Source: Sphingomonas arenae (GTDB taxonomy: Bacteria > Pseudomonadota > Alphaproteobacteria > Sphingomonadales > Sphingomonadaceae). Taken from it: a stretch of DNA of 64,000 bases. This document shows positions 1-64,000 of this stretch, in pieces. The notes below the pieces were generated by a model that worked only from the letters and a program-made list of their open reading frames with translations, ran no database searches and was not told where the DNA came from. The stretch's first letter is position 1. Every line of letters begins with the position of its first letter. The stretch lies in the NCBI RefSeq assembly GCF_016924655.1, contig NZ_JAFFJU010000002.1, positions 310,001 to 374,000 on the forward strand, read 5' to 3'. A program made the position numbers and the translations under genes.

Positions 1-664
1 CGTTGACCTGGGTCTCGAGGGTGAGACCACGGACCTTCTGGTCCGTGATGATGTTGATGACGCCCGCGATCGCGTCCGAACCGTACACCGAGGAGGCACC
101 GGCCTTGAGGACTTCGATCCGCTCGACGATGGAGGTCGGCAGAACGTTGAGGTCGGCCGCCAGGACCGAGCCACGGGTACCGGCCGGCGACAGGCGGCGG
201 CCGTTCAGCAGGACTAGGGTACGCGCCGGACCGAGGTTGCGCAGGCCGACGGTGTTCGCGCCGGTGCCGCCGTCAACGACGAAGCCGCTGTAGTAGTTGT
301 TGATCTGGGACGCACCGGCGGTGACCGCATTGCTCTGCAGCGCGTCGGTCGCGCTGTTGAAGCCTGCCTGCGTGATCTCCTGCTTGGTGACCACGGTGAT
401 CGGCTCGGCGGTGGTGAACTCGTTGCGGCGGATACGCGAACCGGTGATGACGATCGCGCCGGACTCGGTCGCGGCCGTGCTGCCGTCGGCGCTGCTGACC
501 GTGGTGGCCGGATCGCAAACGCCATCGTCATTCTGGTCCGGGCAATCGGGAGCCTGAGGAGTGTCCGGGGTCGCCGGAGCGTCCTGGGCGGCCGCCGGAG
601 CGGCGATAAACGCCAGCGCAGCGAGGGAGACGGTAGACAAGGAGAGTAAAGCTGAACGTCGCAT
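1..664 (-). CDS. TonB-dependent receptor, N-terminal part (cut by window edge)
   Basis: Outer-membrane TonB-dependent receptor for an unidentified large substrate. The start is the ATG at 662-664, followed by a cleavable signal peptide (MRRSALLSL..., ending AAPAAAQ). A short acidic linker rich in D, P and Q follows ([13 protein letters not shown]). The plug domain then begins with [10 protein letters not shown], a form of the TonB-box/plug entry common in sphingomonads. Plug motifs [35 protein letters not shown] and [15 protein letters not shown] are clear. About 221 residues are visible; the beta-barrel lies outside the window. The linker cysteines in a calcium-loop-like DQNDDGVCD stretch are unusual but unexplained. 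The family call is firm; the substrate cannot be read. Confidence 0.93.
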
Positions 665-826
665 ATCTAGGCACATCCTGCAGGGGAGAAAATGCAGCGC
701 GCCGAATGACAGATGTCACCCGGCGCGCAAATGCTAATCGTTCAACTGGCGTTCATTCAGCGAGCAGTGTCACATCATCGCAACATCATGGGTCAGCTTC
801 GTGCCACAGCGGCACAGCCCTTGTGC

Positions 827-2242
827 TTAATAGCGATAATGCTCCGGCTTGAACGGTCCCTGCGCCTTCACGCCGATATACGCCGCCTGCTTGTCGGTCA
901 GCGTGGTCAGCTTCACGCCAAGCTTGTCGAGGTGCAGGGCTGCGACCTTCTCGTCGAGGTGCTTGGGAAGCACGTAGACATCGTTCCCGTAAGCCTCCGA
1001 CCGGGTCCATAGCTCGATCTGCGCCAGCACCTGGTTGGTGAAGCTGGAGCTCATCACAAAGCTCGGGTGACCGGTCGCGTTGCCCAGATTCACCAGGCGA
1101 CCCTTGGACAGCACGATGATCTTCTTCCCATCCGGGAACTCGACCTCGTCCACCTGCGGCTTGATCTCGGTCCACTTCATGTTGCTGAGCGCCGAAATCT
1201 GGATCTCGCTGTCGAAGTGGCCGATGTTGCAGACGATTGCCATGTTCTTCATCGCCCGCATGTGGTCGAGCGTGATAACGTCCATATTGCCGGTCGCGGT
1301 GACGAAGATGTCGGCGCGGGTCGCCGCCTCTTCCATGGTGACGACCTCATAGCCCTCCATCGCGGCCTGAAGCGCGCAGATCGGGTCGATCTCCGTCACC
1401 AGCACGCGCGCCCCGCCGTTGCGGAGCGAGGCCGCGGAGCCCTTGCCGACGTCGCCGAAGCCGGCCACCACCGCGACCTTGCCGGCGAGCATCACGTCCG
1501 TGCCGCGGCGGATGGCGTCCACCAGCGATTCCTTGCAGCCGTAGAGATTGTCGAACTTCGACTTGGTGACGCTGTCGTTGACGTTGATCGCCGGGAACGG
1601 GAGCTTGCCCTGCTTGGCCAGCTCGTACAGCCGGTGAACGCCCGTGGTGGTCTCCTCCGACACGCCCTTGATCGCCTGCACCGTTTTCGTCAGGTAACCC
1701 GGACGCTCCTTCAGGAAGCGGTTCAGGGTCGCGGCGAAGATCTCCTCTTCCTCGTTCGACGGGGTGAACAACGCCTCACCCGCTTCGACCCGCGCGCCCC
1801 ACAGCGCGAACATGGTGGCGTCGCCGCCATCGTCCAGGATCATGTTGCAGGTGGTGCCATCGCCGTCCTGCTCCCAGTCGAAGATGCGAGCGACATAGTC
1901 CCAATATTCCTCGAGCGTCTCGCCCTTGACCGCGAACACGGGAACGCCGGTCGCCGCGATGGCGGCGGCGGCATGGTCCTGCGTCGAATAGATGTTGCAG
2001 CTCGCCCAGCGGACGTCGGCGCCGAGCGTCGTAAGCGTCTCGATCAGCACGGCCGTCTGGATGGTCATGTGCAGCGAGCCGGTGATCCGCGCACCCTTGA
2101 GCGGCTTCGACTCGCCATATTCCTGGCGAAGCGCCATCAGGCCCGGCATCTCCGTCTCGGCGATTTCGATTTCCTTGCGGCCGAAGTCGGCAAGGCCAAG
2201 ATTCTTGACGAGGAAGTCGCGGGTGAGGGTCTGGGCGTCCAC
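827..2242 (-). CDS. ahcY: adenosylhomocysteinase (S-adenosylhomocysteine hydrolase)
   Basis: Cytosolic NAD-dependent enzyme that splits S-adenosylhomocysteine into adenosine and homocysteine, keeping the activated methyl cycle running. The 471 residues match the full bacterial length. Visible family motifs include [17 protein letters not shown] near the N-terminus, the NAD-binding [33 protein letters not shown] and the C-terminal [10 protein letters not shown] ending. The start is GTG, supported by GGAG seven bases upstream. It stands alone, with YqgE upstream on the same strand about 100 bases away. A perfect palindrome at 2322-2341, 80 bases before the start codon, probably controls it. Very confident. 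Confidence 0.98.
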
Positions 2243-2321
2243 GTTGAGTCTCCAAAAGCAAGAAGGACCGCGCGCGAGTCAATCGCGGCGGCCGGTCGCG
2301 TTCGACCTAGCCGAAGCCAAC

Positions 2322-2341
2322 ATATAAAGAAAGCTTTATAT
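2322..2341. promoter_or_regulatory. palindromic operator upstream of ahcY (SahR-like)
   Basis: A perfect AT-rich inverted repeat in GC-rich DNA: ATATAAAG, four-base spacer AAAG, CTTTATAT. It touches the stop codon of the upstream YqgE gene and sits 80 bases before the ahcY GTG. ArsR-family SahR regulators are known to control methyl-cycle genes such as ahcY through 20-bp AT-rich palindromes. Assigning this site to SahR is inference from position and shape; no sahR gene is in the window. Confidence 0.6.
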
Positions 2342-2913
2342 CAGGCTGCGCCCGTCTCGCTGGCGAGCAACCGCGGGTCGATGCCTTCGTGGCGGAAGGC
2401 TGCGGACCAGCGCTCGTCGGTGGGCGTGTCGAACAGGATCGAGGGCTCGCCCCCGGCCGCGAACCAGCCGTGGCGGGTCATCTCCTCTTCCAGCTGCCCC
2501 GCGCCCCAGCCGGCATAGCCGAGGGCCGCAATCCACTTGGACGGGCCGCGCCCTTCGGAGATGGCGCGAAGGACATCGATGGTGCCCGTCATGGCGCACA
2601 GCTCGCCGCTTGCCCCCATCACGTGCAGCGTGTCCTCGCCGCCCCAGTCGGGGGAGTGGAGAACGAAGCCGCGCCCGGGCTCCACCGGACCGCCGTGGTG
2701 GACCGCGCAGTCCGGGGCCTGGCCCGGGTCGAGCCCAAGCTGCTTCAGCAGCGCTCGAAACCGCATTCCCGCGCGCTTCTGCCCGATGCCGACCCCGACC
2801 GCGCCATTCTCGTCGTGCACGCAAACCGCGATCACGGCCCGCTCGAAGCGCGGATCGGCCATGCCCGGCATCGCCAGGAGCAATCGGCCGGACAGGAAGG
2901 GCGGCTGACTCAT
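2341..2913 (-). CDS. YqgE/AlgH family protein (UPF0301)
   Basis: A member of the YqgE/AlgH family, of uncertain biochemical function; in Pseudomonas the homologue was reported as a regulator of alginate genes. The start MSQPPFLSGRLLLAMPGM at 2913 fits the family, which normally begins just before a '(L)LIAMPxMxDP' stretch. A longer in-frame opening to 2994 has no family resemblance. Typical elements are PRFERAVIAVCVHDENGA, the VHHGGPVEPGRGFVLHS core and the ALGYAGWGAGQLEEEM segment. Length 190 aa is normal. Its stop codon abuts the putative ahcY operator. Family assignment is firm, role unknown. Confidence 0.93.
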   Translation of the reverse strand: MSQPPFLSGRLLLAMPGMADPRFERAVIAVCVHDENGAVGVGIGQKRAGMRFRALLKQLGLDPGQAPDCAVHHGGPVEPGRGFVLHSPDWGGEDTLHVMGASGELCAMTGTIDVLRAISEGRGPSKWIAALGYAGWGAGQLEEEMTRHGWFAAGGEPSILFDTPTDERWSAAFRHEGIDPRLLASETGAA

Positions 2914-3008
2914 GGCCCTCCAATGCCTTCCGATGCACGCCCCGGGCAAGCCTTGTTGCGGTCGGCCGAGCCGCTTATGTCCCCGCCGAAACAAACAGGA
3001 GACCGCCC

Positions 3009-3488
3009 ATGCCTATCCAGCCCGGTGACAAGCTGCCCGACGTTCCGCTGACCATCGCCACCGACGAGGGCCCTCGGCCGACCACCACGAGCGAATATTT
3101 CGCGGGCAAGAAGGTCGCACTGTTCGCGGTGCCGGGCGCCTACACGCCGACCTGCTCGGCCAGGCACCTTCCCTCCTTCATCGAAAAGGCGGATGAGCTG
3201 AAGGCCAAGGGCATCGACGAGATCGCCTGCACTGCCGTGAACGACGCCTTCGTGATGTCGGCCTGGGGTCGCGAGAGTGGAGCGCAAGGCATTACCATGC
3301 TGTCCGATGGAAACGGCCAGCTGGCACAGGCGCTGGGCCTCAGCATGGATGCCGCGAAGTTCGGCATGGGCACGCGCTCGCAGCGCTATTCCATGATCGT
3401 CAACGACGGTGTGGTCGAACAGCTCAACGTCGAGGAGCCCGGCGCTTACCAGGTCTCGGGCGCCGAAACCCTGATCGAGCAACTCTAA
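3009..3488 (+). CDS. Prx5-type peroxiredoxin
   Basis: Thiol peroxidase reducing hydrogen or organic peroxides, probably with glutathione/glutaredoxin or thioredoxin. At 159 aa it fits the single-domain Prx5 (redoxin) family. The peroxidatic site is FAVPGAYTPTCSARHLPSF, with the Cys in TPTCS. A second Cys lies in EIACTAVNDAFVMSAWG, a stretch conserved in this subfamily. The ATG follows an aacaggagaccgccc leader with AGGAG as ribosome binding site. It is divergent from YqgE, leaving about 95 bases for both promoters. A long GC hairpin follows the stop codon. Confident on family; reductant partner unknown. Confidence 0.94.
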   Translation: MPIQPGDKLPDVPLTIATDEGPRPTTTSEYFAGKKVALFAVPGAYTPTCSARHLPSFIEKADELKAKGIDEIACTAVNDAFVMSAWGRESGAQGITMLSDGNGQLAQALGLSMDAAKFGMGTRSQRYSMIVNDGVVEQLNVEEPGAYQVSGAETLIEQL

Positions 3489-3495
3489 CCCTGCG

Positions 3496-3545
3496 CCCGT
3501 CGCCGCTGCGCCTCTCTTTGCCGAGGGGCACGCAACGGCGACGGG
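3496..3545 (+). terminator. long hairpin after the peroxiredoxin gene
   Basis: Inverted repeat cccgtcgccg (3496-3505) and cggcgacggg (3536-3545), extended inward by partly paired bases, 8 bases after the peroxiredoxin stop. There is no clear T-run, so it may be a terminator or an RNA 3' stabiliser. Confidence 0.45.
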
Positions 3546-3590
3546 TCTGCCGCGTTGAGCCGTCACGAAACCCCCTTGGAGGAAAGTGAC

Positions 3591-4244
3591 ATGGCAAAAT
3601 CGCAGGGCAGCAACGGCAACACCACGCAAAGCAATACCTACACCCACTCGGAGCCCCAGGCTCACAGCCGGTCCGAACAGGGCCAGCGCTCGGGCCGCAT
3701 GACCGGCATGGTCGACAAGGCGAAGTCGCGTCCGATCGCGGCAGCCGCAGCCGCCACGGCCGTTGCCGCGGCAGGCGCATTCCTGTGGTCGCGCCGGAAC
3801 AGCAGCAGCCAGCAGAGCAGCAGCGGCGGCTCGTCGTCGCTGATGAAATGGGGCCAGTCCGACTCCCAGACGGACAGCAGCAGCACCCACGGTTCCGGCC
3901 AGCAGGGCAGCACCGGCCAAAACGCCATCCTCGAGACCGCTAGCGCGTCTCCCAGCGCCAGTGCCGGCACCAGCTCGACCGGCTCGTCGATGGGCAGCAG
4001 CGGCACTTCCGGCAGCGGCAGCAGCAGCAATCTCAACACTGGCACCAGCAACACGGCGGCGGGCGCCGGCCTGACCACCGGTGGCAGCAGCGCGGGCTCG
4101 ACCGGCTCTTCGAGTTCGGCGGCCGGCTCGACCGGCAGCCTGTCGAGCGACAGCGGCAGCCAGACCTCCTCACGCGGTGCGACCGGGCTCGACGACGTCG
4201 GCAAGGACCAGAGCAAAACCGGGTCGATCTCCTACGGTGCGTAG
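3591..4244 (+). CDS. Ser/Gly-rich low-complexity protein with one membrane segment
   Basis: Unrecognised protein of 217 aa. The start ATG 3591 is preceded by a strong GGAGG (3578-3582). Residues 1-45 are polar and rich in S, Q and N. Residues about 48-66 form an alanine-rich hydrophobic helix ending in FLWSRR, compatible with a single membrane anchor. The rest, about 150 residues, is almost only Ser, Gly, Thr, Ala and Asn (SGTSGSGSSSN and similar), which predicts disorder. It sits between the peroxiredoxin and an SDR, bounded by a hairpin before and a strong terminator after, so it is probably its own transcript. Function unknown. Coding status is supported by the RBS and an intact frame, though low complexity makes conservation hard to judge. 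Confidence 0.72.
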   Translation: MAKSQGSNGNTTQSNTYTHSEPQAHSRSEQGQRSGRMTGMVDKAKSRPIAAAAAATAVAAAGAFLWSRRNSSSQQSSSGGSSSLMKWGQSDSQTDSSSTHGSGQQGSTGQNAILETASASPSASAGTSSTGSSMGSSGTSGSGSSSNLNTGTSNTAAGAGLTTGGSSAGSTGSSSSAAGSTGSLSSDSGSQTSSRGATGLDDVGKDQSKTGSISYGA

Positions 4245-4269
4245 GCCCACTCACACGCTTGATGAACGA

Positions 4270-4294
4270 GAGGGGCGCTTCGGCGCCCCTCTTT
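4270..4294 (+). terminator. intrinsic terminator
   Basis: Perfect stem gaggggcgc / gcgcccctc with the stable ttcg tetraloop (4279-4282), followed by ttt. It lies 25 bases after the stop of the Ser-rich gene and just before the SDR ribosome binding site. Confidence 0.85.
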
Positions 4295-4310
4295 GCGGGA
4301 GAGAAGAAGA

Positions 4311-5390
4311 ATGGCTGCGCGCCTGAAGTCCTTGTCAGAACAAGTTATGGTGATCACGGGTGCTTCCAGCGGCATTGGGCTAGCGACTGCTCGCCGCGCC
4401 GCTGCCGGCGGAGCAAGGGTTGTCCTTGCAGCCCGCAACTCGGAGGCGCTCGACGACGTGGTCGTCTCCATTCGCAACAAGGGCGGGCAAGCGACTGCGC
4501 TGGCGATTGACGTGGCGGATGAAGGCGCGGCCGAGGAGCTGGCGGCCAAGGCACTGGAGACGTTCGGCCCCATTGACACCTGGGTCAACGATGCCGCCGT
4601 CGCGCTCTACGCCCGGCTGGAAGAGGTCTCCCTGGAAGAGCACCGCCGGGTGTTCGACGTCGGCTACTTCGGGCTGGTCCAGGGCAGCATGGCCGCCGTC
4701 CGGCACATGAAGGAACGCGGCGGCGCTCTGATCAATCTCGGCTCGGTCCTCTCCAACCGGGCGATCCCGCTCCAGGGACCTTATTGCGCGATGAAGGCGG
4801 CGGTGATGCAGTTCACCGATGCCCTGCGGATGGAGCTGGAGGACGAAGGTTCGCCGATGTCCGTCACGCTGATCAAGCCTGCCGGCATCGACACCCCCTA
4901 CCCGGAGCATGCGCGCAACAAGATGGGCAAACCGGCACGACTGCCGCAGCCCCTCTATGACGCGGAGCTGGTCGCCAAGGCGATCTGCTTCGCGGCCGAG
5001 CACCGGCGCCGGGATCTGGTGGTCGGAGGCGGCGGCATCGCACTCACCACGGTCGCGCCGGCCCTGTCCCGGCTCAGCGACATCGGCATGCAGTGGTTCG
5101 GCGACGAGTTCGCCCAGACCACCGACGTGCCGCCGGCCCCTGGCACCAACGACAACCTGTTCGAGCCTCGCGCCGACGGCCGAACGGAGAGCAACCAGGA
5201 GCCGTTCAAGCGGCGGACGTCATTCTACCTGGAGGCCCAGATGCACCCGGTCGCCACGGCCGCGCTGATCGGCGGCATGGCCGCGGCAGTCGGCGGAGCA
5301 GCCTGGATGCTCGATCGCCGCCGTGAGCGGGACCAGGGCACGCGCCAGGCCGAGCGGCGGCTCAAGGCTGCCCGGCTCGCGGCGGAGTAG
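4311..5390 (+). CDS. SDR family oxidoreductase with C-terminal membrane segment
   Basis: NAD(P)-dependent short-chain dehydrogenase/reductase of 359 aa. The cofactor loop is TGASSGIG, followed by NDAAVALYARLEE; the catalytic Ser is in INLGSVLS and the YxxxK pair is YCAMK. The start at 4311 (MAARLKSL) follows gagaagaaga; an upstream in-frame ATG at 4293 falls within the terminator tail. The core ends near residue 240; the extra 120 residues include an EPFKRRTSFYLE stretch and a helix TAALIGGMAAAVGGAAWML before a basic end, suggesting a C-terminal membrane anchor. This matches the enlarged SDRs common in sphingomonads and rhizobia. Substrate unknown. Confidence 0.9.
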   Translation: MAARLKSLSEQVMVITGASSGIGLATARRAAAGGARVVLAARNSEALDDVVVSIRNKGGQATALAIDVADEGAAEELAAKALETFGPIDTWVNDAAVALYARLEEVSLEEHRRVFDVGYFGLVQGSMAAVRHMKERGGALINLGSVLSNRAIPLQGPYCAMKAAVMQFTDALRMELEDEGSPMSVTLIKPAGIDTPYPEHARNKMGKPARLPQPLYDAELVAKAICFAAEHRRRDLVVGGGGIALTTVAPALSRLSDIGMQWFGDEFAQTTDVPPAPGTNDNLFEPRADGRTESNQEPFKRRTSFYLEAQMHPVATAALIGGMAAAVGGAAWMLDRRRERDQGTRQAERRLKAARLAAE

Positions 5391-5406
5391 GGCGTCGCCA
5401 GAACTT

Positions 5407-5501
5407 CGCTCGTCCTGAGCGCAGCGCAGCGAAGTCGAAGGGCGTGCCGCACGGTTGCGCCCTTCGACTACGGGCCTGCGGCCCTCCGCTCAGGACGAGC
5501 G
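5407..5501. repeat. family A palindromic intergenic repeat, copy 1
   Basis: Outer arms cgctcgtcctgagcg (5407-5421) and cgctcaggacgagcg (5487-5501) are perfect inverted repeats; inner arms gaagtcgaagggc and gcgcccttcgac pair as well. It lies between the convergent ends of the SDR and the M2 peptidase. Other copies are at 17495, 24531 (inside mtaB) and 43871. Confidence 0.9.
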
Positions 5502-5520
5502 GAGAGCGAAGCGACTCAGC

Positions 5521-7407
5521 TTACCAGCCGCACTGCTTCCCGCGGTTCTGCTCTTCCAGCCAGCGCTGCAGCGGAGCGAAATACTCCAGCATCGGCTTGC
5601 CCGACATCTCCCGCGTGCCGGTGAAGGCCTCGAGCGCATCCGGCCACGGCTTGGACGCGCCCATCGCCAGCATGGCGTTCAGGCGCTGCCCGACTTCCTT
5701 GTTCCCATAGAAGGAGCAACGGTGCAGCGGTCCCTTCCAGCCGGCCATGTCGCAGGCCGCCTTGTAGAACTGGAACTGCAGGATGCGCGCCAGGAAGTAG
5801 CGGGCGTAGGGTGTGTTGCCCGGGATGTGGAACTTGGCGCCCGGATCGAAGTCCTGCTCGGTCCGCGCGACGGGCGGCGTGATGCCCTGATACTGCTGCC
5901 GGAGCTGGTTCCAGCCCTGCTCGTAGCCGGTGCTCGGGATGGAGCCGTCGAACACGCCCCACCGCCACTTGTCGACCATCAGGCCGAACGGCAGGAAGGC
6001 GACCTTGTCCATCGCCTGGCGGAGCAGCAGGCCGGTGTCCTTGCTGGCGTCCGGCACCTTGTTCCGGTCCAGCAGGCCGATCTGCACCAGATACTCGGGC
6101 GTCACCGACAGGGCGATAAAGTCGCCGATCGCCTCGTGGAAACCGTCGTTCGCACCATTGAGGTACAGGTACGGCTGCTGGTTGTAGGCGCGCTGGTAGT
6201 AGTTGTGACCAAGCTCGTGGTGGATGGTGACGAAGTCGTCGCCGTTGACCTTGGTGCACATCTTGATGCGCAGGTCGTCCTTGTTGTCGAGGTCCCAGGC
6301 CGAGGCGTGGCAGACCACCTCGCGGCCCTCCGGACGGACGATCTGCGAGCGCTGCCAGAAGGTTTCGGGCAGCGGCGCCAGGCCCAGCGACGTGTAGAAG
6401 CCCTCGCCGATCCGGACCATGTCGGTCGGCGTCTTCTTCTTGGCCTTGAGCAGGTCGGTCACGTCATAGCCGACGTCGCCCGCACCCTTGGGCGCCACCA
6501 CGTCGTAGATGTTGCCCCATTCCTGCGCCCACATGTTGCCGAGCAGATCGGCGCGGATCGGTCCGCTCGCCGGCTGGATGCGGTCGCCATACTTCTGGTT
6601 GAGCTTGGTCCGGGTGTAGCAGTGCAGCTGGTTGTACAGCGGCTTCAGCTCCTCCCAGAGCCGGTCGTACATGGCCGAGAACTCTTCCGGGCTCATGTCG
6701 TAGTTCGACCGCCACATCGCTCCCGTGTCGGCATAGCCGAGCTCCTTGGCGCCCGCGTTGGCGATCTCGACCATGCGGGTATAGTCGGCACGCATCGGCC
6801 GGCCGACGTTGGTGTGCCAGCTGGTCCAGACCTCCTGCAGCTTGGCCGGGTCGCGCAGGGTGCCCATCTCCTCCTCGGCCACGTCGCCGGTGATCTCCTT
6901 GCCGTTCAGCGTCGCGCGGCCCTTGCCATATTGCGACTGCAGGCGGGTGGTGATGGTCGCCAGCTCGGCCGCGGCACCCGGCGTCGTCGGCGCGGCCAGC
7001 ACCAGCGCCCCGCGCAGGATGTTGAGCTTGCGCGCCGTGTCGGGATCGAGTCCTTCGACCCGCGCGAAGCGGGCAGCTTCCTTGGCGTAGATTACGCCCT
7101 TCTCGGTCCCGATGGTGCCGAAGTAAGCCGCAATCGCGTCGGTATCCTCGGTGATGTAAGTCGAGTTCACCCAGGCGGCCCGGCCGCCGATCACGCTGAG
7201 GTCGAACAGGTCCTTCTCGACCGCCGCGATGAACTGGCGCGCGCCTTCCGGCGTCGCAGCATACTGCCCGGCGGGCGGCGCATCGGTCGTGCCCGGAGTA
7301 TCGTTCTGGGCGACCGCAGCAGGGGCCACACCGGCCGTGTTCGAGGTGGTGGCGGCACAACCTCCCAACGTAAGCGCAAGGAGGGAGACGGAAGCGGCAA
7401 ACTTCAT
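5521..7407 (-). CDS. M2 family peptidyl-dipeptidase (ACE-like) lipoprotein
   Basis: Zinc dipeptidyl carboxypeptidase of the angiotensin-converting-enzyme family. The N-terminus MKFAASVSLLALTLGGCAAT has a lipobox (LGGC, Cys17), so it is probably membrane-tethered and periplasmic. The zinc site HHELGHNYY and the downstream glutamate in FHEAIGDF are intact. Other M2 marks are the RDPAKLQEVW region and the late QFQFYKAACD. Length 628 aa is usual for bacterial M2 enzymes. Substrate unknown; a role in peptide scavenging is plausible. It may be co-transcribed with the hydrolase upstream, with 61 bases between them. Confidence 0.94.
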   Translation of the reverse strand: MKFAASVSLLALTLGGCAATTSNTAGVAPAAVAQNDTPGTTDAPPAGQYAATPEGARQFIAAVEKDLFDLSVIGGRAAWVNSTYITEDTDAIAAYFGTIGTEKGVIYAKEAARFARVEGLDPDTARKLNILRGALVLAAPTTPGAAAELATITTRLQSQYGKGRATLNGKEITGDVAEEEMGTLRDPAKLQEVWTSWHTNVGRPMRADYTRMVEIANAGAKELGYADTGAMWRSNYDMSPEEFSAMYDRLWEELKPLYNQLHCYTRTKLNQKYGDRIQPASGPIRADLLGNMWAQEWGNIYDVVAPKGAGDVGYDVTDLLKAKKKTPTDMVRIGEGFYTSLGLAPLPETFWQRSQIVRPEGREVVCHASAWDLDNKDDLRIKMCTKVNGDDFVTIHHELGHNYYQRAYNQQPYLYLNGANDGFHEAIGDFIALSVTPEYLVQIGLLDRNKVPDASKDTGLLLRQAMDKVAFLPFGLMVDKWRWGVFDGSIPSTGYEQGWNQLRQQYQGITPPVARTEQDFDPGAKFHIPGNTPYARYFLARILQFQFYKAACDMAGWKGPLHRCSFYGNKEVGQRLNAMLAMGASKPWPDALEAFTGTREMSGKPMLEYFAPLQRWLEEQNRGKQCGW

Positions 7408-7468
7408 GCGGGTGGTCCTTCAAGCAGGATGATGTGCGCGCGGACTAAGCGCAGGACGGCGTTTCGGG

Positions 7469-8215
7469 TCAAGCACTTAAGAAGCGGGCGATCGCCTCGC
7501 CGAACGCCGGCTCCACGACGGAGCTCATATGAGTCCCCGGGACATATTCCAGCTCGGCAGTCGGCAGCGCTTCGGCGAGCGCGGACGCCGACCCGTTATC
7601 GTCATCCTTGTCACCGCACAGGATGAGCGTCGGCATGGTGAACGCCTGGAGCCAGCCGGGCTGCGCGTCCTCGAACGTGCGCAGCAGGTGACCGGCGGCG
7701 ACCCGGTCGACCTTCATCGTCTTCATGAACTGGATGGCCATCCACCATTTGTCCCCACGCTTGGCGACGTCGAACTGGGCAATCGCCTCGTGGAAGAAGG
7801 CCTGCCGGCGGTTCCAGTCGGTCAGGCCTTGAAGACCCATGCCCGCCAGGATCGCGCGCCGGGGACGGGCGCCCTCCCCGATCACCTGCACCGTGGTGCG
7901 GGCGCCCAGCGAGAAGCCGCCGAGATCGTAGTCCGTCAGCGCAAGGTGCGCGATCAGCTCCCGCACGTCGCGTGCCAGCACTCCCCGGCCGTAGTGGGCA
8001 GGATCGTGCGGCTTCGCCGACAGCCCGTGGGCTCGCAGGTCCGGCATGATGACGCGGAAGCCCGCCGATGCGATCCGCTCGGCATGGCGGAACTTGATCC
8101 AGTTCATCTGGGCATCCGAGAAGAGGCCATGAAGCAGGATGACCGCACGCCCCTGCCCCATTTCCCGCCATGCCAGCTCGACCCCGTCCGAGGCGGTCCA
8201 GTGATTGGTGATCAT
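7469..8215 (-). CDS. alpha/beta hydrolase
   Basis: Alpha/beta-fold hydrolase of 248 aa. The nucleophile elbow is GGFSLGA (Ser in FSLG), the oxyanion region is VILLHGLFSD, the acid is probably in LILCGDKDDD and the catalytic His in PGTHMSS. The start MITNHWTASDGVELAW at 8215 places the first beta strand where the family expects it; an in-frame upstream extension to 8290 looks non-coding. Substrate is not readable. It precedes the M2 peptidase on the same strand. Confidence 0.9.
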   Translation of the reverse strand: MITNHWTASDGVELAWREMGQGRAVILLHGLFSDAQMNWIKFRHAERIASAGFRVIMPDLRAHGLSAKPHDPAHYGRGVLARDVRELIAHLALTDYDLGGFSLGARTTVQVIGEGARPRRAILAGMGLQGLTDWNRRQAFFHEAIAQFDVAKRGDKWWMAIQFMKTMKVDRVAAGHLLRTFEDAQPGWLQAFTMPTLILCGDKDDDNGSASALAEALPTAELEYVPGTHMSSVVEPAFGEAIARFLSA

Positions 8216-8432
8216 GCAGGGAGCCCTACCGAAATCTTCGCGCGAGTGCACATCTCCTGCCGAGCGATGCTCTCGCCACGCCTTTCGCAAGTGCGTTCAA
8301 AATGTCACCACCAGCCCGAGCGAAAGTCGCGCCGCGGCAAGTGGTTGCCTTGCCAGTTTCCAGCAGTTTAACGTGAGATCGGGCGACTTCCCGTGAGTGC
8401 GTCCGCCTCCATCCTGCCTGGAGTTGATCTTG

Positions 8433-9983
8433 ATGCGTTACGTGTTTGCAGCCCTCGCGGCTGTCGCTCTCTCTTCGCCTGCTGCCGCCGAGGGTTGGTG
8501 GAGAGCGAAGACCAACCACTTCGTCGTTTATTCGGAAACCTCCAAGGAGCAGGCGGAAAAACTCGCCGTGAACCTGGAGCGGTTCGATCAGGTCATGCGC
8601 TACGTGCGCGGCATGTCGCTGGAGAGCGAGGAGGTGCCGGATTCGGCCAAGCTGACGCTTTACCAGTTCGGCGACACGGACGACATCGGCGAACTTGCGG
8701 GTTCTCGCGGCGTGGCCGGCTTCTTCATCCCACGGGCCGGTGGGTCGGTGGCGTTCGTGCCGGCTCGCCAGCCGCGCGTTCGCGGGAGCATCGGCACCCG
8801 GGACACGGACGACAGCTTCTCGGGCGTGGTCCTGTTCCACGAATATGCGCACTATTTCATGTACCAGCATGCACCCGCCGCTTACCCCCGCTGGTACAGC
8901 GAGGGCTTCGCCGAGGTTTACGGCACGGCTCAGTTGACGGAGAGCGGGTTCCGGATGGGTGGCGCCGCCACTCACCGTGCCGATGTGCTTCGATACCTCA
9001 ACACCTATCACGTGAAGCGTCTCCTCGATCCGCCCGAGCGGATGGATGGCGAGGACGGCGCGCAGATCTATGCGATGGGCTGGCTGCTCTCGAACTACCT
9101 TTCCTTCTCGGGGGAGCGCAAAGGCGAGCTGGAGAAGTATCTTCGGCTGATCAATGCGGGTCAGACCAGCCGGCAGGCCGCGGAACAGGCGTTTGGCGAC
9201 CTCGACAAGCTGAACCGGGATCTCGATGCCTATCGCCGTGGCCGCGCTCGGATCGTCGAGGTCAAGTTCCCGAACTACAAGCCTCCGCGGGCCGAGGTGC
9301 GGGCTCTGTCCCAGGCGGAAGAGGCCAAGATGCGCCTCCACATCCGGTCGCAGGTCGGCGTAAGCAAGGAGAAGGCCAAGGCGCTGGTGGACGACGCTCG
9401 CCGGCTTGCCAGTGCCCACCCCAGGGACGTCCCCGTACTGCGGGCCGCAATGGAAGCGGAATATGATGCGCAGAACGACAGGGAGGCCGAGGCACTCGCC
9501 GACCGGATCCTGCAGATCGATCCCGTCAACACCGATGCGCGCATCTACCGCGCCAGGATTGCACTGCGGCGCGCCAAGACGGACCCGAAGCAGTTTGCCG
9601 TTGCCCGCAAGGAGTTCGTGGCGGCCAACAAGGCGGACAACGAAAACCCGGTCCCGCTCCACGGCTACTATCTCACCTACCTGCTCGCAGGCGAGACACC
9701 GCCGAAGGACGCGCTGATTGCCGTTGAACGCGCCTATGAGTTTGCGCCGTTCGATCCCGGCATCCGGACGACCCTGGCCCACCTGATGCTGATCGAGAAC
9801 CGGAACAAGGAAGCGTTGAACCTGCTCGGTCCGATCATCAACGATCCGCATCCGAAGCCCGGCAAGCGCCTCACCAAGCTGCGCGAGATCAGCAAGCAGA
9901 TCGAGGCCGGCAACAAGACGGAAGCGCTCAAGGAACTCGCGCCGAAGCTCGACGACGACAAGGAGGACGAGGACGACGCCTAA
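8433..9983 (+). CDS. secreted HEXXH peptidase-like protein with TPR-type C-terminus
   Basis: Unnamed 516-aa protein. The start MRYVFAALAAVALSSPAAAE gives a clean signal peptide, supported by a ggag upstream. The next segment (EGWWRAKTNHFVVYSE) resembles proteins with a peptidase MA-like domain. The zinc motif HEYAHYFMYQH is followed by YSEGFAEVYGT, where the Glu would be the third ligand. From about residue 290 the sequence is helical and repetitive (EAEALADRILQIDPVNTDARIYRA), resembling TPR repeats, and the end is very acidic (DDDKEDEDDA). Likely periplasmic peptidase or scaffold; substrate unknown. It is divergent from the hydrolase. Confidence 0.85.
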   Translation: MRYVFAALAAVALSSPAAAEGWWRAKTNHFVVYSETSKEQAEKLAVNLERFDQVMRYVRGMSLESEEVPDSAKLTLYQFGDTDDIGELAGSRGVAGFFIPRAGGSVAFVPARQPRVRGSIGTRDTDDSFSGVVLFHEYAHYFMYQHAPAAYPRWYSEGFAEVYGTAQLTESGFRMGGAATHRADVLRYLNTYHVKRLLDPPERMDGEDGAQIYAMGWLLSNYLSFSGERKGELEKYLRLINAGQTSRQAAEQAFGDLDKLNRDLDAYRRGRARIVEVKFPNYKPPRAEVRALSQAEEAKMRLHIRSQVGVSKEKAKALVDDARRLASAHPRDVPVLRAAMEAEYDAQNDREAEALADRILQIDPVNTDARIYRARIALRRAKTDPKQFAVARKEFVAANKADNENPVPLHGYYLTYLLAGETPPKDALIAVERAYEFAPFDPGIRTTLAHLMLIENRNKEALNLLGPIINDPHPKPGKRLTKLREISKQIEAGNKTEALKELAPKLDDDKEDEDDA

Positions 9984-10019
9984 GGCGCTTGCGCCTGGGC
10001 AAATCCTGGACGGATTGTA

Positions 10020-10466
10020 TCAGGCCGGCGGTTGGGCGCCGGCCTGGGTCCATCGCTCCTGCAGCCGCTCGTACTCGTCGCTGCGGGTCTCCGGCAGGCC
10101 TTCGGTGTTGAGCCAGGCGCGGTGGGCACTCTCGGCGCCGAAGTGACTTGTCGGTCGGAAAGGCGTGGGATCGTCGAAAGCGGCCACGGTCAGGTCCATC
10201 CGATCCGTGCCCTCCAAGTAGCGGAACCCCAGGCTGGTGCCGCACTGCGAACAGAACGGTCGCTCGGCGATCCGGCTGCTCCGGTACCAGTCGGGCTCCC
10301 GCTGCCATCGAACATTGGCTTGCGGAAGCGTGTACATGGCGAGCGACACGTTGCCGCTCGCCCGCTGGCACATCCGGCAATGGCAAAGGTAGGCCTTGTG
10401 GTCTGGCACGTCCGCCTCGAACCGCACGCGCCCGCACGCGCAACCGCCGCTCATCAACTGTGTCAT
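10020..10466 (-). CDS. GFA family (CENP-V/GFA zinc-binding) protein
   Basis: Zinc-binding protein of the GFA fold, related to glutathione-dependent formaldehyde-activating enzyme, 148 aa. The zinc cysteines are visible as GGCACG, CHCRMC and FCSQCGTS. Such proteins are often annotated as aldehyde/glutathione adduct enzymes, but most members lack demonstrated activity. The start is MTQLMSGG at 10466; the Met at residue 5 is an alternative. It is divergent from the sulfotransferase-like gene by 55 bases. Confidence 0.92.
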   Translation of the reverse strand: MTQLMSGGCACGRVRFEADVPDHKAYLCHCRMCQRASGNVSLAMYTLPQANVRWQREPDWYRSSRIAERPFCSQCGTSLGFRYLEGTDRMDLTVAAFDDPTPFRPTSHFGAESAHRAWLNTEGLPETRSDEYERLQERWTQAGAQPPA

Positions 10467-10521
10467 GCACCAAGATTAGGCCCGGTGGCTTCGCAGCCGC
10501 AAGGCCGCTAATCGCAGGCTG

Positions 10522-11541
10522 ATGGCTGATGCTCCGAAACTGACCGAACAGGAGATCGCCCGCGATGCGCGCTGGCTGGTCCAGGCCTGCGATCCGCTGG
10601 CCGGATTGGTGCGCTTCGTCGACATGAGCCCGGAAGACTATCGCGCAGCGAGTTTTCTGGATGATCGCCTGCTGCAAAACGTCAATTCCGCGCATTTAGT
10701 GCCGCTCGAGGTGGCACTTTGTGCAACTCAACGTGTCGCTCGCGACGACGTTCGGTGGATCTTCCACATCGGCCATGTCGGCTCCACCCTGATCGCCCGC
10801 CTGCTCGGTGAACTCGACAATGTGCTGTCCATCCGAGAACCTCGCGCCCTCCGGGACCTCGCTCTCCTCGGCCGGGAGCATTGGCAAGCGCTGATCGACC
10901 CCGTACGGAAGCTCTACTCCCGCACCTTCGCCCCTGAGGAGAAGGCGTTAGTCAAGACTACAAGCTTTGTCAGTGACTTAGCCGCTGAGTGGATCGGCCC
11001 GAAGGGGCGCGGGCTGTTCCTGACCGTCTCGCCCACCTCCTACATCCAGACGATGCTGGCGGGCGAAAACAGCCGACGAGAGCTCAGCACCCTGGTTCCG
11101 TTCCGCGCTCAACGCATGTCTGAACGCGTTCCATTTCAACAGGTTAGTCCGGGCGACCACCCGGCCACGCTCGCCGCGGCGGCCTGGGCCTGCGAGATGA
11201 CCGCGCTTGAGCAAGCGGCAGAGCGGCTCGGCGGCGACCAGTTGATGTGGACCAACTTCGACGTCTTTCTCGATCAGCCCGAAACGGCCCTACGCCATAT
11301 CGCCGGATTTCTGGGCTTTCCTGCCTCCGACCAGCAGCTCGCGTCCGTTACGACGGGGCCGCTCATGCGCCGTTATTCCAAAGCGCTGGAGTACGACTAC
11401 ACACCCGCACTACGCCGCAAATTACTTCAAGAGGCTGCGGCGCGGTACCGGACAGAAATCGACCAAGCCATGACGTGGCTCGACAGGGCTGCGGCAACTT
11501 CGCCCCTGCTGCGGCGCGCGATCGAACGCTCCGCCGCCTAG
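10522..11541 (+). CDS. sulfotransferase-like protein
   Basis: A 339-aa protein with features of the PAPS-dependent sulfotransferase fold. FHIGHVGSTLIARLLGEL resembles the 5'-phosphosulfate loop, and the following SIREPRALRDLALL is typical of bacterial sulfotransferase-like proteins. The later YIQTMLAGENSRRE segment could form the 3'-phosphate site, and the C-terminal FLGFP is another familiar element. No acceptor can be named. Codon use looks looser than in neighbours (TTA, CAA and ACA codons are more frequent to the eye), which may mark transfer. Its end abuts asd, convergent, with 9 bases between. Confidence 0.75.
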   Translation: MADAPKLTEQEIARDARWLVQACDPLAGLVRFVDMSPEDYRAASFLDDRLLQNVNSAHLVPLEVALCATQRVARDDVRWIFHIGHVGSTLIARLLGELDNVLSIREPRALRDLALLGREHWQALIDPVRKLYSRTFAPEEKALVKTTSFVSDLAAEWIGPKGRGLFLTVSPTSYIQTMLAGENSRRELSTLVPFRAQRMSERVPFQQVSPGDHPATLAAAAWACEMTALEQAAERLGGDQLMWTNFDVFLDQPETALRHIAGFLGFPASDQQLASVTTGPLMRRYSKALEYDYTPALRRKLLQEAAARYRTEIDQAMTWLDRAAATSPLLRRAIERSAA

Positions 11542-11550
11542 CAGGATCCC

Positions 11551-12579
11551 TCAGGCGGCTTTCTGAAGATGCCTCCGACCAAGCAGTTCAGCGATCTGCA
11601 CCGCGTTCAGCGCGGCACCCTTCCGGAGGTTGTCGCTCACGATCCACATCGATAGTCCGCTGTCGACCGTCGGGTCCTCTCGAACGCGCGAAACGAAGGT
11701 CGCATAGTCGCCGACACACTCGACCGGCGTGACGTAACCGCCGTCCTCGCGCTTGTCGACCAGCATGATGCCCGGCGCCTCGCGGAGGATGTCCTGCGCT
11801 TCCTGGGCGCTGATCTCCCGCTCGAACTCGATGTTCACGGCCTCGGAATGGCCGACGAACACCGGCACGCGAACGCAGGTGGCAGTGACCTTGATCTTCG
11901 GGTCGAGTATCTTCTTGGTCTCCACCACCATCTTCCACTCTTCCTTGGTGGAGCCGTCCTCCAGGAAGCTGTCGATGTGCGGAATCACGTTGAACGCGAT
12001 CTGCTTGGTGAACTTCTCGGGCTCGGCCGTGTCACCGACAAAGATGTTGCGCGACTGGTTGAACAGCTCGTCCATACCCTGCTTGCCCGCACCGGAGACG
12101 GACTGGTAGGTCGCCACCACCACCCGCTTGATCCCGGCCGCATCGTGCAGCGGCTTCAGAGCGACCACCATCTGCGCGGTCGAGCAGTTCGGATTGGCGA
12201 TGATGTTCCTTGCCCGATAACCGCTGATGGCGTCCGGGTTCACCTCCGGCACGATTAGCGGCACGTCCGGGTCCATCCGGTAGAGCGATGAATTGTCGAT
12301 CACCGTGCAGCCCGCCTGCGCCGCCCGTGGAGCGTGGATCTTGCTGCCCTCCGAGCCGATGGCAAACAGCGCCATGTCATAGCCCGCGAAATCGAAGTGC
12401 TCGAGGTTCTTGACCTTGAGCGTCTCGCCCGTGTCGCCGAAGTCGACGATGTCCCCAGTCGAGCGTGCGCTGGCGACGGCTGCGACCTCGTCCAGCGGGA
12501 ACTGCCGCTCCGCCAGGATCTGCAGCATCTCGCGTCCGACATTGCCCGTCGCACCGACGACGGCGACCCGGTAACCCAT
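11551..12579 (-). CDS. asd: aspartate-semialdehyde dehydrogenase
   Basis: NADP-dependent reduction of aspartyl phosphate to aspartate semialdehyde, the branch point to lysine/diaminopimelate, threonine and methionine. The Rossmann motif VAVVGATGNVGREML opens the protein at MGYR (12579). The catalytic Cys is in NPNCSTAQ, and SVSGAGKQGMDEL is the usual downstream block. Length is 342 aa, normal. With dapF (23448) and dapA (61730) it makes three diaminopimelate-pathway genes in this window, not clustered. Divergent from the M28 peptidase with 94 bases between. Confidence 0.97.
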   Translation of the reverse strand: MGYRVAVVGATGNVGREMLQILAERQFPLDEVAAVASARSTGDIVDFGDTGETLKVKNLEHFDFAGYDMALFAIGSEGSKIHAPRAAQAGCTVIDNSSLYRMDPDVPLIVPEVNPDAISGYRARNIIANPNCSTAQMVVALKPLHDAAGIKRVVVATYQSVSGAGKQGMDELFNQSRNIFVGDTAEPEKFTKQIAFNVIPHIDSFLEDGSTKEEWKMVVETKKILDPKIKVTATCVRVPVFVGHSEAVNIEFEREISAQEAQDILREAPGIMLVDKREDGGYVTPVECVGDYATFVSRVREDPTVDSGLSMWIVSDNLRKGAALNAVQIAELLGRRHLQKAA

Positions 12580-12673
12580 TTCGTCACTCCCGATGATCTG
12601 CAGCGCCCCTATCGCAAGCGGCGCGGCAAGGCGATATGGCTTGGCGTCGGGGCGAGACAAGGCGGGGGCAGCG

Positions 12674-14896
12674 ATGAGGCAGCGGTCGTGGTGGCTGATA
12701 GCAGTCGTGATCGGACTGCTGCTGGCCATGGCCTCCACGCACAAGCTGACCGAGCCGCCGCGGGCGCGAGCGCAGAACCTCCCCGGACAGTTCGATGCGG
12801 GTCGGGCCAAGGCGCGACTGGCGCGAGTCCTCGGTGACGAAAGTCCGCATCCGGCGGATACGGTCACCAGCGACGGAGTTCGTGCGCGACTGGTTGCGCA
12901 GCTGCGGGCGATGGGGCTGCAGCCTCGCGTGGACGATCGCTTCAATTGCAACGTGTTGTTCAAGCAGCGCGGGGTCGCCTGTGCCCGGGTCCGCAACGTG
13001 CTGGTCACGCTCGGTCCCGCGCGCGGGAGGCACCTGCTGATCAACTCGCACTATGACAGCGTGCCGGTAGGCCCCGGCGCCGCCGACGCCGGGGTCGGTG
13101 TCGCGACCATGATGGAGGTGGCTGGACTGCTCAAAGAGCAGCGCCTGGCGAGACCCGTCACCTTCCTGTTCAACGAGGGGGAAGAGCTCGGCCTCAACGG
13201 AGCACGGGCGTTCCTGGACGGCGATCCGCTCGCTGCCCGCGTCGACAGCCTGATCAACCTCGAGGCGCGCGGGGTGCGCGGTCCCGTCAACATGTTCGAG
13301 ACCAGCGTACCCAACGTCGCTGCCGTCCGGGTTTTCGCCGCAGCGGTCGACCGACCGGTTGCAAACAGCCTTGCGGTCAGCGCCTATCGCCAGCTGCCCA
13401 ACTACACGGACGTCAACAGCTTCGAGGAACGCGGCTGGCTCACGCTCAACCTGGCGCCGATGGGCAATGAGACCCGCTACCATTCGCCCGGGGACAATCT
13501 CCAGGCACTGGATCTCTCGACCCTTCAGCACATGGGGGACCAGACGCTGGCGTTGGCGAGCCGCCTTGCCGCTGGCGCCGCTCCGACGCAGGTGCAGGGC
13601 GAGTTGCTGTTCATGGACGTGGCGGGTCGAGCGCTCGTCACCCTGCCGATGGCAGCGGGCGTAGCGCTGCTCGCGGGTCTCGCCCTCCTGCTCCTGGTTG
13701 TCACGTGGAAGCGGCGTGCTTGGCTGGGCCTGCCCTTGATAATCGCTGCTCTGCTTCTGGGCATCGGCTTGGCATGGGCCGGGCTGACCGTCGTCGGAGG
13801 CTTCCGGTCCGGTCAGTTCTGGCGGGCGTCCCCGCAGTGGACCGAAGCAGCGATCTACGCTGGCGTCATCGCGGCCGGGCTCCTGGCGCTCGCGGCCGCT
13901 CGGACACTGGAGGTTCGGCAACTTCGCGCCGCCTTCTGGCTGCTGTTCCTCGTCGTGGGTGCCGGAACGGCCCTCGCGGCGCCGGGCGGCCTGATCTACT
14001 TCCTGTCTCCACCTCTGATCGTCGCCTGCGGAATGCTGGCAGGTCGCTGGTGGAAACCAGCGGAGACGCTGGCCGCGATCCTCGCGGCATTGCTCTTGTT
14101 CGTCACGCTCGGCGCAATGCTAGGCCTACTCGAAGAGCTCCTGAACGGCGGGCCGCTATGGGCGTTCGCCCCGCTTGGCGGGCTCGTGCTGTTGCCGTGG
14201 CTGATCGAGGCGAAGCCGCTGGTCGAAGGATCCTCGCGAACTCGGGTTGCAGGAGGAGCCATCCTGCTGGCGTTTGCTGCCTGGATACCTGCTACGATCG
14301 CGCCCGCTTATTCTGCTGACCGGCAGCAGCAGTTCACGTTGCAATATGTCGTGGATCCGAGCTTCCGGCAGCCTCTGTGGTCGATCGCCAACGACCGGGC
14401 GCCCCTGCCCGCCAGCTTTGCGCGCTTCGGACGGTGGCAGCTTGGCACTTTGCCGATCGGCCTGCGTCAGCGCTGGATTGCGCCAGCTCCTTCCCAGTCT
14501 GGCATAGTGCCTCCGCGAGCGACAGTGGTGGAACAATCCCCAGTTCCCGGACGGGCGCGGCGGCTGCGCTTCAGGCTTTCGACGGGTGGTGCCGACAGCG
14601 TCACGATCATGGCTCCGGAGCAAGCCGATGTCCGAGCGGCTGGCCTTGCGGGCGAGACGCGACCCATCCGCGCGGAAGGCACCAAGGGTTCTTACACCCT
14701 CTCGTGCACCGGGAGACGGTGTGATGGAGCCTTGCTGGAGATGGTAGTCGGAACCGCGCCGGTGCAATTGACTCTCATCGGCACCCAGTGGCGCCTACCC
14801 CCAGCAGCGGCTCCCCTGCTCGCCGCCAAGCCGGCGAACGCGCAGCCGCAGTATCTGCCGCACGCGACGATCGTTGTCGAACGGATGCGAATCTGA
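12674..14896 (+). CDS. M28 family peptidase with multiple membrane segments
   Basis: Zinc aminopeptidase of the M28 family, 740 aa. One N-terminal membrane segment (WWLIAVVIGLLLAMA) leads into an M28 domain with NSHYDSVPVG, the Asp in GAADAG, NEGEELGLNG, the ligand region NLEARG and the final His in YHSPGDN. After about residue 315 there are several hydrophobic helices up to about residue 555, then a soluble domain of about 180 residues. This order, M28 then multi-pass region then soluble domain, recalls the eukaryotic ER aminopeptidase ERMP1/Fxna. The start is MRQRSWW at 12674; an earlier ATG at 12593 would overlap the asd promoter. Substrate unknown. Confidence 0.9.
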   Translation: MRQRSWWLIAVVIGLLLAMASTHKLTEPPRARAQNLPGQFDAGRAKARLARVLGDESPHPADTVTSDGVRARLVAQLRAMGLQPRVDDRFNCNVLFKQRGVACARVRNVLVTLGPARGRHLLINSHYDSVPVGPGAADAGVGVATMMEVAGLLKEQRLARPVTFLFNEGEELGLNGARAFLDGDPLAARVDSLINLEARGVRGPVNMFETSVPNVAAVRVFAAAVDRPVANSLAVSAYRQLPNYTDVNSFEERGWLTLNLAPMGNETRYHSPGDNLQALDLSTLQHMGDQTLALASRLAAGAAPTQVQGELLFMDVAGRALVTLPMAAGVALLAGLALLLLVVTWKRRAWLGLPLIIAALLLGIGLAWAGLTVVGGFRSGQFWRASPQWTEAAIYAGVIAAGLLALAAARTLEVRQLRAAFWLLFLVVGAGTALAAPGGLIYFLSPPLIVACGMLAGRWWKPAETLAAILAALLLFVTLGAMLGLLEELLNGGPLWAFAPLGGLVLLPWLIEAKPLVEGSSRTRVAGGAILLAFAAWIPATIAPAYSADRQQQFTLQYVVDPSFRQPLWSIANDRAPLPASFARFGRWQLGTLPIGLRQRWIAPAPSQSGIVPPRATVVEQSPVPGRARRLRFRLSTGGADSVTIMAPEQADVRAAGLAGETRPIRAEGTKGSYTLSCTGRRCDGALLEMVVGTAPVQLTLIGTQWRLPPAAAPLLAAKPANAQPQYLPHATIVVERMRI

Positions 14897-14903
14897 ACGA
14901 CAA

Positions 14904-14938
14904 AGGGCGGGAGAACCGAAGCTCTCCCGCCCTCTTTC
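14904..14938. terminator. bidirectional terminator between M28 peptidase and rplS
   Basis: Perfect 11-bp stem agggcgggaga (14904-14914) / tctcccgccct (14923-14933) with cttt on one side and aaag-type flank on the other. It serves the convergent ends of the M28 gene and rplS. Confidence 0.88.
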
Positions 14939-14956
14939 ATTTCGTTGCCAGAAGGC

Positions 14957-15379
14957 TCAGCCCTCGGCCGTCTCGGTCTGCGGCGTGGCGCTGGCTGCGA
15001 CCTGCTTTCCCGTAGTACGCGGGTCGCGGCGCTCGGCGATGCGGGCCGACTTACCGGTGCGGCCGCGCAGATAGTAAAGCTTGGCGCGGCGGACGGCACC
15101 GCGGCGGACGACCTCGATGGAGTCCACCACCGGCGAGTAGAGCGGGAAGACGCGCTCGACCCCCTCGCCGAAGCTGATCTTGCGGACCGTGAAGTTGGAG
15201 TTGATGCCCTTGTTGGCGCGGGCGATGCAGACGCCCTCGAAGTTCTGGACGCGGGCGCGGTCGCCTTCGATGACCTTGACGCCGACGCGCAGCGTGTCGC
15301 CAGGGCGGAATTCGGGAATGGCTCGGGTCTGGGTGAGCTCGGCGATCTGCTCGCGCTCGATGGTCTCGATGATGTTCAT
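14957..15379 (-). CDS. rplS: 50S ribosomal protein L19
   Basis: Ribosomal protein L19 at the 30S-50S interface. The 140 aa show [22 protein letters not shown] in part, [31 protein letters not shown] and the [15 protein letters not shown] block. A short Ala/Thr/Glu tail follows the core ([12 protein letters not shown]). It starts at ATG 15379, 12 bases after trmD, so trmD and rplS are one unit, followed by the terminator at 14904. Certain identification. Confidence 0.98.
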
Positions 15380-15391
15380 GGTCGTACAGCC

Positions 15392-16114
15392 CTACTTCTT
15401 CCGCTGCGCGCCAGAGGGCGGTGCCTGCGATGCGCCCCCATGGCGCTCGATCAGGTCCGGCCGCCGTAGCCGTGTATCGTTGATCGCCTGTGCGTGTCGC
15501 CACGCGGCAATCTTCGCATGATCCCCCGATCGCAGCACTTCGGGGATCGTGCGCCCTTCCCAGGTGACCGGTCGGGTATAATGCGGATATTCGAGTAGCC
15601 CCTGTTCGAAGCTCTCTTCCTCTCCGCTGGAGGCCGCGCCCATTACAGTGGGGAGCAGGCGAACGCAAGCGTCCAGCAGGACCATGGCGGGCAGCTCGCC
15701 GCCGGACAGGACATAGTCGCCGACCGACACCGGCTCGAGGGGCCGGCCTTCGAAGATCCGCTCGTCGAAACCTTCGAAGCGACCACAGAGCACGATGACC
15801 CCTTCCCCTCCTGCAAGCTCCCGGACCCGCTGCTGCGTAAGCGGACGTCCGCGAGGAGTCATCGCCAGCGTCGGGCGGCCATCGGCCACGCTGTCCAGCG
15901 CCGCCGCGAGCACGTCGGCTCGCAACACCATTCCTGCGCCGCCGCCAGCAGGGGTGTCGTCCACGCTGCGGTGCTTGTCGGTTGCAAAGTCCCGGATGTT
16001 GCGGGTGTCGAGGCTCCACACGCCATCCTGAAGCGCCCGCCCGGCCAGGCTCATGCCCAGTGGTCCGGGAAACATGTCCGGGTAGAGGGTCAGAACCGAT
16101 GTGCGGAAGCTCAC
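15392..16114 (-). CDS. trmD: tRNA (guanine-37-N1)-methyltransferase
   Basis: SPOUT methyltransferase that makes m1G37 in tRNAs, preventing +1 frameshifts. The start is GTG at 16112-16114 ([17 protein letters not shown]); the reading frame stays open upstream but that part overlaps another gene. Length 240 aa is normal. The trefoil-knot region [16 protein letters not shown], the [10 protein letters not shown] block and YPHYTRP are clear. The start overlaps the stop of the upstream small membrane gene as GTGA, suggesting translational coupling. rplS follows. The usual neighbour rimM lies 1.5 kb away, beyond an opposite-strand gene. Confidence 0.97.
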
Positions 16115-16449
16115 GAGCCCGCGACCGAGTCGGCGAGCAGCGCCGCGGCGAGGGCTGCCGCCCCGGCTACCAGGGCGGCCGTGACTCCCACTCGCGCAAT
16201 CGCCGGCACCGCAAGATCGCTCCAGTCGCCCGGCGTTGCGGTCGCGAGAACCATACCTGCGCCGATGCTGGTACCAGTGACGATCAGGACTGCCGGGACA
16301 GCAGCCGCCGTGACTACCCGCCGCGTCGCCGTCCATTGTGGCTTCCGCCCCGTTAGGATCGCCGCCGCAGCGAAGCCGATGATCGCTCCGAATGCCACTA
16401 GGGCTGCCCAGATCCACCAGGAGAAGACGAAATAAACCGTGTCGTGCAT
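16111..16449 (-). CDS. small multi-pass membrane protein, unknown
   Basis: Unrecognised 112-aa integral membrane protein. About four hydrophobic segments are visible: [41 protein letters not shown] and the alanine-rich C-terminal [23 protein letters not shown] cluster near the N-terminus and a basic loop [11 protein letters not shown] are the only distinctive elements. Its stop overlaps the trmD GTG by the GTGA tetranucleotide, so it is coupled to trmD and rplS. It could relate to translation or merely occupy the operon; no function assigned. Confidence 0.75.
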
Positions 16450-16508
16450 GCGTTCTGCTTAGGCCAGCAGCATGGGAACCGCCAAGCCAAGCCACTCATT
16501 GGCGCCTC

Positions 16509-17492
16509 ATGGCTACCGACGCACCCTATGACTGCCTGATCGTCGGCGGCGGCCCGGCCGGGCTGACCGCCGCCATCTATCTCGCCCGGTTTCACCTCGA
16601 CATCCACGTGGTGGACGCGGGCAACAGCCGGGCCAGCTGGATTCCCTGCAGCCACAATCATGCCGGCTATCCGGACGGGATCAACGGCAAGGAGCTGCTC
16701 CGCCTGATGCGCGAGCAGGCGCAGAAATATGGAGCCAAGATCGAGACCGCACGCGTGCACCGGCTCGACAAGGATGAAGATGGTCTGTTCACGGCCGAGT
16801 GGGGCGCGGGTCCCCAGCGTGCGCGCACCGTCCTCTTGTGCACGGGGCTCACCAATCGTCGGCCGCCGATGGACCCGGAACTGCACGACGACGCCATGGC
16901 GCATGGGCTCATCCGCTATTGCCCGATCTGTGACGGCTATGAAATCACCGACAAGAAGGTCGGCGTGATCGGCTCCGGCAAGGGGGGCGTCGGTGAAGCG
17001 ATCTTCCTCCGTAGCTACACGGCGGACGTGACCCTGATTGCGCCTGACAGCGCACTTGAACTCAGCCCGGAGGAGCGGGCGAAGCTGGACGCGGCGGGGG
17101 TGAAGTGCGTCGACGGGCCCGCCGAAGCTGTCGGCGTGACCGGCAGCTGCATCACGGTCGACACGGCACATGGGCTGCTGACGTTCGACAGCGTCTATCC
17201 GGCGCTAGGATCGGATACCCACACCCAGTTGGGCGAGATGGTTGGCGCGAAAGTTGCGGAAGACGGCTGTTTCGTCTGCGACGACAAGATGCGCACCACG
17301 GTCGAGGGACTCTACGCCGCCGGAGACGTTGTCCACGGACTCGACCAGATCAGCCATGCCATGGGCGAAGGTGGACAAGCAGCGACGACGATCCGCAACG
17401 ACCTAGCGGCCAAGTCTCCGCTGTGGCGCGAGCCGGTCGAGGTGCCGGCGGCAAATGAGACGGAACGGCAGACGATGCAGGTAGGAGAATGA
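16509..17492 (+). CDS. thioredoxin reductase-like FAD/NAD(P) oxidoreductase
   Basis: Two-dinucleotide-domain flavoprotein of 327 aa. The FAD motif is [18 protein letters not shown], the redox centre is CPICDGYE (CxxC), the NADPH motif is [12 protein letters not shown] and the C-terminal FAD motif is [14 protein letters not shown]. The CPICDGYE spelling and overall length resemble TrxB-like proteins, though bona fide TrxB usually has CATCDG; a thioredoxin- or ferredoxin-reducing role is possible. It is on the plus strand inside an otherwise leftward ffh-rpsP-rimM-trmD-rplS block and is followed two bases later by a family A repeat. The start is ATG 16509. Confidence 0.9.
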
Positions 17493-17494
17493 CT

Positions 17495-17599
17495 CGCTCG
17501 TCCTGAGCGGAGCGCAGCGAAGTCGAAGGGCGCCCATCCCGCAGCAACGTTGCCCGAGACGTTAACCTGCGGGCTGGGGCGCTCCGCTCAGGACGGGCA
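17495..17599. repeat. family A palindromic repeat, copy 2
   Basis: Arms cgctcgtcctgagcgg (17495-17510) and ccgctcaggacgggca (17584-17599), with agtcgaagggcgcc inside. It fills the gap between the convergent ends of the flavoprotein and rimM, two bases after the first stop and five before the second, so it may act as a terminator for both. Confidence 0.88.
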
Positions 17600-17604
17600 A
17601 TGGG

Positions 17605-18087
17605 TCAGGCCAGGAACTCCGGGTCGAGCACGATCTGCCCGTCTGCCAGGTCCGCGATTCCGGGCCTGAACGGAATCAACGCCCGGCGGCCCTCCGCGCC
17701 CTCGACCTCCAGCAGGTCACCGGCACCGAAGTTCTCGACTGCCACAACCGTCCCGAGAGCCGCACCCTCATGCGACACGCACGGCAGGCCGATGAGGTCG
17801 GCATGATAATATTCACCTTCTCCGAGCGGGGGGAGAGAGGCACGATCCACCTCGATGAGGCTGCCACGCAGGGCTTCTGCGGTCGAGCGATCGTTCACGC
17901 CGGCCACGCGCGCAATCGCGGTCTTGCCGCTGTCCTTGACGGACTGCAGTTGCATCTCCCGTCCTCCCACGAAGACGGTCGAATGGTGGGCCAAGCTCTC
18001 AGCGCTGTCGGAGAACAGCTTCAGGCGAAGCTCACCCCGGATGCCGTGCGCACCGGCGACGGCGGCAAGGGCGATGCGGTCAGACAA
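17605..18087 (-). CDS. rimM: ribosome maturation factor RimM
   Basis: Assembly factor for the 30S head that binds S19. The protein reads LSDRIALAAVAGAHGIRGELRLK from its start, then the PRC-barrel part with EYYHADLIGLPC and a DLLEVE block. The start chosen is TTG at 18085-18087, with GGGAGGA (18093-18099) five bases away; the open frame extends upstream to an ATG at 18204 but that part is unlike RimM and has no such site. Length 160 aa is normal. It follows rpsP in the usual order. The rare TTG start may limit expression. Confidence 0.95.
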   Translation of the reverse strand: MSDRIALAAVAGAHGIRGELRLKLFSDSAESLAHHSTVFVGGREMQLQSVKDSGKTAIARVAGVNDRSTAEALRGSLIEVDRASLPPLGEGEYYHADLIGLPCVSHEGAALGTVVAVENFGAGDLLEVEGAEGRRALIPFRPGIADLADGQIVLDPEFLA

Positions 18088-18224
18088 ACTGATCCTCCCG
18101 ACGTTTTCGTGACGAGGGGAACCGCCTCGAGAGCGGTGGAGGGGTTCTACGCTTCCGCCGAAGATCCCCTCCACCATGCTTCGCATGGTCGCCGTCCCCG
18201 GCAAGGGCCGGGGAGGACTTCATG

Positions 18225-18776
18225 TTACTCCGCCTTCTCGGCGCCTTCGGCCGGAGCAGCGTCATCGGCGCCCTCGGCTGGCTCGGGCTGCGTCGGAGCG
18301 GACACCTCAGCGCCAGCGTCGCCACCTTCGGCCGGAGCTTCCTGACTCGGCGCGCTTTCATCGGCGGCCGGCGCCTCCGGCTCGGCAGCGACCTCGGGCT
18401 CGGGAGCAGCCGCAGCGGCAGCAGCGGCTTCGGCAGCCTCGGCCTGCTTGGCAGCACGCTCTTCGGCCCGCTCCGTCGCCTTCTCGCCCGGCTTGCCCTT
18501 GTTCGGGTTGTTGCGAGCCGCGCGCTCCTTGATGCCGGCGGCGTCGAGGAAGCGGGCCACACGGTCCGACGGCTGAGCGCCGACGCCCAGCCAATGCTGG
18601 ATGCGGTCGCTGTCCAGCTTCACCCGCTCGGGCGAGTCCTTCGCCAGCAGCGGGTTGTAGGTGCCGACCTTCTCGATGAAGCGGCCGTCACGCGAATTGC
18701 GCGAATCCGCGACGACGATGCGGTAGTACGGACGCTTCTTGGAGCCACCACGGGCCAGACGGATTGCAACTGCCAT
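18225..18776 (-). CDS. rpsP: 30S ribosomal protein S16 with long C-terminal tail
   Basis: Ribosomal protein S16, needed for 30S assembly. Residues 1-82 are the normal protein: [35 protein letters not shown] and [13 protein letters not shown] further 100 residues follow, first basic ([20 protein letters not shown]), then almost only Ala, Glu, Pro, Asp and Gly ([11 protein letters not shown]...). S16 is normally 80-90 aa, so the length is doubled. The tail is likely disordered and acidic; its function is unknown. Gene order ffh-rpsP-rimM is as in other bacteria. The C-terminal half is in frame with no stop, so this is not an assembly artefact on the face of it. Confidence 0.96.
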
Positions 18777-18802
18777 TTCGTTAGTCCTTCTTTCTTCTAC
18801 TC

Positions 18803-18890
18803 GTCACCCCCGCGAAGGCGGGGGTCCATCTCCTGAACTGTCCACCTGCCCAGCTTATGGGAGATGGATCCCCGCGTGCGCGGGGATGAC
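18803..18890. repeat. family D palindromic repeat, copy 1
   Basis: gtcacccccgcgaaggcggg... (18803-18833) pairs with gggagatggatccccgcg... (18859-18890). It lies between ffh and rpsP within one presumed operon. Its sister is at 28910-28997 and shares the first 31 bases exactly. Confidence 0.88.
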
Positions 18891-18900
18891 GGTCACGCCA

Positions 18901-20379
18901 TCATTTCTTGCCAAACTTGTCGAAACCCGGAGGCATTCCGAACGGCGCGCCGCCACCGGGCAGTCCCGGCAGCCCACCGCCGCCGAGCCCACCAGGGGGC
19001 AGCCCACCGGGCCCCATCAGACCGCCCATGGCGCCTTCCATGCCACCCTTGCCGAACAGCGCCGCCAGCTTGCCGAGGCCGCCCATCTTCTTCAGCCGCT
19101 TCATGGCGTTGGCCATTTCCTGGTGCATCTTCAGCAGCTTGTTCACCTCCTGAACGGTGGTGCCGCTGCCCTTGGCAATGCGGATCTTGCGCTTGGCGTT
19201 GATCAACTCGGGCTTGGCCCGCTCCTTGGCAGTCATGGACGACATGATCGCTTCCAGGTGAACCAGCGCCTTGCTGTCCTGCGCCTTGTCAATCGCGCCC
19301 TTCATGCCCTTCATGCCAGGCATCATGCCGGCGAGCGCGCCGAGGCCGCCCATGCGCTGCATCTGCGCGATCTGCGAGCGGAGGTCGTCGAGGTCGAACT
19401 TGCCCTTCGCCATCTTGGCGGCGAGCTTCTCGGCTTCCTCGACCTTGATCGTCTCGGCGGCGCGTTCGACCAGGCTGACGACGTCGCCCATGCCAAGGAT
19501 GCGCCCCGCCACGCGGCTGGGGTGGAACGGCTCGATCGCGTCAAGACCCTCGCCGGTGCCCGCGAACTTGATCGGCTTGCCGGTGACCGCACGCATCGAC
19601 AGCGCCGCGCCACCGCGGGCATCGCCGTCCATGCGGGTCAGGATCACGCCGGTGAGCTCGACCTCGCCTGCGAACCCCTTGGCGACGTTGACGGCATCCT
19701 GGCCGGTCAGGCTGTCCACGACCAGCAGCGTTTCCGCCGGCATGGAGGCGGCGGCAACCGCCTTCATCTCGCTCATCAGCGCATCGTCGACATGGAGCCG
19801 ACCCGCCGTATCGAGCAGCAGCACGTCGTAACCCTGCAGCTTCGCCGACTGCAGCGCGCGCTTCGCGATGTCGACGGGCAGCTGGCCCGGAACGATCGGC
19901 AGCGTGTCGACGCTCGCCTGCCGGCCGAGCACCGCCAACTGCTCCTGCGCGGCCGGACGGGCGACGTCGAGCGAGGCCATCAGGACCCGCTTGCGCTCCT
20001 TCTCCGCGAGGCGCTTCGCAAGCTTGGCCGTGGTGGTCGTCTTGCCCGAGCCCTGAAGGCCGACCATCATGATCACGGCCGGCGGGCTGACCGCGGTGTT
20101 CAGCTCCGCATTGTCGCCGCCGAGCATCTCGATGAGCGCGTCGTTGACGAGCTTGACGACCTGCTGACCCGGCGTGACCGACCGGAGCACTTCCTGGCCG
20201 ACCGCCTGTTCGGTCACCTTGTCGACGAAATCGCGCGCGACCGGAAGTGCGACATCCGCCTCGAGCAGAGCCACGCGCACCTCGCGCATGGCCGAGCGCA
20301 CGTCGGCCTCCGTCAGCGCGCCACGGCCGCGAAGCTTGTCGAACACCCCGCCAAGGCGGTCGCTCAGGGACTCGAACAT
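18901..20379 (-). CDS. ffh: signal recognition particle protein Ffh
   Basis: SRP54 GTPase that binds signal sequences of nascent membrane proteins together with 4.5S RNA. NG domain: GLQGSGKTTTTAKLAKRL (G1), LDTAGRL (G3), TRMDGDARGGAALS (G4 region) and TGKPIKFAGTGEG. The M domain is Met- and Gly-rich (MGGLGALAGMMPGMKGMKG, then GSGTTVQEVNKLLKMH). The end is a Gly/Pro run (PGGLPPGGLGGGGLPG). Length 492 aa. Its receptor FtsY is also in the window at 25528. A gaggagtgtgtg leader supplies the ribosome binding site. Confidence 0.98.
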   Translation of the reverse strand: MFESLSDRLGGVFDKLRGRGALTEADVRSAMREVRVALLEADVALPVARDFVDKVTEQAVGQEVLRSVTPGQQVVKLVNDALIEMLGGDNAELNTAVSPPAVIMMVGLQGSGKTTTTAKLAKRLAEKERKRVLMASLDVARPAAQEQLAVLGRQASVDTLPIVPGQLPVDIAKRALQSAKLQGYDVLLLDTAGRLHVDDALMSEMKAVAAASMPAETLLVVDSLTGQDAVNVAKGFAGEVELTGVILTRMDGDARGGAALSMRAVTGKPIKFAGTGEGLDAIEPFHPSRVAGRILGMGDVVSLVERAAETIKVEEAEKLAAKMAKGKFDLDDLRSQIAQMQRMGGLGALAGMMPGMKGMKGAIDKAQDSKALVHLEAIMSSMTAKERAKPELINAKRKIRIAKGSGTTVQEVNKLLKMHQEMANAMKRLKKMGGLGKLAALFGKGGMEGAMGGLMGPGGLPPGGLGGGGLPGLPGGGAPFGMPPGFDKFGKK

Positions 20380-20411
20380 TCACACACTCCTCACGATGGC
20401 GCCCGCGAAAT

Positions 20412-20464
20412 GGGAAGTGACTTCCCGCAACGCAAACGACGCCGGCGGGCGAAACCTCGCCGGC
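20412..20464 (-). promoter_or_regulatory. two hairpins in the ffh upstream region
   Basis: gggaag-tga-cttccc (20412-20426) is a perfect short palindrome 33 bases before the ffh start, and gccggcg (20441-20447) pairs with cgccggc (20458-20464) further out. The second may be the end hairpin of the leftward GGDEF-EAL transcript; the first would sit in the ffh leader. No T-run follows either. Nothing else is seen in 20380-20555. Confidence 0.35.
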
Positions 20465-20555
20465 CAGCGTGCTCCGAGGAGCAACATCGATGTCTGTCGA
20501 AAACGACCGGGCGCGGTTAGACGAACCAGGTGGTGCGGTCAAGGAAAGGCGGCGG

Positions 20556-22793
20556 TCAGGCCGCGAACATCAGCTTCTCGTCCAGGGGAGCGGCCTTGGA
20601 ATAGAGGTGCCCCTGCAGCTGATCGCACCCGGCAAGCAACAGGATCTCTTCCTGCTGGACCGTCTCCACGCCCTCCGCCGCAATCGTCAGCCCCAGCGCC
20701 CTGCCCAGGCTTGCAATGGCCGCAACGATCGCGCGCGCTTCCGCGGAGCGTTCGATGTCCGCCACGAAACTGCGGTCCACCTTGATCTTGTCGACGGTAA
20801 AGCGGCGGAGGTAGTTGAGGCTGGAGTAGCCGGTCCCGAAGTCGTCCAGAGCAACGCGGAAGCCGGCCTCACGCAACCGCTGGAGCGAGGCTCGGGTGGT
20901 GCGACTGTCATCCAGCAGGGTGCGCTCGGTGATCTCGAACTCGAGCTGGTCCGGACTCACCGCCTGAGTTCGGCAGTGGTGAACCACCCGCTCGGCGAAG
21001 GTCTCGTCACGCAGCTGCGCCGGCGAGAGATTGATGGCAGTGAAGCCCCCGCCCCGCTCGCTGGAGCGGCTCGCCCCTTGGATCGCCCGATGCAGGACCC
21101 AGTCGCCGATCGGGATGATCAGCCCGGTTTCCTCGGCGATGGGGAGGAATCGGGACGGGGGAATGAGGCCGAGCTCCGGATGTTTCCAGCGGAGCAGCAG
21201 TTCCTCGCCCAAACGGCGGCGCTGTCCATCGACCTCGACCTGCCCCCATAGTTCAAACTGGTTGCAATGAAGCGCCGCTCGAAGATCGCTTTCCAGCCTC
21301 GCGCGGCGGGTGTTGGCTGCGTCCATCCGCGGCCGGAATACCCGAGCACAATGACGTCCTTCCGCCTTGGCACGGTAGAGCGCGACATCTGCCCGGCGCA
21401 TCAACTCCGTGGCGTCGATCGCTTCGCCGAGAGAGCGAGCAGCCCCGATGCTTGCACTTGCATGGACGCTCTTCCCCAGCAAATCGAATGGCTTCGCGAA
21501 GACCGCGTGGATCGTCTCACAGCGGTCCGACGCCCGGGAGGCCTCTTCCCCGCAGAGCAGAATGGCGAATTCGTCCCCGCCGAGGCGCGCGATCGTCTCC
21601 CGCCCCGAGGACGTTGCGCGCAATCGCCCGGCGAACTCCTGGATGAGCTGGTCGCCCGCAAGGTGGCCAAGCGTGTCGTTGACCTGCTTGAACCGGTCCA
21701 GATCGATGAGCAGCAGAGAGACATCGTGGCTGCGCTCGGCCAGTGCGCCCTGCAACCGTTCGGTGAGCAGCGCACGATTGGGCAGGCTGGTCAGCGTGTC
21801 GTGGAAGGCGAGATGACGCGCCTGGGCCTCCAGTGCCCCTCGTTCCACCAGTGTGTGCTTGAGACGCCCCAGCAGCATGAACATGAGCGCACCCAGCATC
21901 AGCAACCCGACGAAGGTCGCCGGAAGAAGCACCCCCATGATCCGCCGCCCAGGCAGTTCGGGCCTCCAGATCAGGTAGCCGAGCGGCTTCTCCCACGCAT
22001 CGCGGATGTAGATCGAGGTCTCGCCTTTCCGCGAGGTGTCACGAGGCGAGAAGCGCGCTCCGTCGAGCAGGTTCTTGGACTGGAGTTCGCGCATGAACGG
22101 GCCGTCGAGATAACGGATGCTGACCATCACGGGCCACGCCGCGCGCTGTCCGACATAGCCTTCGGTTGATGGCTTGATCAGCATGACGCTGGCGGCCGCG
22201 GGCCGACCGCCGATGGCGATCAGGTGGGTGTCATGGATGGCCCGTGCCGTTGTCCGGACCGTGCTACCCTCAGACAAGGGCCTTCCAGGGTTGCGGTCAT
22301 GTGGTCCCAGGATGCCGCCTGGCCCGCCGCGAACGCTGCTCAGCAGGGAAGAGAGATCCTGGCGGAGCCGCCAGAAGCGCTCGGCGCCGACACGCTGGCC
22401 CCTGACTGCAACAAGGACCGGCCTGTCGTGCTCGTCGAGCAGCCAGGTCTCGTCATGCTGGAACATGTTGAACAGCCACAGGGCCGTGTTGTCGAACAGC
22501 CAGTCCGTGTCCCGGACGGGCGCCACCATCTTGGCCGCGCTTTCGTCCCAGATGGCCACCGCCTCCTGCTGCAGCGCGAGTTCGTCAAGAGCGACGTGGA
22601 TGGCGTGCCAGGCGACGCGCTCCTGCCGCTGCACCGAGACTTCGTCACTCCATTGCGTGGCCCACCACAGGCCACCTGCGAGCACGATCACGATGGCCCC
22701 GAGAATGGCAACGGTGGCGCGCGTTAACTGACGCGAAAGGCGACGCGCACCTTCCGTTCCAAGAGCAATGGGACGCAACAGAGCCTTGACCAC
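20556..22793 (-). CDS. CHASE4-GGDEF-EAL cyclic-di-GMP enzyme
   Basis: Membrane sensor that makes or breaks cyclic di-GMP, 745 aa. A membrane helix near residues 27-47 is followed by a CHASE4-like periplasmic domain (WDESAAKMVAPVRDTDWLFDN) and a second helix near 270-292. The GGDEF domain keeps DLDRFKQVNDTLGH and RLGGDEF. The EAL domain reads EELLLRWKHPELG in place of EALLRW, but keeps NLSPAQL, FEITERTLL, DDFGTGYSSL, DKIKVD and AEGVET, so phosphodiesterase activity is likely. Both activities are possible; direction is unknown. A perfect palindrome lies 21 bases before its start. Confidence 0.94.
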   Translation of the reverse strand: MVKALLRPIALGTEGARRLSRQLTRATVAILGAIVIVLAGGLWWATQWSDEVSVQRQERVAWHAIHVALDELALQQEAVAIWDESAAKMVAPVRDTDWLFDNTALWLFNMFQHDETWLLDEHDRPVLVAVRGQRVGAERFWRLRQDLSSLLSSVRGGPGGILGPHDRNPGRPLSEGSTVRTTARAIHDTHLIAIGGRPAAASVMLIKPSTEGYVGQRAAWPVMVSIRYLDGPFMRELQSKNLLDGARFSPRDTSRKGETSIYIRDAWEKPLGYLIWRPELPGRRIMGVLLPATFVGLLMLGALMFMLLGRLKHTLVERGALEAQARHLAFHDTLTSLPNRALLTERLQGALAERSHDVSLLLIDLDRFKQVNDTLGHLAGDQLIQEFAGRLRATSSGRETIARLGGDEFAILLCGEEASRASDRCETIHAVFAKPFDLLGKSVHASASIGAARSLGEAIDATELMRRADVALYRAKAEGRHCARVFRPRMDAANTRRARLESDLRAALHCNQFELWGQVEVDGQRRRLGEELLLRWKHPELGLIPPSRFLPIAEETGLIIPIGDWVLHRAIQGASRSSERGGGFTAINLSPAQLRDETFAERVVHHCRTQAVSPDQLEFEITERTLLDDSRTTRASLQRLREAGFRVALDDFGTGYSSLNYLRRFTVDKIKVDRSFVADIERSAEARAIVAAIASLGRALGLTIAAEGVETVQQEEILLLAGCDQLQGHLYSKAAPLDEKLMFAA

Positions 22794-22813
22794 GGCTGCC
22801 CATCCGCGACCCA

Positions 22814-22835
22814 GCCTTAAGATTTCACTTAAGGC
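22814..22835. promoter_or_regulatory. perfect palindrome upstream of the GGDEF-EAL gene
   Basis: gccttaag (22814-22821), spacer atttca, cttaaggc (22828-22835). The 8-bp arms are perfect and AT-rich relative to surroundings, 21 bases upstream of the start codon on its promoter side. It has no T-run, so an operator is more likely than a terminator for the upstream gene. The regulator is unknown. Confidence 0.45.
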
Positions 22836-22868
22836 CGGTCGTTTGCTCCGTTCTGGAGTGAATGGCGG

Positions 22869-23300
22869 CTAGCCGCGTGGAGGGCCACCGCGCCGGGGGC
22901 CTCCGCCGCCTGCCCTGCCGCCTCCCCCGGGGCGACCACCGCCGCCGGGGCGGGGGCCGCGGCCGGGCGGTCGAGGCCCCTGCCCCTGCGGACGCGGTGC
23001 GCGGGCGCCCCGCTCTACCGGCTCGCCGGCACGAGGTTGTGTGCGGGTTGGGGCCGCATCGCGCGGCGCAACCGAATAGCCTTCCTTGAGCAGCTGCGTG
23101 AATGCTCCGCGCGTCGCGGTGCTGATGGCGTCCTGCAGTTCCTTCGGCAGATCCGCGAACGTCACGTTCGGATGAATGGCCTGCACATCCCGCAGCAGCT
23201 GGTTGGGCAAACCCTTCGACGCGGTCTTGAGAGCCGCCACCGCATCGAGCACGACGGAGAACAGGATGGACTGCATGACTTCGGTGGCGGCTCTGGGCAT
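22869..23300 (-). CDS. hypothetical protein with Gly/Pro/Arg-rich tail
   Basis: Unrecognised 143-aa protein. Residues 1-75 look like a compact helical domain (MPRAATEVMQSILFSVVLDAV..., LPNQLLRDVQAIHPNVTFADLPKE). From about residue 88 the sequence is only G, P, R, Q and A: repeated GPRPP and GGGGRPGGGG-type units, resembling RGG-type tails that bind RNA. The start ATG at 23300 is preceded by aggag. No partner gene is obvious: it is followed by the GGDEF-EAL gene and is divergent from dapF. Function unknown; nucleic-acid binding by the tail is inference. Confidence 0.72.
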   Translation of the reverse strand: MPRAATEVMQSILFSVVLDAVAALKTASKGLPNQLLRDVQAIHPNVTFADLPKELQDAISTATRGAFTQLLKEGYSVAPRDAAPTRTQPRAGEPVERGARAPRPQGQGPRPPGRGPRPGGGGRPGGGGRAGGGGPRRGGPPRG

Positions 23301-23321
23301 CGGTACTCCTATCTCTCGCTT

Positions 23322-23406
23322 GTCATTGCGAGGAGCGCAGCGACGAAGCAATCCAGTTGTTGCGGCCTAACGAAGGACTGGATGGCTTCGCTGCGCTCAC
23401 CATGAC
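23322..23406. repeat. family C palindromic repeat, copy 1
   Basis: gtcattgcgaggagcgcagc...gcaatccag (23322-23356) pairs imperfectly with ctggatggcttcgctgcg...catgac (23378-23406). It fills the divergent gap between the Gly/Pro/Arg-tailed gene and dapF, so it is near two promoters. Sister copy at 47949-48019. Confidence 0.87.
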
Positions 23407-23447
23407 GAAAGTGGACTCAGCTTTCCCGCGTCCCTAAGTCGCCTCGC

Positions 23448-24254
23448 ATGCCGCGGCAATTCGACAAGATGCATGGGCTTGGAAATGACTTCGTCATCTT
23501 CGACGCCCGCCAGGATCCGCTGGCCATGTCGGAGGCGCTCGCGCGGGCGGTAGCTGACCGGCGGACGGGGATCGGATGCGACCAGCTGATTGTGCTGGAG
23601 CCCAGCACGGCCGCGGACCTCCGGATGCGCATCTGGAACCATGACGGCGGAGAAGTGCAGAGTTGCGGCAACGCGTCCCGCTGCGTGGTTGCACTCACGC
23701 GGGTCACCACCCTCGAGACCGGCGGAGGCATCGTCCACGGCGCAACGCAGAACGGAACGATCGAGGTTTCACTTGGTGAGCCCAGGTTCGAGTGGGATGA
23801 GGTGCCTCTCACCTATCCGATGGACACGGACGCGGTGCCGATGGGCTGGGGCCCTTTGGAAAAGCCGATGGCGCTCTCCGTCGGCAACCCGCACCTCGTC
23901 TTCTTCGAGGACGATGTGGACTCGATCGACCTCGTTCGGCTGGGCCCGAGCATCGAACATGATCCGGCCTTTCCGGAGCGAATCAACGTCAACGTCGCTC
24001 AAGTGCTTGCTGACGGCAGCATCAAGCTGCGTACCTGGGAGCGCGGGGCGGGTCTGACGCTCGCGTGCGGCACGGGCGCCTGCGCCACCGCGGTCGCATC
24101 AATTCGGTCGAAGCGCGTGACCTCGCCCGTCCGTGTGAGCATGCCCGGCGGAACCCTGACCGTCGCCTGGTCGCCGGGCGGGCCGGTGAAGATGATCGGT
24201 GCAGCCACCCACGTCTTTCGGGGTGAGATCGAGCTGGAGCGGCTTGGCGCATGA
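23448..24254 (+). CDS. dapF: diaminopimelate epimerase
   Basis: Converts LL- to meso-diaminopimelate for lysine and peptidoglycan. The two active-site cysteines are in QSCGNASRC and LACGTGACA. FDKMHGLGNDFVIFDAR opens the protein and SVGNPHLVFFE marks the second half. Length is 268 aa. The stop overlaps the mtaB start as ATGA, beginning a tightly packed run of five genes to 27997. Start ATG 23448. Confidence 0.98.
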   Translation: MPRQFDKMHGLGNDFVIFDARQDPLAMSEALARAVADRRTGIGCDQLIVLEPSTAADLRMRIWNHDGGEVQSCGNASRCVVALTRVTTLETGGGIVHGATQNGTIEVSLGEPRFEWDEVPLTYPMDTDAVPMGWGPLEKPMALSVGNPHLVFFEDDVDSIDLVRLGPSIEHDPAFPERINVNVAQVLADGSIKLRTWERGAGLTLACGTGACATAVASIRSKRVTSPVRVSMPGGTLTVAWSPGGPVKMIGAATHVFRGEIELERLGA

Positions 24255-25531
24255 GCGTGGAAACGATCACGCTGGGTTGCCGCCTGAACTTCGCTGAGAG
24301 TGAGGCGATGAAGGCCCGCGCCCCGGACGGCACGGTGATCGTCAACTCCTGCGCGGTAACGGGGGAGGCGGTGCGGCAGACGCGGCAGGCAATCCGGCGC
24401 GCTCGGCGGGAGCGGCCAGAGGCCCGGATCGTCGTCACCGGCTGCGCGGCACAGCTGGAGCCCGAGAGCTTTGCCGTCATGCCGGAAGTGGACTTGGTGG
24501 TGGGCAATGGGGGCAAGTTGGCCTCCTCATCGCTCGTCCTGAACGGAGGCCGTCAGGCCGAAGTCGAAGGGCGCTCGGCAGGTGACACGCCCTTCGACTT
24601 GGCACTCCGTGCTCCGCTCAGGACGAGCGAGAAGATTGCCAGCCGCTCACTCCAGTTTACTTCTTCCCCCGTCGCCGCCGGCTTCCGACAGCGCGTGCGG
24701 AGCTTCGTCGCCGTTCAGACCGGCTGCGACCATCGGTGCACCTTTTGCACCATCTGGCAGGCGCGAGGGCCGAGCGTGACCCTGCCCTATTCGGCCGTGC
24801 GCGATGCGGTTGCACGCGAGCTGGCGGCTGGCGCCAAGGAGATCGTGCTTACCGGGGTAGACATCACCAGCGTCGAAGGCGGGCTTGGTCCGTTATGCGA
24901 ACGGCTGGTGGTCGACTTGCCAGCGTTGAAGCGCCTTCGGCTCTCAAGCCTCGACAGCATCGAAGTCGACGAAGCGCTCATGGCGCTGATCGCCGGCGAG
25001 CCGCGGCTCATGCCGCACTTCCACCTGTCGCTGCAGGCCGGCGACGACCTGATCCTGAAGCGCATGAAGCGCCGGCACTCCCGTGCCGACGCGGTGCGGC
25101 TCGTCGAGCGGATCAAGACGCTGCGGCCGGATGCAACCATCGGGGCGGACCTGATCGCCGGCTTTCCAACCGAAACTGAGGAAGCCGCGATCAACACGCT
25201 GAGACTCCTCGACGACTGCGGCATAGTCGCAGCCCACGTCTTCCCCTTCTCGCCCCGACCGAACACGCCGGCCGCCCGCATGCCGCAGGTCGAGCGCGAG
25301 ATCGTCAAGGCGCGAGCCGCCCGCCTCCGCGCCGCGGCTGCCGAGCGCCGTTCGGCCTGGTTCGACAGTCTCGTCGGCTCCGCCCAGCCCGTACTGATCG
25401 AGAACAGCGAGAAGGGTCATACGGACAGTTTCGCGCCAGTGTTCGTTGCCGGCTCGTCGCGTGGCCAGACGGGCCTTGCGCGCATCATCGGTCGCACCGG
25501 CGACCACCTGATCGGGACGTTTGTTCAATGA
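24251..25531 (+). CDS. mtaB: MiaB-like tRNA t6A methylthiotransferase with in-frame repeat insert
   Basis: Radical-SAM enzyme that adds a methylthio group to t6A37 of tRNA. N-terminal cluster cysteines are at 10 (LGCRLN), 34 (NSCAV) and 65 (TGCAA); the radical-SAM triad CDHRCTFC is at 159-166. A C-terminal TRAM-like part follows (PVLIEN, GHTDSFAPV). Residues about 94-126 (from SLVLNGGRQAEVEG to LRTS) are encoded by a complete family A palindromic repeat that keeps the frame, between the N-terminal domain and the radical-SAM domain. Without it the protein would be about 393 aa. Coupled by ATGA overlaps to dapF before and ftsY after. MtaB rather than MiaB or RimO is by overall pattern. Confidence 0.92.
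   Translation: MSVETITLGCRLNFAESEAMKARAPDGTVIVNSCAVTGEAVRQTRQAIRRARRERPEARIVVTGCAAQLEPESFAVMPEVDLVVGNGGKLASSSLVLNGGRQAEVEGRSAGDTPFDLALRAPLRTSEKIASRSLQFTSSPVAAGFRQRVRSFVAVQTGCDHRCTFCTIWQARGPSVTLPYSAVRDAVARELAAGAKEIVLTGVDITSVEGGLGPLCERLVVDLPALKRLRLSSLDSIEVDEALMALIAGEPRLMPHFHLSLQAGDDLILKRMKRRHSRADAVRLVERIKTLRPDATIGADLIAGFPTETEEAAINTLRLLDDCGIVAAHVFPFSPRPNTPAARMPQVEREIVKARAARLRAAAAERRSAWFDSLVGSAQPVLIENSEKGHTDSFAPVFVAGSSRGQTGLARIIGRTGDHLIGTFVQ
24531..24628. repeat. family A palindromic repeat, copy 3, inside mtaB
   Basis: Arms cgctcgtcctgaacgg (24531-24546) and ccgctcaggacgagcg (24613-24628), with gaagtcgaagggcgctc and acgcccttcgactt inside. It is the same element as the intergenic copies at 5407, 17495 and 43871, but lies wholly within coding sequence and is read without a stop. 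Confidence 0.92.
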
Positions 25532-26445
25532 GTTGGCTTGAACGGCTGACCGGCGGTTTCAAGAAGACCGCCGACCGGCTTGGCGAAAACATCAGCGGGC
25601 TCGCCTCGAAACAGGCGCTGGACACGTCGACCCTCGACGACATCGAGGAAGCGCTGATCGCCTCCGATCTCGGGCCCGAAGCCTCCAGGCGTATCCGCGA
25701 GGCCATCTCCGCGCGCCGCTACGAGCAACTCGACGAACGCGGCCTCCGCACCATTTTGGCCGAGGAGATCGAGAAGATCCTCGCTCCCGTCGCCAAGCCG
25801 CTCGACGTCTGGGGCTTTCCGCGTCCGCACGTCATCCTCGTGATCGGGGTCAACGGGTCGGGCAAGACCACCACCATCGGCAAGCTCGGCCACCTGCTCC
25901 AGGAACAGGACTATGGCGTGATGCTCGCCGCCGGCGACACCTTTCGGGCCGCCGCAATCGAGCAGCTGCGCATCTGGGGCGAACGCATCGGAGCGCCCGT
26001 CATCTCCGGCAAGGAGGGCGGCGACGCTGCGGGGATCGTGTACGACGGCGTGAAGCAGGCGACCGCCACCGGCATCGATGCACTGATCGTCGACACCGCC
26101 GGGCGGCTCCAGAACAAGACGCACCTGATGGACGAGCTCAGCAAGGTCCGCCGCGTCCTTGGCCGGCTCAACCCGGAAGCTCCCCACGATGTGGTGCTCG
26201 TCCTCGATGCGACCACCGGGCAGAACGCGCTCAACCAGATCGAGGTGTTCCGCGACCTCGCGGGCGTCACCGGTCTGGTGATGACGAAGCTCGACGGAAC
26301 CGCCCGGGGTGGCGTGCTGGTCGCGGCAGCCGAGAGGTTCGGGCTTCCGATCCATGCCATCGGCGTCGGCGAAGGCGTGAACGACCTCCGTCCCTTCGAC
26401 CCCCGCGCGGTTGCCCGCGCCATTGCAGGACTTCCGCCCGAATGA
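25528..26445 (+). CDS. ftsY: signal recognition particle receptor FtsY
   Basis: SRP receptor GTPase at the inner membrane, partner of Ffh. The 305 aa contain the NG domain: a helical N part (SWLERLTGGFKKTADRLGEN), G1 GVNGSGKTTTIGKL, AAGDTFRAAAIEQL, G3 VDTAGRLQNKT, TKLDGTARGGVLV and IGVGEGVNDLRPFD. The acidic A domain found in E. coli is absent, as in most alphaproteobacteria. Overlaps mtaB (ATGA) and yciB (ATGA), so the three are translationally coupled. Confidence 0.98.
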   Translation: MSWLERLTGGFKKTADRLGENISGLASKQALDTSTLDDIEEALIASDLGPEASRRIREAISARRYEQLDERGLRTILAEEIEKILAPVAKPLDVWGFPRPHVILVIGVNGSGKTTTIGKLGHLLQEQDYGVMLAAGDTFRAAAIEQLRIWGERIGAPVISGKEGGDAAGIVYDGVKQATATGIDALIVDTAGRLQNKTHLMDELSKVRRVLGRLNPEAPHDVVLVLDATTGQNALNQIEVFRDLAGVTGLVMTKLDGTARGGVLVAAAERFGLPIHAIGVGEGVNDLRPFDPRAVARAIAGLPPE

Positions 26446-27065
26446 ACACCGCTGCTTCTAAGCAGGAGCCCACGGGCAGCGCCAAGCTGCTGATCGACCT
26501 TGGGCCGCTGCTGGTCTTCTTCATCACCAACTTCGCCGCGCCCGTCCCGCCGATCATGAAGATCTTCGTCGCGACCGGCGCGTTCATGGTGGCGATGGTT
26601 GCGGCCATGATCTTCTCGGCAATCCGCTACCGCCACATCTCGCCGCTGCTGTGGTTCTCGGGCGTGATGGTAGTGATCCTCGGCGGGCTCACCATCTGGC
26701 TGCACAACGAGACGTTCATCAAGGTCAAGCCGACCATCTATTACCTGTTCGTTGGCGTCCTGCTCGGTTTCGGCCTGTGGCGGGACAAGCCGCTGCTGAA
26801 GCTCGTGCTCGGCAGCGCTTATCCGGGCCTCACCGACGAAGGCTGGCGCAAGCTGACGCGCAACTGGGCGCTGTTCTTTGCGCTCATGGCCCTCATCAAC
26901 GAGGCGGTTTGGCGCAACTTCAGCACGGACACCTGGGTTGGCTTCAAGCTGTGGGGCGCGATCCCCCTCACCTTCCTGTTCGCCGCTGCCAACATCCCCA
27001 TGCTGCTTCGGCACGGGCTGACGACGGACAAGGCTGACCTTGCCGAGCCGGGACCGGTCGAATGA
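26442..27065 (+). CDS. YciB/IspZ family inner-membrane protein
   Basis: Integral membrane protein of the YciB (septation protein A, IspZ) family, 207 aa with about five hydrophobic segments. [16 protein letters not shown] near the N-terminus, FKVKPT-like [17 protein letters not shown], the W-rich [21 protein letters not shown] and [13 protein letters not shown] are family hallmarks. In enterobacteria it is linked to septation and envelope synthesis. In alphaproteobacteria it is typically next to ftsY, as here. It overlaps ftsY and the ABC ATPase by four bases each. Confidence 0.93.
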
Positions 27066-27997
27066 ACGAACCCATCCTGTCCATCCGCGGCCTGCGCAAG
27101 GCGTACAAGAGCGGCACGGAGGCTTTGAAGGCTGTCGACCTCGACATCCACCGCGGGGAGATCTTCGCTCTGCTTGGGCCGAACGGTGCGGGCAAGACGA
27201 CGCTGATCTCCATCGTCTGCGGCATCGTCACTGCAACCGATGGCGTGGTGCTCGTCGACGGCCGGAACTGGCGCGACGATTACCGCCACGCCCGCACGCG
27301 CATCGGCCTCGTTCCACAGGAACTCACGACCGACGCCTTCGAACCGGTCCTGAACACTGTGAGCTTTAGCCGCGAGCTGTTCGGCAAGCCGAAGAACTCG
27401 GCATATGTCGAGCAGATCCTCCGCGACCTGACCCTCTGGGACAAGCGCCACACGATCATGAAGGAGCTGTCCGGTGGGATGAAGCGCCGGGTGATGATCG
27501 CCAAGGCGCTCGCCCACGAACCCGACATCCTCTTCCTTGACGAGCCGACCGCCGGCGTGGACGTGGAGTTGCGCAAGGACATGTGGGCCCTCGTCCGCCG
27601 CCTGCGCGAGCGGGGCGTCACCATCATCCTTACCACCCACTACATCGAGGAGGCCGAGGAGATGGCGGATCGGGTCGGCATCATCCGGCTGGGTGAACTG
27701 ATCCTCGTCGAAGAGAAGAACGCCCTGATGCAGAAACTCGGCCGCAAGGAATTGCACCTGGAGCTCGCGGAGCCGCTGACCGCGGTGCCGGCCGTGCTCG
27801 ACGAGTGGGACCTCAAGCTCAACGACGGCGGCACCCACCTGACCTACACCTTCGACGGCAAGGCCGAGCGCACCGGCATCCCGTCCCTGCTGGCTGCGAT
27901 GCGTGACCTGGGGATCGGCTTCAAGGACCTGGAAACCAAGACATCCAGCCTCGAAGACATCTTCGTCGACCTGATCCATGGAGGTCGTATTGCGTGA
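27062..27997 (+). CDS. ABC-2 type transporter ATP-binding protein
   Basis: ATPase subunit of an ABC exporter, 311 aa. Walker A is [13 protein letters not shown], the Q-loop [10 protein letters not shown], signature [17 protein letters not shown], Walker [16 protein letters not shown] and the switch His in [15 protein letters not shown]. An about 80-residue C-terminal extension follows. Its permease is at 28139, separated by a 112-base repeat region. The family of YadG/YadH-like or CcmA-like exporters fits; substrate unknown. Confidence 0.95.
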
Positions 27998-28008
27998 CTT
28001 CTCGAGGG

Positions 28009-28120
28009 CCCTTCGACAAGCTCAGGGTGAGCGCATGAGGTATGGCCCTCCCCCCGCGCCCCCGCTGAGCCTGTTGAAGCGCAACCCTCCCCACGCGCTC
28101 ACGCTGAGCCAGTCGAAGCG
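28009..28120. repeat. family B repeat cluster, copy 1
   Basis: Three degenerate units: gcccttcgacaagctcaggg... (28009-28034), ccccgctgagcctgttgaag (around 28059-28080) and cgctcacgctgagccagtcg... (28095-28120). The first is inverted relative to the others. The cluster separates the ABC ATPase from its permease. Other clusters at 29682 and 35169. Confidence 0.85.
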
Positions 28121-28138
28121 TACTCAAGGACCAAGACC

Positions 28139-28900
28139 ATGAACTGGCGCGGCGTCTGGGCGATCTACAAGTTCGAGATGCACCGCTTCCGGCGGACGCT
28201 ATGGACCGGGCTGGCCGTCCCGGTGATCACCACCTCCCTCTACTTCGTCGTGTTCGGCTCGGCGATCGGCGGCCGCATGACCGAGATCGGCGGCGTGCCC
28301 TATGGCGCATTCATCGTGCCGGGCCTGATGATGCTGAGCCTGTTCACCGAGAGCATCTTCAACGGCAGCTTCGGCATCCACATGCCGCGCTTCACCGGCA
28401 CCATCTACGAAATCCTGTCCGCGCCGCTTTCCGCCTTCGAGACCGTGCTCGGCTACGTTGGCGCCGCAGCGACGAAGGGACTCACCGTAGCCCTGGTGAT
28501 CCTGGCGACCGCCCACCTGTTCGTACCACTGACGATCGAGCACCCCGTCCTGATGCTGCTCTATCTCGCGCTCGTGGCGCTGACCTTCTGCATGTTCGGC
28601 TTCATCATCGGCGTGTGGGCCAAGGGATTCGAACAGCTGCAAGTGATCCCGCTGCTCATCGTCACGCCGCTGACGTTCCTCGGCGGAGCCTTCTACTCGA
28701 TCGACATGCTCCCACCGACTTGGCGTCAGATCACCTTGTTCAATCCCGTCGTCTACCTGATCAATGGCTTCCGCTGGACCTTCTTCGGGACGGCGGACGT
28801 GGCTTTCGGGACCGCACTGGTGGCGACCTTCGCCTTCGCCCTCGCCTGTCTGGCAGGCATCTGGTGGATCTTCAGGACGGGGTACCGGCTGAAAGCCTAG
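28139..28900 (+). CDS. ABC-2 type transporter permease
   Basis: Six-helix permease of the ABC-2 family, 253 aa. It opens with [24 protein letters not shown], a cytosolic amphipathic start typical of the YadH class, followed by hydrophobic segments at about 28-48, 55-75, 105-130, 140-160, 170-190 and 225-245. [19 protein letters not shown] and [14 protein letters not shown] are conserved in the family. It pairs with the ATPase at 27062. AAGGA lies upstream of the ATG. Substrate unknown. Confidence 0.93.
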
Positions 28901-28909
28901 CCCGTAAAT

Positions 28910-28997
28910 GTCACCCCCGCGAAGGCGGGGGTCCATCTCCCAACACAACCAAGATCAGCAAGGTCGGGAGATGGCATTCCGCCTCCGCGGGAATGAC
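28910..28997. repeat. family D palindromic repeat, copy 2
   Basis: gtcacccccgcgaaggcggg...catctcc (28910-28940) pairs with gggagatggcattccgcctc...gaatgac (to 28997). It sits between the convergent ends of the permease and sod, so it can serve as a terminator for both. Confidence 0.88.
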
Positions 28998-29007
28998 GCG
29001 GTTGAGA

Positions 29008-29613
29008 TCAGATCGCTGCGAACCGCTGCTGCACCTTATCCCAGTTCACAACGTTCCACCACGCCTTGAGGTAATCCGCGCGGCGGTTCTGGTAATTCAG
29101 GTAGTAAGCGTGCTCCCACACGTCGTTGCCGAGGATGGGAGTGCCCTTCTTCTCGGCAATGTCCATCAGCGGATTATCCTGATTCGGCGTGGACACGACC
29201 TCCAGCCCCTGTCCGGGCACCGCGATCAGCCATACCCAGCCCGAGCCGAAGCGCCCGAGGCCCGCCGTGTTGAACTGCTCCTGCAGCGCGTCGAACGAGC
29301 CGAACTTCGACGTGATCGCATCTGCCAGTTCGCCGGCCGGCTGCCCACCTCCGGGACCCATGATCTCCCAGAAGAAGCTGTGGTTCCAATGGCCGCCGCC
29401 ATTGTTGCGCACGACGGGCGGAGCCGATCCCACGCTCGAGAGGATGTCCTCCAGGCTCTTGCCCTGCAGGTTGGGATCCGCGTCCACCGCCTTGTTGAGG
29501 TTGTCGACATAGGCCTGGTGATGCTTGTCGTGATGCAGCTTCATCGTCTGCGCGTCGATATGCGGCTCCAGCGCGGCATAGTCGTAGGGCAGCGGGGCGA
29601 CTTCGAAAGCCAT
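29008..29613 (-). CDS. superoxide dismutase (Fe/Mn type)
   Basis: Cytosolic dismutation of superoxide. The 201 aa carry the metal ligands: His in [11 protein letters not shown], His in [12 protein letters not shown], Asp and His in [22 protein letters not shown] and AWWNVVNW are conserved. Fe versus Mn cannot be settled safely from sequence; alphaproteobacterial enzymes of this type often use iron (SodB-like). The start at 29613 is preceded by aggagaacc. The convergent permease ends at a family D repeat; a family B cluster lies upstream. Confidence 0.96.
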
Positions 29614-29681
29614 GGCGGTTCTCCTGTTGAGGTTGGCCGCGATGTGGTCGGTGGGAGACGGTGAGTCAACGAGCGCAAAAT

Positions 29682-29822
29682 GCGCTCACGCTGAGCTTGT
29701 CGAAGCGATGCGCATGAACGCGCTTACGCTGAGCCTGTCGAAGCGATCCGCATGGACGCGCTCACGCTGAGCTTGTCGAAGCGTCTGCCCTCGTCACCCT
29801 TCGACAGGCTCAGGGTGAGCGC
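29682..29822. repeat. family B repeat cluster, copy 2 (38-bp tandem repeats)
   Basis: Three direct units starting near 29682, 29720 and 29758 with a period of 38 bases, each gcgctcacgctgagcttgtc plus gaagcgatgcgcatgaa-like spacer, followed by one inverted unit acccttcgacaggctcaggg...gcg (29797-29822). It fills the space between the sod start region and the pspF stop codon at 29830. Confidence 0.88.
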
Positions 29823-29829
29823 AACAGGG

Positions 29830-30921
29830 CTAAGCTGCCTGCTCTCCCTCGAGCAGCTTGTGCCGCTTCAACGCATGCCGCAGCTGGTCATAGCTAAGGT
29901 TCAGCGCCGCCGCCGTGGCGCGTTGGTTGTAGCGGTTGCGGGCCAGCGCATCCTCCAACAGCGCACGCTCGTAGGACGTCACCGCCGCGCGGAAGTCGCT
30001 CGTGGTCACCGACCCTGCCGCAGGAGCGACCGGCACTGGCGCTGTCGGCTCCTCCTCCGACCCGGTCACATCCCTCGCCGGCGCGTCGGCAACGATCGTC
30101 TTCCCCGGTGCCCACGGGGAGGAGAAGGGATCGAACTGGATGGCGTCGATCGGCCGCTCCGGATCGTCCCAGCGATACACGGCCCGTTCGACCACGTTGC
30201 GCAACTCCCGCACGTTCCCGGGCCAATTATAGCCTTCAAGCTCACTCATCGCCTGGCGCGTGAAGCCGGGCCAACTCGGCCAGTCGAGTTCGACCGCCAT
30301 GCGTCGACCGAAATGCTCCGCAAGCAGCGGAACGTCCCCCTGGCGCAGCCGCAGCGGCGGCAGGGTCACGACCTCGAAGCACAGGCGGTCCAGCAGGTCC
30401 GCCCGGAACTTGCCCTGGTCGACGAGTCGCGGGAGATGCTCGTTCGTGGCGGCGACGATCCGGACATCGACCTTGACCGGCTTCGATGCGCCGATGCGCG
30501 TGACTTCCCCATATTCGACCGCCCGCAGCAGCCGGTCCTGCGCTGGCGACGACAGCGTGGCGAGCTCGTCGAGGAAAAGCGTGCCGCCATCGGCCTCCTC
30601 GAACCGGCCGTGGCGGGTCTTGGACGCGCCCGTGAACGCTCCGGCCTCATGCCCGAACAGCTCCGCCTCGATCAGATTCTCGGGCAGCGCCGCGCAGTTC
30701 ATCGTGACCAGCGGGCCAGCCCAGCGGGACGACAAGTGGTGCAGGCGCTCCGCGATAAGTTCCTTGCCGGTGCCGCGCTCACCGATCACCAGCACCGGCC
30801 GGTTGAGCGGCGCTGCACGGCTGGCACGCTCGACCGCGTCGAGGAAAGCAAGGCTTTGGCCGATGAAGGACTGGGTCCGCTCCACGCCAAAGAGTTGGTG
30901 CAGATTCCCGAGGCTTGGCAA
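29830..30921 (-). CDS. pspF: sigma-54 activator PspF
   Basis: AAA+ enhancer-binding protein that turns on the psp operon from sigma-54 promoters and is held inactive by PspA. The protein has no receiver domain: it begins with a short lead (SFIGQSLAFLDAVERASRAA), then Walker A GERGTGKE, the GAFTGA loop, Walker B GGTLFLDE, and ends in a Fis-type helix-turn-helix (NRYNQRATAAALNLSYDQLR). The longest frame starts at TTG 30921; alignment to E. coli PspF suggests GTG near 30885 as an alternative, and no ribosome binding site decides. It is divergent from pspA with the sigma-54 promoter between. Confidence 0.95.
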   Translation of the reverse strand: MPSLGNLHQLFGVERTQSFIGQSLAFLDAVERASRAAPLNRPVLVIGERGTGKELIAERLHHLSSRWAGPLVTMNCAALPENLIEAELFGHEAGAFTGASKTRHGRFEEADGGTLFLDELATLSSPAQDRLLRAVEYGEVTRIGASKPVKVDVRIVAATNEHLPRLVDQGKFRADLLDRLCFEVVTLPPLRLRQGDVPLLAEHFGRRMAVELDWPSWPGFTRQAMSELEGYNWPGNVRELRNVVERAVYRWDDPERPIDAIQFDPFSSPWAPGKTIVADAPARDVTGSEEEPTAPVPVAPAAGSVTTSDFRAAVTSYERALLEDALARNRYNQRATAAALNLSYDQLRHALKRHKLLEGEQAA

Positions 30922-30987
30922 GTTATTTCAGCTTGTCGGAACGGCGGAAATGGGCCGTTTCCTGCTTTTCTGCCCTTGCTCGAAAAA

Positions 30988-31003
30988 TGGCACGAACCCT
31001 GCA
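30988..31003 (+). promoter_or_regulatory. sigma-54 promoter of the psp operon
   Basis: tggcacgaaccctgca matches the -24/-12 consensus TGGCAC-N5-TTGC, with GG (30989-30990) and GC (31001-31002) separated by exactly ten bases. It lies 47 bases before the pspA start and downstream of the divergent pspF, as expected for PspF control. Confidence 0.9.
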
Positions 31004-31049
31004 TAGTCTTTCATCGACAGGACCCTTCTGCCTTGCGAGGTACGAATAG

Positions 31050-31718
31050 ATGAGCATCTTTTCCCGGACACGGGACATCATGGCAGCCAATTTCACGGAG
31101 CTGCTCGACCGGTCGGAAGACCCCAGCAGGATGATCCGCATGATCATCCTGGAAATGGAGGAGACGCTGGTCGAAGTCCGTGCATCGGCCGCGCGCTCCA
31201 TTGCGGATGCCAAGGAAATGCGCCGGGCGATCTCCCGGCTCGACGGGCTGACCGAAAGCTGGACCGAGAAGGCCGAACTGGCTCTGAGCAAAGGCCGCGA
31301 GGATCTCGCGAAGGCGGCGCTGATCGAGCGTCAGAAGGCCGCCGACATGGCCAAGGGGCTCGAAGCCGAAATCAAGGTCGTCGACGACACGCTGAAGAGC
31401 TATGAAGCGGACATCGCCAAGCTCCAGTCGAAACTGCGTGAGGCGCGGGCTCGGCAGAACGCATTGGCGACCCGGATGGAGAGCGCCGTGACCCGCGCCA
31501 AGGCCCGCGAAGTGCTGAACGGAAGCCGGACCGAAGACGCGTTCAGCCGCTTCGAGCTGCTGGAGCGCCGGGCGGACTTCGCAGAAGGGCGGGCCGAGGC
31601 TCTCGGAATGACTGGACCCAAGAGTCTCGAGGAAGAGATCGCCGAACTTCGTGCCGAAGAAGCGGTCGACGCGGAACTGGAAGCATTGAAGGCCAAGCTG
31701 GCCGGCAAGGGGAAGTAA
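31050..31718 (+). CDS. pspA: phage shock protein A
   Basis: Peripheral membrane coiled-coil protein of the PspA/IM30/ESCRT-III family. It binds stressed membranes and inhibits PspF. At 222 aa it is full length: an amphipathic N-helix (MSIFSRTRDIMAANFTELLD), EDPSRMIRMIILEMEETLVEVR, long heptad coils, then EEEIAELRAEEAVDAELEALK. First gene after the sigma-54 promoter; pspB follows three bases later. Confidence 0.97.
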   Translation: MSIFSRTRDIMAANFTELLDRSEDPSRMIRMIILEMEETLVEVRASAARSIADAKEMRRAISRLDGLTESWTEKAELALSKGREDLAKAALIERQKAADMAKGLEAEIKVVDDTLKSYEADIAKLQSKLREARARQNALATRMESAVTRAKAREVLNGSRTEDAFSRFELLERRADFAEGRAEALGMTGPKSLEEEIAELRAEEAVDAELEALKAKLAGKGK

Positions 31719-31721
31719 GGT

Positions 31722-32051
31722 ATGGAAACTGGGGAATTTCTCGCCCTGTGCGTCACATTGGGCATTCTCTTTATCGGTCTGCCATGGCTGATCTTTCACT
31801 ACATCACCAAGTGGAAGACCGCTGCGACGCTCACGTCCGGGGATGAGAAGCTGCTCGACGACCTCCACGACCTCGCCCGGCGGCTGGATGACCGGCTGTG
31901 CTCGATCGAGCGCATCATGACTGCCGAGAACCCGAACTGGCGTCAGCAGTGCCTGCCGGAATCCTCTCGCTTGCTCGGGACGGATCGCAGCCTCGACGAG
32001 GATCTGGGCAGGATCCGCACCAACGCACCCACTAGCAGGGAGTATCGCTGA
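31722..32051 (+). CDS. pspB: phage shock protein B
   Basis: Small membrane partner of PspC in the Psp response. Residues 5-28 form a membrane helix (FLALCVTLGILFIGLPWLIF). Then comes HYITKWKTA and a coil with LARRLDDRLCSIERIMTAENPNW, the usual PspB coiled-coil followed by PNWR. Length 109 aa is longer than E. coli PspB (about 74) because of a 35-residue polar tail. The RLxSIERIMTAE stretch is the same motif that recurs in the next four proteins. Stop and pspC start overlap as TGATG. Confidence 0.92.
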   Translation: METGEFLALCVTLGILFIGLPWLIFHYITKWKTAATLTSGDEKLLDDLHDLARRLDDRLCSIERIMTAENPNWRQQCLPESSRLLGTDRSLDEDLGRIRTNAPTSREYR

Positions 32052-32440
32052 TGCCGACCCAGCCTCCGAGCAGGACGCGCTTCTACCTCGACAAGCGCAA
32101 TGGAAAGGTGATGGGCGTTTGCTCCGGCGTCGCCGACTATACCGGGTTCGACGTCACCCTCGTCCGCATCATCTTCGTTGCCGCGGTGCTGATGGGCAGC
32201 GGTATGCCGCTCCTCATCTACCTCATCGCCGGCATTGTCGCGAAGGACAAACCTTCTGAACTGCGGAGCGGCGATCCGGAAGAGGAGCGCTTCTGGCAGG
32301 GCGTGCGCCAGTCGCCGGCCCGCACCGCTCGCGACATCCGCTCCCGTCTTCGCGACATCGACCGGCGCCTCGGGGATGTCGAGCACTACGTCTTGACCGA
32401 AAATCGCTCGCTCGCCCGCGAGATCGAGCAACTGCGTTAA
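32051..32440 (+). CDS. pspC: phage shock protein C with C-terminal coiled-coil motif
   Basis: Inner-membrane sensor of the Psp system, 129 aa. The PspC domain spans about 8-66 (FYLDKRNGKVMGVCSGVADY, then VRIIFVAAVLM and IYLIAGIVAKDKP). A cytosolic tail ends with RRLGDVEHYVLTENRSLARE followed by IEQLR (106-129), closely resembling the tails of the three downstream proteins. PspC normally binds PspA or PspB; the shared tail could be a mutual binding site. Translationally coupled to pspB. Confidence 0.93.
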   Translation: MPTQPPSRTRFYLDKRNGKVMGVCSGVADYTGFDVTLVRIIFVAAVLMGSGMPLLIYLIAGIVAKDKPSELRSGDPEEERFWQGVRQSPARTARDIRSRLRDIDRRLGDVEHYVLTENRSLAREIEQLR

Positions 32441-32455
32441 GGAAGGGCACGACCA

Positions 32456-32767
32456 ATGTTTCCATTCGAGACCTTCGCACCCGTGGCTGCGATCGTAGGC
32501 TTGGCTGCAGTGATTGGCTGGGTCGTCACGACCTGGATGCGGATCAAACACGGTTATCCGCTGGAGGGTTCGTGGGGCCAGCAGGTTCACCCGAGCAGCA
32601 GCAAGGAATCGCAGGAGCGGATCAAGCTGCTCACCCAGGAGAACGCTCAGCTGAGGGCGGAGATCAGCTCGGTCAAGGACCGGCTCGCCACCGTGGAGCG
32701 GATCGTGACCGATGAGAGCCACCGCCTGGCTCGCGAGATCGACAGCCTCGCCATCACCAAGAACTGA
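32456..32767 (+). CDS. Psp-operon small membrane coiled-coil protein 1
   Basis: Not a named family. 103 aa: membrane helix at about 8-28 (APVAAIVGLAAVIGWVVTTW), a basic/aromatic turn (MRIKHGYPLEGSWG), then a coil from 52 with LLTQENAQLRAEISSV and the motif DRLATVERIVTDESHRLARE (75-94) before IDSLAI. The same motif is at the end of PspC and the next two proteins. The position 15 bases after pspC, with aaggaag as ribosome binding site, makes it part of the psp transcript. The topology resembles PspB. Role in the Psp response is inference. Confidence 0.85.
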   Translation: MFPFETFAPVAAIVGLAAVIGWVVTTWMRIKHGYPLEGSWGQQVHPSSSKESQERIKLLTQENAQLRAEISSVKDRLATVERIVTDESHRLAREIDSLAITKN

Positions 32768-32775
32768 GGTCGGCC

Positions 32776-33054
32776 ATGAACAATATCGCCAGCTGGATCT
32801 GGGTCCTCATCCCCTTGGCTGCAATCGGCATCGCACCGTTTCGCATGTGGCTCCGCCTCAAGGAAAAACAGCTTGATCGGCAATCCGATCTGGCGGCGGA
32901 GAAGGCGGCGCAATATGCTTCGCATACGGCAGAGCTGGAGCAGCGGGTCCGGGTGCTCGAACAGATCGTCACCGACCGCGGCTTCGACACCGCCGCCCAG
33001 ATCGAGGCCCTGCGCAGCACGCCGGCCCGCAAGACGGAAGAAAGCGTAAGATGA
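32776..33054 (+). CDS. Psp-operon small membrane coiled-coil protein 2
   Basis: Unnamed 92-aa protein. Membrane helix about 5-24 (ASWIWVLIPLAAIGIAPF), a basic stretch with LRLKEKQLDRQ, then a coil with TAELEQRVRVLEQIVTDRG (51-69) and AAQIEALR (73-80), matching the motif of its neighbours. The C-terminal 12 residues are polar. Eight bases separate it from the previous gene, and it overlaps the next by ATGA. Same family logic as the preceding entry. Confidence 0.85.
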   Translation: MNNIASWIWVLIPLAAIGIAPFRMWLRLKEKQLDRQSDLAAEKAAQYASHTAELEQRVRVLEQIVTDRGFDTAAQIEALRSTPARKTEESVR

Positions 33055-33299
33055 ACCCCTTCGAGTTCGTACTTGTCCTGATGCTGATGATCTTCGGCTT
33101 CACGATCATCAAGCACCGCATGGGCATCACGTCGCGCGGCGACAAGGCCGATCGCATTCCCGCCGGTCCCGACCCCGAGAAGCAGCAACTCCTGCAGGAG
33201 GTTCGCCAGCTCAAGGAACGCGTGCAGGTGCTCGAGCGGATCACGGTGGAGAAGGAAAACTCCCTCGCGAGGCAGATCGAAGAGCTTCGCGACCGTTAA
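33051..33299 (+). CDS. Psp-operon small membrane coiled-coil protein 3
   Basis: Unnamed 82-aa protein. Membrane helix about 3-20 (PFEFVLVLMLMIFGFTII), basic loop KHRMGITSRGDKADR, then QQLLQEVRQLKERVQVLERI (45-64) and NSLARQIEELRDR (70-82). The motif is the last element of the protein, as in PspC. The ATGA overlap with the previous gene and a single base before sufE make the chain continuous. Confidence 0.85.
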   Translation: MNPFEFVLVLMLMIFGFTIIKHRMGITSRGDKADRIPAGPDPEKQQLLQEVRQLKERVQVLERITVEKENSLARQIEELRDR

Positions 33300-33300
33300 G

Positions 33301-33753
33301 ATGGGTGACGCTGCAGGCGAGAGCGACTATCTCGCCCGCGTGACCACCCTCCCCCGCCTCCCCGACGTCCTCGACGATTATGAGCTGCTCGACAGCGAAG
33401 AGCGCTACCGGCTCCTGATCGACCTCGGCCGCACGCTCGAACCCATGCCCGATGCGCTGAAAACCGACGCTACCAAGGTGCGCGGCTGCTCGGCCTCCGT
33501 GTGGGTCTATCCGACGCGGCTCGACGATGGCCGGCTGCACTTCCTGGCCGACAGCAATGCGGCGATCACCAAGGGCATCGTGGCGCTGGTCCTGAGCGCC
33601 GTGCAGGACCGAACCCCTGAAGAGATCGCGACCACCGACATCGCGCAGCAACTCGCGCCGTTCGAGCTTTCCCGTCAGCTGTCGTCCAACCGCACCCAAG
33701 GCGTCCCCAACATGATCGCCCTCATCCAGGACACGGCGAAGCGCTACCGGTGA
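33301..33753 (+). CDS. sufE: SufE family protein
   Basis: Sulfur acceptor for the SufS cysteine desulfurase in Fe-S cluster assembly. The 150 aa show LLIDLGRTLEPMPDALK, the active-site Cys in VRGCSASVWVY, ADSNAAITKGIVALVLSAV and the late LSSNRTQGVPNMIALI. It starts one base after the third small psp protein and overlaps the thioesterase start. A link to Psp stress through iron-sulfur repair is possible but not shown by sequence. Confidence 0.94.
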   Translation: MGDAAGESDYLARVTTLPRLPDVLDDYELLDSEERYRLLIDLGRTLEPMPDALKTDATKVRGCSASVWVYPTRLDDGRLHFLADSNAAITKGIVALVLSAVQDRTPEEIATTDIAQQLAPFELSRQLSSNRTQGVPNMIALIQDTAKRYR

Positions 33754-34175
33754 GCGAGGGGTTCGATCCGGAGCGCTTCTTCCAGCTGGCGCGGAAAGTT
33801 GGGCACGGCAGGGCGCTGGGCCTCGAATATCATTCCAAGGGTGACAACTGGGTGGAACTCGCGCTTCCCTGGCGCGAGGAATTGGTCTCCCTGCCGGAAA
33901 CCGGCGTGATGGCCAGCAGCGCCATCGTCAGTCTGATCGACACGTGCAGCGGCACTGCCGTGTGGCAGCGGCTCGGCGGATTTCGCCATATCGCGACCAT
34001 GGACCTGCGGCTCGACTACCTTCGGCCGTCGGTCCAGGGCGAAACGGTGATCGCCCGCTGCGAGTGCTACAAGCTCACCCGCCGGGTCGCCTTCGTCCGT
34101 GGCGTGGCCCACGGCGGTGATCCGGATCGGCCCATCGCACATAGCGCCGCGACCTTCATGATCCGCGACGACTAA
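33750..34175 (+). CDS. PaaI family hotdog thioesterase
   Basis: Acyl-CoA thioesterase of the hotdog fold, 141 aa. The start is GTG 33750, overlapping the sufE stop. KVGHGRALGLEYHSKGDNWVE opens the core; the helix VMASSAIVSLIDTCSGTAVW and strand ATMDLRLDYLRPS follow, matching PaaI-type proteins (the usual catalytic Asp/Glu region is SLIDTCSG). Substrate unknown. Last gene of the psp-sufE run; a convergent DnaJ gene begins 3 bases later. Confidence 0.9.
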   Translation: MSEGFDPERFFQLARKVGHGRALGLEYHSKGDNWVELALPWREELVSLPETGVMASSAIVSLIDTCSGTAVWQRLGGFRHIATMDLRLDYLRPSVQGETVIARCECYKLTRRVAFVRGVAHGGDPDRPIAHSAATFMIRDD

Positions 34176-34178
34176 GCC

Positions 34179-34712
34179 CTACTTGTCGCTTCCGCGGCGC
34201 TCCTCCGCCTTGCGAAGAACGTCATATGCGGCTTGCACCTTCTGGAAACGTGACGCGGCCTCTTCGTCGCCCGGCGTCAGGTCCGGATGGTTCGCCTTGG
34301 CGAGCCGCCGGTGCGCAGCCTTGATGTCGTCGAAGCTCGCATCACTTTCGAGCTCCAGCGTATCCAGCGCCCGCATCTCGTCCCGGCTGCGGCTGCCGTC
34401 CCCCGGTCCGCCCCATGCCCAATGGGCGGAATGGCGAAAGCCGTTCGCACTGGCCCGCTCGCTGCGTTCCCGCTCCTCCGCGTCAGCGGCGCCCAGCCCT
34501 TCGAAATAGTTCCAGTTCTTGTTGTACTCGGCGGCGTGAGCTTCGCAGAAGTGCCAGCGGTCGGGGCTGTTCGGGGCCTTGGGCGCGGGACGGTCGCCCG
34601 GGAGGTCACAACCCTCCCGATCGCACAGACGAACCCGCGTCGCCTCGCGAGAAGCGCCGTATGCCCGCCACCGCGGAAAACCCCAGTCGTTGGAACGTGT
34701 CTGCCTGGCCAT
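34179..34712 (-). CDS. J-domain protein
   Basis: DnaJ-like cochaperone of 177 aa. The J domain is at the C-terminus (about 115-172): LELESDASFDDIKAAHRRLA, the HPD motif in NHPDLTP, and SRFQKVQAAYDVLRK. The N-terminal half has four cysteine/histidine positions (RLCDREGCDLPG, HFCEAH), possibly a metal site, and WNYFEGL. In alphaproteobacteria such proteins are often described as 'J domain-containing'. Partner Hsp70 not nearby. Confidence 0.9.
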   Translation of the reverse strand: MARQTRSNDWGFPRWRAYGASREATRVRLCDREGCDLPGDRPAPKAPNSPDRWHFCEAHAAEYNKNWNYFEGLGAADAEERERSERASANGFRHSAHWAWGGPGDGSRSRDEMRALDTLELESDASFDDIKAAHRRLAKANHPDLTPGDEEAASRFQKVQAAYDVLRKAEERRGSDK

Positions 34713-34755
34713 TGCGTCCTAACTAATAAGCCGCCCCTCCTGATGCGAGGGTGAA

Positions 34756-35136
34756 TGCCAGAGGGCCTGTAAGCCGGGTTCTGTCCAGCGCATTGCTGCA
34801 CCTGGGCGACCATTCCTCTAGGCCTGCCGTTGCCGACAGGCTCAAGCGACCAACCCGGGCGACGAGCCGGAACCAGCCCATGTGCCGCCCCTATTCGGTC
34901 TTGCACCCGGTGGGGTTTACCATGCCGCCGCCGTTGCCGGAGACGCGGTGCGCTCTTGCCGCACCCTTTCGCCCTTACCCGACCGAAGCCGGGCGGTATC
35001 CTTTCTGTGGCACTTTCCCTGACCCCTCGACACGCTCGGGGCCGCCGGGCGTTACCCGGCACCGTTGTTCCGTGGAGCCCGGACTTTCCTCGCGCCCCCG
35101 AAGGAGCCCGCGGCCGCCCAGCCCTCTGACGGGGTG
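34756..35136 (-). ncRNA. rnpB: RNase P RNA (bacterial type A)
   Basis: Catalytic RNA of ribonuclease P, on the minus strand. Recognised by GAGGAAAGTCCGGGCTCC near the 5' end (around 35085), GGGTAAGGGCGAAAGGGTGC in the middle, GGTAAACCCC-type and GCAAGACCGAATAGGGG elements, and the conserved 3' half ending near GGACAGAACCCGGCTTACAG (about 34765-34785). It fills the 538-base gap between the J-domain gene and the amidase. Exact ends are approximate by about 10 bases. Confidence 0.96.
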
Positions 35137-35168
35137 CGGTATAGCTTAACTAAATACGCAAACCAATG

Positions 35169-35244
35169 CGCTCATCCTGAGCTTGTCGAAGGGTGTTGGA
35201 GACCACGCTTCCTCAGCACCCTTCGACAGGCTCAGGGTGAGCGC
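35169..35244. repeat. family B palindromic repeat, copy 3
   Basis: cgctcatcctgagcttgtcg...ggg (35169-35196) and cacccttcgacaggctcagg...gcg (about 35218-35244) form an inverted pair between rnpB and the amidase stop codon. Confidence 0.88.
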
Positions 35245-35250
35245 TCCTGT

Positions 35251-35940
35251 TCACGGCTCCCCCATCGGCCTTGGCAACAGGAGCGCCAGCAACTTCGCCC
35301 GGCACTCCCCATCGATGATCCCGTCGATCCGCTCCGGCCGGAATCGCCGCTGAAAGGCGATCACCGCCTTCCAGCTGTCGGTGACATCATAGCCGAACCG
35401 CTCCAGCGCCAGCAGGAAGGCGGCGTCGGACCAGAACGGATCGATCAGGTTGCGGGTTGGGCTCGGGAGCGCCAGCCGGCGCTTCGCCAAGGCCTCCCAG
35501 GGGAACAGCTCACCCGGATCCTCCTTGCGGGCCGGCGCGATGTCGGAGTGTCCCACCACATTGCCGCGGCCGATCCCGTGCCGCTCCTTGATGTCCGCAA
35601 CCAGGGGTATGAGCGCTGCGATCTGCTCGTCAGGGAAGGACCGGTAGCCGAACTCGTGCCCCGGGTTGACGATCTCGATGCCGACGCTCGCCGAATTGAC
35701 GTCGCGGATGCCGCGCCAGTAGCTCTTGCCCGCGTGCCAGGCGCGGCGCTCCTCGTCTACGAGCTGATAGACTGTGCCGTCCTCATCGATGCAATAATGA
35801 CTGCTGACCTTGGCTTCGGGCGAGGTCAGCCGGTCCAACGCCCCCTGGCAGTCCGGCATTCCGGTATAATGCAGCACGATCATCGTGACCGGCAGCTGGC
35901 GCTCGTCGTGATTGGGCGAAGGAAGATCGATCATGTCCAC
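35251..35940 (-). CDS. N-acetylmuramoyl-L-alanine amidase (AmpD-type)
   Basis: Zinc amidase that cuts the N-acetylmuramyl-L-alanine bond, 229 aa. Amidase_2 motifs: IVLHYTGMPD (zinc His), SSHYCIDEDGTVYQLV, AWHAGKS, VGIEIVNPGHEFGYR, VGHSDIAPARKEDPGELF (zinc His/Asp). The C-terminal part (YDVTDSWKAVIAFQRRFRP) is a peptidoglycan-binding segment. No signal peptide is visible, so a cytosolic muropeptide-recycling role (AmpD) is likely. Seven bases before the family B repeat. Confidence 0.94.
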   Translation of the reverse strand: MDMIDLPSPNHDERQLPVTMIVLHYTGMPDCQGALDRLTSPEAKVSSHYCIDEDGTVYQLVDEERRAWHAGKSYWRGIRDVNSASVGIEIVNPGHEFGYRSFPDEQIAALIPLVADIKERHGIGRGNVVGHSDIAPARKEDPGELFPWEALAKRRLALPSPTRNLIDPFWSDAAFLLALERFGYDVTDSWKAVIAFQRRFRPERIDGIIDGECRAKLLALLLPRPMGEP

Positions 35941-35991
35941 GCTTCCGCATGAGGCACATGGGCCAGCGGACGGGTCAAGCCTTCAGGCGGA

Positions 35992-36837
35992 TCAAGCCGT
36001 CTTGAGCAGATCGCCTGTGGCGCCCGCGTGACGGTATAAGCCGCGCTTCTCACGATCCGCCTCAAGCCGGTTCGTCTGGCCGATCACCGTCTCCCCCGCA
36101 CCCAGCATCAACCACCCATCAGGGGCAAGCGCCGCGGCAAGGCGGTCGAACGCCTTCGCCCGGGTCGTTTCGTTCAGGTAGAGCAAAACGTTGCGGCACA
36201 GGACGATGTCGAACTCGCCCGGGTGCGGCGGCGGCTCCAGGAGGTTGTGGACCTGGAAGCGGACCGTGCGACGCAGCGCCTCGACCGCGCGCCAGCCTTC
36301 GGCGGATTCCTCGAACCACTTGATCATCTGCTGGATGCCAAGTCCGCGCTGGACCTCGAACTGCGTGTAGGCGCCGGCTCGCGCCCGGTCGATCACGGAT
36401 GCGGAAACGTCGGTGCCGAGGATGTCGATCGTCCAGCCGGCCCACTTCTGCGGCTGCTCCGCAAAGAGCATCGCCAGCGAATAGGCCTCCTGCCCCGTCG
36501 AACAGCCGGCCGACCAGACGCGGATCCGACGGGTCTTGGCGCGCCGCTGAGCCAGGGCCGGAAGCGCCTGCTGCGTCAGCAGGTCGAACGGCAGGCGATC
36601 CCGGAAGAAGTAGGTCTCGTTGTTCAACAGGGCCTCCACCACGCGTGTGGCCAGACTAGGCTCTCGCCCCATGACGAGGATGGTGATCAGCTCGTCGATG
36701 CTGCTGATTGCCCGCTCGCGCAGGATGCCGGACAAAGCGGTCTCCAGGCGCCAGCGTCTGCTCATCGTCAGTTGCTGACCAGTCCGCGCCTCGAGCAGGC
36801 CGGCGAGGATGCGGCAGCTGCTGTCGCTTATTTCCAC
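35992..36837 (-). CDS. cheR: chemotaxis protein methyltransferase CheR
   Basis: SAM-dependent methyltransferase of chemoreceptor glutamates. The start is taken as GTG 36837 (VEISDSSCRILAGLL); the open frame beyond lies within cheB. It overlaps the cheB stop by 10 bases. Motifs: ALLNNETYFFRDRLPFDLL, RIRVWSAGCSTGQEAYSLAM (SAM site), ILGTDVSASVIDRARAG, FDIVLCRNVLLYL. Length 281 aa. Last gene of the leftward che block. Confidence 0.95.
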   Translation of the reverse strand: MEISDSSCRILAGLLEARTGQQLTMSRRWRLETALSGILRERAISSIDELITILVMGREPSLATRVVEALLNNETYFFRDRLPFDLLTQQALPALAQRRAKTRRIRVWSAGCSTGQEAYSLAMLFAEQPQKWAGWTIDILGTDVSASVIDRARAGAYTQFEVQRGLGIQQMIKWFEESAEGWRAVEALRRTVRFQVHNLLEPPPHPGEFDIVLCRNVLLYLNETTRAKAFDRLAAALAPDGWLMLGAGETVIGQTNRLEADREKRGLYRHAGATGDLLKTA

Positions 36838-37922
36838 GCAACATCCCCGGCTCGGGACGCAACACGCCGGGCGATCTTGTCGGGCGGCAGGATGGCACAG
36901 GCGAGCCCCGCCTCGGCTACCGCGCGCGGCATTCCCCACACGGCGCTGGAGGCTTCATCCTGGGCGATCACCGCACCGCCGCAGGCCACCAGCTTGGCGG
37001 CACCCTCGGTGCCGTCGCGGCCCATTCCGGACAGCACCACGGCAACTGCTGCAGTGCCGTAGATCGGGCCGAGTGAGGCCAGCATCGGGTCCAACGAAGG
37101 AAGGCAGCCACTCGACACGCTCTGCCGCATCAGATGCACCTGCTGGCAACCGCCAACGCTCTCGACAGTCAGATGGGCGTCCCCTGGCGCGATCAGGATC
37201 TGGTCCGGCAGGAGTTCCATCCCTTCCTGTGCAATCCGGGCTTCCCGGCGTGCGCTGGTGCCGAGCTGGCGAGCGAATACCTCCATGAAGGGGACCGGAA
37301 GATGCTGGGTCACCAGGATTGGCACTCCCAGGACCGGCGGAAGCGCCTGGAAAAAGGTTCCGAGGGAGTGGATACCGCCGGTGGATGCACCGATGGCAAG
37401 AACGCCGAGGGCATCGTTGCTCATCGCCCGCAGCGGGGTCGAAGGTGACTGCTTGGAGCGGGCCGGTTCCACCCGGTCCTCGGCATGGCCGAGTGCCCGC
37501 AGCTTCGAGAGCAGGACTTCGGAAAAGCGGCCATTGAACCGCCCGGTGCCCGGCTTCGGGAGCGTATCGGCAGCGCCGAGCGCAAGGGCCGCGATCGTCT
37601 CTTCCGCGCCTTCCTCGGCCAAAGAGGAGACGACGATCACCCGTGCGCCGCGCGCGGTTGCGAGAATCTTCGGGATCATGGTCAGGCCACCCGCCCCCGG
37701 CATCTCCAGGTCGAGCAGGACGACGTCTACCCGGACGTGAGCCAGCGCGTCGACGGCATGCTCGGCCGTGCCGGCCACGGCCACGATCTCGAACCCGCCG
37801 TCACTCTCGATCATGCGCGACAGCACTGCCCGCGCGACCATCGAATCATCGACGATCATCAAGCGGATCGGTCGGGTGGGCCTGTGGACTCCCTCCCGCC
37901 TCGTGGCGAGCGCCGGGCTCAT
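36828..37922 (-). CDS. cheB: chemotaxis methylesterase CheB
   Basis: Receptor methylesterase/deamidase with a receiver domain, 364 aa. Receiver: LMIVDDSMVAR, phospho-Asp71 in VVLLDLEMPG, then VSSLAEEG. The catalytic domain has IGASTGGIHSL (Ser), TQHLPVPFMEVFARQL (His) and SGMGRDGTEGA (Asp). Ten bases after cheY and overlapping cheR. Confidence 0.97.
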   Translation of the reverse strand: MSPALATRREGVHRPTRPIRLMIVDDSMVARAVLSRMIESDGGFEIVAVAGTAEHAVDALAHVRVDVVLLDLEMPGAGGLTMIPKILATARGARVIVVSSLAEEGAEETIAALALGAADTLPKPGTGRFNGRFSEVLLSKLRALGHAEDRVEPARSKQSPSTPLRAMSNDALGVLAIGASTGGIHSLGTFFQALPPVLGVPILVTQHLPVPFMEVFARQLGTSARREARIAQEGMELLPDQILIAPGDAHLTVESVGGCQQVHLMRQSVSSGCLPSLDPMLASLGPIYGTAAVAVVLSGMGRDGTEGAAKLVACGGAVIAQDEASSAVWGMPRAVAEAGLACAILPPDKIARRVASRAGDVAWK

Positions 37923-37932
37923 CGGCCGGGCC

Positions 37933-38304
37933 TTACGCTACGCCGACGAGTTGGAGCTTGATGTGCAGGGTTTCGCGGTCGAATGGCTTCATCACATATT
38001 CGTCGGCGCCGGCCTCGAGCGCGGCGCGGATGTGCGCCATGTCATTCTCTGTCGTACAGAATACAACCTTGGGCTGGTCGCCATGTCCGCGCTGCCGCAG
38101 CAGCTTCAGGAATTCCATCCCGCTCATCACCGGCATGTTCCAATCGAGCAGGACCACGTCCGGCATCTTGTCTTCGCACCGCTCCAGAGCCTCGCGGCCG
38201 TCACCAGCCTCTTCGACGGTGAAATCGAGTGTTTCGAGGATGTGCCGGGCAACCTTCCGGATGACCTTTGAGTCGTCGACGATCAGACAGGTTTTCATGG
38301 ACAC
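37933..38304 (-). CDS. cheY: response regulator CheY
   Basis: Single-domain receiver of 123 aa: LIVDDSKVIRKVAR, phospho-Asp in VVLLDWNMPVMSGMEFL, the Thr in VVFCTTENDMAH and Lys in YVMKPFDRE. It ends at the CheY-like IKLQLVGVA. The start is GTG 38304 with AAGGAA just upstream, or ATG 38298. Place between cheW and cheB is typical of alphaproteobacterial che operons. Confidence 0.95.
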   Translation of the reverse strand: MSMKTCLIVDDSKVIRKVARHILETLDFTVEEAGDGREALERCEDKMPDVVLLDWNMPVMSGMEFLKLLRQRGHGDQPKVVFCTTENDMAHIRAALEAGADEYVMKPFDRETLHIKLQLVGVA

Positions 38305-38358
38305 GTAATTCCTTGGGTTCGGCAGCCGATTTGTAGATTGCGAAGGGTAACGAAGAGC

Positions 38359-38796
38359 TTAAGCCGCTCGGGCTTCGGCAGCGCCCAGGACCAACGCCGC
38401 CACGTCCACCAGCAGGAGCGCGCCTTCTTCGGTCTCCACCATCCCGACGGACACACGTTCCCAGCCCGGCCCCATGGCAGCGCGAACGGGGGACGGATCG
38501 GAAAGCGCCTCCACCACGTCTTCGACGCTGTCGACGATCAGGGCATAATGGTGGCCGTCCACTTCGACGACCGCCGCTTCGACCAGGCCCTCGGTCCGGC
38601 TCACGCCCAGTTCAAGGCTTCGCATGCAGTCGATCACCGTCAACACCCGGCTCCGAAGAGCGGACAGGCCGGCGACATGGGGAACCGCGCGCGGCACGGG
38701 GATCAGCGTGTCCAGCTCGACGACGCTCTCCACCGCAGCTGCCGGAAGAGCCACGCGCTGCTCCGCGATCGTCACAATCAGCAGGAGTTCGTTCAC
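38359..38796 (-). CDS. cheW: chemotaxis adaptor CheW
   Basis: Scaffold linking receptors to CheA, 145 aa. The CheW fold is seen in ELLLIVTIAEQRVALPAAAV, LIPVPRAVPHVAGLSALRSR and VLTVIDCMRSLELG. It is less similar to CheW in the middle, as is usual for this family. GTG start overlaps the cheA stop as GTGA, so they are coupled. 54 bases separate it from cheY. Confidence 0.92.
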   Translation of the reverse strand: MNELLLIVTIAEQRVALPAAAVESVVELDTLIPVPRAVPHVAGLSALRSRVLTVIDCMRSLELGVSRTEGLVEAAVVEVDGHHYALIVDSVEDVVEALSDPSPVRAAMGPGWERVSVGMVETEEGALLLVDVAALVLGAAEARAA

Positions 38797-41138
38797 TTGA
38801 CCCCTCCAGCGGCAGTCTTGAGCGCCATCATCAGCCCGGCGCGATCATAGCGATAGATGCTGCGCGGATCGGCGTCGGCCGCCTCCGGATTGCTGCGCAG
38901 CCACAAGGTTCGCTCCGCCTCCTGCGCCGGCGGCTCGCCCGGATCGGATGCGATGATGAGGTCCGCTTCGACGTCCCCCTCCCCGCTCACGACCACGTAG
39001 CCGGCAGCTTCGACGATGGGCCGGAGCATGTGCTGCATCCAGGCGTCGCCTTCGGGCAGGCGACAGACCGGCTGCCGGCCGGATGCAATTGCCGGATTGC
39101 TGAACCTCGCGAACAGCCAGTGCGCGTCGATCAGCTCGGCCGGCTGACCATCGATCAGCGTGACGCCCTGAACCAGCCCCGGCGACTGCGCCGGAATGAC
39201 CTCGGCCGCGATCTGCGACAGATCGATGACCTCACGGAAGGCCAGCCCGATCTCCATCATCCCATCGTTGAGGCGGAAGATCCGCGTCTTCTCGCCAGGG
39301 GGTGGCGGTGTTTCCATTCCGGCCAGGGGAAGGATCGCTTCACCCAACTGAACCCGCAGCTGACCCGCGCCGATCTGGATCGCCTCGGACGGCACCTCCT
39401 CGATCCGGTCGACGACGGCCAGGCGAATGGCACGGCGTGCCCCATCCAGGCTGCGGAACAGCAGCACGGACACCCCGGGCTTGACCGAGGCTCCACTCTC
39501 CTCCGCGACGCGGCTGCTGCGTTCCTGAGCCTCCAGCCGCACACCCCCGACACGGGCAAGGCCTGCCGGGTCGAACAGCAGGATCGGCGACCCGTCGTCG
39601 GCGAGCGTCGTTCCGGCATAAAGCCCCGTTGCCATCACCGCCGGCGCGGCTGGCTTGACCACCAGTTCTTCGTGGTCATGCACCCTATCCACGGCCAGCG
39701 CATAGACGTCCCCACCCGCAGGCTTCAGCACGATCAGCGTGCGCTCTTCATCGGACAGCGGGCTCGGCAGGCCGAGCACGTCCGCCAGCGCGATCTCCGG
39801 AACGCGACGGCCCCGGATCGTCGCAACCCCCGCCCCGCCGATGCGTGACAGGGCGACACTCTCCCCGTTCGCGCGAACGATCTCCTCGATCGCCGAGCGC
39901 GGGATCGCGAAATGCTGGTTGCCGATAGAGACGGTCAGCGCCGGAATGATCGTCAGCGTCAGCGGCACGCGCAAGGTCATGCGAGTGCCCTGTCCCGGCC
40001 TCGACTCCAGCTCGACGATGCCGCCGATGCGTTCGACGTTGGAACGCACCACGTCCATGCCGACGCCCCGCCCCGAGATCTGGGTCACCCGCTGCGCAGT
40101 CGACAGGCCGGGCTCGAAGATCAGCTGCAGCCGCTCCTTGGCCGTCAGCTTGGCCGCGTCCGCAGCCTCGAGGATGCCGGCCGCGACCGCCTTCTCGACC
40201 AGCTTCTTGCCATCGATCCCGCGGCCGTCGTCGGCGATGTCGATGAGGATCTGGTTGCCGGACTGGCGAGCGGAAACGCTCAGCATCCCGATCTCGCGCT
40301 TGCCGGCCTTTAGCCGGTCCACCGGCTTCTCGATGCCATGGTCCACCGCATTGCGCACGATGTGGGTGAGCGGATCACGGATCATCTCGATCATCTCGCG
40401 GTCCAGCTCGACGTCGCCGCCGTCGATGTCGACCAGCACCTGCTTGTCCAGCTCTCCACACAAGTCCCGGACCATCCGCGGCAGGCCGACGAACAGGTTC
40501 TCGATCCGCTGCATCCGCGTGCGGGTGATCGCATCGCGCATCTCCGCGATGATACCGCTCAGCCGCTCGAACGCTCCGTCCACCGCCACGTCGGAATTCC
40601 CGTCGCGCAGCCGGCGGGCGAGTTCGTTGCGCGCCAGCACCATGTCGGAGACGCCGCTCATTACGCGGTCCAGCAACTCGACCGAAAGGCGGATGGTACG
40701 CGGGGCAGCGGCCTGGGCACCCTTCGCCGTGTCCCCGACCACGGGAGCGGCAGGCGCTTGGGCAGCCTCCGCCCCTTCGGCTAGCGCCTCGATCAGGGCG
40801 CTGTCGTCTCCCTCCGGCAGCTTTTCGCCCCTGGCGATGACATCCACCATCTCGCCGATCCGGTCGATAATCGCGAGCACGGCACTGACCAGGGGCGCAT
40901 CGGCGCGCCGGCGGCCCGCGCGCACATCGGCCAGGGCATCCTCGGCCGCATGACTCAGCTGCTCAAGCCGAGGGAAGTCGAAGAAGCCGCAATTGCCTTT
41001 GACGGTATGCACGAACCGGAAAATGTTATCGAGCCGCGCCCGGTCGTCCGGTTGCGCTTCCCAGGCGACGATCTCACCGCCCAGGCTCTCGAGCATTTCC
41101 CGGCATTCGGCGACAAAATCGGCAATCAGATCGTCCAT
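38793..41138 (-). CDS. cheA: chemotaxis histidine kinase CheA with degenerate receiver-like C-terminus
   Basis: Central kinase of chemotaxis, 781 aa. HPt His44 lies in RFVHTVKGNCGFF; the dimerisation region is LDRVMSGVSDMVLARNELA; kinase boxes are HIVRNAVDHGIEKP (N), IDIADDGRGIDG (G1) and GRGVGMDVVRSNV (G2). Two CheW-like segments follow: one around LTLTIIPALTVSIGNQHFAI, another around VLLFRSLDGARRAIRLAVVD. The last 110 residues resemble a receiver (IVEAAGYVVVSGEGDVEADL then IIASD), but lack the DD and phospho-Asp pattern. The P2 CheY-binding domain is short or absent. Start is ATG 41138; upstream TTG is unlikely. Confidence 0.94.
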   Translation of the reverse strand: MDDLIADFVAECREMLESLGGEIVAWEAQPDDRARLDNIFRFVHTVKGNCGFFDFPRLEQLSHAAEDALADVRAGRRRADAPLVSAVLAIIDRIGEMVDVIARGEKLPEGDDSALIEALAEGAEAAQAPAAPVVGDTAKGAQAAAPRTIRLSVELLDRVMSGVSDMVLARNELARRLRDGNSDVAVDGAFERLSGIIAEMRDAITRTRMQRIENLFVGLPRMVRDLCGELDKQVLVDIDGGDVELDREMIEMIRDPLTHIVRNAVDHGIEKPVDRLKAGKREIGMLSVSARQSGNQILIDIADDGRGIDGKKLVEKAVAAGILEAADAAKLTAKERLQLIFEPGLSTAQRVTQISGRGVGMDVVRSNVERIGGIVELESRPGQGTRMTLRVPLTLTIIPALTVSIGNQHFAIPRSAIEEIVRANGESVALSRIGGAGVATIRGRRVPEIALADVLGLPSPLSDEERTLIVLKPAGGDVYALAVDRVHDHEELVVKPAAPAVMATGLYAGTTLADDGSPILLFDPAGLARVGGVRLEAQERSSRVAEESGASVKPGVSVLLFRSLDGARRAIRLAVVDRIEEVPSEAIQIGAGQLRVQLGEAILPLAGMETPPPPGEKTRIFRLNDGMMEIGLAFREVIDLSQIAAEVIPAQSPGLVQGVTLIDGQPAELIDAHWLFARFSNPAIASGRQPVCRLPEGDAWMQHMLRPIVEAAGYVVVSGEGDVEADLIIASDPGEPPAQEAERTLWLRSNPEAADADPRSIYRYDRAGLMMALKTAAGGVK

Positions 41139-41195
41139 CGGCCCCAACCCGGCTGCAGTTGCAAGCGGAGTAGCGGGGCAGAAGTTAAGGCGGCG

Positions 41196-41840
41196 TTATC
41201 CTTGCCGCTTCGGAAGATCGGCACCGATCAGAAGGACCTGCTCCTCGGGACCGGCAACCTTGATCGATCCTCCTGCGCCTGCCGCCAGGCTATGGGCGAG
41301 CCAGGCGCCGGCCGCTCGGGGCTCAATCGTTCCTGCTGACGATCCGCGCTGGAGGGTTTCGCGCAAGCTCGGGTCGAGCAGCAGCCGAGGCCCCTCGGCC
41401 CGGATCACCAGCTCAATGCCCCTGTCCGATCGCTCCGTCCCGATGTCCAGGCGGCCGCCTCGGACCAAGGCATCTCCGGCGATCAGCGCCAGGTTCAGCA
41501 GCAGCTTGATGGCATCCTTGGGCAGCCGCTCATCGGCCACCAGCCACCCCAGCTCGATTTTCTTCTCCCCCCCGAACAGCCCCTCGAGGGCGCTGCGGGC
41601 CTCCCGGGTGTCGATCTCCTCGCCGAAACCGCCGGCTGCTCCGAACGCCAGCCGAAAGAACTTGAGCTTGTTGGCGGACGCCCGCGCGCTCTCGCTGAGC
41701 AACTCTAGACAGCGCTCCCGCATGTCCGGGTCCTGCTCATCGGCCAGCAGTTCGATGCCATTGTTCAGCGCCCCGACCGGGGACAGCAGGTCATGGCACA
41801 AGCGGGAGCAAAGCAGACTGGCGAGATCGATCGCGTTCAT
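41196..41840 (-). CDS. chpT: histidine phosphotransferase ChpT
   Basis: Dimeric phosphotransferase that relays phosphate from CckA to CtrA and CpdR in the alphaproteobacterial cell-cycle pathway. At 214 aa it has the DHp-like helix LLCSRLCHDLLSPVGALNNG with the phospho-His (CHD), and a degenerate ATPase-like C-domain (KDAIKLLLNLALIAGDAL, then GPRLLLDPSLRE). It lies 57 bases upstream of cheA on the same strand. CckA, its phosphate source, is at 56161. Confidence 0.93.
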   Translation of the reverse strand: MNAIDLASLLCSRLCHDLLSPVGALNNGIELLADEQDPDMRERCLELLSESARASANKLKFFRLAFGAAGGFGEEIDTREARSALEGLFGGEKKIELGWLVADERLPKDAIKLLLNLALIAGDALVRGGRLDIGTERSDRGIELVIRAEGPRLLLDPSLRETLQRGSSAGTIEPRAAGAWLAHSLAAGAGGSIKVAGPEEQVLLIGADLPKRQG

Positions 41841-41926
41841 GCGCGCGTTGGTGGAGGATTAGGACTCTGCGTGCAAGCCCGGGAACCATCTTGAAAGCGT
41901 CGGCGATCTCCCCATCTCTCCCTCTC

Positions 41927-42880
41927 ATGGCCGGGGGGCAACAGATCATCGACGTGGCTTTACGGCCGGAGCATGCGGGATGGCGGCTGGACCGCGCGCT
42001 TGCCGACTCCATTCCGACGCTCTCGCGGGAACGGCTGAAGGCGCTGGTCCAGTCAGGCGCGCTTGAGCGGAACGGCGCCCTGTTTCGCGATCCTAGCCTG
42101 AAGGTCCATGGCGGCGAAGCATTCCGACTGTCCGTGCCGGAGCCTGCGCCCGCCCACAATGAGGCGCAGGACATTCCACTCACGATCGTGTTCGAGGACG
42201 AACATCTGCTCGTGGTGGACAAGCCGGCCGGGCTGGTCGTCCACCCCGCCGCCGGCAACGCCGACGGAACGCTCGTCAACGCGCTGCTGCACCATTGCGG
42301 TGGAGGCCTGTCCGGGATCGGCGGAGTGGCGAGGCCCGGGATCGTGCACCGGATCGACAAGGACACCTCGGGCCTGCTGGTCGTAGCGAAAACCGACGTC
42401 GCACATGAAGGGCTCGCCCGGCAGTTCGCGGCCCACAGCATCAACCGTCGTTATCTTGCGGTCGTTGCCGGAGTTCCGACGGAGGCGGAGGGAATTGTGG
42501 ACGCGCCCCTCGCCCGCTCGGCCACCGACCGCAAGAAGATTGCGATCGTGCGTGGTGACCGGGGGAAGCGCGCGGTGACTCACTGGCGGCGGCTGAAGAA
42601 CTGGCGTGACGCGGCTCTCGTCGAATGCCGGCTGGAGACCGGGCGCACCCATCAGGTTCGGGTGCACATGGCCTCCATCGGCCATCCGCTGCTGGGCGAC
42701 CCGGTCTATGGTCGGTCTGGCAAGCGCTTGAAAGACGTGCTGAATCGGCTCGGATTCAAGCGGCAGGCGCTTCATGCGGCGGTGCTCGGCTTCACGCACC
42801 CCGTAACGAAAGTCCGTCTGTCGTTCGAAAGTGCCGTCCCGGAGGATATGCAGGAACTGTTCACGGCACTTGGTGTATAG
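41927..42880 (+). CDS. RluA/RluD family pseudouridine synthase
   Basis: Makes pseudouridines in 23S rRNA (RluD-type) or tRNA. An S4 domain opens the protein (LDRALADSIPTLSRERLKAL), and the catalytic Asp is in GIVHRIDKDTSGLLV. Also DKPAGLVVHPAAG and ETGRTHQVRVHMASIGHPL. Length 317 aa with the ATG at 41927; an upstream TTG (41891) would add 12 residues. Divergent from chpT. RluD is the likeliest match, but subfamily was not tested. Confidence 0.93.
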   Translation: MAGGQQIIDVALRPEHAGWRLDRALADSIPTLSRERLKALVQSGALERNGALFRDPSLKVHGGEAFRLSVPEPAPAHNEAQDIPLTIVFEDEHLLVVDKPAGLVVHPAAGNADGTLVNALLHHCGGGLSGIGGVARPGIVHRIDKDTSGLLVVAKTDVAHEGLARQFAAHSINRRYLAVVAGVPTEAEGIVDAPLARSATDRKKIAIVRGDRGKRAVTHWRRLKNWRDAALVECRLETGRTHQVRVHMASIGHPLLGDPVYGRSGKRLKDVLNRLGFKRQALHAAVLGFTHPVTKVRLSFESAVPEDMQELFTALGV

Positions 42881-42942
42881 GTTTTGGTTCGGCTAGGGAC
42901 GCTGCTCAAGACGGCCCGGCCCAGAGAGGACGCGAACTCATC

Positions 42943-43848
42943 ATGGCACAGGCGAAGGCAGTATCGATCCCCGCAACCGGCGGTGAGGCAGGCCTCAACC
43001 GTTATCTGTCGGAGATCAAGAAGTTCCCGATCCTCGCGCCGGAGGAAGAGTATATGCTCGCCAAGCGTTGGCGCGAGCATAACGATACGGATGCGGCCGC
43101 GAAGCTGGTCAACAGCCACCTGCGACTCGTGGCGAAGATCGCCATGGGCTACCGCGGCTATGGCCTGCCCGTCAGCGAACTCATTTCCGAGGGCAACATC
43201 GGCCTCATGCAGGGTGTGAAGAAGTTCGAGCCCGACCGGGGTTTCCGCCTGGCGACCTATGCCATGTGGTGGATCCGCGCTTCCATCCAGGAATTCATCC
43301 TGCGCTCGTGGAGCCTGGTGAAGATGGGCACCACTGCCGCGCAGAAGAAGCTCTTCTTCAACCTGCGCCGGATGAAGAACCAGATTGACGCCTTCGAGGA
43401 AGGCGACCTCAAGCCCGAGGACGTAACCAAGATCGCTACCGATCTCGGCGTCACCGAGGACGAGGTCGTGTCCATGAACCGCCGCATGGCGATGGGCGGC
43501 GACACCTCCCTCAACGCTCCGCTCAAGGGCGACGAGGGCGCGGAAAGCCAGTGGCAGGACTTCCTGGTCGATAACGGCCCGCTCCAGGACGAGATCGTCG
43601 CGGAGGACGAGGAGCGCCGCGTCCGGCACGAACTGCTCCAGCACGCGATGGAGTCGCTCAACGACCGGGAAAAGCACATCCTGATGGAACGCCGCCTGGC
43701 TGACGAGCCGAAGACCCTGGAAGAACTCAGCCAGGTCTACAACGTCAGCCGGGAGCGCATTCGCCAGATTGAGGTCCGGGCCTTTGAGAAGCTGCAGGCC
43801 GCGCTCCTGCGCAATGCTGGCGAGCGGAAGCTGCTCCCGGCCGCCTGA
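42943..43848 (+). CDS. rpoH: RNA polymerase sigma-32 factor
   Basis: Heat-shock sigma factor of 301 aa. Regions: NRYLSEIKKFPILAPEEEYM (1.2), HLRLVAKIAMGYRGYGLP and EGNIGLMQGVKKFEPDRGFR (2.1-2.2), TYAMWWIRASIQEFILRSWS (2.3-2.4), the RpoH box QKKLFFNLRR, and region 4 LEELSQVYNVSRERIRQIE. The 62-base gap after the pseudouridine gene contains its promoter region, unresolved. A family A repeat follows. Confidence 0.97.
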   Translation: MAQAKAVSIPATGGEAGLNRYLSEIKKFPILAPEEEYMLAKRWREHNDTDAAAKLVNSHLRLVAKIAMGYRGYGLPVSELISEGNIGLMQGVKKFEPDRGFRLATYAMWWIRASIQEFILRSWSLVKMGTTAAQKKLFFNLRRMKNQIDAFEEGDLKPEDVTKIATDLGVTEDEVVSMNRRMAMGGDTSLNAPLKGDEGAESQWQDFLVDNGPLQDEIVAEDEERRVRHELLQHAMESLNDREKHILMERRLADEPKTLEELSQVYNVSRERIRQIEVRAFEKLQAALLRNAGERKLLPAA

Positions 43849-43870
43849 GTTCTCGATTTGGCAAGAGATT

Positions 43871-43980
43871 CCGCTCGTCCCGAGCGGACCCCGGACTTGA
43901 TCCGGGGGAAGTCGAGGGGCGTTTGCGTGAGCCAGCGCCCTTCGAATACGGCTTTTTGAGCCTCCGCCCAGGACGAGCGG
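43871..43980. repeat. family A palindromic repeat, copy 4 (composite)
   Basis: Outer arms ccgctcgtcccgagcgg (43871-43887) and ccgcccaggacgagcgg (43964-43980). The left half holds a second small palindrome, ccccggacttgatccgggg, absent from the other copies. It occupies nearly all space between rpoH and the NUDIX gene. Confidence 0.85.
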
Positions 43981-43991
43981 TTGCTCCCGCG

Positions 43992-44483
43992 ATGACGCTC
44001 CTCTCACCCCTCTTCCGGTTCCTCTACACCATCGAAGTCCCACGCGACCCCACCACGCGCCGCCCGCTTCAGACCGGAGTGGTTCCCTGGCGGCCAACAT
44101 CAAGCGGCGTCGAAGTCCTCCTCGTCACCAGCCGCTCGTCCGGTAAATGGATCATCCCAAAAGGCTGGCCCATGCTCTTCCGCACCTTGGCCGACGCGGC
44201 CGCCTGCGAGGCCTATGAGGAAGCCGGCATTCGCGGTCGCACCTCGGTCGAACCTCTCGGTCGCATCGACGCACCGAAGACCTACCGTTTTGCCGGCACC
44301 ATCGACTGGTTGCTGGTGGTCCATGCTATGCAGGTCACGGAAGAACTCTCCGCCTGGCCCGAGCAGCACCAGCGCCGCCGCGAATGGCTCAGCATCGACG
44401 AAGCCGCGAAGCGCATACGGCCGAAGGCGCTCGCCCCGCTGATCCGCGCCCTGCCGAGTTTAGTCGCGCCGCAGCAACGCTAG
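43992..44483 (+). CDS. NUDIX hydrolase
   Basis: Pyrophosphohydrolase of the NUDIX fold, 163 aa. KWIIPKGWPM precedes the box AACEAYEEAGIRGR; the Arg of the usual REUxEE is a Cys here, but both catalytic Glu residues remain. It resembles diphosphoinositol-polyphosphate-type family members (PKGWPM). Start ATG 43992, only 11 bases after the repeat; no strong ribosome binding site. Its 3' end overlaps the convergent YihY gene by 24 bases. Confidence 0.87.
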   Translation: MTLLSPLFRFLYTIEVPRDPTTRRPLQTGVVPWRPTSSGVEVLLVTSRSSGKWIIPKGWPMLFRTLADAAACEAYEEAGIRGRTSVEPLGRIDAPKTYRFAGTIDWLLVVHAMQVTEELSAWPEQHQRRREWLSIDEAAKRIRPKALAPLIRALPSLVAPQQR

Positions 44484-45764
44484 GCCCGCCGCTGTCGCCA
44501 GCAGCGCCGCGCCCGTCCCCGCCTTGCCCTTCTTGCGCAGGAACCCGAGCCCGAACGTCGCCAGCGCCGAGCTGATCATCCCGATCTTCTTCGCCCCGAC
44601 CAGACGGTCCACCCGGTTCGCGACCCGGGAGACAAGATAGGGATGCTCACCGCCTTGCTCCTCCCTGTCGTGCCCACGACGGGGAGACGGCAGCGCGCCA
44701 GCGGCGGCTCGGCCCGCGCGCCCCGCCCCCACATTCTGCTCCGGTGTCGCCCCAGCCTGCGCCGGCTTGTCCGCATCCGTCTCACCGGCCGCCACATGGT
44801 CCGCCGACCAGGCGCCCCGGGCACCCAGCGGCTTGTCGCTCGGCTGGGCGGTCGTATCCTTCGCCGTCTGATGCTCGATCTCGCTGTTGAGCTCGGCGGC
44901 GAACAGCAGCACGTAGCTCGACAGGTACAGCCAGGTGAGCAGCACCACGATCGCACTCAGCGAGCCGTAGGTCGCGCCATAGTTGCCGAAATTCGACACG
45001 TAGAAGCCGAAGCCCAGCGTCAGCAGGATCCATGCCGCCGCGAAGATGATCGAGCCCGGCGTCAGCCAGGTCCACTTGGCCTTCTCGCGCGAAGGTCCGT
45101 ACCGGAACAGCGTCGCCGCCGCAGCCGCTGCCGCCGCCCCCAGGAGCACGTAGGTCACGATCCGCCAGAACAGCGCACCGATCGGTCCCATGTCCGGGAA
45201 CAGGTGCTGGATGTAGCCCAGCACCGCCATCGCCGCACCGGCCAACAGCGCCAGCAGCACCGCGCCAACCGTCATGCCGATCGCCAGGAGGTTCGTCTTG
45301 ATGAACCCGCGCTTCTCTTCCTCTTCATAGGCGATGTTGAGCGCGGTCACGACGGAGCTCGCAGCGTTCCGCGCCCCCCAGATCGCAACGGCCAGCGCGA
45401 TGACCAGCCCCAGCCCTTTCTTCCCGCCCGAGGTCTGCACCACGTTGATCAGCTGCTCGCTGATCAGCTGCCCACCTTCGCCCGGCACCATGCTGGTGAT
45501 CGACCCCGCATGCCGGAGCACCGTCTGGGGCTCCACGAACAATCCGTACGTCAGGACGATGGCGCCCAGCAGCGGCACCAGGGCGAGGAAGCCGTAGAAG
45601 GCAACGCCCGCCGCCACGATCCCGATATTGTCCTTGCCACCCTCCTTCCACGTCCGAAGCGCGATCTCCTTCCAGCCCTGCGCCGGAATCTCGGTCGGCT
45701 TGTCGGCATTCTGGCCGCTTTCCAGCGGCCGGGTTCGGGTGGGCGGCGGTAGCCATGGACGCAT
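44460..45764 (-). CDS. YihY/BrkB family membrane protein
   Basis: Inner-membrane protein, sometimes annotated as ribonuclease BN by an old error, 434 aa. About six membrane segments lie between residues 45 and 290 (GIVAAGVAFYGFLALVPLLG, LGLVIALAVAIWGARNAAS, WLTPGSIIFAAAWILLTLGF). The PLLGAIVLTYGLF block and FGNYGATYGSLSAIVVLLTW are family features. A 130-residue C-terminal tail, partly Ala/Gly-rich and charged, is longer than in E. coli YihY. Function unknown. Confidence 0.92.
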   Translation of the reverse strand: MRPWLPPPTRTRPLESGQNADKPTEIPAQGWKEIALRTWKEGGKDNIGIVAAGVAFYGFLALVPLLGAIVLTYGLFVEPQTVLRHAGSITSMVPGEGGQLISEQLINVVQTSGGKKGLGLVIALAVAIWGARNAASSVVTALNIAYEEEEKRGFIKTNLLAIGMTVGAVLLALLAGAAMAVLGYIQHLFPDMGPIGALFWRIVTYVLLGAAAAAAAATLFRYGPSREKAKWTWLTPGSIIFAAAWILLTLGFGFYVSNFGNYGATYGSLSAIVVLLTWLYLSSYVLLFAAELNSEIEHQTAKDTTAQPSDKPLGARGAWSADHVAAGETDADKPAQAGATPEQNVGAGRAGRAAAGALPSPRRGHDREEQGGEHPYLVSRVANRVDRLVGAKKIGMISSALATFGLGFLRKKGKAGTGAALLATAAGLALLRRD

Positions 45765-45912
45765 TCACTCCTTTGCGCGCCCAACTGCCCGGAAGTCAGG
45801 GCGTTCCCCTCTTGCCAACTCCGGCGAACAGTCCGACGCTCCTGTTGTCAGTGGCGCGTTGAGGCGCCTTGCCAGCGACTCGCCGCCCGAACTTCGGACG
45901 AAGGAGAGTCGC

Positions 45913-47940
45913 ATGCGCGAGGCTGTATCTGGCACCCGAGCAATCGCGCTGGTCGGACCGGCCGGCGCGGGAAAGACCTGCCTTGCCGAGGCGCTGCTGT
46001 TCGCCGCCGGCACCATCGATCGCCTGGGCTCCACGGGGGCCGGCACCAGCGTCGGCGACCATAGCCCGGAGGCACGGGCCCGTGGTGGCTCGACCGAACT
46101 CAATCTCATGCACTTCGACTATCTGGGCGAGAAGTTCGCGTTGATCGACGTGCCCGGCTCCACCGGCTTTGCCGCGGACGGGGCGCGTGCGCTGGCGGTT
46201 GCCGACCTCGCCATCGTCGTGGTCGACCCCGATCCGGCTCGCGCTCCCCTCGCCGCTCCGGCCTTGCGCATGTTGGACGAATTAGGCCTGCCTCACGTCG
46301 TTTTTGTGAACAGAATCGATCAAGCACGGGGCTCGATACGTGCACTTTTGGGCGCACTTGAGCCACTCAGCGTGTCACCATTGATCGCTCGCCAGATCCC
46401 CATTCGCCAAGGCGACAAGGTTACCGGCTTCGTCGACGTCGCCCTGGAACGCGCCTTCCGCTACGTGCCCGGCAAGCCCTCCGAGCGCATCGAGATCCCC
46501 ACCGAAGTCGCCGAACGCGAGCAGGAGGCCCGCACCCACCTCCTTGAACAGCTCGCCGACCATGACGACGCGCTGCTCGAACAATTGCTGATGGACGAGA
46601 CGCCCGAACCGCAGGTCGTCTTCGGCGATCTCGCCCGCGAAACTCGCGAAAATCTGGGGGTTCCGGTGCTGTTCGGCTCGGCCGCCAACAGCTGGGGCGT
46701 GCGCCGGCTCCTCAAGGCGCTGCGCCACGAAGCACCCGGCCCGGACAGCACCGCCACCCGGCTCGGCGTCACCAATTCCGCGCTGTTCGCCTTCAAGGTC
46801 AGCCACGGCAGCAACATGGGCCGGGTCGCCTTCGCCCGCCTACTCGGTGGCAACATGGCCGAAGGGGCCGAGGTCCACGACGCCGACGGCCGCACGACGC
46901 GGCTAGGCGCGCTCTTCGCCGTGCAGGGCGAGAAGATGACCAAGCTCGCCAGGGCTGACGACGGCGACGTGCTGGCGCTTGCCAAGCTCGACAGCGTCAA
47001 GGCGGGGCAATGGCTCGGCGCCGGTACCCTCCCGCCCCCGCCGGACGTGCCCATGCCCGCCCTCAACTGCGCCATTGCGATAGAGCCCGCCGACCGCAAG
47101 GACGACGTGAAGATGTCCGGTGCTCTCGCCAAGCTGCTGGAGGAGGACCCCTCGCTCAAGCTCGAGCAGGACGAGGCCAACCACGAGATCCGGCTACGGG
47201 GCGTCAATGACGAGCAGCTGCAGAACGTCATTTCCAAGCTGAAGCGCCGCTACGGCGTGGAGGTGCGTCACCGCTCGCCCACGATCGGCTATCGCGAGTC
47301 CATCCGTCGTTCGGTGACCCAGCGCGGCCGCCACAAGAAGCAGTCGGGCGGCCACGGCCAGTTCGGGGACGTGGTGATTGAAGTGCGGCCGCTCGGACGC
47401 GGCGAAGGCTTCCAGTTCGACGAGAAGATCCACGGCGGCGCCATCCCGCGGCAGTACATTCCCGCGGTGGAGCAGGGCATCCGCGACGCCCTGCTGAAAG
47501 GGCCGCTCGGCTTCCGGGTGGTCGACGTGGCAGTCACCGTGACCGACGGCAGCTACCATAGCGTCGACAGCTCGGAGATCGCCTTCCGCACCGCCGGCCG
47601 CATCGCCATGCAGGAGGCGCTCGCCGCCGCGCAGCCGCACCTGCTGGAACCGGTGCACCGGGTGACGGTGGTCTCCCCGACCTCTGCCACCAGCCGCGTC
47701 AGCTCGGCCGTGGCGTCCCGCCGCGGGCAGATGCTCGGCATGGGACCGCGCGACGGCTGGACCGGCTGGGACCGGGTGGAGGCGCTGATCCCCGAAGCGG
47801 AACTCAGCGGCCTCGAGGCAGAGCTGCGTTCGCTCAGCCAGGGCCTGGCCACATACGAGGCCGCGTTCGACCACCTGGCCGAGCTGAACGGCACGCTGGC
47901 CGAGAAAGTGATCAAGCAGCGCGAGCCGGAGCACGCCTGA
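45913..47940 (+). CDS. EF-G-like GTPase lacking the catalytic histidine
   Basis: A 675-aa paralogue of elongation factor G. G1 is GPAGAGKT (canonical EF-G has AHIDAGKT); G3 reads LIDVPGSTGF, so the His of DTPGHVDF is Ser; G4 is VNRID instead of NKxD. Domains II-V are complete: GPLGFRVVDVAVTVTDGSYH and EPVHRVTVVSPTSATSRVSS. It ends normally. The start is MREAVSG at 45913 with aaggag upstream; a longer frame from 45628 is not homologous. Such EF-G2-like proteins are known in several bacteria and usually are not translocases; role unknown here. Confidence 0.88.
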   Translation: MREAVSGTRAIALVGPAGAGKTCLAEALLFAAGTIDRLGSTGAGTSVGDHSPEARARGGSTELNLMHFDYLGEKFALIDVPGSTGFAADGARALAVADLAIVVVDPDPARAPLAAPALRMLDELGLPHVVFVNRIDQARGSIRALLGALEPLSVSPLIARQIPIRQGDKVTGFVDVALERAFRYVPGKPSERIEIPTEVAEREQEARTHLLEQLADHDDALLEQLLMDETPEPQVVFGDLARETRENLGVPVLFGSAANSWGVRRLLKALRHEAPGPDSTATRLGVTNSALFAFKVSHGSNMGRVAFARLLGGNMAEGAEVHDADGRTTRLGALFAVQGEKMTKLARADDGDVLALAKLDSVKAGQWLGAGTLPPPPDVPMPALNCAIAIEPADRKDDVKMSGALAKLLEEDPSLKLEQDEANHEIRLRGVNDEQLQNVISKLKRRYGVEVRHRSPTIGYRESIRRSVTQRGRHKKQSGGHGQFGDVVIEVRPLGRGEGFQFDEKIHGGAIPRQYIPAVEQGIRDALLKGPLGFRVVDVAVTVTDGSYHSVDSSEIAFRTAGRIAMQEALAAAQPHLLEPVHRVTVVSPTSATSRVSSAVASRRGQMLGMGPRDGWTGWDRVEALIPEAELSGLEAELRSLSQGLATYEAAFDHLAELNGTLAEKVIKQREPEHA

Positions 47941-47948
47941 AAGCCGCC

Positions 47949-48019
47949 GTCATTGCGAGCGAAGCGAAGCAATCCAGCAGCCCCCTGGATTGCTTCGTCG
48001 CTGTGCTCCTCGCGATGAC
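47949..48019. repeat. family C palindromic repeat, copy 2
   Basis: gtcattgcgagcgaagcgaa...ccag (47949-47977) and ctggattgcttcgtcgctgt...gatgac (47985-48019) form a strong hairpin between the convergent ends of the EF-G-like gene and the HAD gene, 9 bases after the first stop. Confidence 0.9.
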
Positions 48020-48027
48020 GAACGGGG

Positions 48028-48819
48028 TCACAGTCCAGCGACCGTCGCGATCGGCGCCCAGTCACCCGTCCCGTGCCGCTGCCCGAAGTCGCTCGGGAAA
48101 GGCTCGCCGGCATGGACACCGCTGGTGACGTAGACCGCGTCTATGCCCTGCAGCGCCGCGCCGAGCATGTCGGTGTGCAGCCCGTCCCCGACCGCCAGCA
48201 CCTCGCTCTTGTCCGGGTAACCCGCCAGGCGGAACGCCTCGCGATAGACCTCGGGGTAAGGCTTGCCATACCAGTGTACCGTCCCACTGAGCCGCTGATA
48301 CTCGTCGGCCACCGCCCCTGCACACACCATTCGCTGGCGGCCGTGGATAACGATGCGGTCGGGGTTGAGACAGTGAAGGACAACCCCCTGCGCTGCCCAC
48401 TCCCGCAGCTCGCCAGCAAAGTCGGCAACCTCCGGCCGCTCCTCGGTCAAACCCGCGCAGGCGACCTCGTCGAAGCCGTCGTCGATCAGCGTCAGCCCGC
48501 GCTCCACCAGGTCTGCCCGGTCTGCCTCCGTGCCCATGAAGCCGACAGGCCGCCCGCGCAGCTCGGCGACGCCCGCCTCTCCGGCGGTCATCACGCCGTC
48601 GAACAGCTCTGCCGGGACTCCAAAGCGGACCAGTTCGCGCGAAACGATGCCGGGGCTGCGCGGAGCATTGGTCAGGAACAGCACCGTCCGCCCCTCTCCC
48701 TTCCACCGCCGCAGCCGCTCGATCACGCCGGGAAACAGGGTGTAGCCGTCGTGCACTACCCCCCACAGATCGCACAGGATGACGCGATAGCGGCGCGGAA
48801 GGTCGGGAAAGCTCTGCAT
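48028..48819 (-). CDS. HAD superfamily class IIA hydrolase
   Basis: Phosphatase of the NagD-like class (HAD IIA), 263 aa. Motif I is VILCDLWGVVHDG, motif II FLTNAPRSPGIV, then HCLNPDRIVIH and motif IV AVGDGLHTDMLGAALQGID. The start MQSFPDLPRRY at 48819 is chosen because the catalytic Asp falls at the usual distance. Substrate unknown; such proteins act on small phosphorylated sugars or cofactors. Divergent from the symporter gene. Confidence 0.93.
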   Translation of the reverse strand: MQSFPDLPRRYRVILCDLWGVVHDGYTLFPGVIERLRRWKGEGRTVLFLTNAPRSPGIVSRELVRFGVPAELFDGVMTAGEAGVAELRGRPVGFMGTEADRADLVERGLTLIDDGFDEVACAGLTEERPEVADFAGELREWAAQGVVLHCLNPDRIVIHGRQRMVCAGAVADEYQRLSGTVHWYGKPYPEVYREAFRLAGYPDKSEVLAVGDGLHTDMLGAALQGIDAVYVTSGVHAGEPFPSDFGQRHGTGDWAPIATVAGL

Positions 48820-48900
48820 ACCGGTGTCCCATGCCGCGAGGGTTGACGCCTGTCGAGCTAAGCGCCACCCCGGCGCCAAAGCTTAGGGGAAGAACACAAG

Positions 48901-50226
48901 ATGGACGAAGTGCAGGCGAAGGGCCTCGGCCTGCAATGGCAGATGCTGATCGGCTTCGTTGTCGGCCTCGCGGCAGGCCTGATCGCCAATGCGGCCGGCG
49001 GCGGTGACGCCGCGTGGGTGGAGTTCCTGACAACCTACATTACGGGTCCAATCGGGCAGATCTTCCTCCGTCTGCTGTTCATGCTCGTCATCCCGCTCCT
49101 GTTCTCGGCCCTGGTCGTCGGTATCGCCGAAATGGGCGACATCCAGGCGCTCAAGCGGGTCGGCTTGCGTACCCTGTTCTTCACCGTCCTCGTCTCTGCG
49201 CTCGGCGTGGTGATAGCACTCACTTATGCCAACGTGCTCAAGCCCGGCGTCGGCTTTGATCAGGCGCTCGTTGCCGAACAGATGGCGGGAGCACGGGAGC
49301 GCGCGGGAGCGATCCTCTCCAGCCAGGCCGACAAGCCTACGGGCGTCGACGCCGTGCTGGCGATCATTCCGTCCAACGTCATCACCGCGATGAGCCAGAA
49401 CGACATTCTGGCGGTAATGTTCTTTGCGCTGATCTTTGGCATCGGTCTGCTGATCACCAACAGTCGGCCCGCCGAGCAGCTGCAGAGCGCGATCGAGGGC
49501 GTGTTTCACGTCACCATGCGGCTGATCAGCCTGATCATCCGTGCCGCACCGATCGCGGTCGCGTGCTTCATGTTCAACCTGGCGGCAGTCTTCGGCTGGG
49601 ACCTTCTGATCCGCCTGGCCATCTATGTCGGCGTCGTGCTGCTGGCGCTCGGCACCCACATGTTCGTGGTCTATCCCATCCTGCTGCGGCTGTTCGGCGG
49701 CGTCTCCCCGATCTGGTTCTTCCGGCAGAGCCAGGAGGCGATGGTGATGGCCTTCTCCACCGCATCGTCGAACGCGACACTTCCGACCGCGTTGCGGGTT
49801 GCCGAACAGAAGCTGCACCTGCCGCCTCGGATCGCCCGATTCGTTCTCACAATCGGCGCGACGGCCAACCAGAACGGCACGGCCATTTTCGAGGGCGTGA
49901 CGGTTCTCTTCCTGGCGCAGATCTTCGGCGTGGACCTCAGTCTGGGGCAACAGGCCGTCGTGCTGATGATCTGCATTCTCGGCGGGATCGGCACAGCCGG
50001 AGTGCCCGCAGGCTCCTTGCCGGTCGTTGCGCTGATCCTCGGCATGATCGGAGTGCCGCCGGAGGGCATCGGCCTGGTGCTCGGCGTAGACCGGTTCCTC
50101 GACATGTGCCGCACCACGCTGAACGTCACCGGCGACCTGACGCTCGCAACACTGGTTTCCCGAGGTGAGTCCACCCCGGGCGAAGCGGCCGACGACCGGC
50201 CCGACCTCCCGCCTCAGCCGGTCTAG
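48901..50226 (+). CDS. dicarboxylate/amino acid:cation symporter
   Basis: Sodium- or proton-coupled carrier of the DAACS family (GltP/DctA-like), 441 aa with eight membrane helices and two re-entrant loops. QIFLRLLFMLVIPLLFSALV is the first large block; AFSTASSNATLPTALRVAE is the serine-rich loop; FVLTIGATANQNGTAIFEGV and GIGTAGVPAGSLPVV carry the substrate and cation sites. Substrate likely a C4 acid or glutamate. Its TAG stop overlaps the convergent M24 stop codon in the shared CTAG. Confidence 0.95.
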   Translation: MDEVQAKGLGLQWQMLIGFVVGLAAGLIANAAGGGDAAWVEFLTTYITGPIGQIFLRLLFMLVIPLLFSALVVGIAEMGDIQALKRVGLRTLFFTVLVSALGVVIALTYANVLKPGVGFDQALVAEQMAGARERAGAILSSQADKPTGVDAVLAIIPSNVITAMSQNDILAVMFFALIFGIGLLITNSRPAEQLQSAIEGVFHVTMRLISLIIRAAPIAVACFMFNLAAVFGWDLLIRLAIYVGVVLLALGTHMFVVYPILLRLFGGVSPIWFFRQSQEAMVMAFSTASSNATLPTALRVAEQKLHLPPRIARFVLTIGATANQNGTAIFEGVTVLFLAQIFGVDLSLGQQAVVLMICILGGIGTAGVPAGSLPVVALILGMIGVPPEGIGLVLGVDRFLDMCRTTLNVTGDLTLATLVSRGESTPGEAADDRPDLPPQPV

Positions 50227-51503
50227 TCGAAGGGCCGGTCGATCGATGGCGGCGGCGTGGTGAACCACTTCGGCCCGCTCGCCGTCATGAAGAAGCAGTC
50301 TTCCAAGCGGACACCGAACTGCCCCGGCAGGTAGATGCCTGGCTCGTTGGAAAAACACATGCCCGGTGCGAGCGGCATCGTCTCCCCGTGGACCAGGTTC
50401 ACCGGCTCATGCCCTTCCATGCCGATGCCGTGACCAGTGCGGTGGGAAGTGCCCGGCAGTTTGTAGCGCGGCCCATAACCCCAGGCCTCGTACGTCCGCC
50501 GCACCGCGTCGTCGACGGACCCTGCAGGCGCTCCGATCTTGGCGGCCGCCATCGCGATGTCCTGCCCGCGCCGGACCTGCTCCCAAACCTTGCGCTGCAG
50601 CGGTGTCGGCTCCGCACCCCAGACGAACGTCCGGCTGATGTCCGCCTGATATCCGCGGAAACCGCACCCGCAGTCCATCAGGACGACACTGCCGTGTTTC
50701 ACCTGCTGCGGCTTGCCCGAGCCGTGCGGCAGCGCGGACGCCTCGTCGATCAGCACAAGGCTCCAGGGCTCTTCTCCACCAAGCGCAGAGACATTCTTTT
50801 CGAAGCGCTGGCCGATCTCAGCGTTGGACATTCCCTCACGCACCTCGGCGTGAGTCTGTTGGAGCGCATCTCGAGTGATGTTGGCGGCATGCTGCATCAG
50901 GGCAAGCTCCGCCGGCGACTTGATCATGCGGGCGGCCCGGACCACCGGGTTTCCGCTGACCACCCGAGCATTCGGAAGCGCCTGCTTCAGCCGATCGAGG
51001 ATGAAGTAGCGGTTCGTTTCTTCGAGCGCGATTGGCGCGGTGGCAAGGCCTCCTGCGGCAAGGAAAGCCGCAACCAGCCTCAGCGGGTCCTCGTCTTCCT
51101 CCCACGTGCGGATTTCGGCCGAAACATCCAGCGTCTCTTCGACGCTGGGCCGCTCAAAGAACGGCGTGATCACGAGCGGATTGCCACGGACCGGGATCAG
51201 CACTCCCGTCACCCGCTCGCTCCGCCACCAGCGAATACCGGTGAAATAGTCGAGACTGGGGCCAGACTCGATGAAGGTGGCGCCGATACCATGCTCGGCC
51301 ATCAGAGCGCGCGCTCGACCAAGCCTTGCCAGCCGCTCTTCCCGGCTGATCGGCGCTGGCGGGGACCCGGCCGGCATAGGTGAGCGCGTGACCGCTTCCT
51401 GCAGAACAGCTGCCGTGACACTCGGCCCAGTGACAAACGACACAGCGGCTCCGGCCAGTGCGCCACCCATTAGGCCACGCCGGCTGAATTCACGCGAAAT
51501 CAT
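50223..51503 (-). CDS. M24 family Xaa-Pro peptidase with Tat signal
   Basis: Metallopeptidase of the pita-bread fold, 426 aa. The N-terminus MISREFSRRGLMGGALAGAA carries a twin-arginine motif (SRRGLM), so it is probably exported folded. Metal ligands are visible as VLMDCGCGFRGYQADISRTF (two Asp), RTGHGIGMEGHEP (His), SNEPGIYLPG and VRLEDCFF (two Glu). Proline-specific aminopeptidase is the usual activity. Overlaps the GST stop by 14 bases, so the two are co-expressed. Confidence 0.94.
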   Translation of the reverse strand: MISREFSRRGLMGGALAGAAVSFVTGPSVTAAVLQEAVTRSPMPAGSPPAPISREERLARLGRARALMAEHGIGATFIESGPSLDYFTGIRWWRSERVTGVLIPVRGNPLVITPFFERPSVEETLDVSAEIRTWEEDEDPLRLVAAFLAAGGLATAPIALEETNRYFILDRLKQALPNARVVSGNPVVRAARMIKSPAELALMQHAANITRDALQQTHAEVREGMSNAEIGQRFEKNVSALGGEEPWSLVLIDEASALPHGSGKPQQVKHGSVVLMDCGCGFRGYQADISRTFVWGAEPTPLQRKVWEQVRRGQDIAMAAAKIGAPAGSVDDAVRRTYEAWGYGPRYKLPGTSHRTGHGIGMEGHEPVNLVHGETMPLAPGMCFSNEPGIYLPGQFGVRLEDCFFMTASGPKWFTTPPPSIDRPFD

Positions 51504-52113
51504 ACTTTCCCCCGACCTTCAGCGCGGCCTTGTAGGCAGGCCTCGCATGGATGCGCTCCAGCCAGTCCCAGAGGTGGTGATATTCAGGTGTCAGGCCCGC
51601 CCGCTGCTTCGCCGCCTCCAGCGGGAAGCTCATCATGATGTCGGCTGCGGTCAGCTCCTGGCCGGCAAAGTAGGGTCGGCCACTCAATTCCGCGTCGCAC
51701 CATTCCAGATGCCGGTGGAACATGGAGAGCAAGGGCTTGCGCGCGGGACGGCCGAGCAATCCCAGGCGGCGAACCACCAGCAGCGCGAGCAACGGCGGCA
51801 TCAGCGACCCTTCCGCGTAATGGAGGAACGTACGGTAGCGAAGCGTGCCGCATTGATCGGCTGGCGCGCCAAGCCGGCCACCAGCCTTCTCGACCAGATA
51901 CTCCACGATCGCTCCGCTTTCGGCGATCACCAGCTTGTCGTCCTGGATCACCGGAGACTTGCCGAGCGGATGCACCCGCCGCAGCTCCGGCGGCGCCAGC
52001 ATGGTGCGGGGGCACCGCGCGTAGCGTTTCACCGTGTAGGGAAGCCCGAGTTCCTCCAGCAACCAGAGGATGCGCTGGGAGCGACTATTCTCGAGATGGT
52101 GGACAATAATCAT
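51490..52113 (-). CDS. glutathione S-transferase
   Basis: GST of 207 aa. The thioredoxin-fold N-domain has HHLENSRSQRILWLLEELGL (catalytic Ser/Tyr region), HPLGKSPVIQDD and LVIAESGAIVEYL (the ES pair binds glutathione). The helical C-domain contains TAADIMMSFPLEAA. The substrate is not readable. Its start overlaps the agmatinase-like stop as TGATG, and its end overlaps the M24 start, giving a leftward three-gene unit. Confidence 0.94.
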   Translation of the reverse strand: MIIVHHLENSRSQRILWLLEELGLPYTVKRYARCPRTMLAPPELRRVHPLGKSPVIQDDKLVIAESGAIVEYLVEKAGGRLGAPADQCGTLRYRTFLHYAEGSLMPPLLALLVVRRLGLLGRPARKPLLSMFHRHLEWCDAELSGRPYFAGQELTAADIMMSFPLEAAKQRAGLTPEYHHLWDWLERIHARPAYKAALKVGGKYDFA

Positions 52114-52907
52114 CAGCGGCTTCCTTGTGCCGCAAGCGCGGCCAGTTCCTTGACTAGCTTCGCCGCAAGCGTTGCCGTCATCCCGTTGATATCGCGAGAT
52201 GGATTCAGCTCAACCACGTCCGCGCCCACGATGGGAGTCCGTATCCTGCGTATTACCCGCAAGACTTCGCGGGTCGTCATGCCCCCCGGTTCGTGATGCG
52301 AAACTCCCGGCGCGTAAGCCGGATCGATTCCGTCAAGATCGATGCTGATGTAGAGGGGCGCTTCCGGGATAGCGACGTCATCGGGAGAAAAATCGCGCAT
52401 CTCCACGATTTCGACCTTGTAGCGCCCGGCTTGCTCCCGACAGTGAGAATTCAGGGTCCGGATGCCGACCTGAACCAGCCGCTTCGCCAATCTGTGTTCC
52501 ATGATCCGGGCAAAAGGCGAGGCATGGCTCAGCGGATCGCCGTCGAAGTCCTCGTAGAGGTCCGGATGCGCGTCGAAGTGCAGGATGTTCACCGGTCCAT
52601 GGACTTTCGCGACACCCGCGACGGCAGGGTAGGTCACCATGTGGTCGCCCCCCAAACAAATGGGCACGTGACCGTCAGCCGCAGCATCTTCCACGGCCCT
52701 GCGAATGCGCTCGACGTCCGTGGCGCCGCCGTCAAGAGCAACGTCGCCACCGTCCTCGAGAGCGATGTCCCGTCCAAGCTCCAGCCCATCCTCCGTAGCC
52801 ATGTTGCTGTGATCACTGCGTAGCGCCCGACGAATGGCATCGGGACCTTCGGCGGCCCCGCGGAGGAAGGAGCTATGATGATCAGTCGGAAGACCGATCA
52901 GCTTCAC
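52113..52907 (-). CDS. agmatinase/arginase family ureohydrolase
   Basis: Binuclear manganese ureohydrolase, 264 aa. Metal motifs: CLGGDHMVTYP, HFDAHPDLYED and ISIDLDGIDPAYAPG. An LNPSRDING block is near the C-terminus. The closest class is agmatinase (SpeB), which makes putrescine from agmatine, but guanidinobutyrase or others are not excluded. The start is GTG 52907. First of a unit with GST and M24 peptidase; the shared purpose is unclear. Confidence 0.9.
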   Translation of the reverse strand: MKLIGLPTDHHSSFLRGAAEGPDAIRRALRSDHSNMATEDGLELGRDIALEDGGDVALDGGATDVERIRRAVEDAAADGHVPICLGGDHMVTYPAVAGVAKVHGPVNILHFDAHPDLYEDFDGDPLSHASPFARIMEHRLAKRLVQVGIRTLNSHCREQAGRYKVEIVEMRDFSPDDVAIPEAPLYISIDLDGIDPAYAPGVSHHEPGGMTTREVLRVIRRIRTPIVGADVVELNPSRDINGMTATLAAKLVKELAALAAQGSR

Positions 52908-53001
52908 GCTGGCGCGAATAGGAAGGATGGATCCCTCGTCCGGTTGCGATTGGTTCGGAACAAGTGTTGCACGCAGCGCTTAGAGACGCCAGCACCCAGC
53001 C

Positions 53002-54267
53002 ATGCCCTTCACCTCTCGCCACCTGCCCGGTTCCGGGCCGCGCCCTGGATCGCGTGAAACCGTCGCCCTGCTAGCAGGGCTGATGGCGCTGAATGCTTTT
53101 GCGATCGACGCCATGATTCCTGCCTTGCCGGCAATCGGCGCCGATCTGGGCGTCGCCGACGATAACCGTCGTCAGTTGGTGGTGGTCGCCTACATGTTTG
53201 GCTTCGGGTCTACCCAGCTGATCTGGGGACCGCTTGCGGATCGCTTCGGGCGCAAGCCGATCCTCGCGGCCGGCATCGGCCTCTACGCGGTGTTTGCGAC
53301 CTTATGCGCGCTGGCCTGGACCTTTCCACTCCTGGTCCTTGCCCGCGCCCTCCAGGGCGCCTCTGCTGCGGTCACGCGTGTCCTCGTCGTCGCAATGGTC
53401 CGCGATCTGTTCGAGGGGGAGGCCATGGCAAGGGTGATGAGCCTTGTGTTCATGGTCTTCATGCTCGTGCCTGTTCTTGCGCCCAGTGTTGGGCAGCTGA
53501 TTCTTCTGGTTGGCGAGTGGGAGGCGATCTTCGGCGTGCTGGCGGCCTATGCGCTGATCATGCTGCTCTGGTCATTGCGGCGTCTGCCCGAAACGCTCCA
53601 TCCCGAGTATCGCAGGAGCCTGTCCTTTCGCGACATCGGACAGGCGATGCGGCTGACGCTGACGGAGCGGCAGTCGCTTGGCTATACCCTGGCGCTGACC
53701 GCGGTGTTCGGTGGTCTCACCGCCTATATTGCGTCCATTCAGCAGATCGTGTTCGACGTGTTCGATGCGCCAGCAGCGATCGGCCTGGTGTTCGCCGCCG
53801 TTGCTGCTCCCATGGCAGTGGCGTCGTTCATCAACAGCCGCGTGGTCGGGATCTTCGGTTTACGGCGCGTCGGCCACGCGGGAACATTCGCGTTCGCCAT
53901 TGTCACGGTGAGCCACGCTCTGATCGCGACGGCTTCGGGGGAACCGCTATGGCTCTTCACCCTGATGCAGGCACTGGCGATGTTCACATTCGCCTTCTGC
54001 TCGTCAAACATGGGAACTCTGGCCATGGAGCGCATGGGGGCCATCGCAGGAACCGCCTCGTCCGTCCAAGGTGTTATCGGAACCATCGGCGGTGCCATGA
54101 TCGGGCTCGTCATCGGGCAAAGCTTCAATGGCACGCAGCTGCCGTTTCTATGGGGCTTCGCCATCTGCGGAGTGATCAGCGCGGTTCTGGTCGTCGCAAC
54201 GGAACCGCGCCGCCTGTTGGAACGCATCCCGCCGAAGGTCGCCGGCGAAGAACTCCCAATCGGTTAG
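53002..54267 (+). CDS. MFS drug-exporter (Bcr/CflA-like)
   Basis: Twelve-helix major-facilitator exporter, 421 aa. MALNAFAIDAMIPALPAIG is the Bcr/CflA TM1 hallmark, with GADLGVADDN after. Motif A is WGPLADRFGRKPILAAG, followed by ALQGASAAVTRVLVVAMVRD (motif C area). It opens with 15-20 polar residues. Drug or metabolite export is inferred from family; no regulator is adjacent. Divergent from the agmatinase-like gene with about 95 bases between. Confidence 0.93.
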   Translation: MPFTSRHLPGSGPRPGSRETVALLAGLMALNAFAIDAMIPALPAIGADLGVADDNRRQLVVVAYMFGFGSTQLIWGPLADRFGRKPILAAGIGLYAVFATLCALAWTFPLLVLARALQGASAAVTRVLVVAMVRDLFEGEAMARVMSLVFMVFMLVPVLAPSVGQLILLVGEWEAIFGVLAAYALIMLLWSLRRLPETLHPEYRRSLSFRDIGQAMRLTLTERQSLGYTLALTAVFGGLTAYIASIQQIVFDVFDAPAAIGLVFAAVAAPMAVASFINSRVVGIFGLRRVGHAGTFAFAIVTVSHALIATASGEPLWLFTLMQALAMFTFAFCSSNMGTLAMERMGAIAGTASSVQGVIGTIGGAMIGLVIGQSFNGTQLPFLWGFAICGVISAVLVVATEPRRLLERIPPKVAGEELPIG

Positions 54268-54344
54268 CGAACCCCCGGGGGCAAGCTGCGCCGCCTAAGG
54301 CTGCTCTGCCCCCAAGTGCGGCCCATCGAATAGCCGACCGTCGT

Positions 54345-54403
54345 GCTGAAGCCGCGCCTGGGTCGAGACCTGTCTCGGCCCCAGACCCAAGCGCGGCTTC
54401 AGC
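54345..54403. terminator. large inverted repeat between the MFS and recA genes
   Basis: gctgaagccgcgcctgggtc (54345-54364) and gacccaagcgcggcttcagc (54384-54403) match in 19 of 20 positions, with a small inner hairpin gagac..gtctc. It lies two bases after the recA stop and about 78 after the MFS stop. No T-run; it may be a bidirectional terminator or a further palindromic repeat type. Confidence 0.7.
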
Positions 54404-54405
54404 GA

Positions 54406-55479
<1,074 letters not shown>

Positions 55480-55557
55480 GACCTCACTCCCAAGCCTCGT
55501 CAATCGGACGGCTTCGGCTTCCCGCCCCGACATGGACGTACGATATATGTTCTCATG

Positions 55558-55572
55558 GAACAAGAGAAGAAC
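55558..55572 (-). promoter_or_regulatory. LexA box upstream of recA (alphaproteobacterial type)
   Basis: GAAC-N7-GAAC on the plus strand, i.e. GTTC-N7-GTTC reading with recA, which is the alphaproteobacterial LexA consensus. A further inverted GTTC lies at 55549-55552 (tgttc-tcatg-gaaca). The rest of the 288-base recA-receiver gap (55480-55767) shows only a 16-base palindrome gtgacc-tccg-ggtcac at 55683-55698. Confidence 0.88.
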
Positions 55573-55767
55573 ATCGTTAATGTGCAATGCGGCGGGTAGG
55601 AGCCAAGGCCACCAAAGCGGCCAATTCCGTCCAGTTGGCCCGAGCAAATGCAAGAGTTATCGAGCACGACCGCCTGCCGCCAGTGACCTCCGGGTCACAG
55701 CGCGGATAATTGTCTCACCTCATCAGAGTCCCTCAGCGCCACCCCCGGGAGAGCGGCATCCGACCAC

Positions 55768-56133
55768 TCAGGCGGTAACCCGCTCCAGGACGGGTGTGAT
55801 CCGGTCGATGGTGTAAGGCTTTTCAAGCATCGGAACGGAGGCGAACTCGGCCGGAGGCGGCTCGACGTGACCGCCCGATGCGATCACGAAAGGAACACCC
55901 TTTTCCTGCAGGCGCTTTGCGACCGGCCAGACCGCTTCCCCCTTCAGGTTCACATCCAGGATCGCGACGTCGAACCCACCGGACTCGCACGCGCCCAGCG
56001 CCGCCGAAACGTTGTCGCAGCTCGCATGAATGCGATGACCCAATGTCTCGAGGAAGTCCTCAAGCATCATCGCGATCAGTGGCTCGTCTTCAACGACGAG
56101 AATGTTACGCCCCTCGCTCACTTCGCGTTGCAT
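55768..56133 (-). CDS. stand-alone response regulator receiver
   Basis: Single receiver domain of 121 aa: NILVVEDEPLIAMMLEDFLE, phospho-Asp in VAILDVNLKGEAVW, then VIASGG, MLEKPYTID. No output domain. The VEDEPLIA spelling and NLKGE loop are typical of receivers near histidine kinases in alphaproteobacteria. It lies 27 bases after cckA on the same strand, so it may be a partner or a phosphate sink for CckA; not CpdR or CtrA by sequence. Confidence 0.9.
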   Translation of the reverse strand: MQREVSEGRNILVVEDEPLIAMMLEDFLETLGHRIHASCDNVSAALGACESGGFDVAILDVNLKGEAVWPVAKRLQEKGVPFVIASGGHVEPPPAEFASVPMLEKPYTIDRITPVLERVTA

Positions 56134-56160
56134 AATCGGCGGAGCCGCCCGCGCAAGTTT

Positions 56161-58548
56161 TTATTTTGCGGAGAGCACCTTACGGGCTGCCTCGGCCAGT
56201 TCCTGGACCGAGAAGGGCTTGGGAAGAAACGCACAATTGTCGATGTCGATCGACTTGCGCAACTGCTCCTCGGCGTAGCCGGACATGAACAGGATCGGGA
56301 GTTCCGGACGGGTCTTGCGCGCTTCGCGGACCATGGTGGGTCCATCCATGATCGGCATCACCACGTCCGAAATGAGGAGGTCGATCGGCTCGCCCCGGCC
56401 GATTACCTCCAACGCTTCCTCGCCATTGTTCGCGGTCACGACCGTGTAGCCCTGCCGTGTCAGAGCCCGCTCCGCCACCGTGCGAACCATGGGCTCGTCT
56501 TCCACCAGCAAGACCGTCCCGGTGCCCCAGAGATCCTCCTTCTTCGGCGCGGGCACGACAGGTGCCGGACCCTGCCCCTTCTCTTCCTGATGGACGGGAA
56601 GGTAGATCACGAAGGTCGTTCCCTGACCGACCTTCGATTCCGCGAAGATGAAGCCGCCCGACTGTTTCACGATGCCGTACACGGTCGACAGCCCGAGGCC
56701 CGTGCCCTTGCCGACCTCCTTGGTAGTAAAGAACGGCTCGAACACCTTGCCGAGAACATTCGGGGGGATCCCAACCCCCGTGTCGGTGATCGAGAACGCG
56801 ACGTAATCCGCGATGGGCAGGATTTCGCTGCCCAGTTCGGCGACCTGGCTCGCACTCACCGCATAGGTCTGAATGGTGAGATCCCCACCACCCTTGGCCA
56901 ACATGGCGTCCCGGGCATTGACCGCCAGGTTGACGATCACCTGCTCCAGCTGTCCGGGATCGGCTCTTACGGATCCCAGGTTTCTACCGTGCTTCACGGT
57001 CAGGGTGACGGTCTCACCCAGCAAACGCTTCAATAGGTGAGACACTTCCGAAACCACGTCGGGAAGCTGCAGCACTTGTGGCCGCAACGTCTGCTGCCGT
57101 GAGAAGGCGAGCAGCTGCCGGGTCAGGCCGGCGGCACGGTTCGAATTCGACTTGATCTGCTGGATGTCGTCATAGTCGCTGTCGCCGGGCGTATGGCGCA
57201 TCAACATCAGGTCGCAGTGACCGATGATCGCCGTCAGGATGTTGTTGAAGTCGTGGGCCACGCCGCCAGCGAGCTGACCGACTGCCTGCATCTTGGTCGC
57301 CTGTGCGATCTGACGCTTGAGCTTGGCTTCCTCGCTATTGTCCTTCAGCAGCAGCAGCACGGCTGCATCGCCCAGCCCGCGAAGTCCCGCAATGGTCAGC
57401 GCCACCGGCTCGGTCGGCTGGTGGCCAAGTCGCACCGCCAGGTCGCCCGACATCGCTGGTCCGCGCGCATTGCGCCGAACCGCGTCGGCCACCGCCGCCT
57501 TGTCCTCCTTGACGACAAGGTCGCTCGGAAAGGCCGGCCGAGTTCCTTCCACGATCCCGCCAGCGACGCGGAAGGCCTTGTTGGTGGTCAGGAATCGCCC
57601 GTCCCGGTCGACGAGCGCCAGTCCGATCGGAAGAATATCGAGCAGCGCCTGAAGATTCGTGGGCTCCGTGATGTCGGCCGCTTCGGTCGTGTCGAACAGG
57701 AGAACTTGGGCAGAACTCACAGTTCCACCCGAGCCGAGTGGCACGTGCAGCAGCCTCAGCGGACGCGCAGATTCCCCCTCCGACAAGAACCGAACGCGTC
57801 CATCCTCGGAGGGCAGCAAGAGATCGGACAGAGTTGGCCCAGGCGCCCCTTCCTCCACGTTCAGTCCCGTGCGCTCTGCCATCAGGCTGTTGATGGCGAG
57901 CAGTCGGCCCTCTCCATCAATCACGGCCGCGAGCACGCCGCTCTGAGCGAGGATTTCCCCTTCTGCGCCTCGCATCCTGCGTGCGGCAATGCGGGTCCGA
58001 TCGGGCTGCGGCCGCGGGAAGCGCCACAGCAATTGATCGCCGCGGGAACCGACCCGCTCCACTCCGACCGCCACCTGGCCCGCGGACGTCGTGATTCCCG
58101 CGGCGCAGCCTTGTCCATCCCGCCAGGCGAGCGATCGCGCCAGCCCGAGGGCAGCGCTGGCTTCCTCGTCGATGCCGATCCCGGTCGGAGCCGGCGCACC
58201 GGCGAACCGTTCCCGATATGCAGCGTTCGCCGTAATGAGGCGTCCGTCACTGTCGGTGAGGACGGCCGGGTCCGGGCACAGGCTGAGACTGGATGCGACC
58301 AGGGCGTAATCAGGGCTGACCGCCGGAAAGACGGTGCGAGAGGCAGCAGTGGGTCGAGCCGAGAGGATCGCCGCTCCGCCGGAAAGCAAAGTGCCCAGGC
58401 CGAGCAGCAAAGCAATCCGTGGGTGGCCAACAACAAACGCCAGCAATGCTCCGCTGACTAGCGCCAGGACCACCAACAATGGGATCAGCCAGGACTCGCC
58501 GCGAGGAAGCGGTTGAGCGTCAATCGCAGCGAGCCGGCTGTGGATCAT
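56161..58548 (-). CDS. cckA: hybrid histidine kinase CckA
   Basis: Cell-cycle hybrid kinase/phosphatase that feeds ChpT and thereby CtrA, 795 aa. Two membrane helices lie near residues 20-62 (WLIPLLVVLALVSGALLAFV and IALLLGLGTLLSGGAAIL). PAS-like domains follow, then the H-box VAHDFNNILTAIIGHCDLML, ATPase boxes VNLAVNARDAM and ITDTGVGIP and GTGLGLSTVYGIV, and a C-terminal receiver (LLVEDEPMVRTVAERAL, DLLISDVVMP, FLPKPFS). This order is that of CckA. The start is ATG 58548, five bases past the M13 stop. ChpT is at 41196 in this window. Confidence 0.95.
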   Translation of the reverse strand: MIHSRLAAIDAQPLPRGESWLIPLLVVLALVSGALLAFVVGHPRIALLLGLGTLLSGGAAILSARPTAASRTVFPAVSPDYALVASSLSLCPDPAVLTDSDGRLITANAAYRERFAGAPAPTGIGIDEEASAALGLARSLAWRDGQGCAAGITTSAGQVAVGVERVGSRGDQLLWRFPRPQPDRTRIAARRMRGAEGEILAQSGVLAAVIDGEGRLLAINSLMAERTGLNVEEGAPGPTLSDLLLPSEDGRVRFLSEGESARPLRLLHVPLGSGGTVSSAQVLLFDTTEAADITEPTNLQALLDILPIGLALVDRDGRFLTTNKAFRVAGGIVEGTRPAFPSDLVVKEDKAAVADAVRRNARGPAMSGDLAVRLGHQPTEPVALTIAGLRGLGDAAVLLLLKDNSEEAKLKRQIAQATKMQAVGQLAGGVAHDFNNILTAIIGHCDLMLMRHTPGDSDYDDIQQIKSNSNRAAGLTRQLLAFSRQQTLRPQVLQLPDVVSEVSHLLKRLLGETVTLTVKHGRNLGSVRADPGQLEQVIVNLAVNARDAMLAKGGGDLTIQTYAVSASQVAELGSEILPIADYVAFSITDTGVGIPPNVLGKVFEPFFTTKEVGKGTGLGLSTVYGIVKQSGGFIFAESKVGQGTTFVIYLPVHQEEKGQGPAPVVPAPKKEDLWGTGTVLLVEDEPMVRTVAERALTRQGYTVVTANNGEEALEVIGRGEPIDLLISDVVMPIMDGPTMVREARKTRPELPILFMSGYAEEQLRKSIDIDNCAFLPKPFSVQELAEAARKVLSAK

Positions 58549-58552
58549 CACC

Positions 58553-60616
58553 TCACCATACGCGGACACGCTGCTCCGGCGCCAGATAGAGCTTCTGCCC
58601 TGCCTGGACATTGAAGGCGGGGTACCAGGGGTCGAGATTGCGAACGACGAAGGTGCGCTGCTCGGACGGGCTGTGCGGGTCGGTGATCAAACGCTGGCGG
58701 AGATTCGCCTCACGATAGTTGCGACGCCACACCTGTGCCCAGCCGAGGTAGAAGCGCTGATCGCCGGTCGTGCCATCGATGGTCGGCGCGGCCTTGCCAT
58801 CGAGGCTGTGCTTGTAGGCGTCATATGCCACCGTGAGTCCCGCCAGATCCCCGATGTTCTCGCCTAGCGTGAAGGCGCCCTTCACGTTTGCGCCGGGAAA
58901 GATCTCGTAAGCATCATATTGCGCAACCAGCTGCTTGGTCGCAGCCTCGAACGCCTGCTTGTCGGCAGCGGTCCACCACTCGTTCAAGCGCCCGTTCTCG
59001 TCATACTTTGAGCCCTGGTCGTCGAAGTGGTGGCTGATCTCGTGGCCGATAACGGCTCCGATCCCGCCATAGTTGACCGCCGGGTCGGCATTCGGATCGA
59101 AGAACGGCGGCTGGAGGATCGCCGCCGGGAACACGATCTCCTGCATGCCGAAGTTCGCGTAGGCATTCACCTCCATCGGAGTCATGCCCCATTCCCAGCG
59201 ATAAATCGGCTGCCCCAGCTTACCGACGTTCCACGCATAATCGAACCGGTTTGAGCGCATGGCGTTGCCGAGCAGGTCATCCTGCCGAATTTCCAGCGCG
59301 GACATGTCGCGCCAACGGTCCGGATAGCCGATCTTTGTCGTGAAGTTGGCGAGCTTGGCGCGGGCGCGCTGCTTCGTCTCCGGCGCCATCCAGGCAAGCC
59401 CGTCGATCCGCCGGCCCATCGCCGCAACGACTTCCTTGACCAGAGCATCGGCCGCCGCCTTTGTCTCGGGCGGGAAGTAGCGCGACACATAGAGCTTACT
59501 GACGTCATCCTGAAGCACGCCCACGGTGAAGTTCACCGCGCGCTTCCATCGGGCTTCCTGCTCGGGCGTGCCCGACAGGGCCGTGCCGTAGAACGCAAAC
59601 TGCTCCTTATCGAACTTGCTCGGCAGGAACGGCGCATAAGCGTCCAACGAGCGAACCAGCAGCTGATCCTTGAGCACGCCAAGCGGCGCGGCGCGGATCG
59701 CCGAAGAGATGCCGGCGATCGCGCTAGGCTGCGCAACGATCAGGGAGTCGCCACGGACGTCCCGCTCCTGCAGCAAGCGAGCGAAGTCGAACCCCGGCGC
59801 ACGCTTCTGAAGCTCTGCGACGGAAAGCTTGTTGTAGGTCTTGTCAGCGTCTCGGCTGTCCACCCGGTTCCAATGCGCCTGCGCGACCTTGGTCTCGAAC
59901 GCGACAATGGCTTTCGCCCGCGCCGCGGCGTTAGCTTCGCCCGCCAGGTTCAGCATATTGGTGAGGTGCTGGAGGTACTTGGCCCGTGTTTCCGCGATCT
60001 TGGCGTCCTTGGACAGGTAATAATCCCGATCTGGCATGCCGATGCCCGCCTGATACATCGACAGGATGTACTGATCCGGGTTCTTGTCGTCCTGACCCAC
60101 GTAGGTGGCGAACGGAGTGGGTACGCCGATCTTGGCCGCCTCTCCATAGATGGCAGGCAGGTCCGACTTGCTGTCGATCGCCCGGACCTGTCCAAGCCAC
60201 GGCTCGAACGGCGCCAAGCCCTTCGCCTCGACCGCTGCCTCATCCATGAAGCTGGCGTAGGTCGCGCCAATCCGGCTGTCGTTTTCCTTGGCCTGCTCCT
60301 CGATCAGCGTCTTGGTGCGCTCCTTCGACAGGTCGTCGAGCATCGTGAACATGCCGTAGTTCGACTTGTCGGCCGGGATCGGAGTGTTCTTCGCCCAGGT
60401 GCCGTTCGCGAAGCCATAGAAATTGTCACCGGCTTGCACTGTGGTGTCCATGCCTGCCGTGTCGAAACCATAGGTGCCAAGCTGCGGCTTTGGCTTGGCA
60501 GCTTCGACCGGCACGGGTGCCTGCTCGGCGGCGGCGGCGGTCTCGACGGGAGTGGAAGTGGTGGAGCAACCGGCCAGAGCGGTCGAGGCGACGAGGAACA
60601 AAACGATACGCTTCAT
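58553..60616 (-). CDS. M13 family metallopeptidase lipoprotein
   Basis: Neprilysin-like zinc endopeptidase of 687 aa. The N-terminus MKRIVLFLVASTALAGCST has a lipobox (LAGC). Zinc motif IGHEISHHFDDQG and the third ligand in LGENIGDLAGL; the C-terminal RVW ending is typical of M13. NAYANFGMQEIVFPAAILQP is the substrate-binding block. Likely periplasmic. It sits between the DUF2062 gene and cckA, 4 bases before the latter, so it probably shares a transcript with the cell-cycle kinase. Confidence 0.95.
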   Translation of the reverse strand: MKRIVLFLVASTALAGCSTTSTPVETAAAAEQAPVPVEAAKPKPQLGTYGFDTAGMDTTVQAGDNFYGFANGTWAKNTPIPADKSNYGMFTMLDDLSKERTKTLIEEQAKENDSRIGATYASFMDEAAVEAKGLAPFEPWLGQVRAIDSKSDLPAIYGEAAKIGVPTPFATYVGQDDKNPDQYILSMYQAGIGMPDRDYYLSKDAKIAETRAKYLQHLTNMLNLAGEANAAARAKAIVAFETKVAQAHWNRVDSRDADKTYNKLSVAELQKRAPGFDFARLLQERDVRGDSLIVAQPSAIAGISSAIRAAPLGVLKDQLLVRSLDAYAPFLPSKFDKEQFAFYGTALSGTPEQEARWKRAVNFTVGVLQDDVSKLYVSRYFPPETKAAADALVKEVVAAMGRRIDGLAWMAPETKQRARAKLANFTTKIGYPDRWRDMSALEIRQDDLLGNAMRSNRFDYAWNVGKLGQPIYRWEWGMTPMEVNAYANFGMQEIVFPAAILQPPFFDPNADPAVNYGGIGAVIGHEISHHFDDQGSKYDENGRLNEWWTAADKQAFEAATKQLVAQYDAYEIFPGANVKGAFTLGENIGDLAGLTVAYDAYKHSLDGKAAPTIDGTTGDQRFYLGWAQVWRRNYREANLRQRLITDPHSPSEQRTFVVRNLDPWYPAFNVQAGQKLYLAPEQRVRVW

Positions 60617-60634
60617 GATCTTGGCAGACTCCGA

Positions 60635-61204
60635 TCAGGAACGATGGGAAAAGAGTTCAGGTCGTGTTCGCCTGCGCCACTTGCGGTGCACCCACCAGCG
60701 CCAAACGACAATCGACACGCCATATCCGACGAACGCACATCCCAGCGCGATGATGAACAGGCCGGACATCATGGCTGGCGCCGCGTCCGACAGCAGCCAG
60801 CGCAGCCACTGCCCCGCGCTCGCACCGCTCGCATAGAGCGCGTTGAAGGTGTCGAGGTCCGCGTGGAATCCGAGCTTGTTTCCGACCAGGATGGACGCGG
60901 CCAGGAAAAACGGGGTCGTCGCCGGGTTGGACAGGAAGGTCATGGCAGCAGCGATGGGGATGTTGCCCCGCAACGGCACCGACATGAGCGCCGCGCCAAC
61001 GATCTGAAGCCCCGGGATCATCAGGAAGATGCCGATGAACAGGCCCGCGAAAACCCCGCGAGGAACCGACCGGCGGGTGAATCGCCACAGGTCCGACTGT
61101 CGGATGCGCTTGCCGAACGGCTTCAGCCAGCGGCTCTCGAGCACTTCCTCGCGAGAGGGCGTGTGCTTGGCCGCGAGCCGGGAGAAGAAGTTGCCCTCAG
61201 CCAT
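60635..61204 (-). CDS. DUF2062 domain-containing membrane protein
   Basis: Membrane protein of 189 aa of a widespread family of unknown role. Start [10 protein letters not shown] at 61204. [40 protein letters not shown] (the 'NPxT' block is the family mark) and a final membrane helix before a basic tail. It overlaps the smpB end by eight bases. In sphingomonads it is regularly near smpB, which is inference here from the overlap only. Confidence 0.9.
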
Positions 61205-61679
61205 GGCTGCGGAGCAGTCGCCCCTGTTCACGCTTCCAGTCGCGTTCCTTGATGGTCTCGCGCTTGTCGTGCACCTTCTTGCCCCGCGCGACCGCCAGTT
61301 CGACCTTCGCGCGTCCCTTGCCGTTGAAGTAGATGGACAAGGGTACGATCGTGAGCCCCTGCCGCGTAATCGCTCCCTGCAGCCGGGCGATCTCCCGGCC
61401 CTTGAGGAGCAGCTTGCGGCGGCGCCGCGGCTCGTGGTTCATCCAGCTGCCCGCCCCATATTGCGGAATGGAGGAGTTGATCAGCCAGACCTCGTCACCA
61501 TCGACGGTGGCATAAGCCTCGGCAATGGATCCTTCGCCCGAGCGAAGCGCCTTCACTTCGGTGCCTTGGAGCGCGATCCCCGCCTCCAGCCGGTCCTCGA
61601 CGAAATAGTCGAACCGTGCGCGCCGGTTCTCGGCAACGACCTTCTGCTTGTCGAATGGTGTGGGCAGCGGTTTGGACAT
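61197..61679 (-). CDS. smpB: SsrA-binding protein SmpB
   Basis: tmRNA partner for ribosome rescue, 160 aa. [30 protein letters not shown], the [20 protein letters not shown] block and the positively charged tail KLVH-like [20 protein letters not shown]. The ssrA RNA itself is not in the window. It follows dapA by 50 bases on the same strand. Confidence 0.97.
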
Positions 61680-61729
61680 CGGCAGGCGCCACTTAAGGAC
61701 TGCACCGGCCTGTGACTAGCGTGTTTGCG

Positions 61730-62605
61730 TCAGGCGAGCCCCGCCACCTCTAGAGCGGCATCCACTGCCCGCTTCGCCGTATCGCTCGGCTCCGTCAGCG
61801 GCAACCGGAGCTCCTGCGGGAAGCCGGGCCGCACCCGGCCAAGGGCGTACTTTGCGGGCCCCGGCGAGGCATCTGCGAACATCGCCGTGTGCAGGGCGAA
61901 GAGGCGATCCTGCAGACCAAGCGCCTTGTCCCAGTCCCGCTTCAATGTCGCCGCCTGGAACTCGGCGCAGAGTCGCGGGGCCACGTTCGCGGTGACGGAG
62001 ATGCAGCCGACCCCACCCATGGCGTTGAAGCCGAGCGCCATGTCATCGTTGCCGGAGAGCTGGCAGAAGTCCTCGCCACAGGCGAGGCGCTGCGCCGTCA
62101 CCCGCGCCAGGTTGCCGGTCGCATCCTTGATTCCCACGACCGTGGGCAGCTTGGCTACCTCCGCCAGCGTCTCAACGCTGATATCGGCCACCGTTCGGCC
62201 CGGCACGTTATACACAACGATCGGCAGGTCCGAGGCTTCCGCTAGAGCCCGAAAATGGGCCGCAATGCCCGTCTGGCTCGGCTTGTTGTAGTAAGGCACG
62301 ACCACCAGCGCCGCTGCCGCCCCGGCCTCTTTCGCCACCCGCATCTTCTCGGCCGAGGCCGCCGTCGAATAGCTCCCGCACCCCGCGATGACCGGCACCC
62401 GTCCCCTCGCCTGCTCGACGCAGAGGCGCACGACGCGGGCGTGCTCCTCGGCCGAGAGTGTCGCCACCTCGCCCGTGGTCCCGCATGGCACCAGGGCACT
62501 CGACCCCTCGACAATCTGCCATTCGACGAGGTCCCGGAACGCGTCTTCATTGACGCGGCCTGCGGTGAACGGTGTCACAAGTGCGGGGATTGAGCCAGAA
62601 AACAT
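61730..62605 (-). CDS. dapA: 4-hydroxy-tetrahydrodipicolinate synthase
   Basis: Condenses pyruvate and aspartate semialdehyde, the first committed step to diaminopimelate. The 291 aa show GSIPALVTPFTAGRVNE, CGTTGEVATLSAEEH, the catalytic Tyr in VVYNVPGRT and the Schiff-base Lys in VGIKDATGNL. Start MFSGSIP at 62605. First gene of the leftward dapA-smpB-DUF2062-M13-cckA-receiver run, divergent from slt by 87 bases that hold both promoters. Confidence 0.97.
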   Translation of the reverse strand: MFSGSIPALVTPFTAGRVNEDAFRDLVEWQIVEGSSALVPCGTTGEVATLSAEEHARVVRLCVEQARGRVPVIAGCGSYSTAASAEKMRVAKEAGAAAALVVVPYYNKPSQTGIAAHFRALAEASDLPIVVYNVPGRTVADISVETLAEVAKLPTVVGIKDATGNLARVTAQRLACGEDFCQLSGNDDMALGFNAMGGVGCISVTANVAPRLCAEFQAATLKRDWDKALGLQDRLFALHTAMFADASPGPAKYALGRVRPGFPQELRLPLTEPSDTAKRAVDAALEVAGLA

Positions 62606-62692
62606 TGCCTTACCCCCTTCACCGGGATTCACCCGTCACGTACCAACAACGGTTAACGGCGTTCAGCACTTGATAAGGACCAGCAAGCGAAC

Positions 62693-64000
62693 ATGTCCAG
62701 CATGAGGCGAGTAAGCTACCTCCTTCCGCTGGTCCTCGGGTCCGCGGCCATCGCGAGTTCGACCCAGCTGGTGCCGGTGCGGACGCAACCTGCGGCAGCT
62801 TACCCGGCCCTTGGTGCCTATGACGTCAACGCCGCGCTGGCCGATTGGCGGCGGCTACGGAGCCAGGAAGGCTGGGCCTTCGCGGACTACGCCCGCTTCC
62901 TGCTCGCCTACCCCGACTGGCCTGGCGAGAGCGGGATGCGCCGAGCGGCCGAGAAGTCGATGCGCCCCGGCGAGAACCCGGCGACGGTGATCACTTTCTT
63001 CCGCACGGACAAACCCCTGACTGCCAACGGCTATGCTCGCCTTGCAGACGCCTACGCAGCGCAAGGGCGGACCGCGGACGCGGTGCAAGCGGCCCGCGAT
63101 GCATGGAGCGCCCCGGGCCTCTCAGCCACGGACGAGATCGCGCTTTACCAGCGCTTCGGCTCCAGCTTTACGAGCGCGGATCACGACCGCCGGATCGATC
63201 GACTGCTGATCGATCGCGACCCGCAGGATGCTCAGCGCATGCTCCCGTCGGCAAGTGCCGCTCGCCGCCCGGCCTTTGCGGCCCGTGTCGCGATGCAGCT
63301 CCGCTCGCCGGACGTCGAAGCGCTCTATGCTGCCGTCCAGAACCAGGTGACCGCCGACGCCGGCCTGATGCAAGACCGCGCGCGCTACCTGCGAGAGGCG
63401 GGCTGGCACATCCCGGCGCGGCAACTGCTCGCACGGCCGCATACTTTTACCTACCGGCCCATCGACGTCGACAAATGGTACGAGTTGAAGCTGCTTCACG
63501 CGCAGGAAGCGGCCGCCGCGGGTCAGTACAGCCTTGCCTACAACATCGCCCGGCAGGTGGACGATGCCGTCAACTTCGGCGCCGATCTCAGCCTTCAACC
63601 CCTTGGTATCCGGGACAAGTATACGTCACTGACCTGGCTGGCAGGCACCCTCGCCTTACGTTCCCTGAACCGACCAGCGGACGCGGTGGCGCTGTTCGAT
63701 CGCTACTCCAAGGGCGGCCGCTCGCTCCAGGTTCTCACCAAGGGCGCCTACTGGGCCGGTCGCGCGGCCAGCCAGGCGGGTCGATTCCAGGAAGCGACGG
63801 CTCACTTCAACCGGGCAGCGGCCTATCCCGACCTCTTCTACGGCCAGCTTGCGCTCGAGCGCGTCGGGCGGCAGGTTCCGGCGCCCAACGCAGCACCGGT
63901 CATCGCACCCACGCCCGACCAGCGGCAGGCTTTTCAGCAGAGGGGCCTTGTCCGTGCGGTCCGGCTGCTCGGGCAGCAGGGGCGGCGCGACGAGCAGGCC
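62693..64000 (+). CDS. soluble lytic transglycosylase, N-terminal part (cut by window edge)
   Basis: Periplasmic Slt-type murein hydrolase. Start ATG 62693 gives a signal peptide (RRVSYLLPLVLGSAAIASS). The following 400 residues are the alpha-helical superhelix of Slt: WAFADYARFLLAYPDWPGES, LARPHTFTYRPIDVDKWYEL and FYGQLALERVG, which is usual just ahead of the catalytic domain. The catalytic SLT domain is beyond position 64000. 436 codons are visible without a stop. Divergent from dapA. Confidence 0.92.
   Translation, partial: MSSMRRVSYLLPLVLGSAAIASSTQLVPVRTQPAAAYPALGAYDVNAALADWRRLRSQEGWAFADYARFLLAYPDWPGESGMRRAAEKSMRPGENPATVITFFRTDKPLTANGYARLADAYAAQGRTADAVQAARDAWSAPGLSATDEIALYQRFGSSFTSADHDRRIDRLLIDRDPQDAQRMLPSASAARRPAFAARVAMQLRSPDVEALYAAVQNQVTADAGLMQDRARYLREAGWHIPARQLLARPHTFTYRPIDVDKWYELKLLHAQEAAAAGQYSLAYNIARQVDDAVNFGADLSLQPLGIRDKYTSLTWLAGTLALRSLNRPADAVALFDRYSKGGRSLQVLTKGAYWAGRAASQAGRFQEATAHFNRAAAYPDLFYGQLALERVGRQVPAPNAAPVIAPTPDQRQAFQQRGLVRAVRLLGQQGRRDEQA

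Follow-up and report, generated by a model that had tools for sequence, protein, structure and literature searches.

The locus presented here is compared with the psp operon of Escherichia coli. When its leucine zipper is mutated, E. coli PspC no longer binds PspA and psp is not fully induced, and a zipper mutant of PspB keeps its contact with PspC and loses that with ArcB; an interaction between PspA and PspB was not seen, as reported in the available part of that study (PMC3068692). Two topologies of PspC are discussed there for E. coli, and the same excerpt cites work that first placed the C terminus of E. coli PspC in the periplasm, as well as a proposal that the C terminus of Yersinia PspC receives its signal in the periplasm (cited in PMC3068692).

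The initial annotation of the DNA analyzed here described known Psp systems as limited to PspB and PspC, a statement that passes over pspD and pspE of the E. coli operon and the PspB duplicates mentioned by Ravi et al. (2024, PMC11237479). In the accessible text of that paper, PspB duplicates in psp operons are given one clause, PspC–PspB fusions are also recorded, and AOL22920.1 is a named example. Multiple PspA and PspC paralogs are mentioned in the excerpt available from Popp et al. (2022, PMC9239133). The available portions of the Zymomonas transcript papers name psp genes only within ZMO1061-1065 and report induction within ZMO1062-1065, that is, pspABC and a gene called pspD, with no array gene of the kind described below (PMC3495753, PMC8645129, PMC8237431).

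The locus described here belongs to Sphingomonas arenae (Sphingomonadaceae) and lies in a stretch of 64,000 nucleotides, called the window. Behind pspC it carries three further genes for small proteins, P1, P2, and P3, which are members of a row of related genes termed the array. Like the array, the duplicates of Ravi et al. are extra PspB-like sequences in psp operons; unlike it, they are mentioned in the clause available without an array, copy number, classes, family distribution, loss of pspB, or a second locus (PMC11237479). A description of the array was not found among the titles and abstract starts listed in searches of the open-licence PMC literature, taken without supplements.

Organization of the psp Locus

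The window is part of contig C2 of a 2.76-Mb genome. The pspF gene lies on the minus strand, divergent from the plus-strand psp row and 128 nt from pspA, and the row runs pspA, pspB, pspC, P1, P2, P3, a sufE-like gene, and a hotdog thioesterase gene (Table 1). Its junctions, in order from pspA, are a 3-nt gap, a 1-nt overlap, gaps of 15 and 8 nt, a 4-nt overlap, a 1-nt gap, and a 4-nt overlap. The five genes originally read from this DNA, encoding PspB, PspC, and three unnamed proteins of 82-103 aa, were recovered with the same positions and lengths, and the motif strings quoted for them are literally present in PspB, PspC, P1, P2, and P3.

Table 1. Features of the psp locus in the window and of the second psp locus in the same genome
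Feature	Position	Strand	Remarks
pspF, sigma-54 activator	29830..30921	-	TIGR02974 492.4 bits vs cut-off 443.55
sigma-54-type -24/-12 promoter TGGCACGAACCCTGCA	30988..31003	+	11/12 consensus positions; starts 62 nt upstream of pspA ATG
pspA	31050..31718	+	TIGR02977 262.7 bits vs cut-off 242.95
pspB, C-terminal extension past PspB domain	31722..32051	+	TIGR02976 77.7 bits vs 51.7; motif RLCSIERI 31893-31916
pspC, motif in C-terminal tail	32051..32440	+	TIGR02978 118.3 bits vs 104; motif RLGDVEHY 32366-32389
P1, 103 aa	32456..32767	+	helix 4-32 (hydrophobic, probable TM), GYPLE..WG linker, helix 48-102; motif RLATVERI 32681-32704
P2, 92 aa	32776..33054	+	single predicted helix 3-81, hydrophobic N-terminal part (probable TM); motif RVRVLEQI 32944-32967
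P3, 82 aa	33051..33299	+	hydrophobic N-terminal segment and coil; motif RVQVLERI 33219-33242; start overlaps P2 end by 4 nt
sufE-like gene	33301..33753	+	1 nt behind array; PF02657 E=7.2e-36
hotdog thioesterase	33750..34175	+	overlaps sufE by 4 nt; PF03061 E=3.7e-10
pspA2-pspC2-P4 locus	own genome C1:130602-132030 (L002:831-2259)	-	pspA2 259 aa, pspC2 136 aa

The curated NCBIfam cut-offs are passed by PspA, PspB, PspC, and PspF, and no Pfam or NCBIfam cut-off is reached by P1, P2, or P3. Below these thresholds, P1 matches the PspC model TIGR02978 (positions 62-121, E=1.6e-4, 21.6 bits against a cut-off of 104) and has no PspB match in Pfam or NCBIfam. The NCBIfam PspB model TIGR02976, with its cut-off of 51.7 bits, is matched by P2 (E=0.0013, 19.0 bits) and P3 (E=0.004, 17.4 bits), which score 14.8 and 14.6 bits, respectively, with PF06667 (cut-off 25.6).

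Kinship of the Array Proteins With PspB and PspC

Family profiles were compared by HHalign from alignments of 25 rows for P1, 20 for P2, and 25 for P3 (window and relatives), with two kinds of control, namely one profile of each pair reversed and seven PspA coil segments. The pairs P1-P2, P1-P3, and P2-P3 score 98.4%, 98.9%, and 98.3% against 6.6, 4.5, and 0.6% after reversal. A search of the own 2.76-Mb genome with the P3 profile returned P3, P1 (1.5e-9), and P2 (1.2e-6), followed by a next match at E=0.138; PspC came up no better than noise (E=0.49), and no match up to E=10 was PspB. In the same genome, the P1 query recovered itself, P3 at E=0.024, and the PspC tail at E=0.67, with nothing further up to E=1. 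Because the scores of 98-99% stand against low reversed controls and agree with the own-genome searches, P1, P2, and P3 are, by profile comparison, one family of paralogs.

PspB and the PspC tail are likely relatives as well, though less firmly shown to be so. With PspB, the scores are 86.5% for P1 (reversed 0.9), 71.6% for P2 (2.2), and 7.4% for P3 (2.7); with the PspC tail, they are 95.7% for P1, where the reversed 45.7 is a poor control value, 58% for P2 (2.6), and 89.6% for P3 (3.0). PspB and the PspC tail score 17.7% with each other. The reversed controls stay at or below 6.6% in 14 of the 15 pairs, with P1 against the PspC tail as the exception, and the maximum for the PspA coil segments is 36.6% (vs P3). 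Since reversed profiles and PspA coils score far lower, a motif that is mere coiled coil was rejected among P1-P3; the same reading is not fully rejected by these scores for P3 and PspB, for PspB and the PspC tail, and for P1 and the PspC tail with its high control. The shared motif first seen by eye in all five proteins thus stands for P1-P3, which align better than the reversed and PspA-coil controls, and is weaker in its link to PspB and PspC.

The C-terminal pattern of the array is R(V/I/L)xxLExI(V/A)TD...L..EIExLR. The stretch L..EIE.L behind the motif is common to PspC and P1-P3, whereas PspB has E.PNW(R), here ENPNW, at that place. In several features, PspB (PF06667, TIGR02976) is like the array, with a hydrophobic N-terminal segment, positive residues after it, a helix, and a place in the same operon, and P1-P3 fall below its curated cut-offs. 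The distance from the TM to the motif R(I/L)xxLExI is also similar, with medians of 33 residues in PspB, 37 in P2, and 34 in P3; it is 51 in P1. Common to the PspC tail (TIGR02978) and the array is the motif, after which come a turn of V(T) type and another L..R.I..L-like stretch; E. coli MG1655 shows this order as well. PspC differs by its PspC domain, which the array proteins lack, as no PF04024 match was found in them. Both PspB (RIQALESILDAEHPNWRDR) and the PspC tail (RLREMERYVTSDTFTLRSRFRQL) of E. coli MG1655 show the same motif pattern, so the motif is an old Psp feature and not an innovation. E. coli PspD resembles the array proteins in its small size and its place after pspC and differs in having no such motif by eye. 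Searches of the PDB gave no convincing relative of solved structure; one gave 12 matches up to E=1, the best of which, a potassium channel at E=0.0059, was not believed, and another gave none.

Predicted Topology

In the AlphaFold2 models, P1 forms two helices joined by the conserved linker (mean pLDDT 76.4, pTM 0.33) and P2 a single one (pLDDT 80.7, pTM 0.35); as single-chain helices, the models hold little information on partners. Lysine and arginine together average 2.2-3.8 per class in the 15 residues after the hydrophobic segment and 0-0.3 before it. Because positive residues follow the segment and nearly none precede it, an N-out/C-in topology is predicted for the array proteins. The assignment of an N-terminal membrane helix and a coil to each unnamed protein agrees with the predicted helices of P1 and P2 and with the hydrophobicity, charge pattern, and motif spacing of P1-P3.

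Conservation and Variability in the Sphingomonadaceae

The P1 query found matches in 231 of 296 genomes of the order. By hand count, P1 is matched with E no higher than 0.01 in 201 of the 213 genomes of the same family, taken to be the Sphingomonadaceae, and in 188 of these with E no higher than 3.4e-10; 30 of 83 genomes of other families have a match, all weak (best E=1.4e-5); these family counts treat 45 unlisted misses as lying outside the family. An expansion unique to the window was therefore rejected, the array genes being present in relatives of the family.

Forty psp loci were selected by their P1 match, so that finding one or more array genes in them is circular. Further array genes follow pspC in 40/40, and the automatic caller gives three array genes in 8 loci, four in 10, five in 15, six in 6, and eight in 1, counts that are low by one at L073 (P1 frame outside the length limits) and L074 (P1 interrupted). 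L053, on a contig as long as that of the window, was counted as another genome, since the corresponding stretch of the own genome has no similarity to it. A fair test of linkage is offered by the 25 family genomes in which P1 is absent (12) or weak (13), as 21 of them have PspB (hand count). All of the 20 loci taken from these 21 genomes (G210 was left out) show the order pspB, pspC, array genes, sufE, with one array gene in 4 loci, two in 5, three in 5, and four in 6 (hand count). Array genes thus adjoin pspABC in relatives even where the locus was chosen for a weak or absent P1. Together with the window and three loci without pspB (L169-L171, chosen through a P3-profile match), at least one array gene, and up to eight, lies after pspC at 64/64 psp loci examined. 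The three added copies of the initial annotation are hence real as three extra genes in the window and are one state of an array of 1-8 genes.

On the motif block, P1 (39/39, support 0.91) and P4 (36/36, support 0.999), a terminal class found in 36/40 of the P1-selected loci and absent from the window operon, form clean clades, and P2, P3, and the classes before P1 (P0, PX) are mixed, under class labels that are rule-based and approximate and, for L073 and L074, unreliable. At the level of substitution rates, P1-P3 are shown to be under purifying selection, with dN below dS in all nine pairs computed and dS near saturation. The values are dN 0.07-0.33 vs dS 1.5-2.2 for P1 pairs, 0.22-0.46 vs 1.7-2.0 for P2 pairs, and 0.38-0.47 vs 0.8-1.5 for P3 pairs.

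The iron-sulfur gene sufE is kept behind the psp operon, in 39/40 P1-selected loci (L057 ends first) and 20/20 loci of the fair test.

Promoter and Predicted Control

The pspF-pspA regions were scanned with the sigma-54 -24/-12 consensus. Sites scoring at least 11 occur in 29/38 regions, the window included, and in 0.3% of shuffled regions; the other 9/38 have no site of 11 or 12 by the same scan. The own genome encodes sigma-54. With a conserved place behind pspFABC and a predicted sigma-54-type promoter, P1-P3 count as members of the Psp operon.

The interval before pspA varies in content. A frame of ~50 aa with a hydrophobic N-terminal segment lies between the sigma-54 site and pspA in L036, L040, L045, L054, L060, L063, L073, and others, and in L051, L056, and L070 the frame before pspA has ~170-190 aa and is TonB-C-like by eye. 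The window, with 62 nt from promoter to pspA, has no room for an extra frame.

Operons Without pspB

L052 (Novosphingobium marinum), L169, L170, and L171 show no PspB match in the interval from pspA to pspC, and array genes are kept in all of them (3, 3, 3, and 2, respectively). L171, whose assembly consists of 40 contigs, encodes a coil-less PspC (89-residue frame), and pspF is not matched within 1.8 kb upstream. At L169-L171, more than pspB has changed, because neither sufE nor P4 was matched in the stretch examined there either. A strict dependence of the array on PspB was rejected, given that the P3 profile finds matches in three (G146, G186, G053) of four genomes of the family where PspB is not matched; in the fourth, G266, the P3 profile finds no match either. 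Read with caution, these sequences suggest that the array proteins, with a PspB-like body and a PspC-like end, may outlive the parts that they resemble.

The Second psp Locus and P4

P4 keeps company with psp genes elsewhere in the genome, and its loss from the genome of the window was rejected, as it sits at a second psp locus, pspA2-pspC2-P4 (Table 1). Both pspA2 (TIGR02977, 230.1 bits vs 242.95) and pspC2 (TIGR02978, 66.1 vs 104) score below the equivalog cut-offs. P4 has no NCBIfam match, and in HHalign it scores 92.2% with P3, 65.8% with P2, 18.4% with P1, and <1% with PspB and the PspC tail.

P4 was detected in 59/61 genomes of the genus. Among the best 30 P4 loci of the genus, the own one included, pspC2 adjoins P4 in 30/30 and pspA2 lies within 1.5 kb of it in 25/30; no sufE match was found within 1.5 kb at these 30 loci and no pspB match near pspA2-pspC2-P4 at the genus loci inspected. 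In the own genome, the region upstream of this second locus holds a weak sigma-54-like site (9/12).

The genome also encodes a third PspA/IM30 family protein (252 aa; G000:C1:323444-323965) near LemA-like and M48-peptidase-like genes (names by eye), with no array gene by eye in the surrounding 5 kb.

Occurrence Outside the Family

The PspB profile matches 23/240 genomes of the class, 21 of them over the cut-off. Among 18 PspB-positive genomes outside the family, 17 have no motif-bearing small TM protein by eye in the 1.5 kb after pspC. In the remaining genome, G468 (L174:2748-3314), two extra genes stand behind pspFABC, one for a protein like the PspC tail and one for a PspB-like protein (PF06667 E=1.3e-8), an expansion that is smaller and possibly independent.

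With the P3 profile, 7/385 genomes of the class match at an E value of 1e-4 or lower, and five of the seven belong to the family. In G476, which belongs to another family, a pair of P3-like genes lies next to genes resembling dut and coaBC (names by eye; L172, C1:484500-491000), ~81 kb from pspB and not at its psp operon, and G330 gives a partial P3-profile match. The class-wide P1 profile matches 7/289 genomes, namely four of the family, G476, and, weakly, G329 and G575. The G329 match, just behind pspB, is probably a PspC tail, and the G575 match lies in a 154-residue frame of different build.

Functional Interpretation

The array is a real, conserved extension of the Psp operon. Its members appear to be small stress-operon proteins present in most family genomes examined and unnamed in Pfam and NCBIfam, because P1-P3 reach no cut-off of either library and P4 has no NCBIfam match.

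We give an even chance to the reading in which P1-P3 are extra membrane docks that share the zipper role of PspB and PspC, recruit PspA, and relieve PspF. A tandem-duplicated family would combine a PspB-like N terminus (one TM, N-out/C-in, a cytoplasmic helix) with a C terminus like the PspC tail. Under PspF/sigma-54 control, its proteins would be co-produced with PspA, PspB, and PspC and would associate with them and with each other in the membrane, so that the array would present several copies of the zipper surface by which PspC contacts PspA in E. coli. Such docks may recruit PspA to the stressed membrane and help to pull it off PspF, and they would overlap PspB enough to replace it in some species. 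We infer the topology, hetero-oligomers, PspA binding, PspF release, and stress response of the array proteins.

This reading is favored by the paralogy of P1-P3, their psp linkage, an array kept without pspB, the company of P4 and pspC2, the promoter, the motif spacing and charge pattern, the behavior of the zipper mutant of E. coli PspC, and the alignment of the E. coli PspC tail with the array motif. Against it stand the link to PspB and PspC on short coils, with weak P3-PspB and PspB-PspC tail scores and a high reversed control for P1 with the PspC tail, the P3-profile search of the own genome that did not recover PspB, the G476 homologs away from psp, the absence of both PspB and P3-profile matches from G266, and the multiple changes at L169-L171. 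In E. coli, moreover, no contact of PspA with PspB was seen, ArcB is the partner served by the PspB zipper, and the C terminus of PspC has been proposed to be periplasmic in E. coli and Yersinia, as far as the available excerpt and its citations go (PMC3068692).

The ArcB result bears on a different proposal, in which the array proteins are alternatives to PspB, each with a zipper that docks its own signaling protein upstream, so that a wider range of stresses reaches PspC and PspA without the array binding PspA itself. The E. coli PspB zipper mutant that keeps PspC and loses ArcB would fit it, according to the part of the study available (PMC3068692), as would the strong variation of the array between species and the clean P1 and P4 clades beside unclean P2 and P3, as changing partners would give. 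The C-terminal half of the array proteins, however, resembles the PspC tail and is lacking in PspB, and we consider diversified inputs possible and rather doubtful. The predicted hydrophobic and long helices of P1 and P2 and the varying mix of classes would also suit a purely structural part, with coils that hetero-oligomerize into membrane patches holding PspA polymers, on the effector side and without a transcriptional role. The weak sigma-54-like site of the pspA2-pspC2-P4 locus points the same way, but an array kept where pspB is gone suggests the takeover of a PspB-like task, which makes a scaffold unlikely.

Least probable, and quite improbable in our view, is that the proteins have no Psp function and are small membrane coils that share the operon, perhaps linked to sufE and the thioesterase or neutrally duplicated. 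The direct run of the window array into these two genes (1-nt gap, 4-nt overlap) and the G476 homologs away from psp are consistent with it. Against it speak dN below dS in every P1-P3 pair, the kinship with PspB and PspC, the presence of P4 beside pspC2 without a sufE match (30 loci), and three psp loci in which the array persists and no sufE is matched close by.

On a bolder and tentative view, which we would not call probable, the Sphingomonadaceae made a modular, combinatorial membrane dock out of the switch formed by the two proteins PspB and PspC. One to eight partly interchangeable coil anchors would sense membrane damage and control PspA and PspF, also without PspB; stress specificity would be tuned by the number of copies and the mix of classes, with pspA2-pspC2-P4 as a parallel module.

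PspB duplicates in psp operons were already known from the text available of Ravi et al. (2024, PMC11237479); the array, its classes, the pspB-less loci, and the second locus appear to be new. The multiplied PspB-like genes are natural variants of the system by which PspB and PspC pass the signal to PspA. If the array proteins are docks as proposed, a well-studied stress sensor would have been rebuilt as a multi-part assembly in one large bacterial family. In the species that have no PspB and keep its relatives, evolution may show which part of the coil is essential, and this could be tested by swapping.
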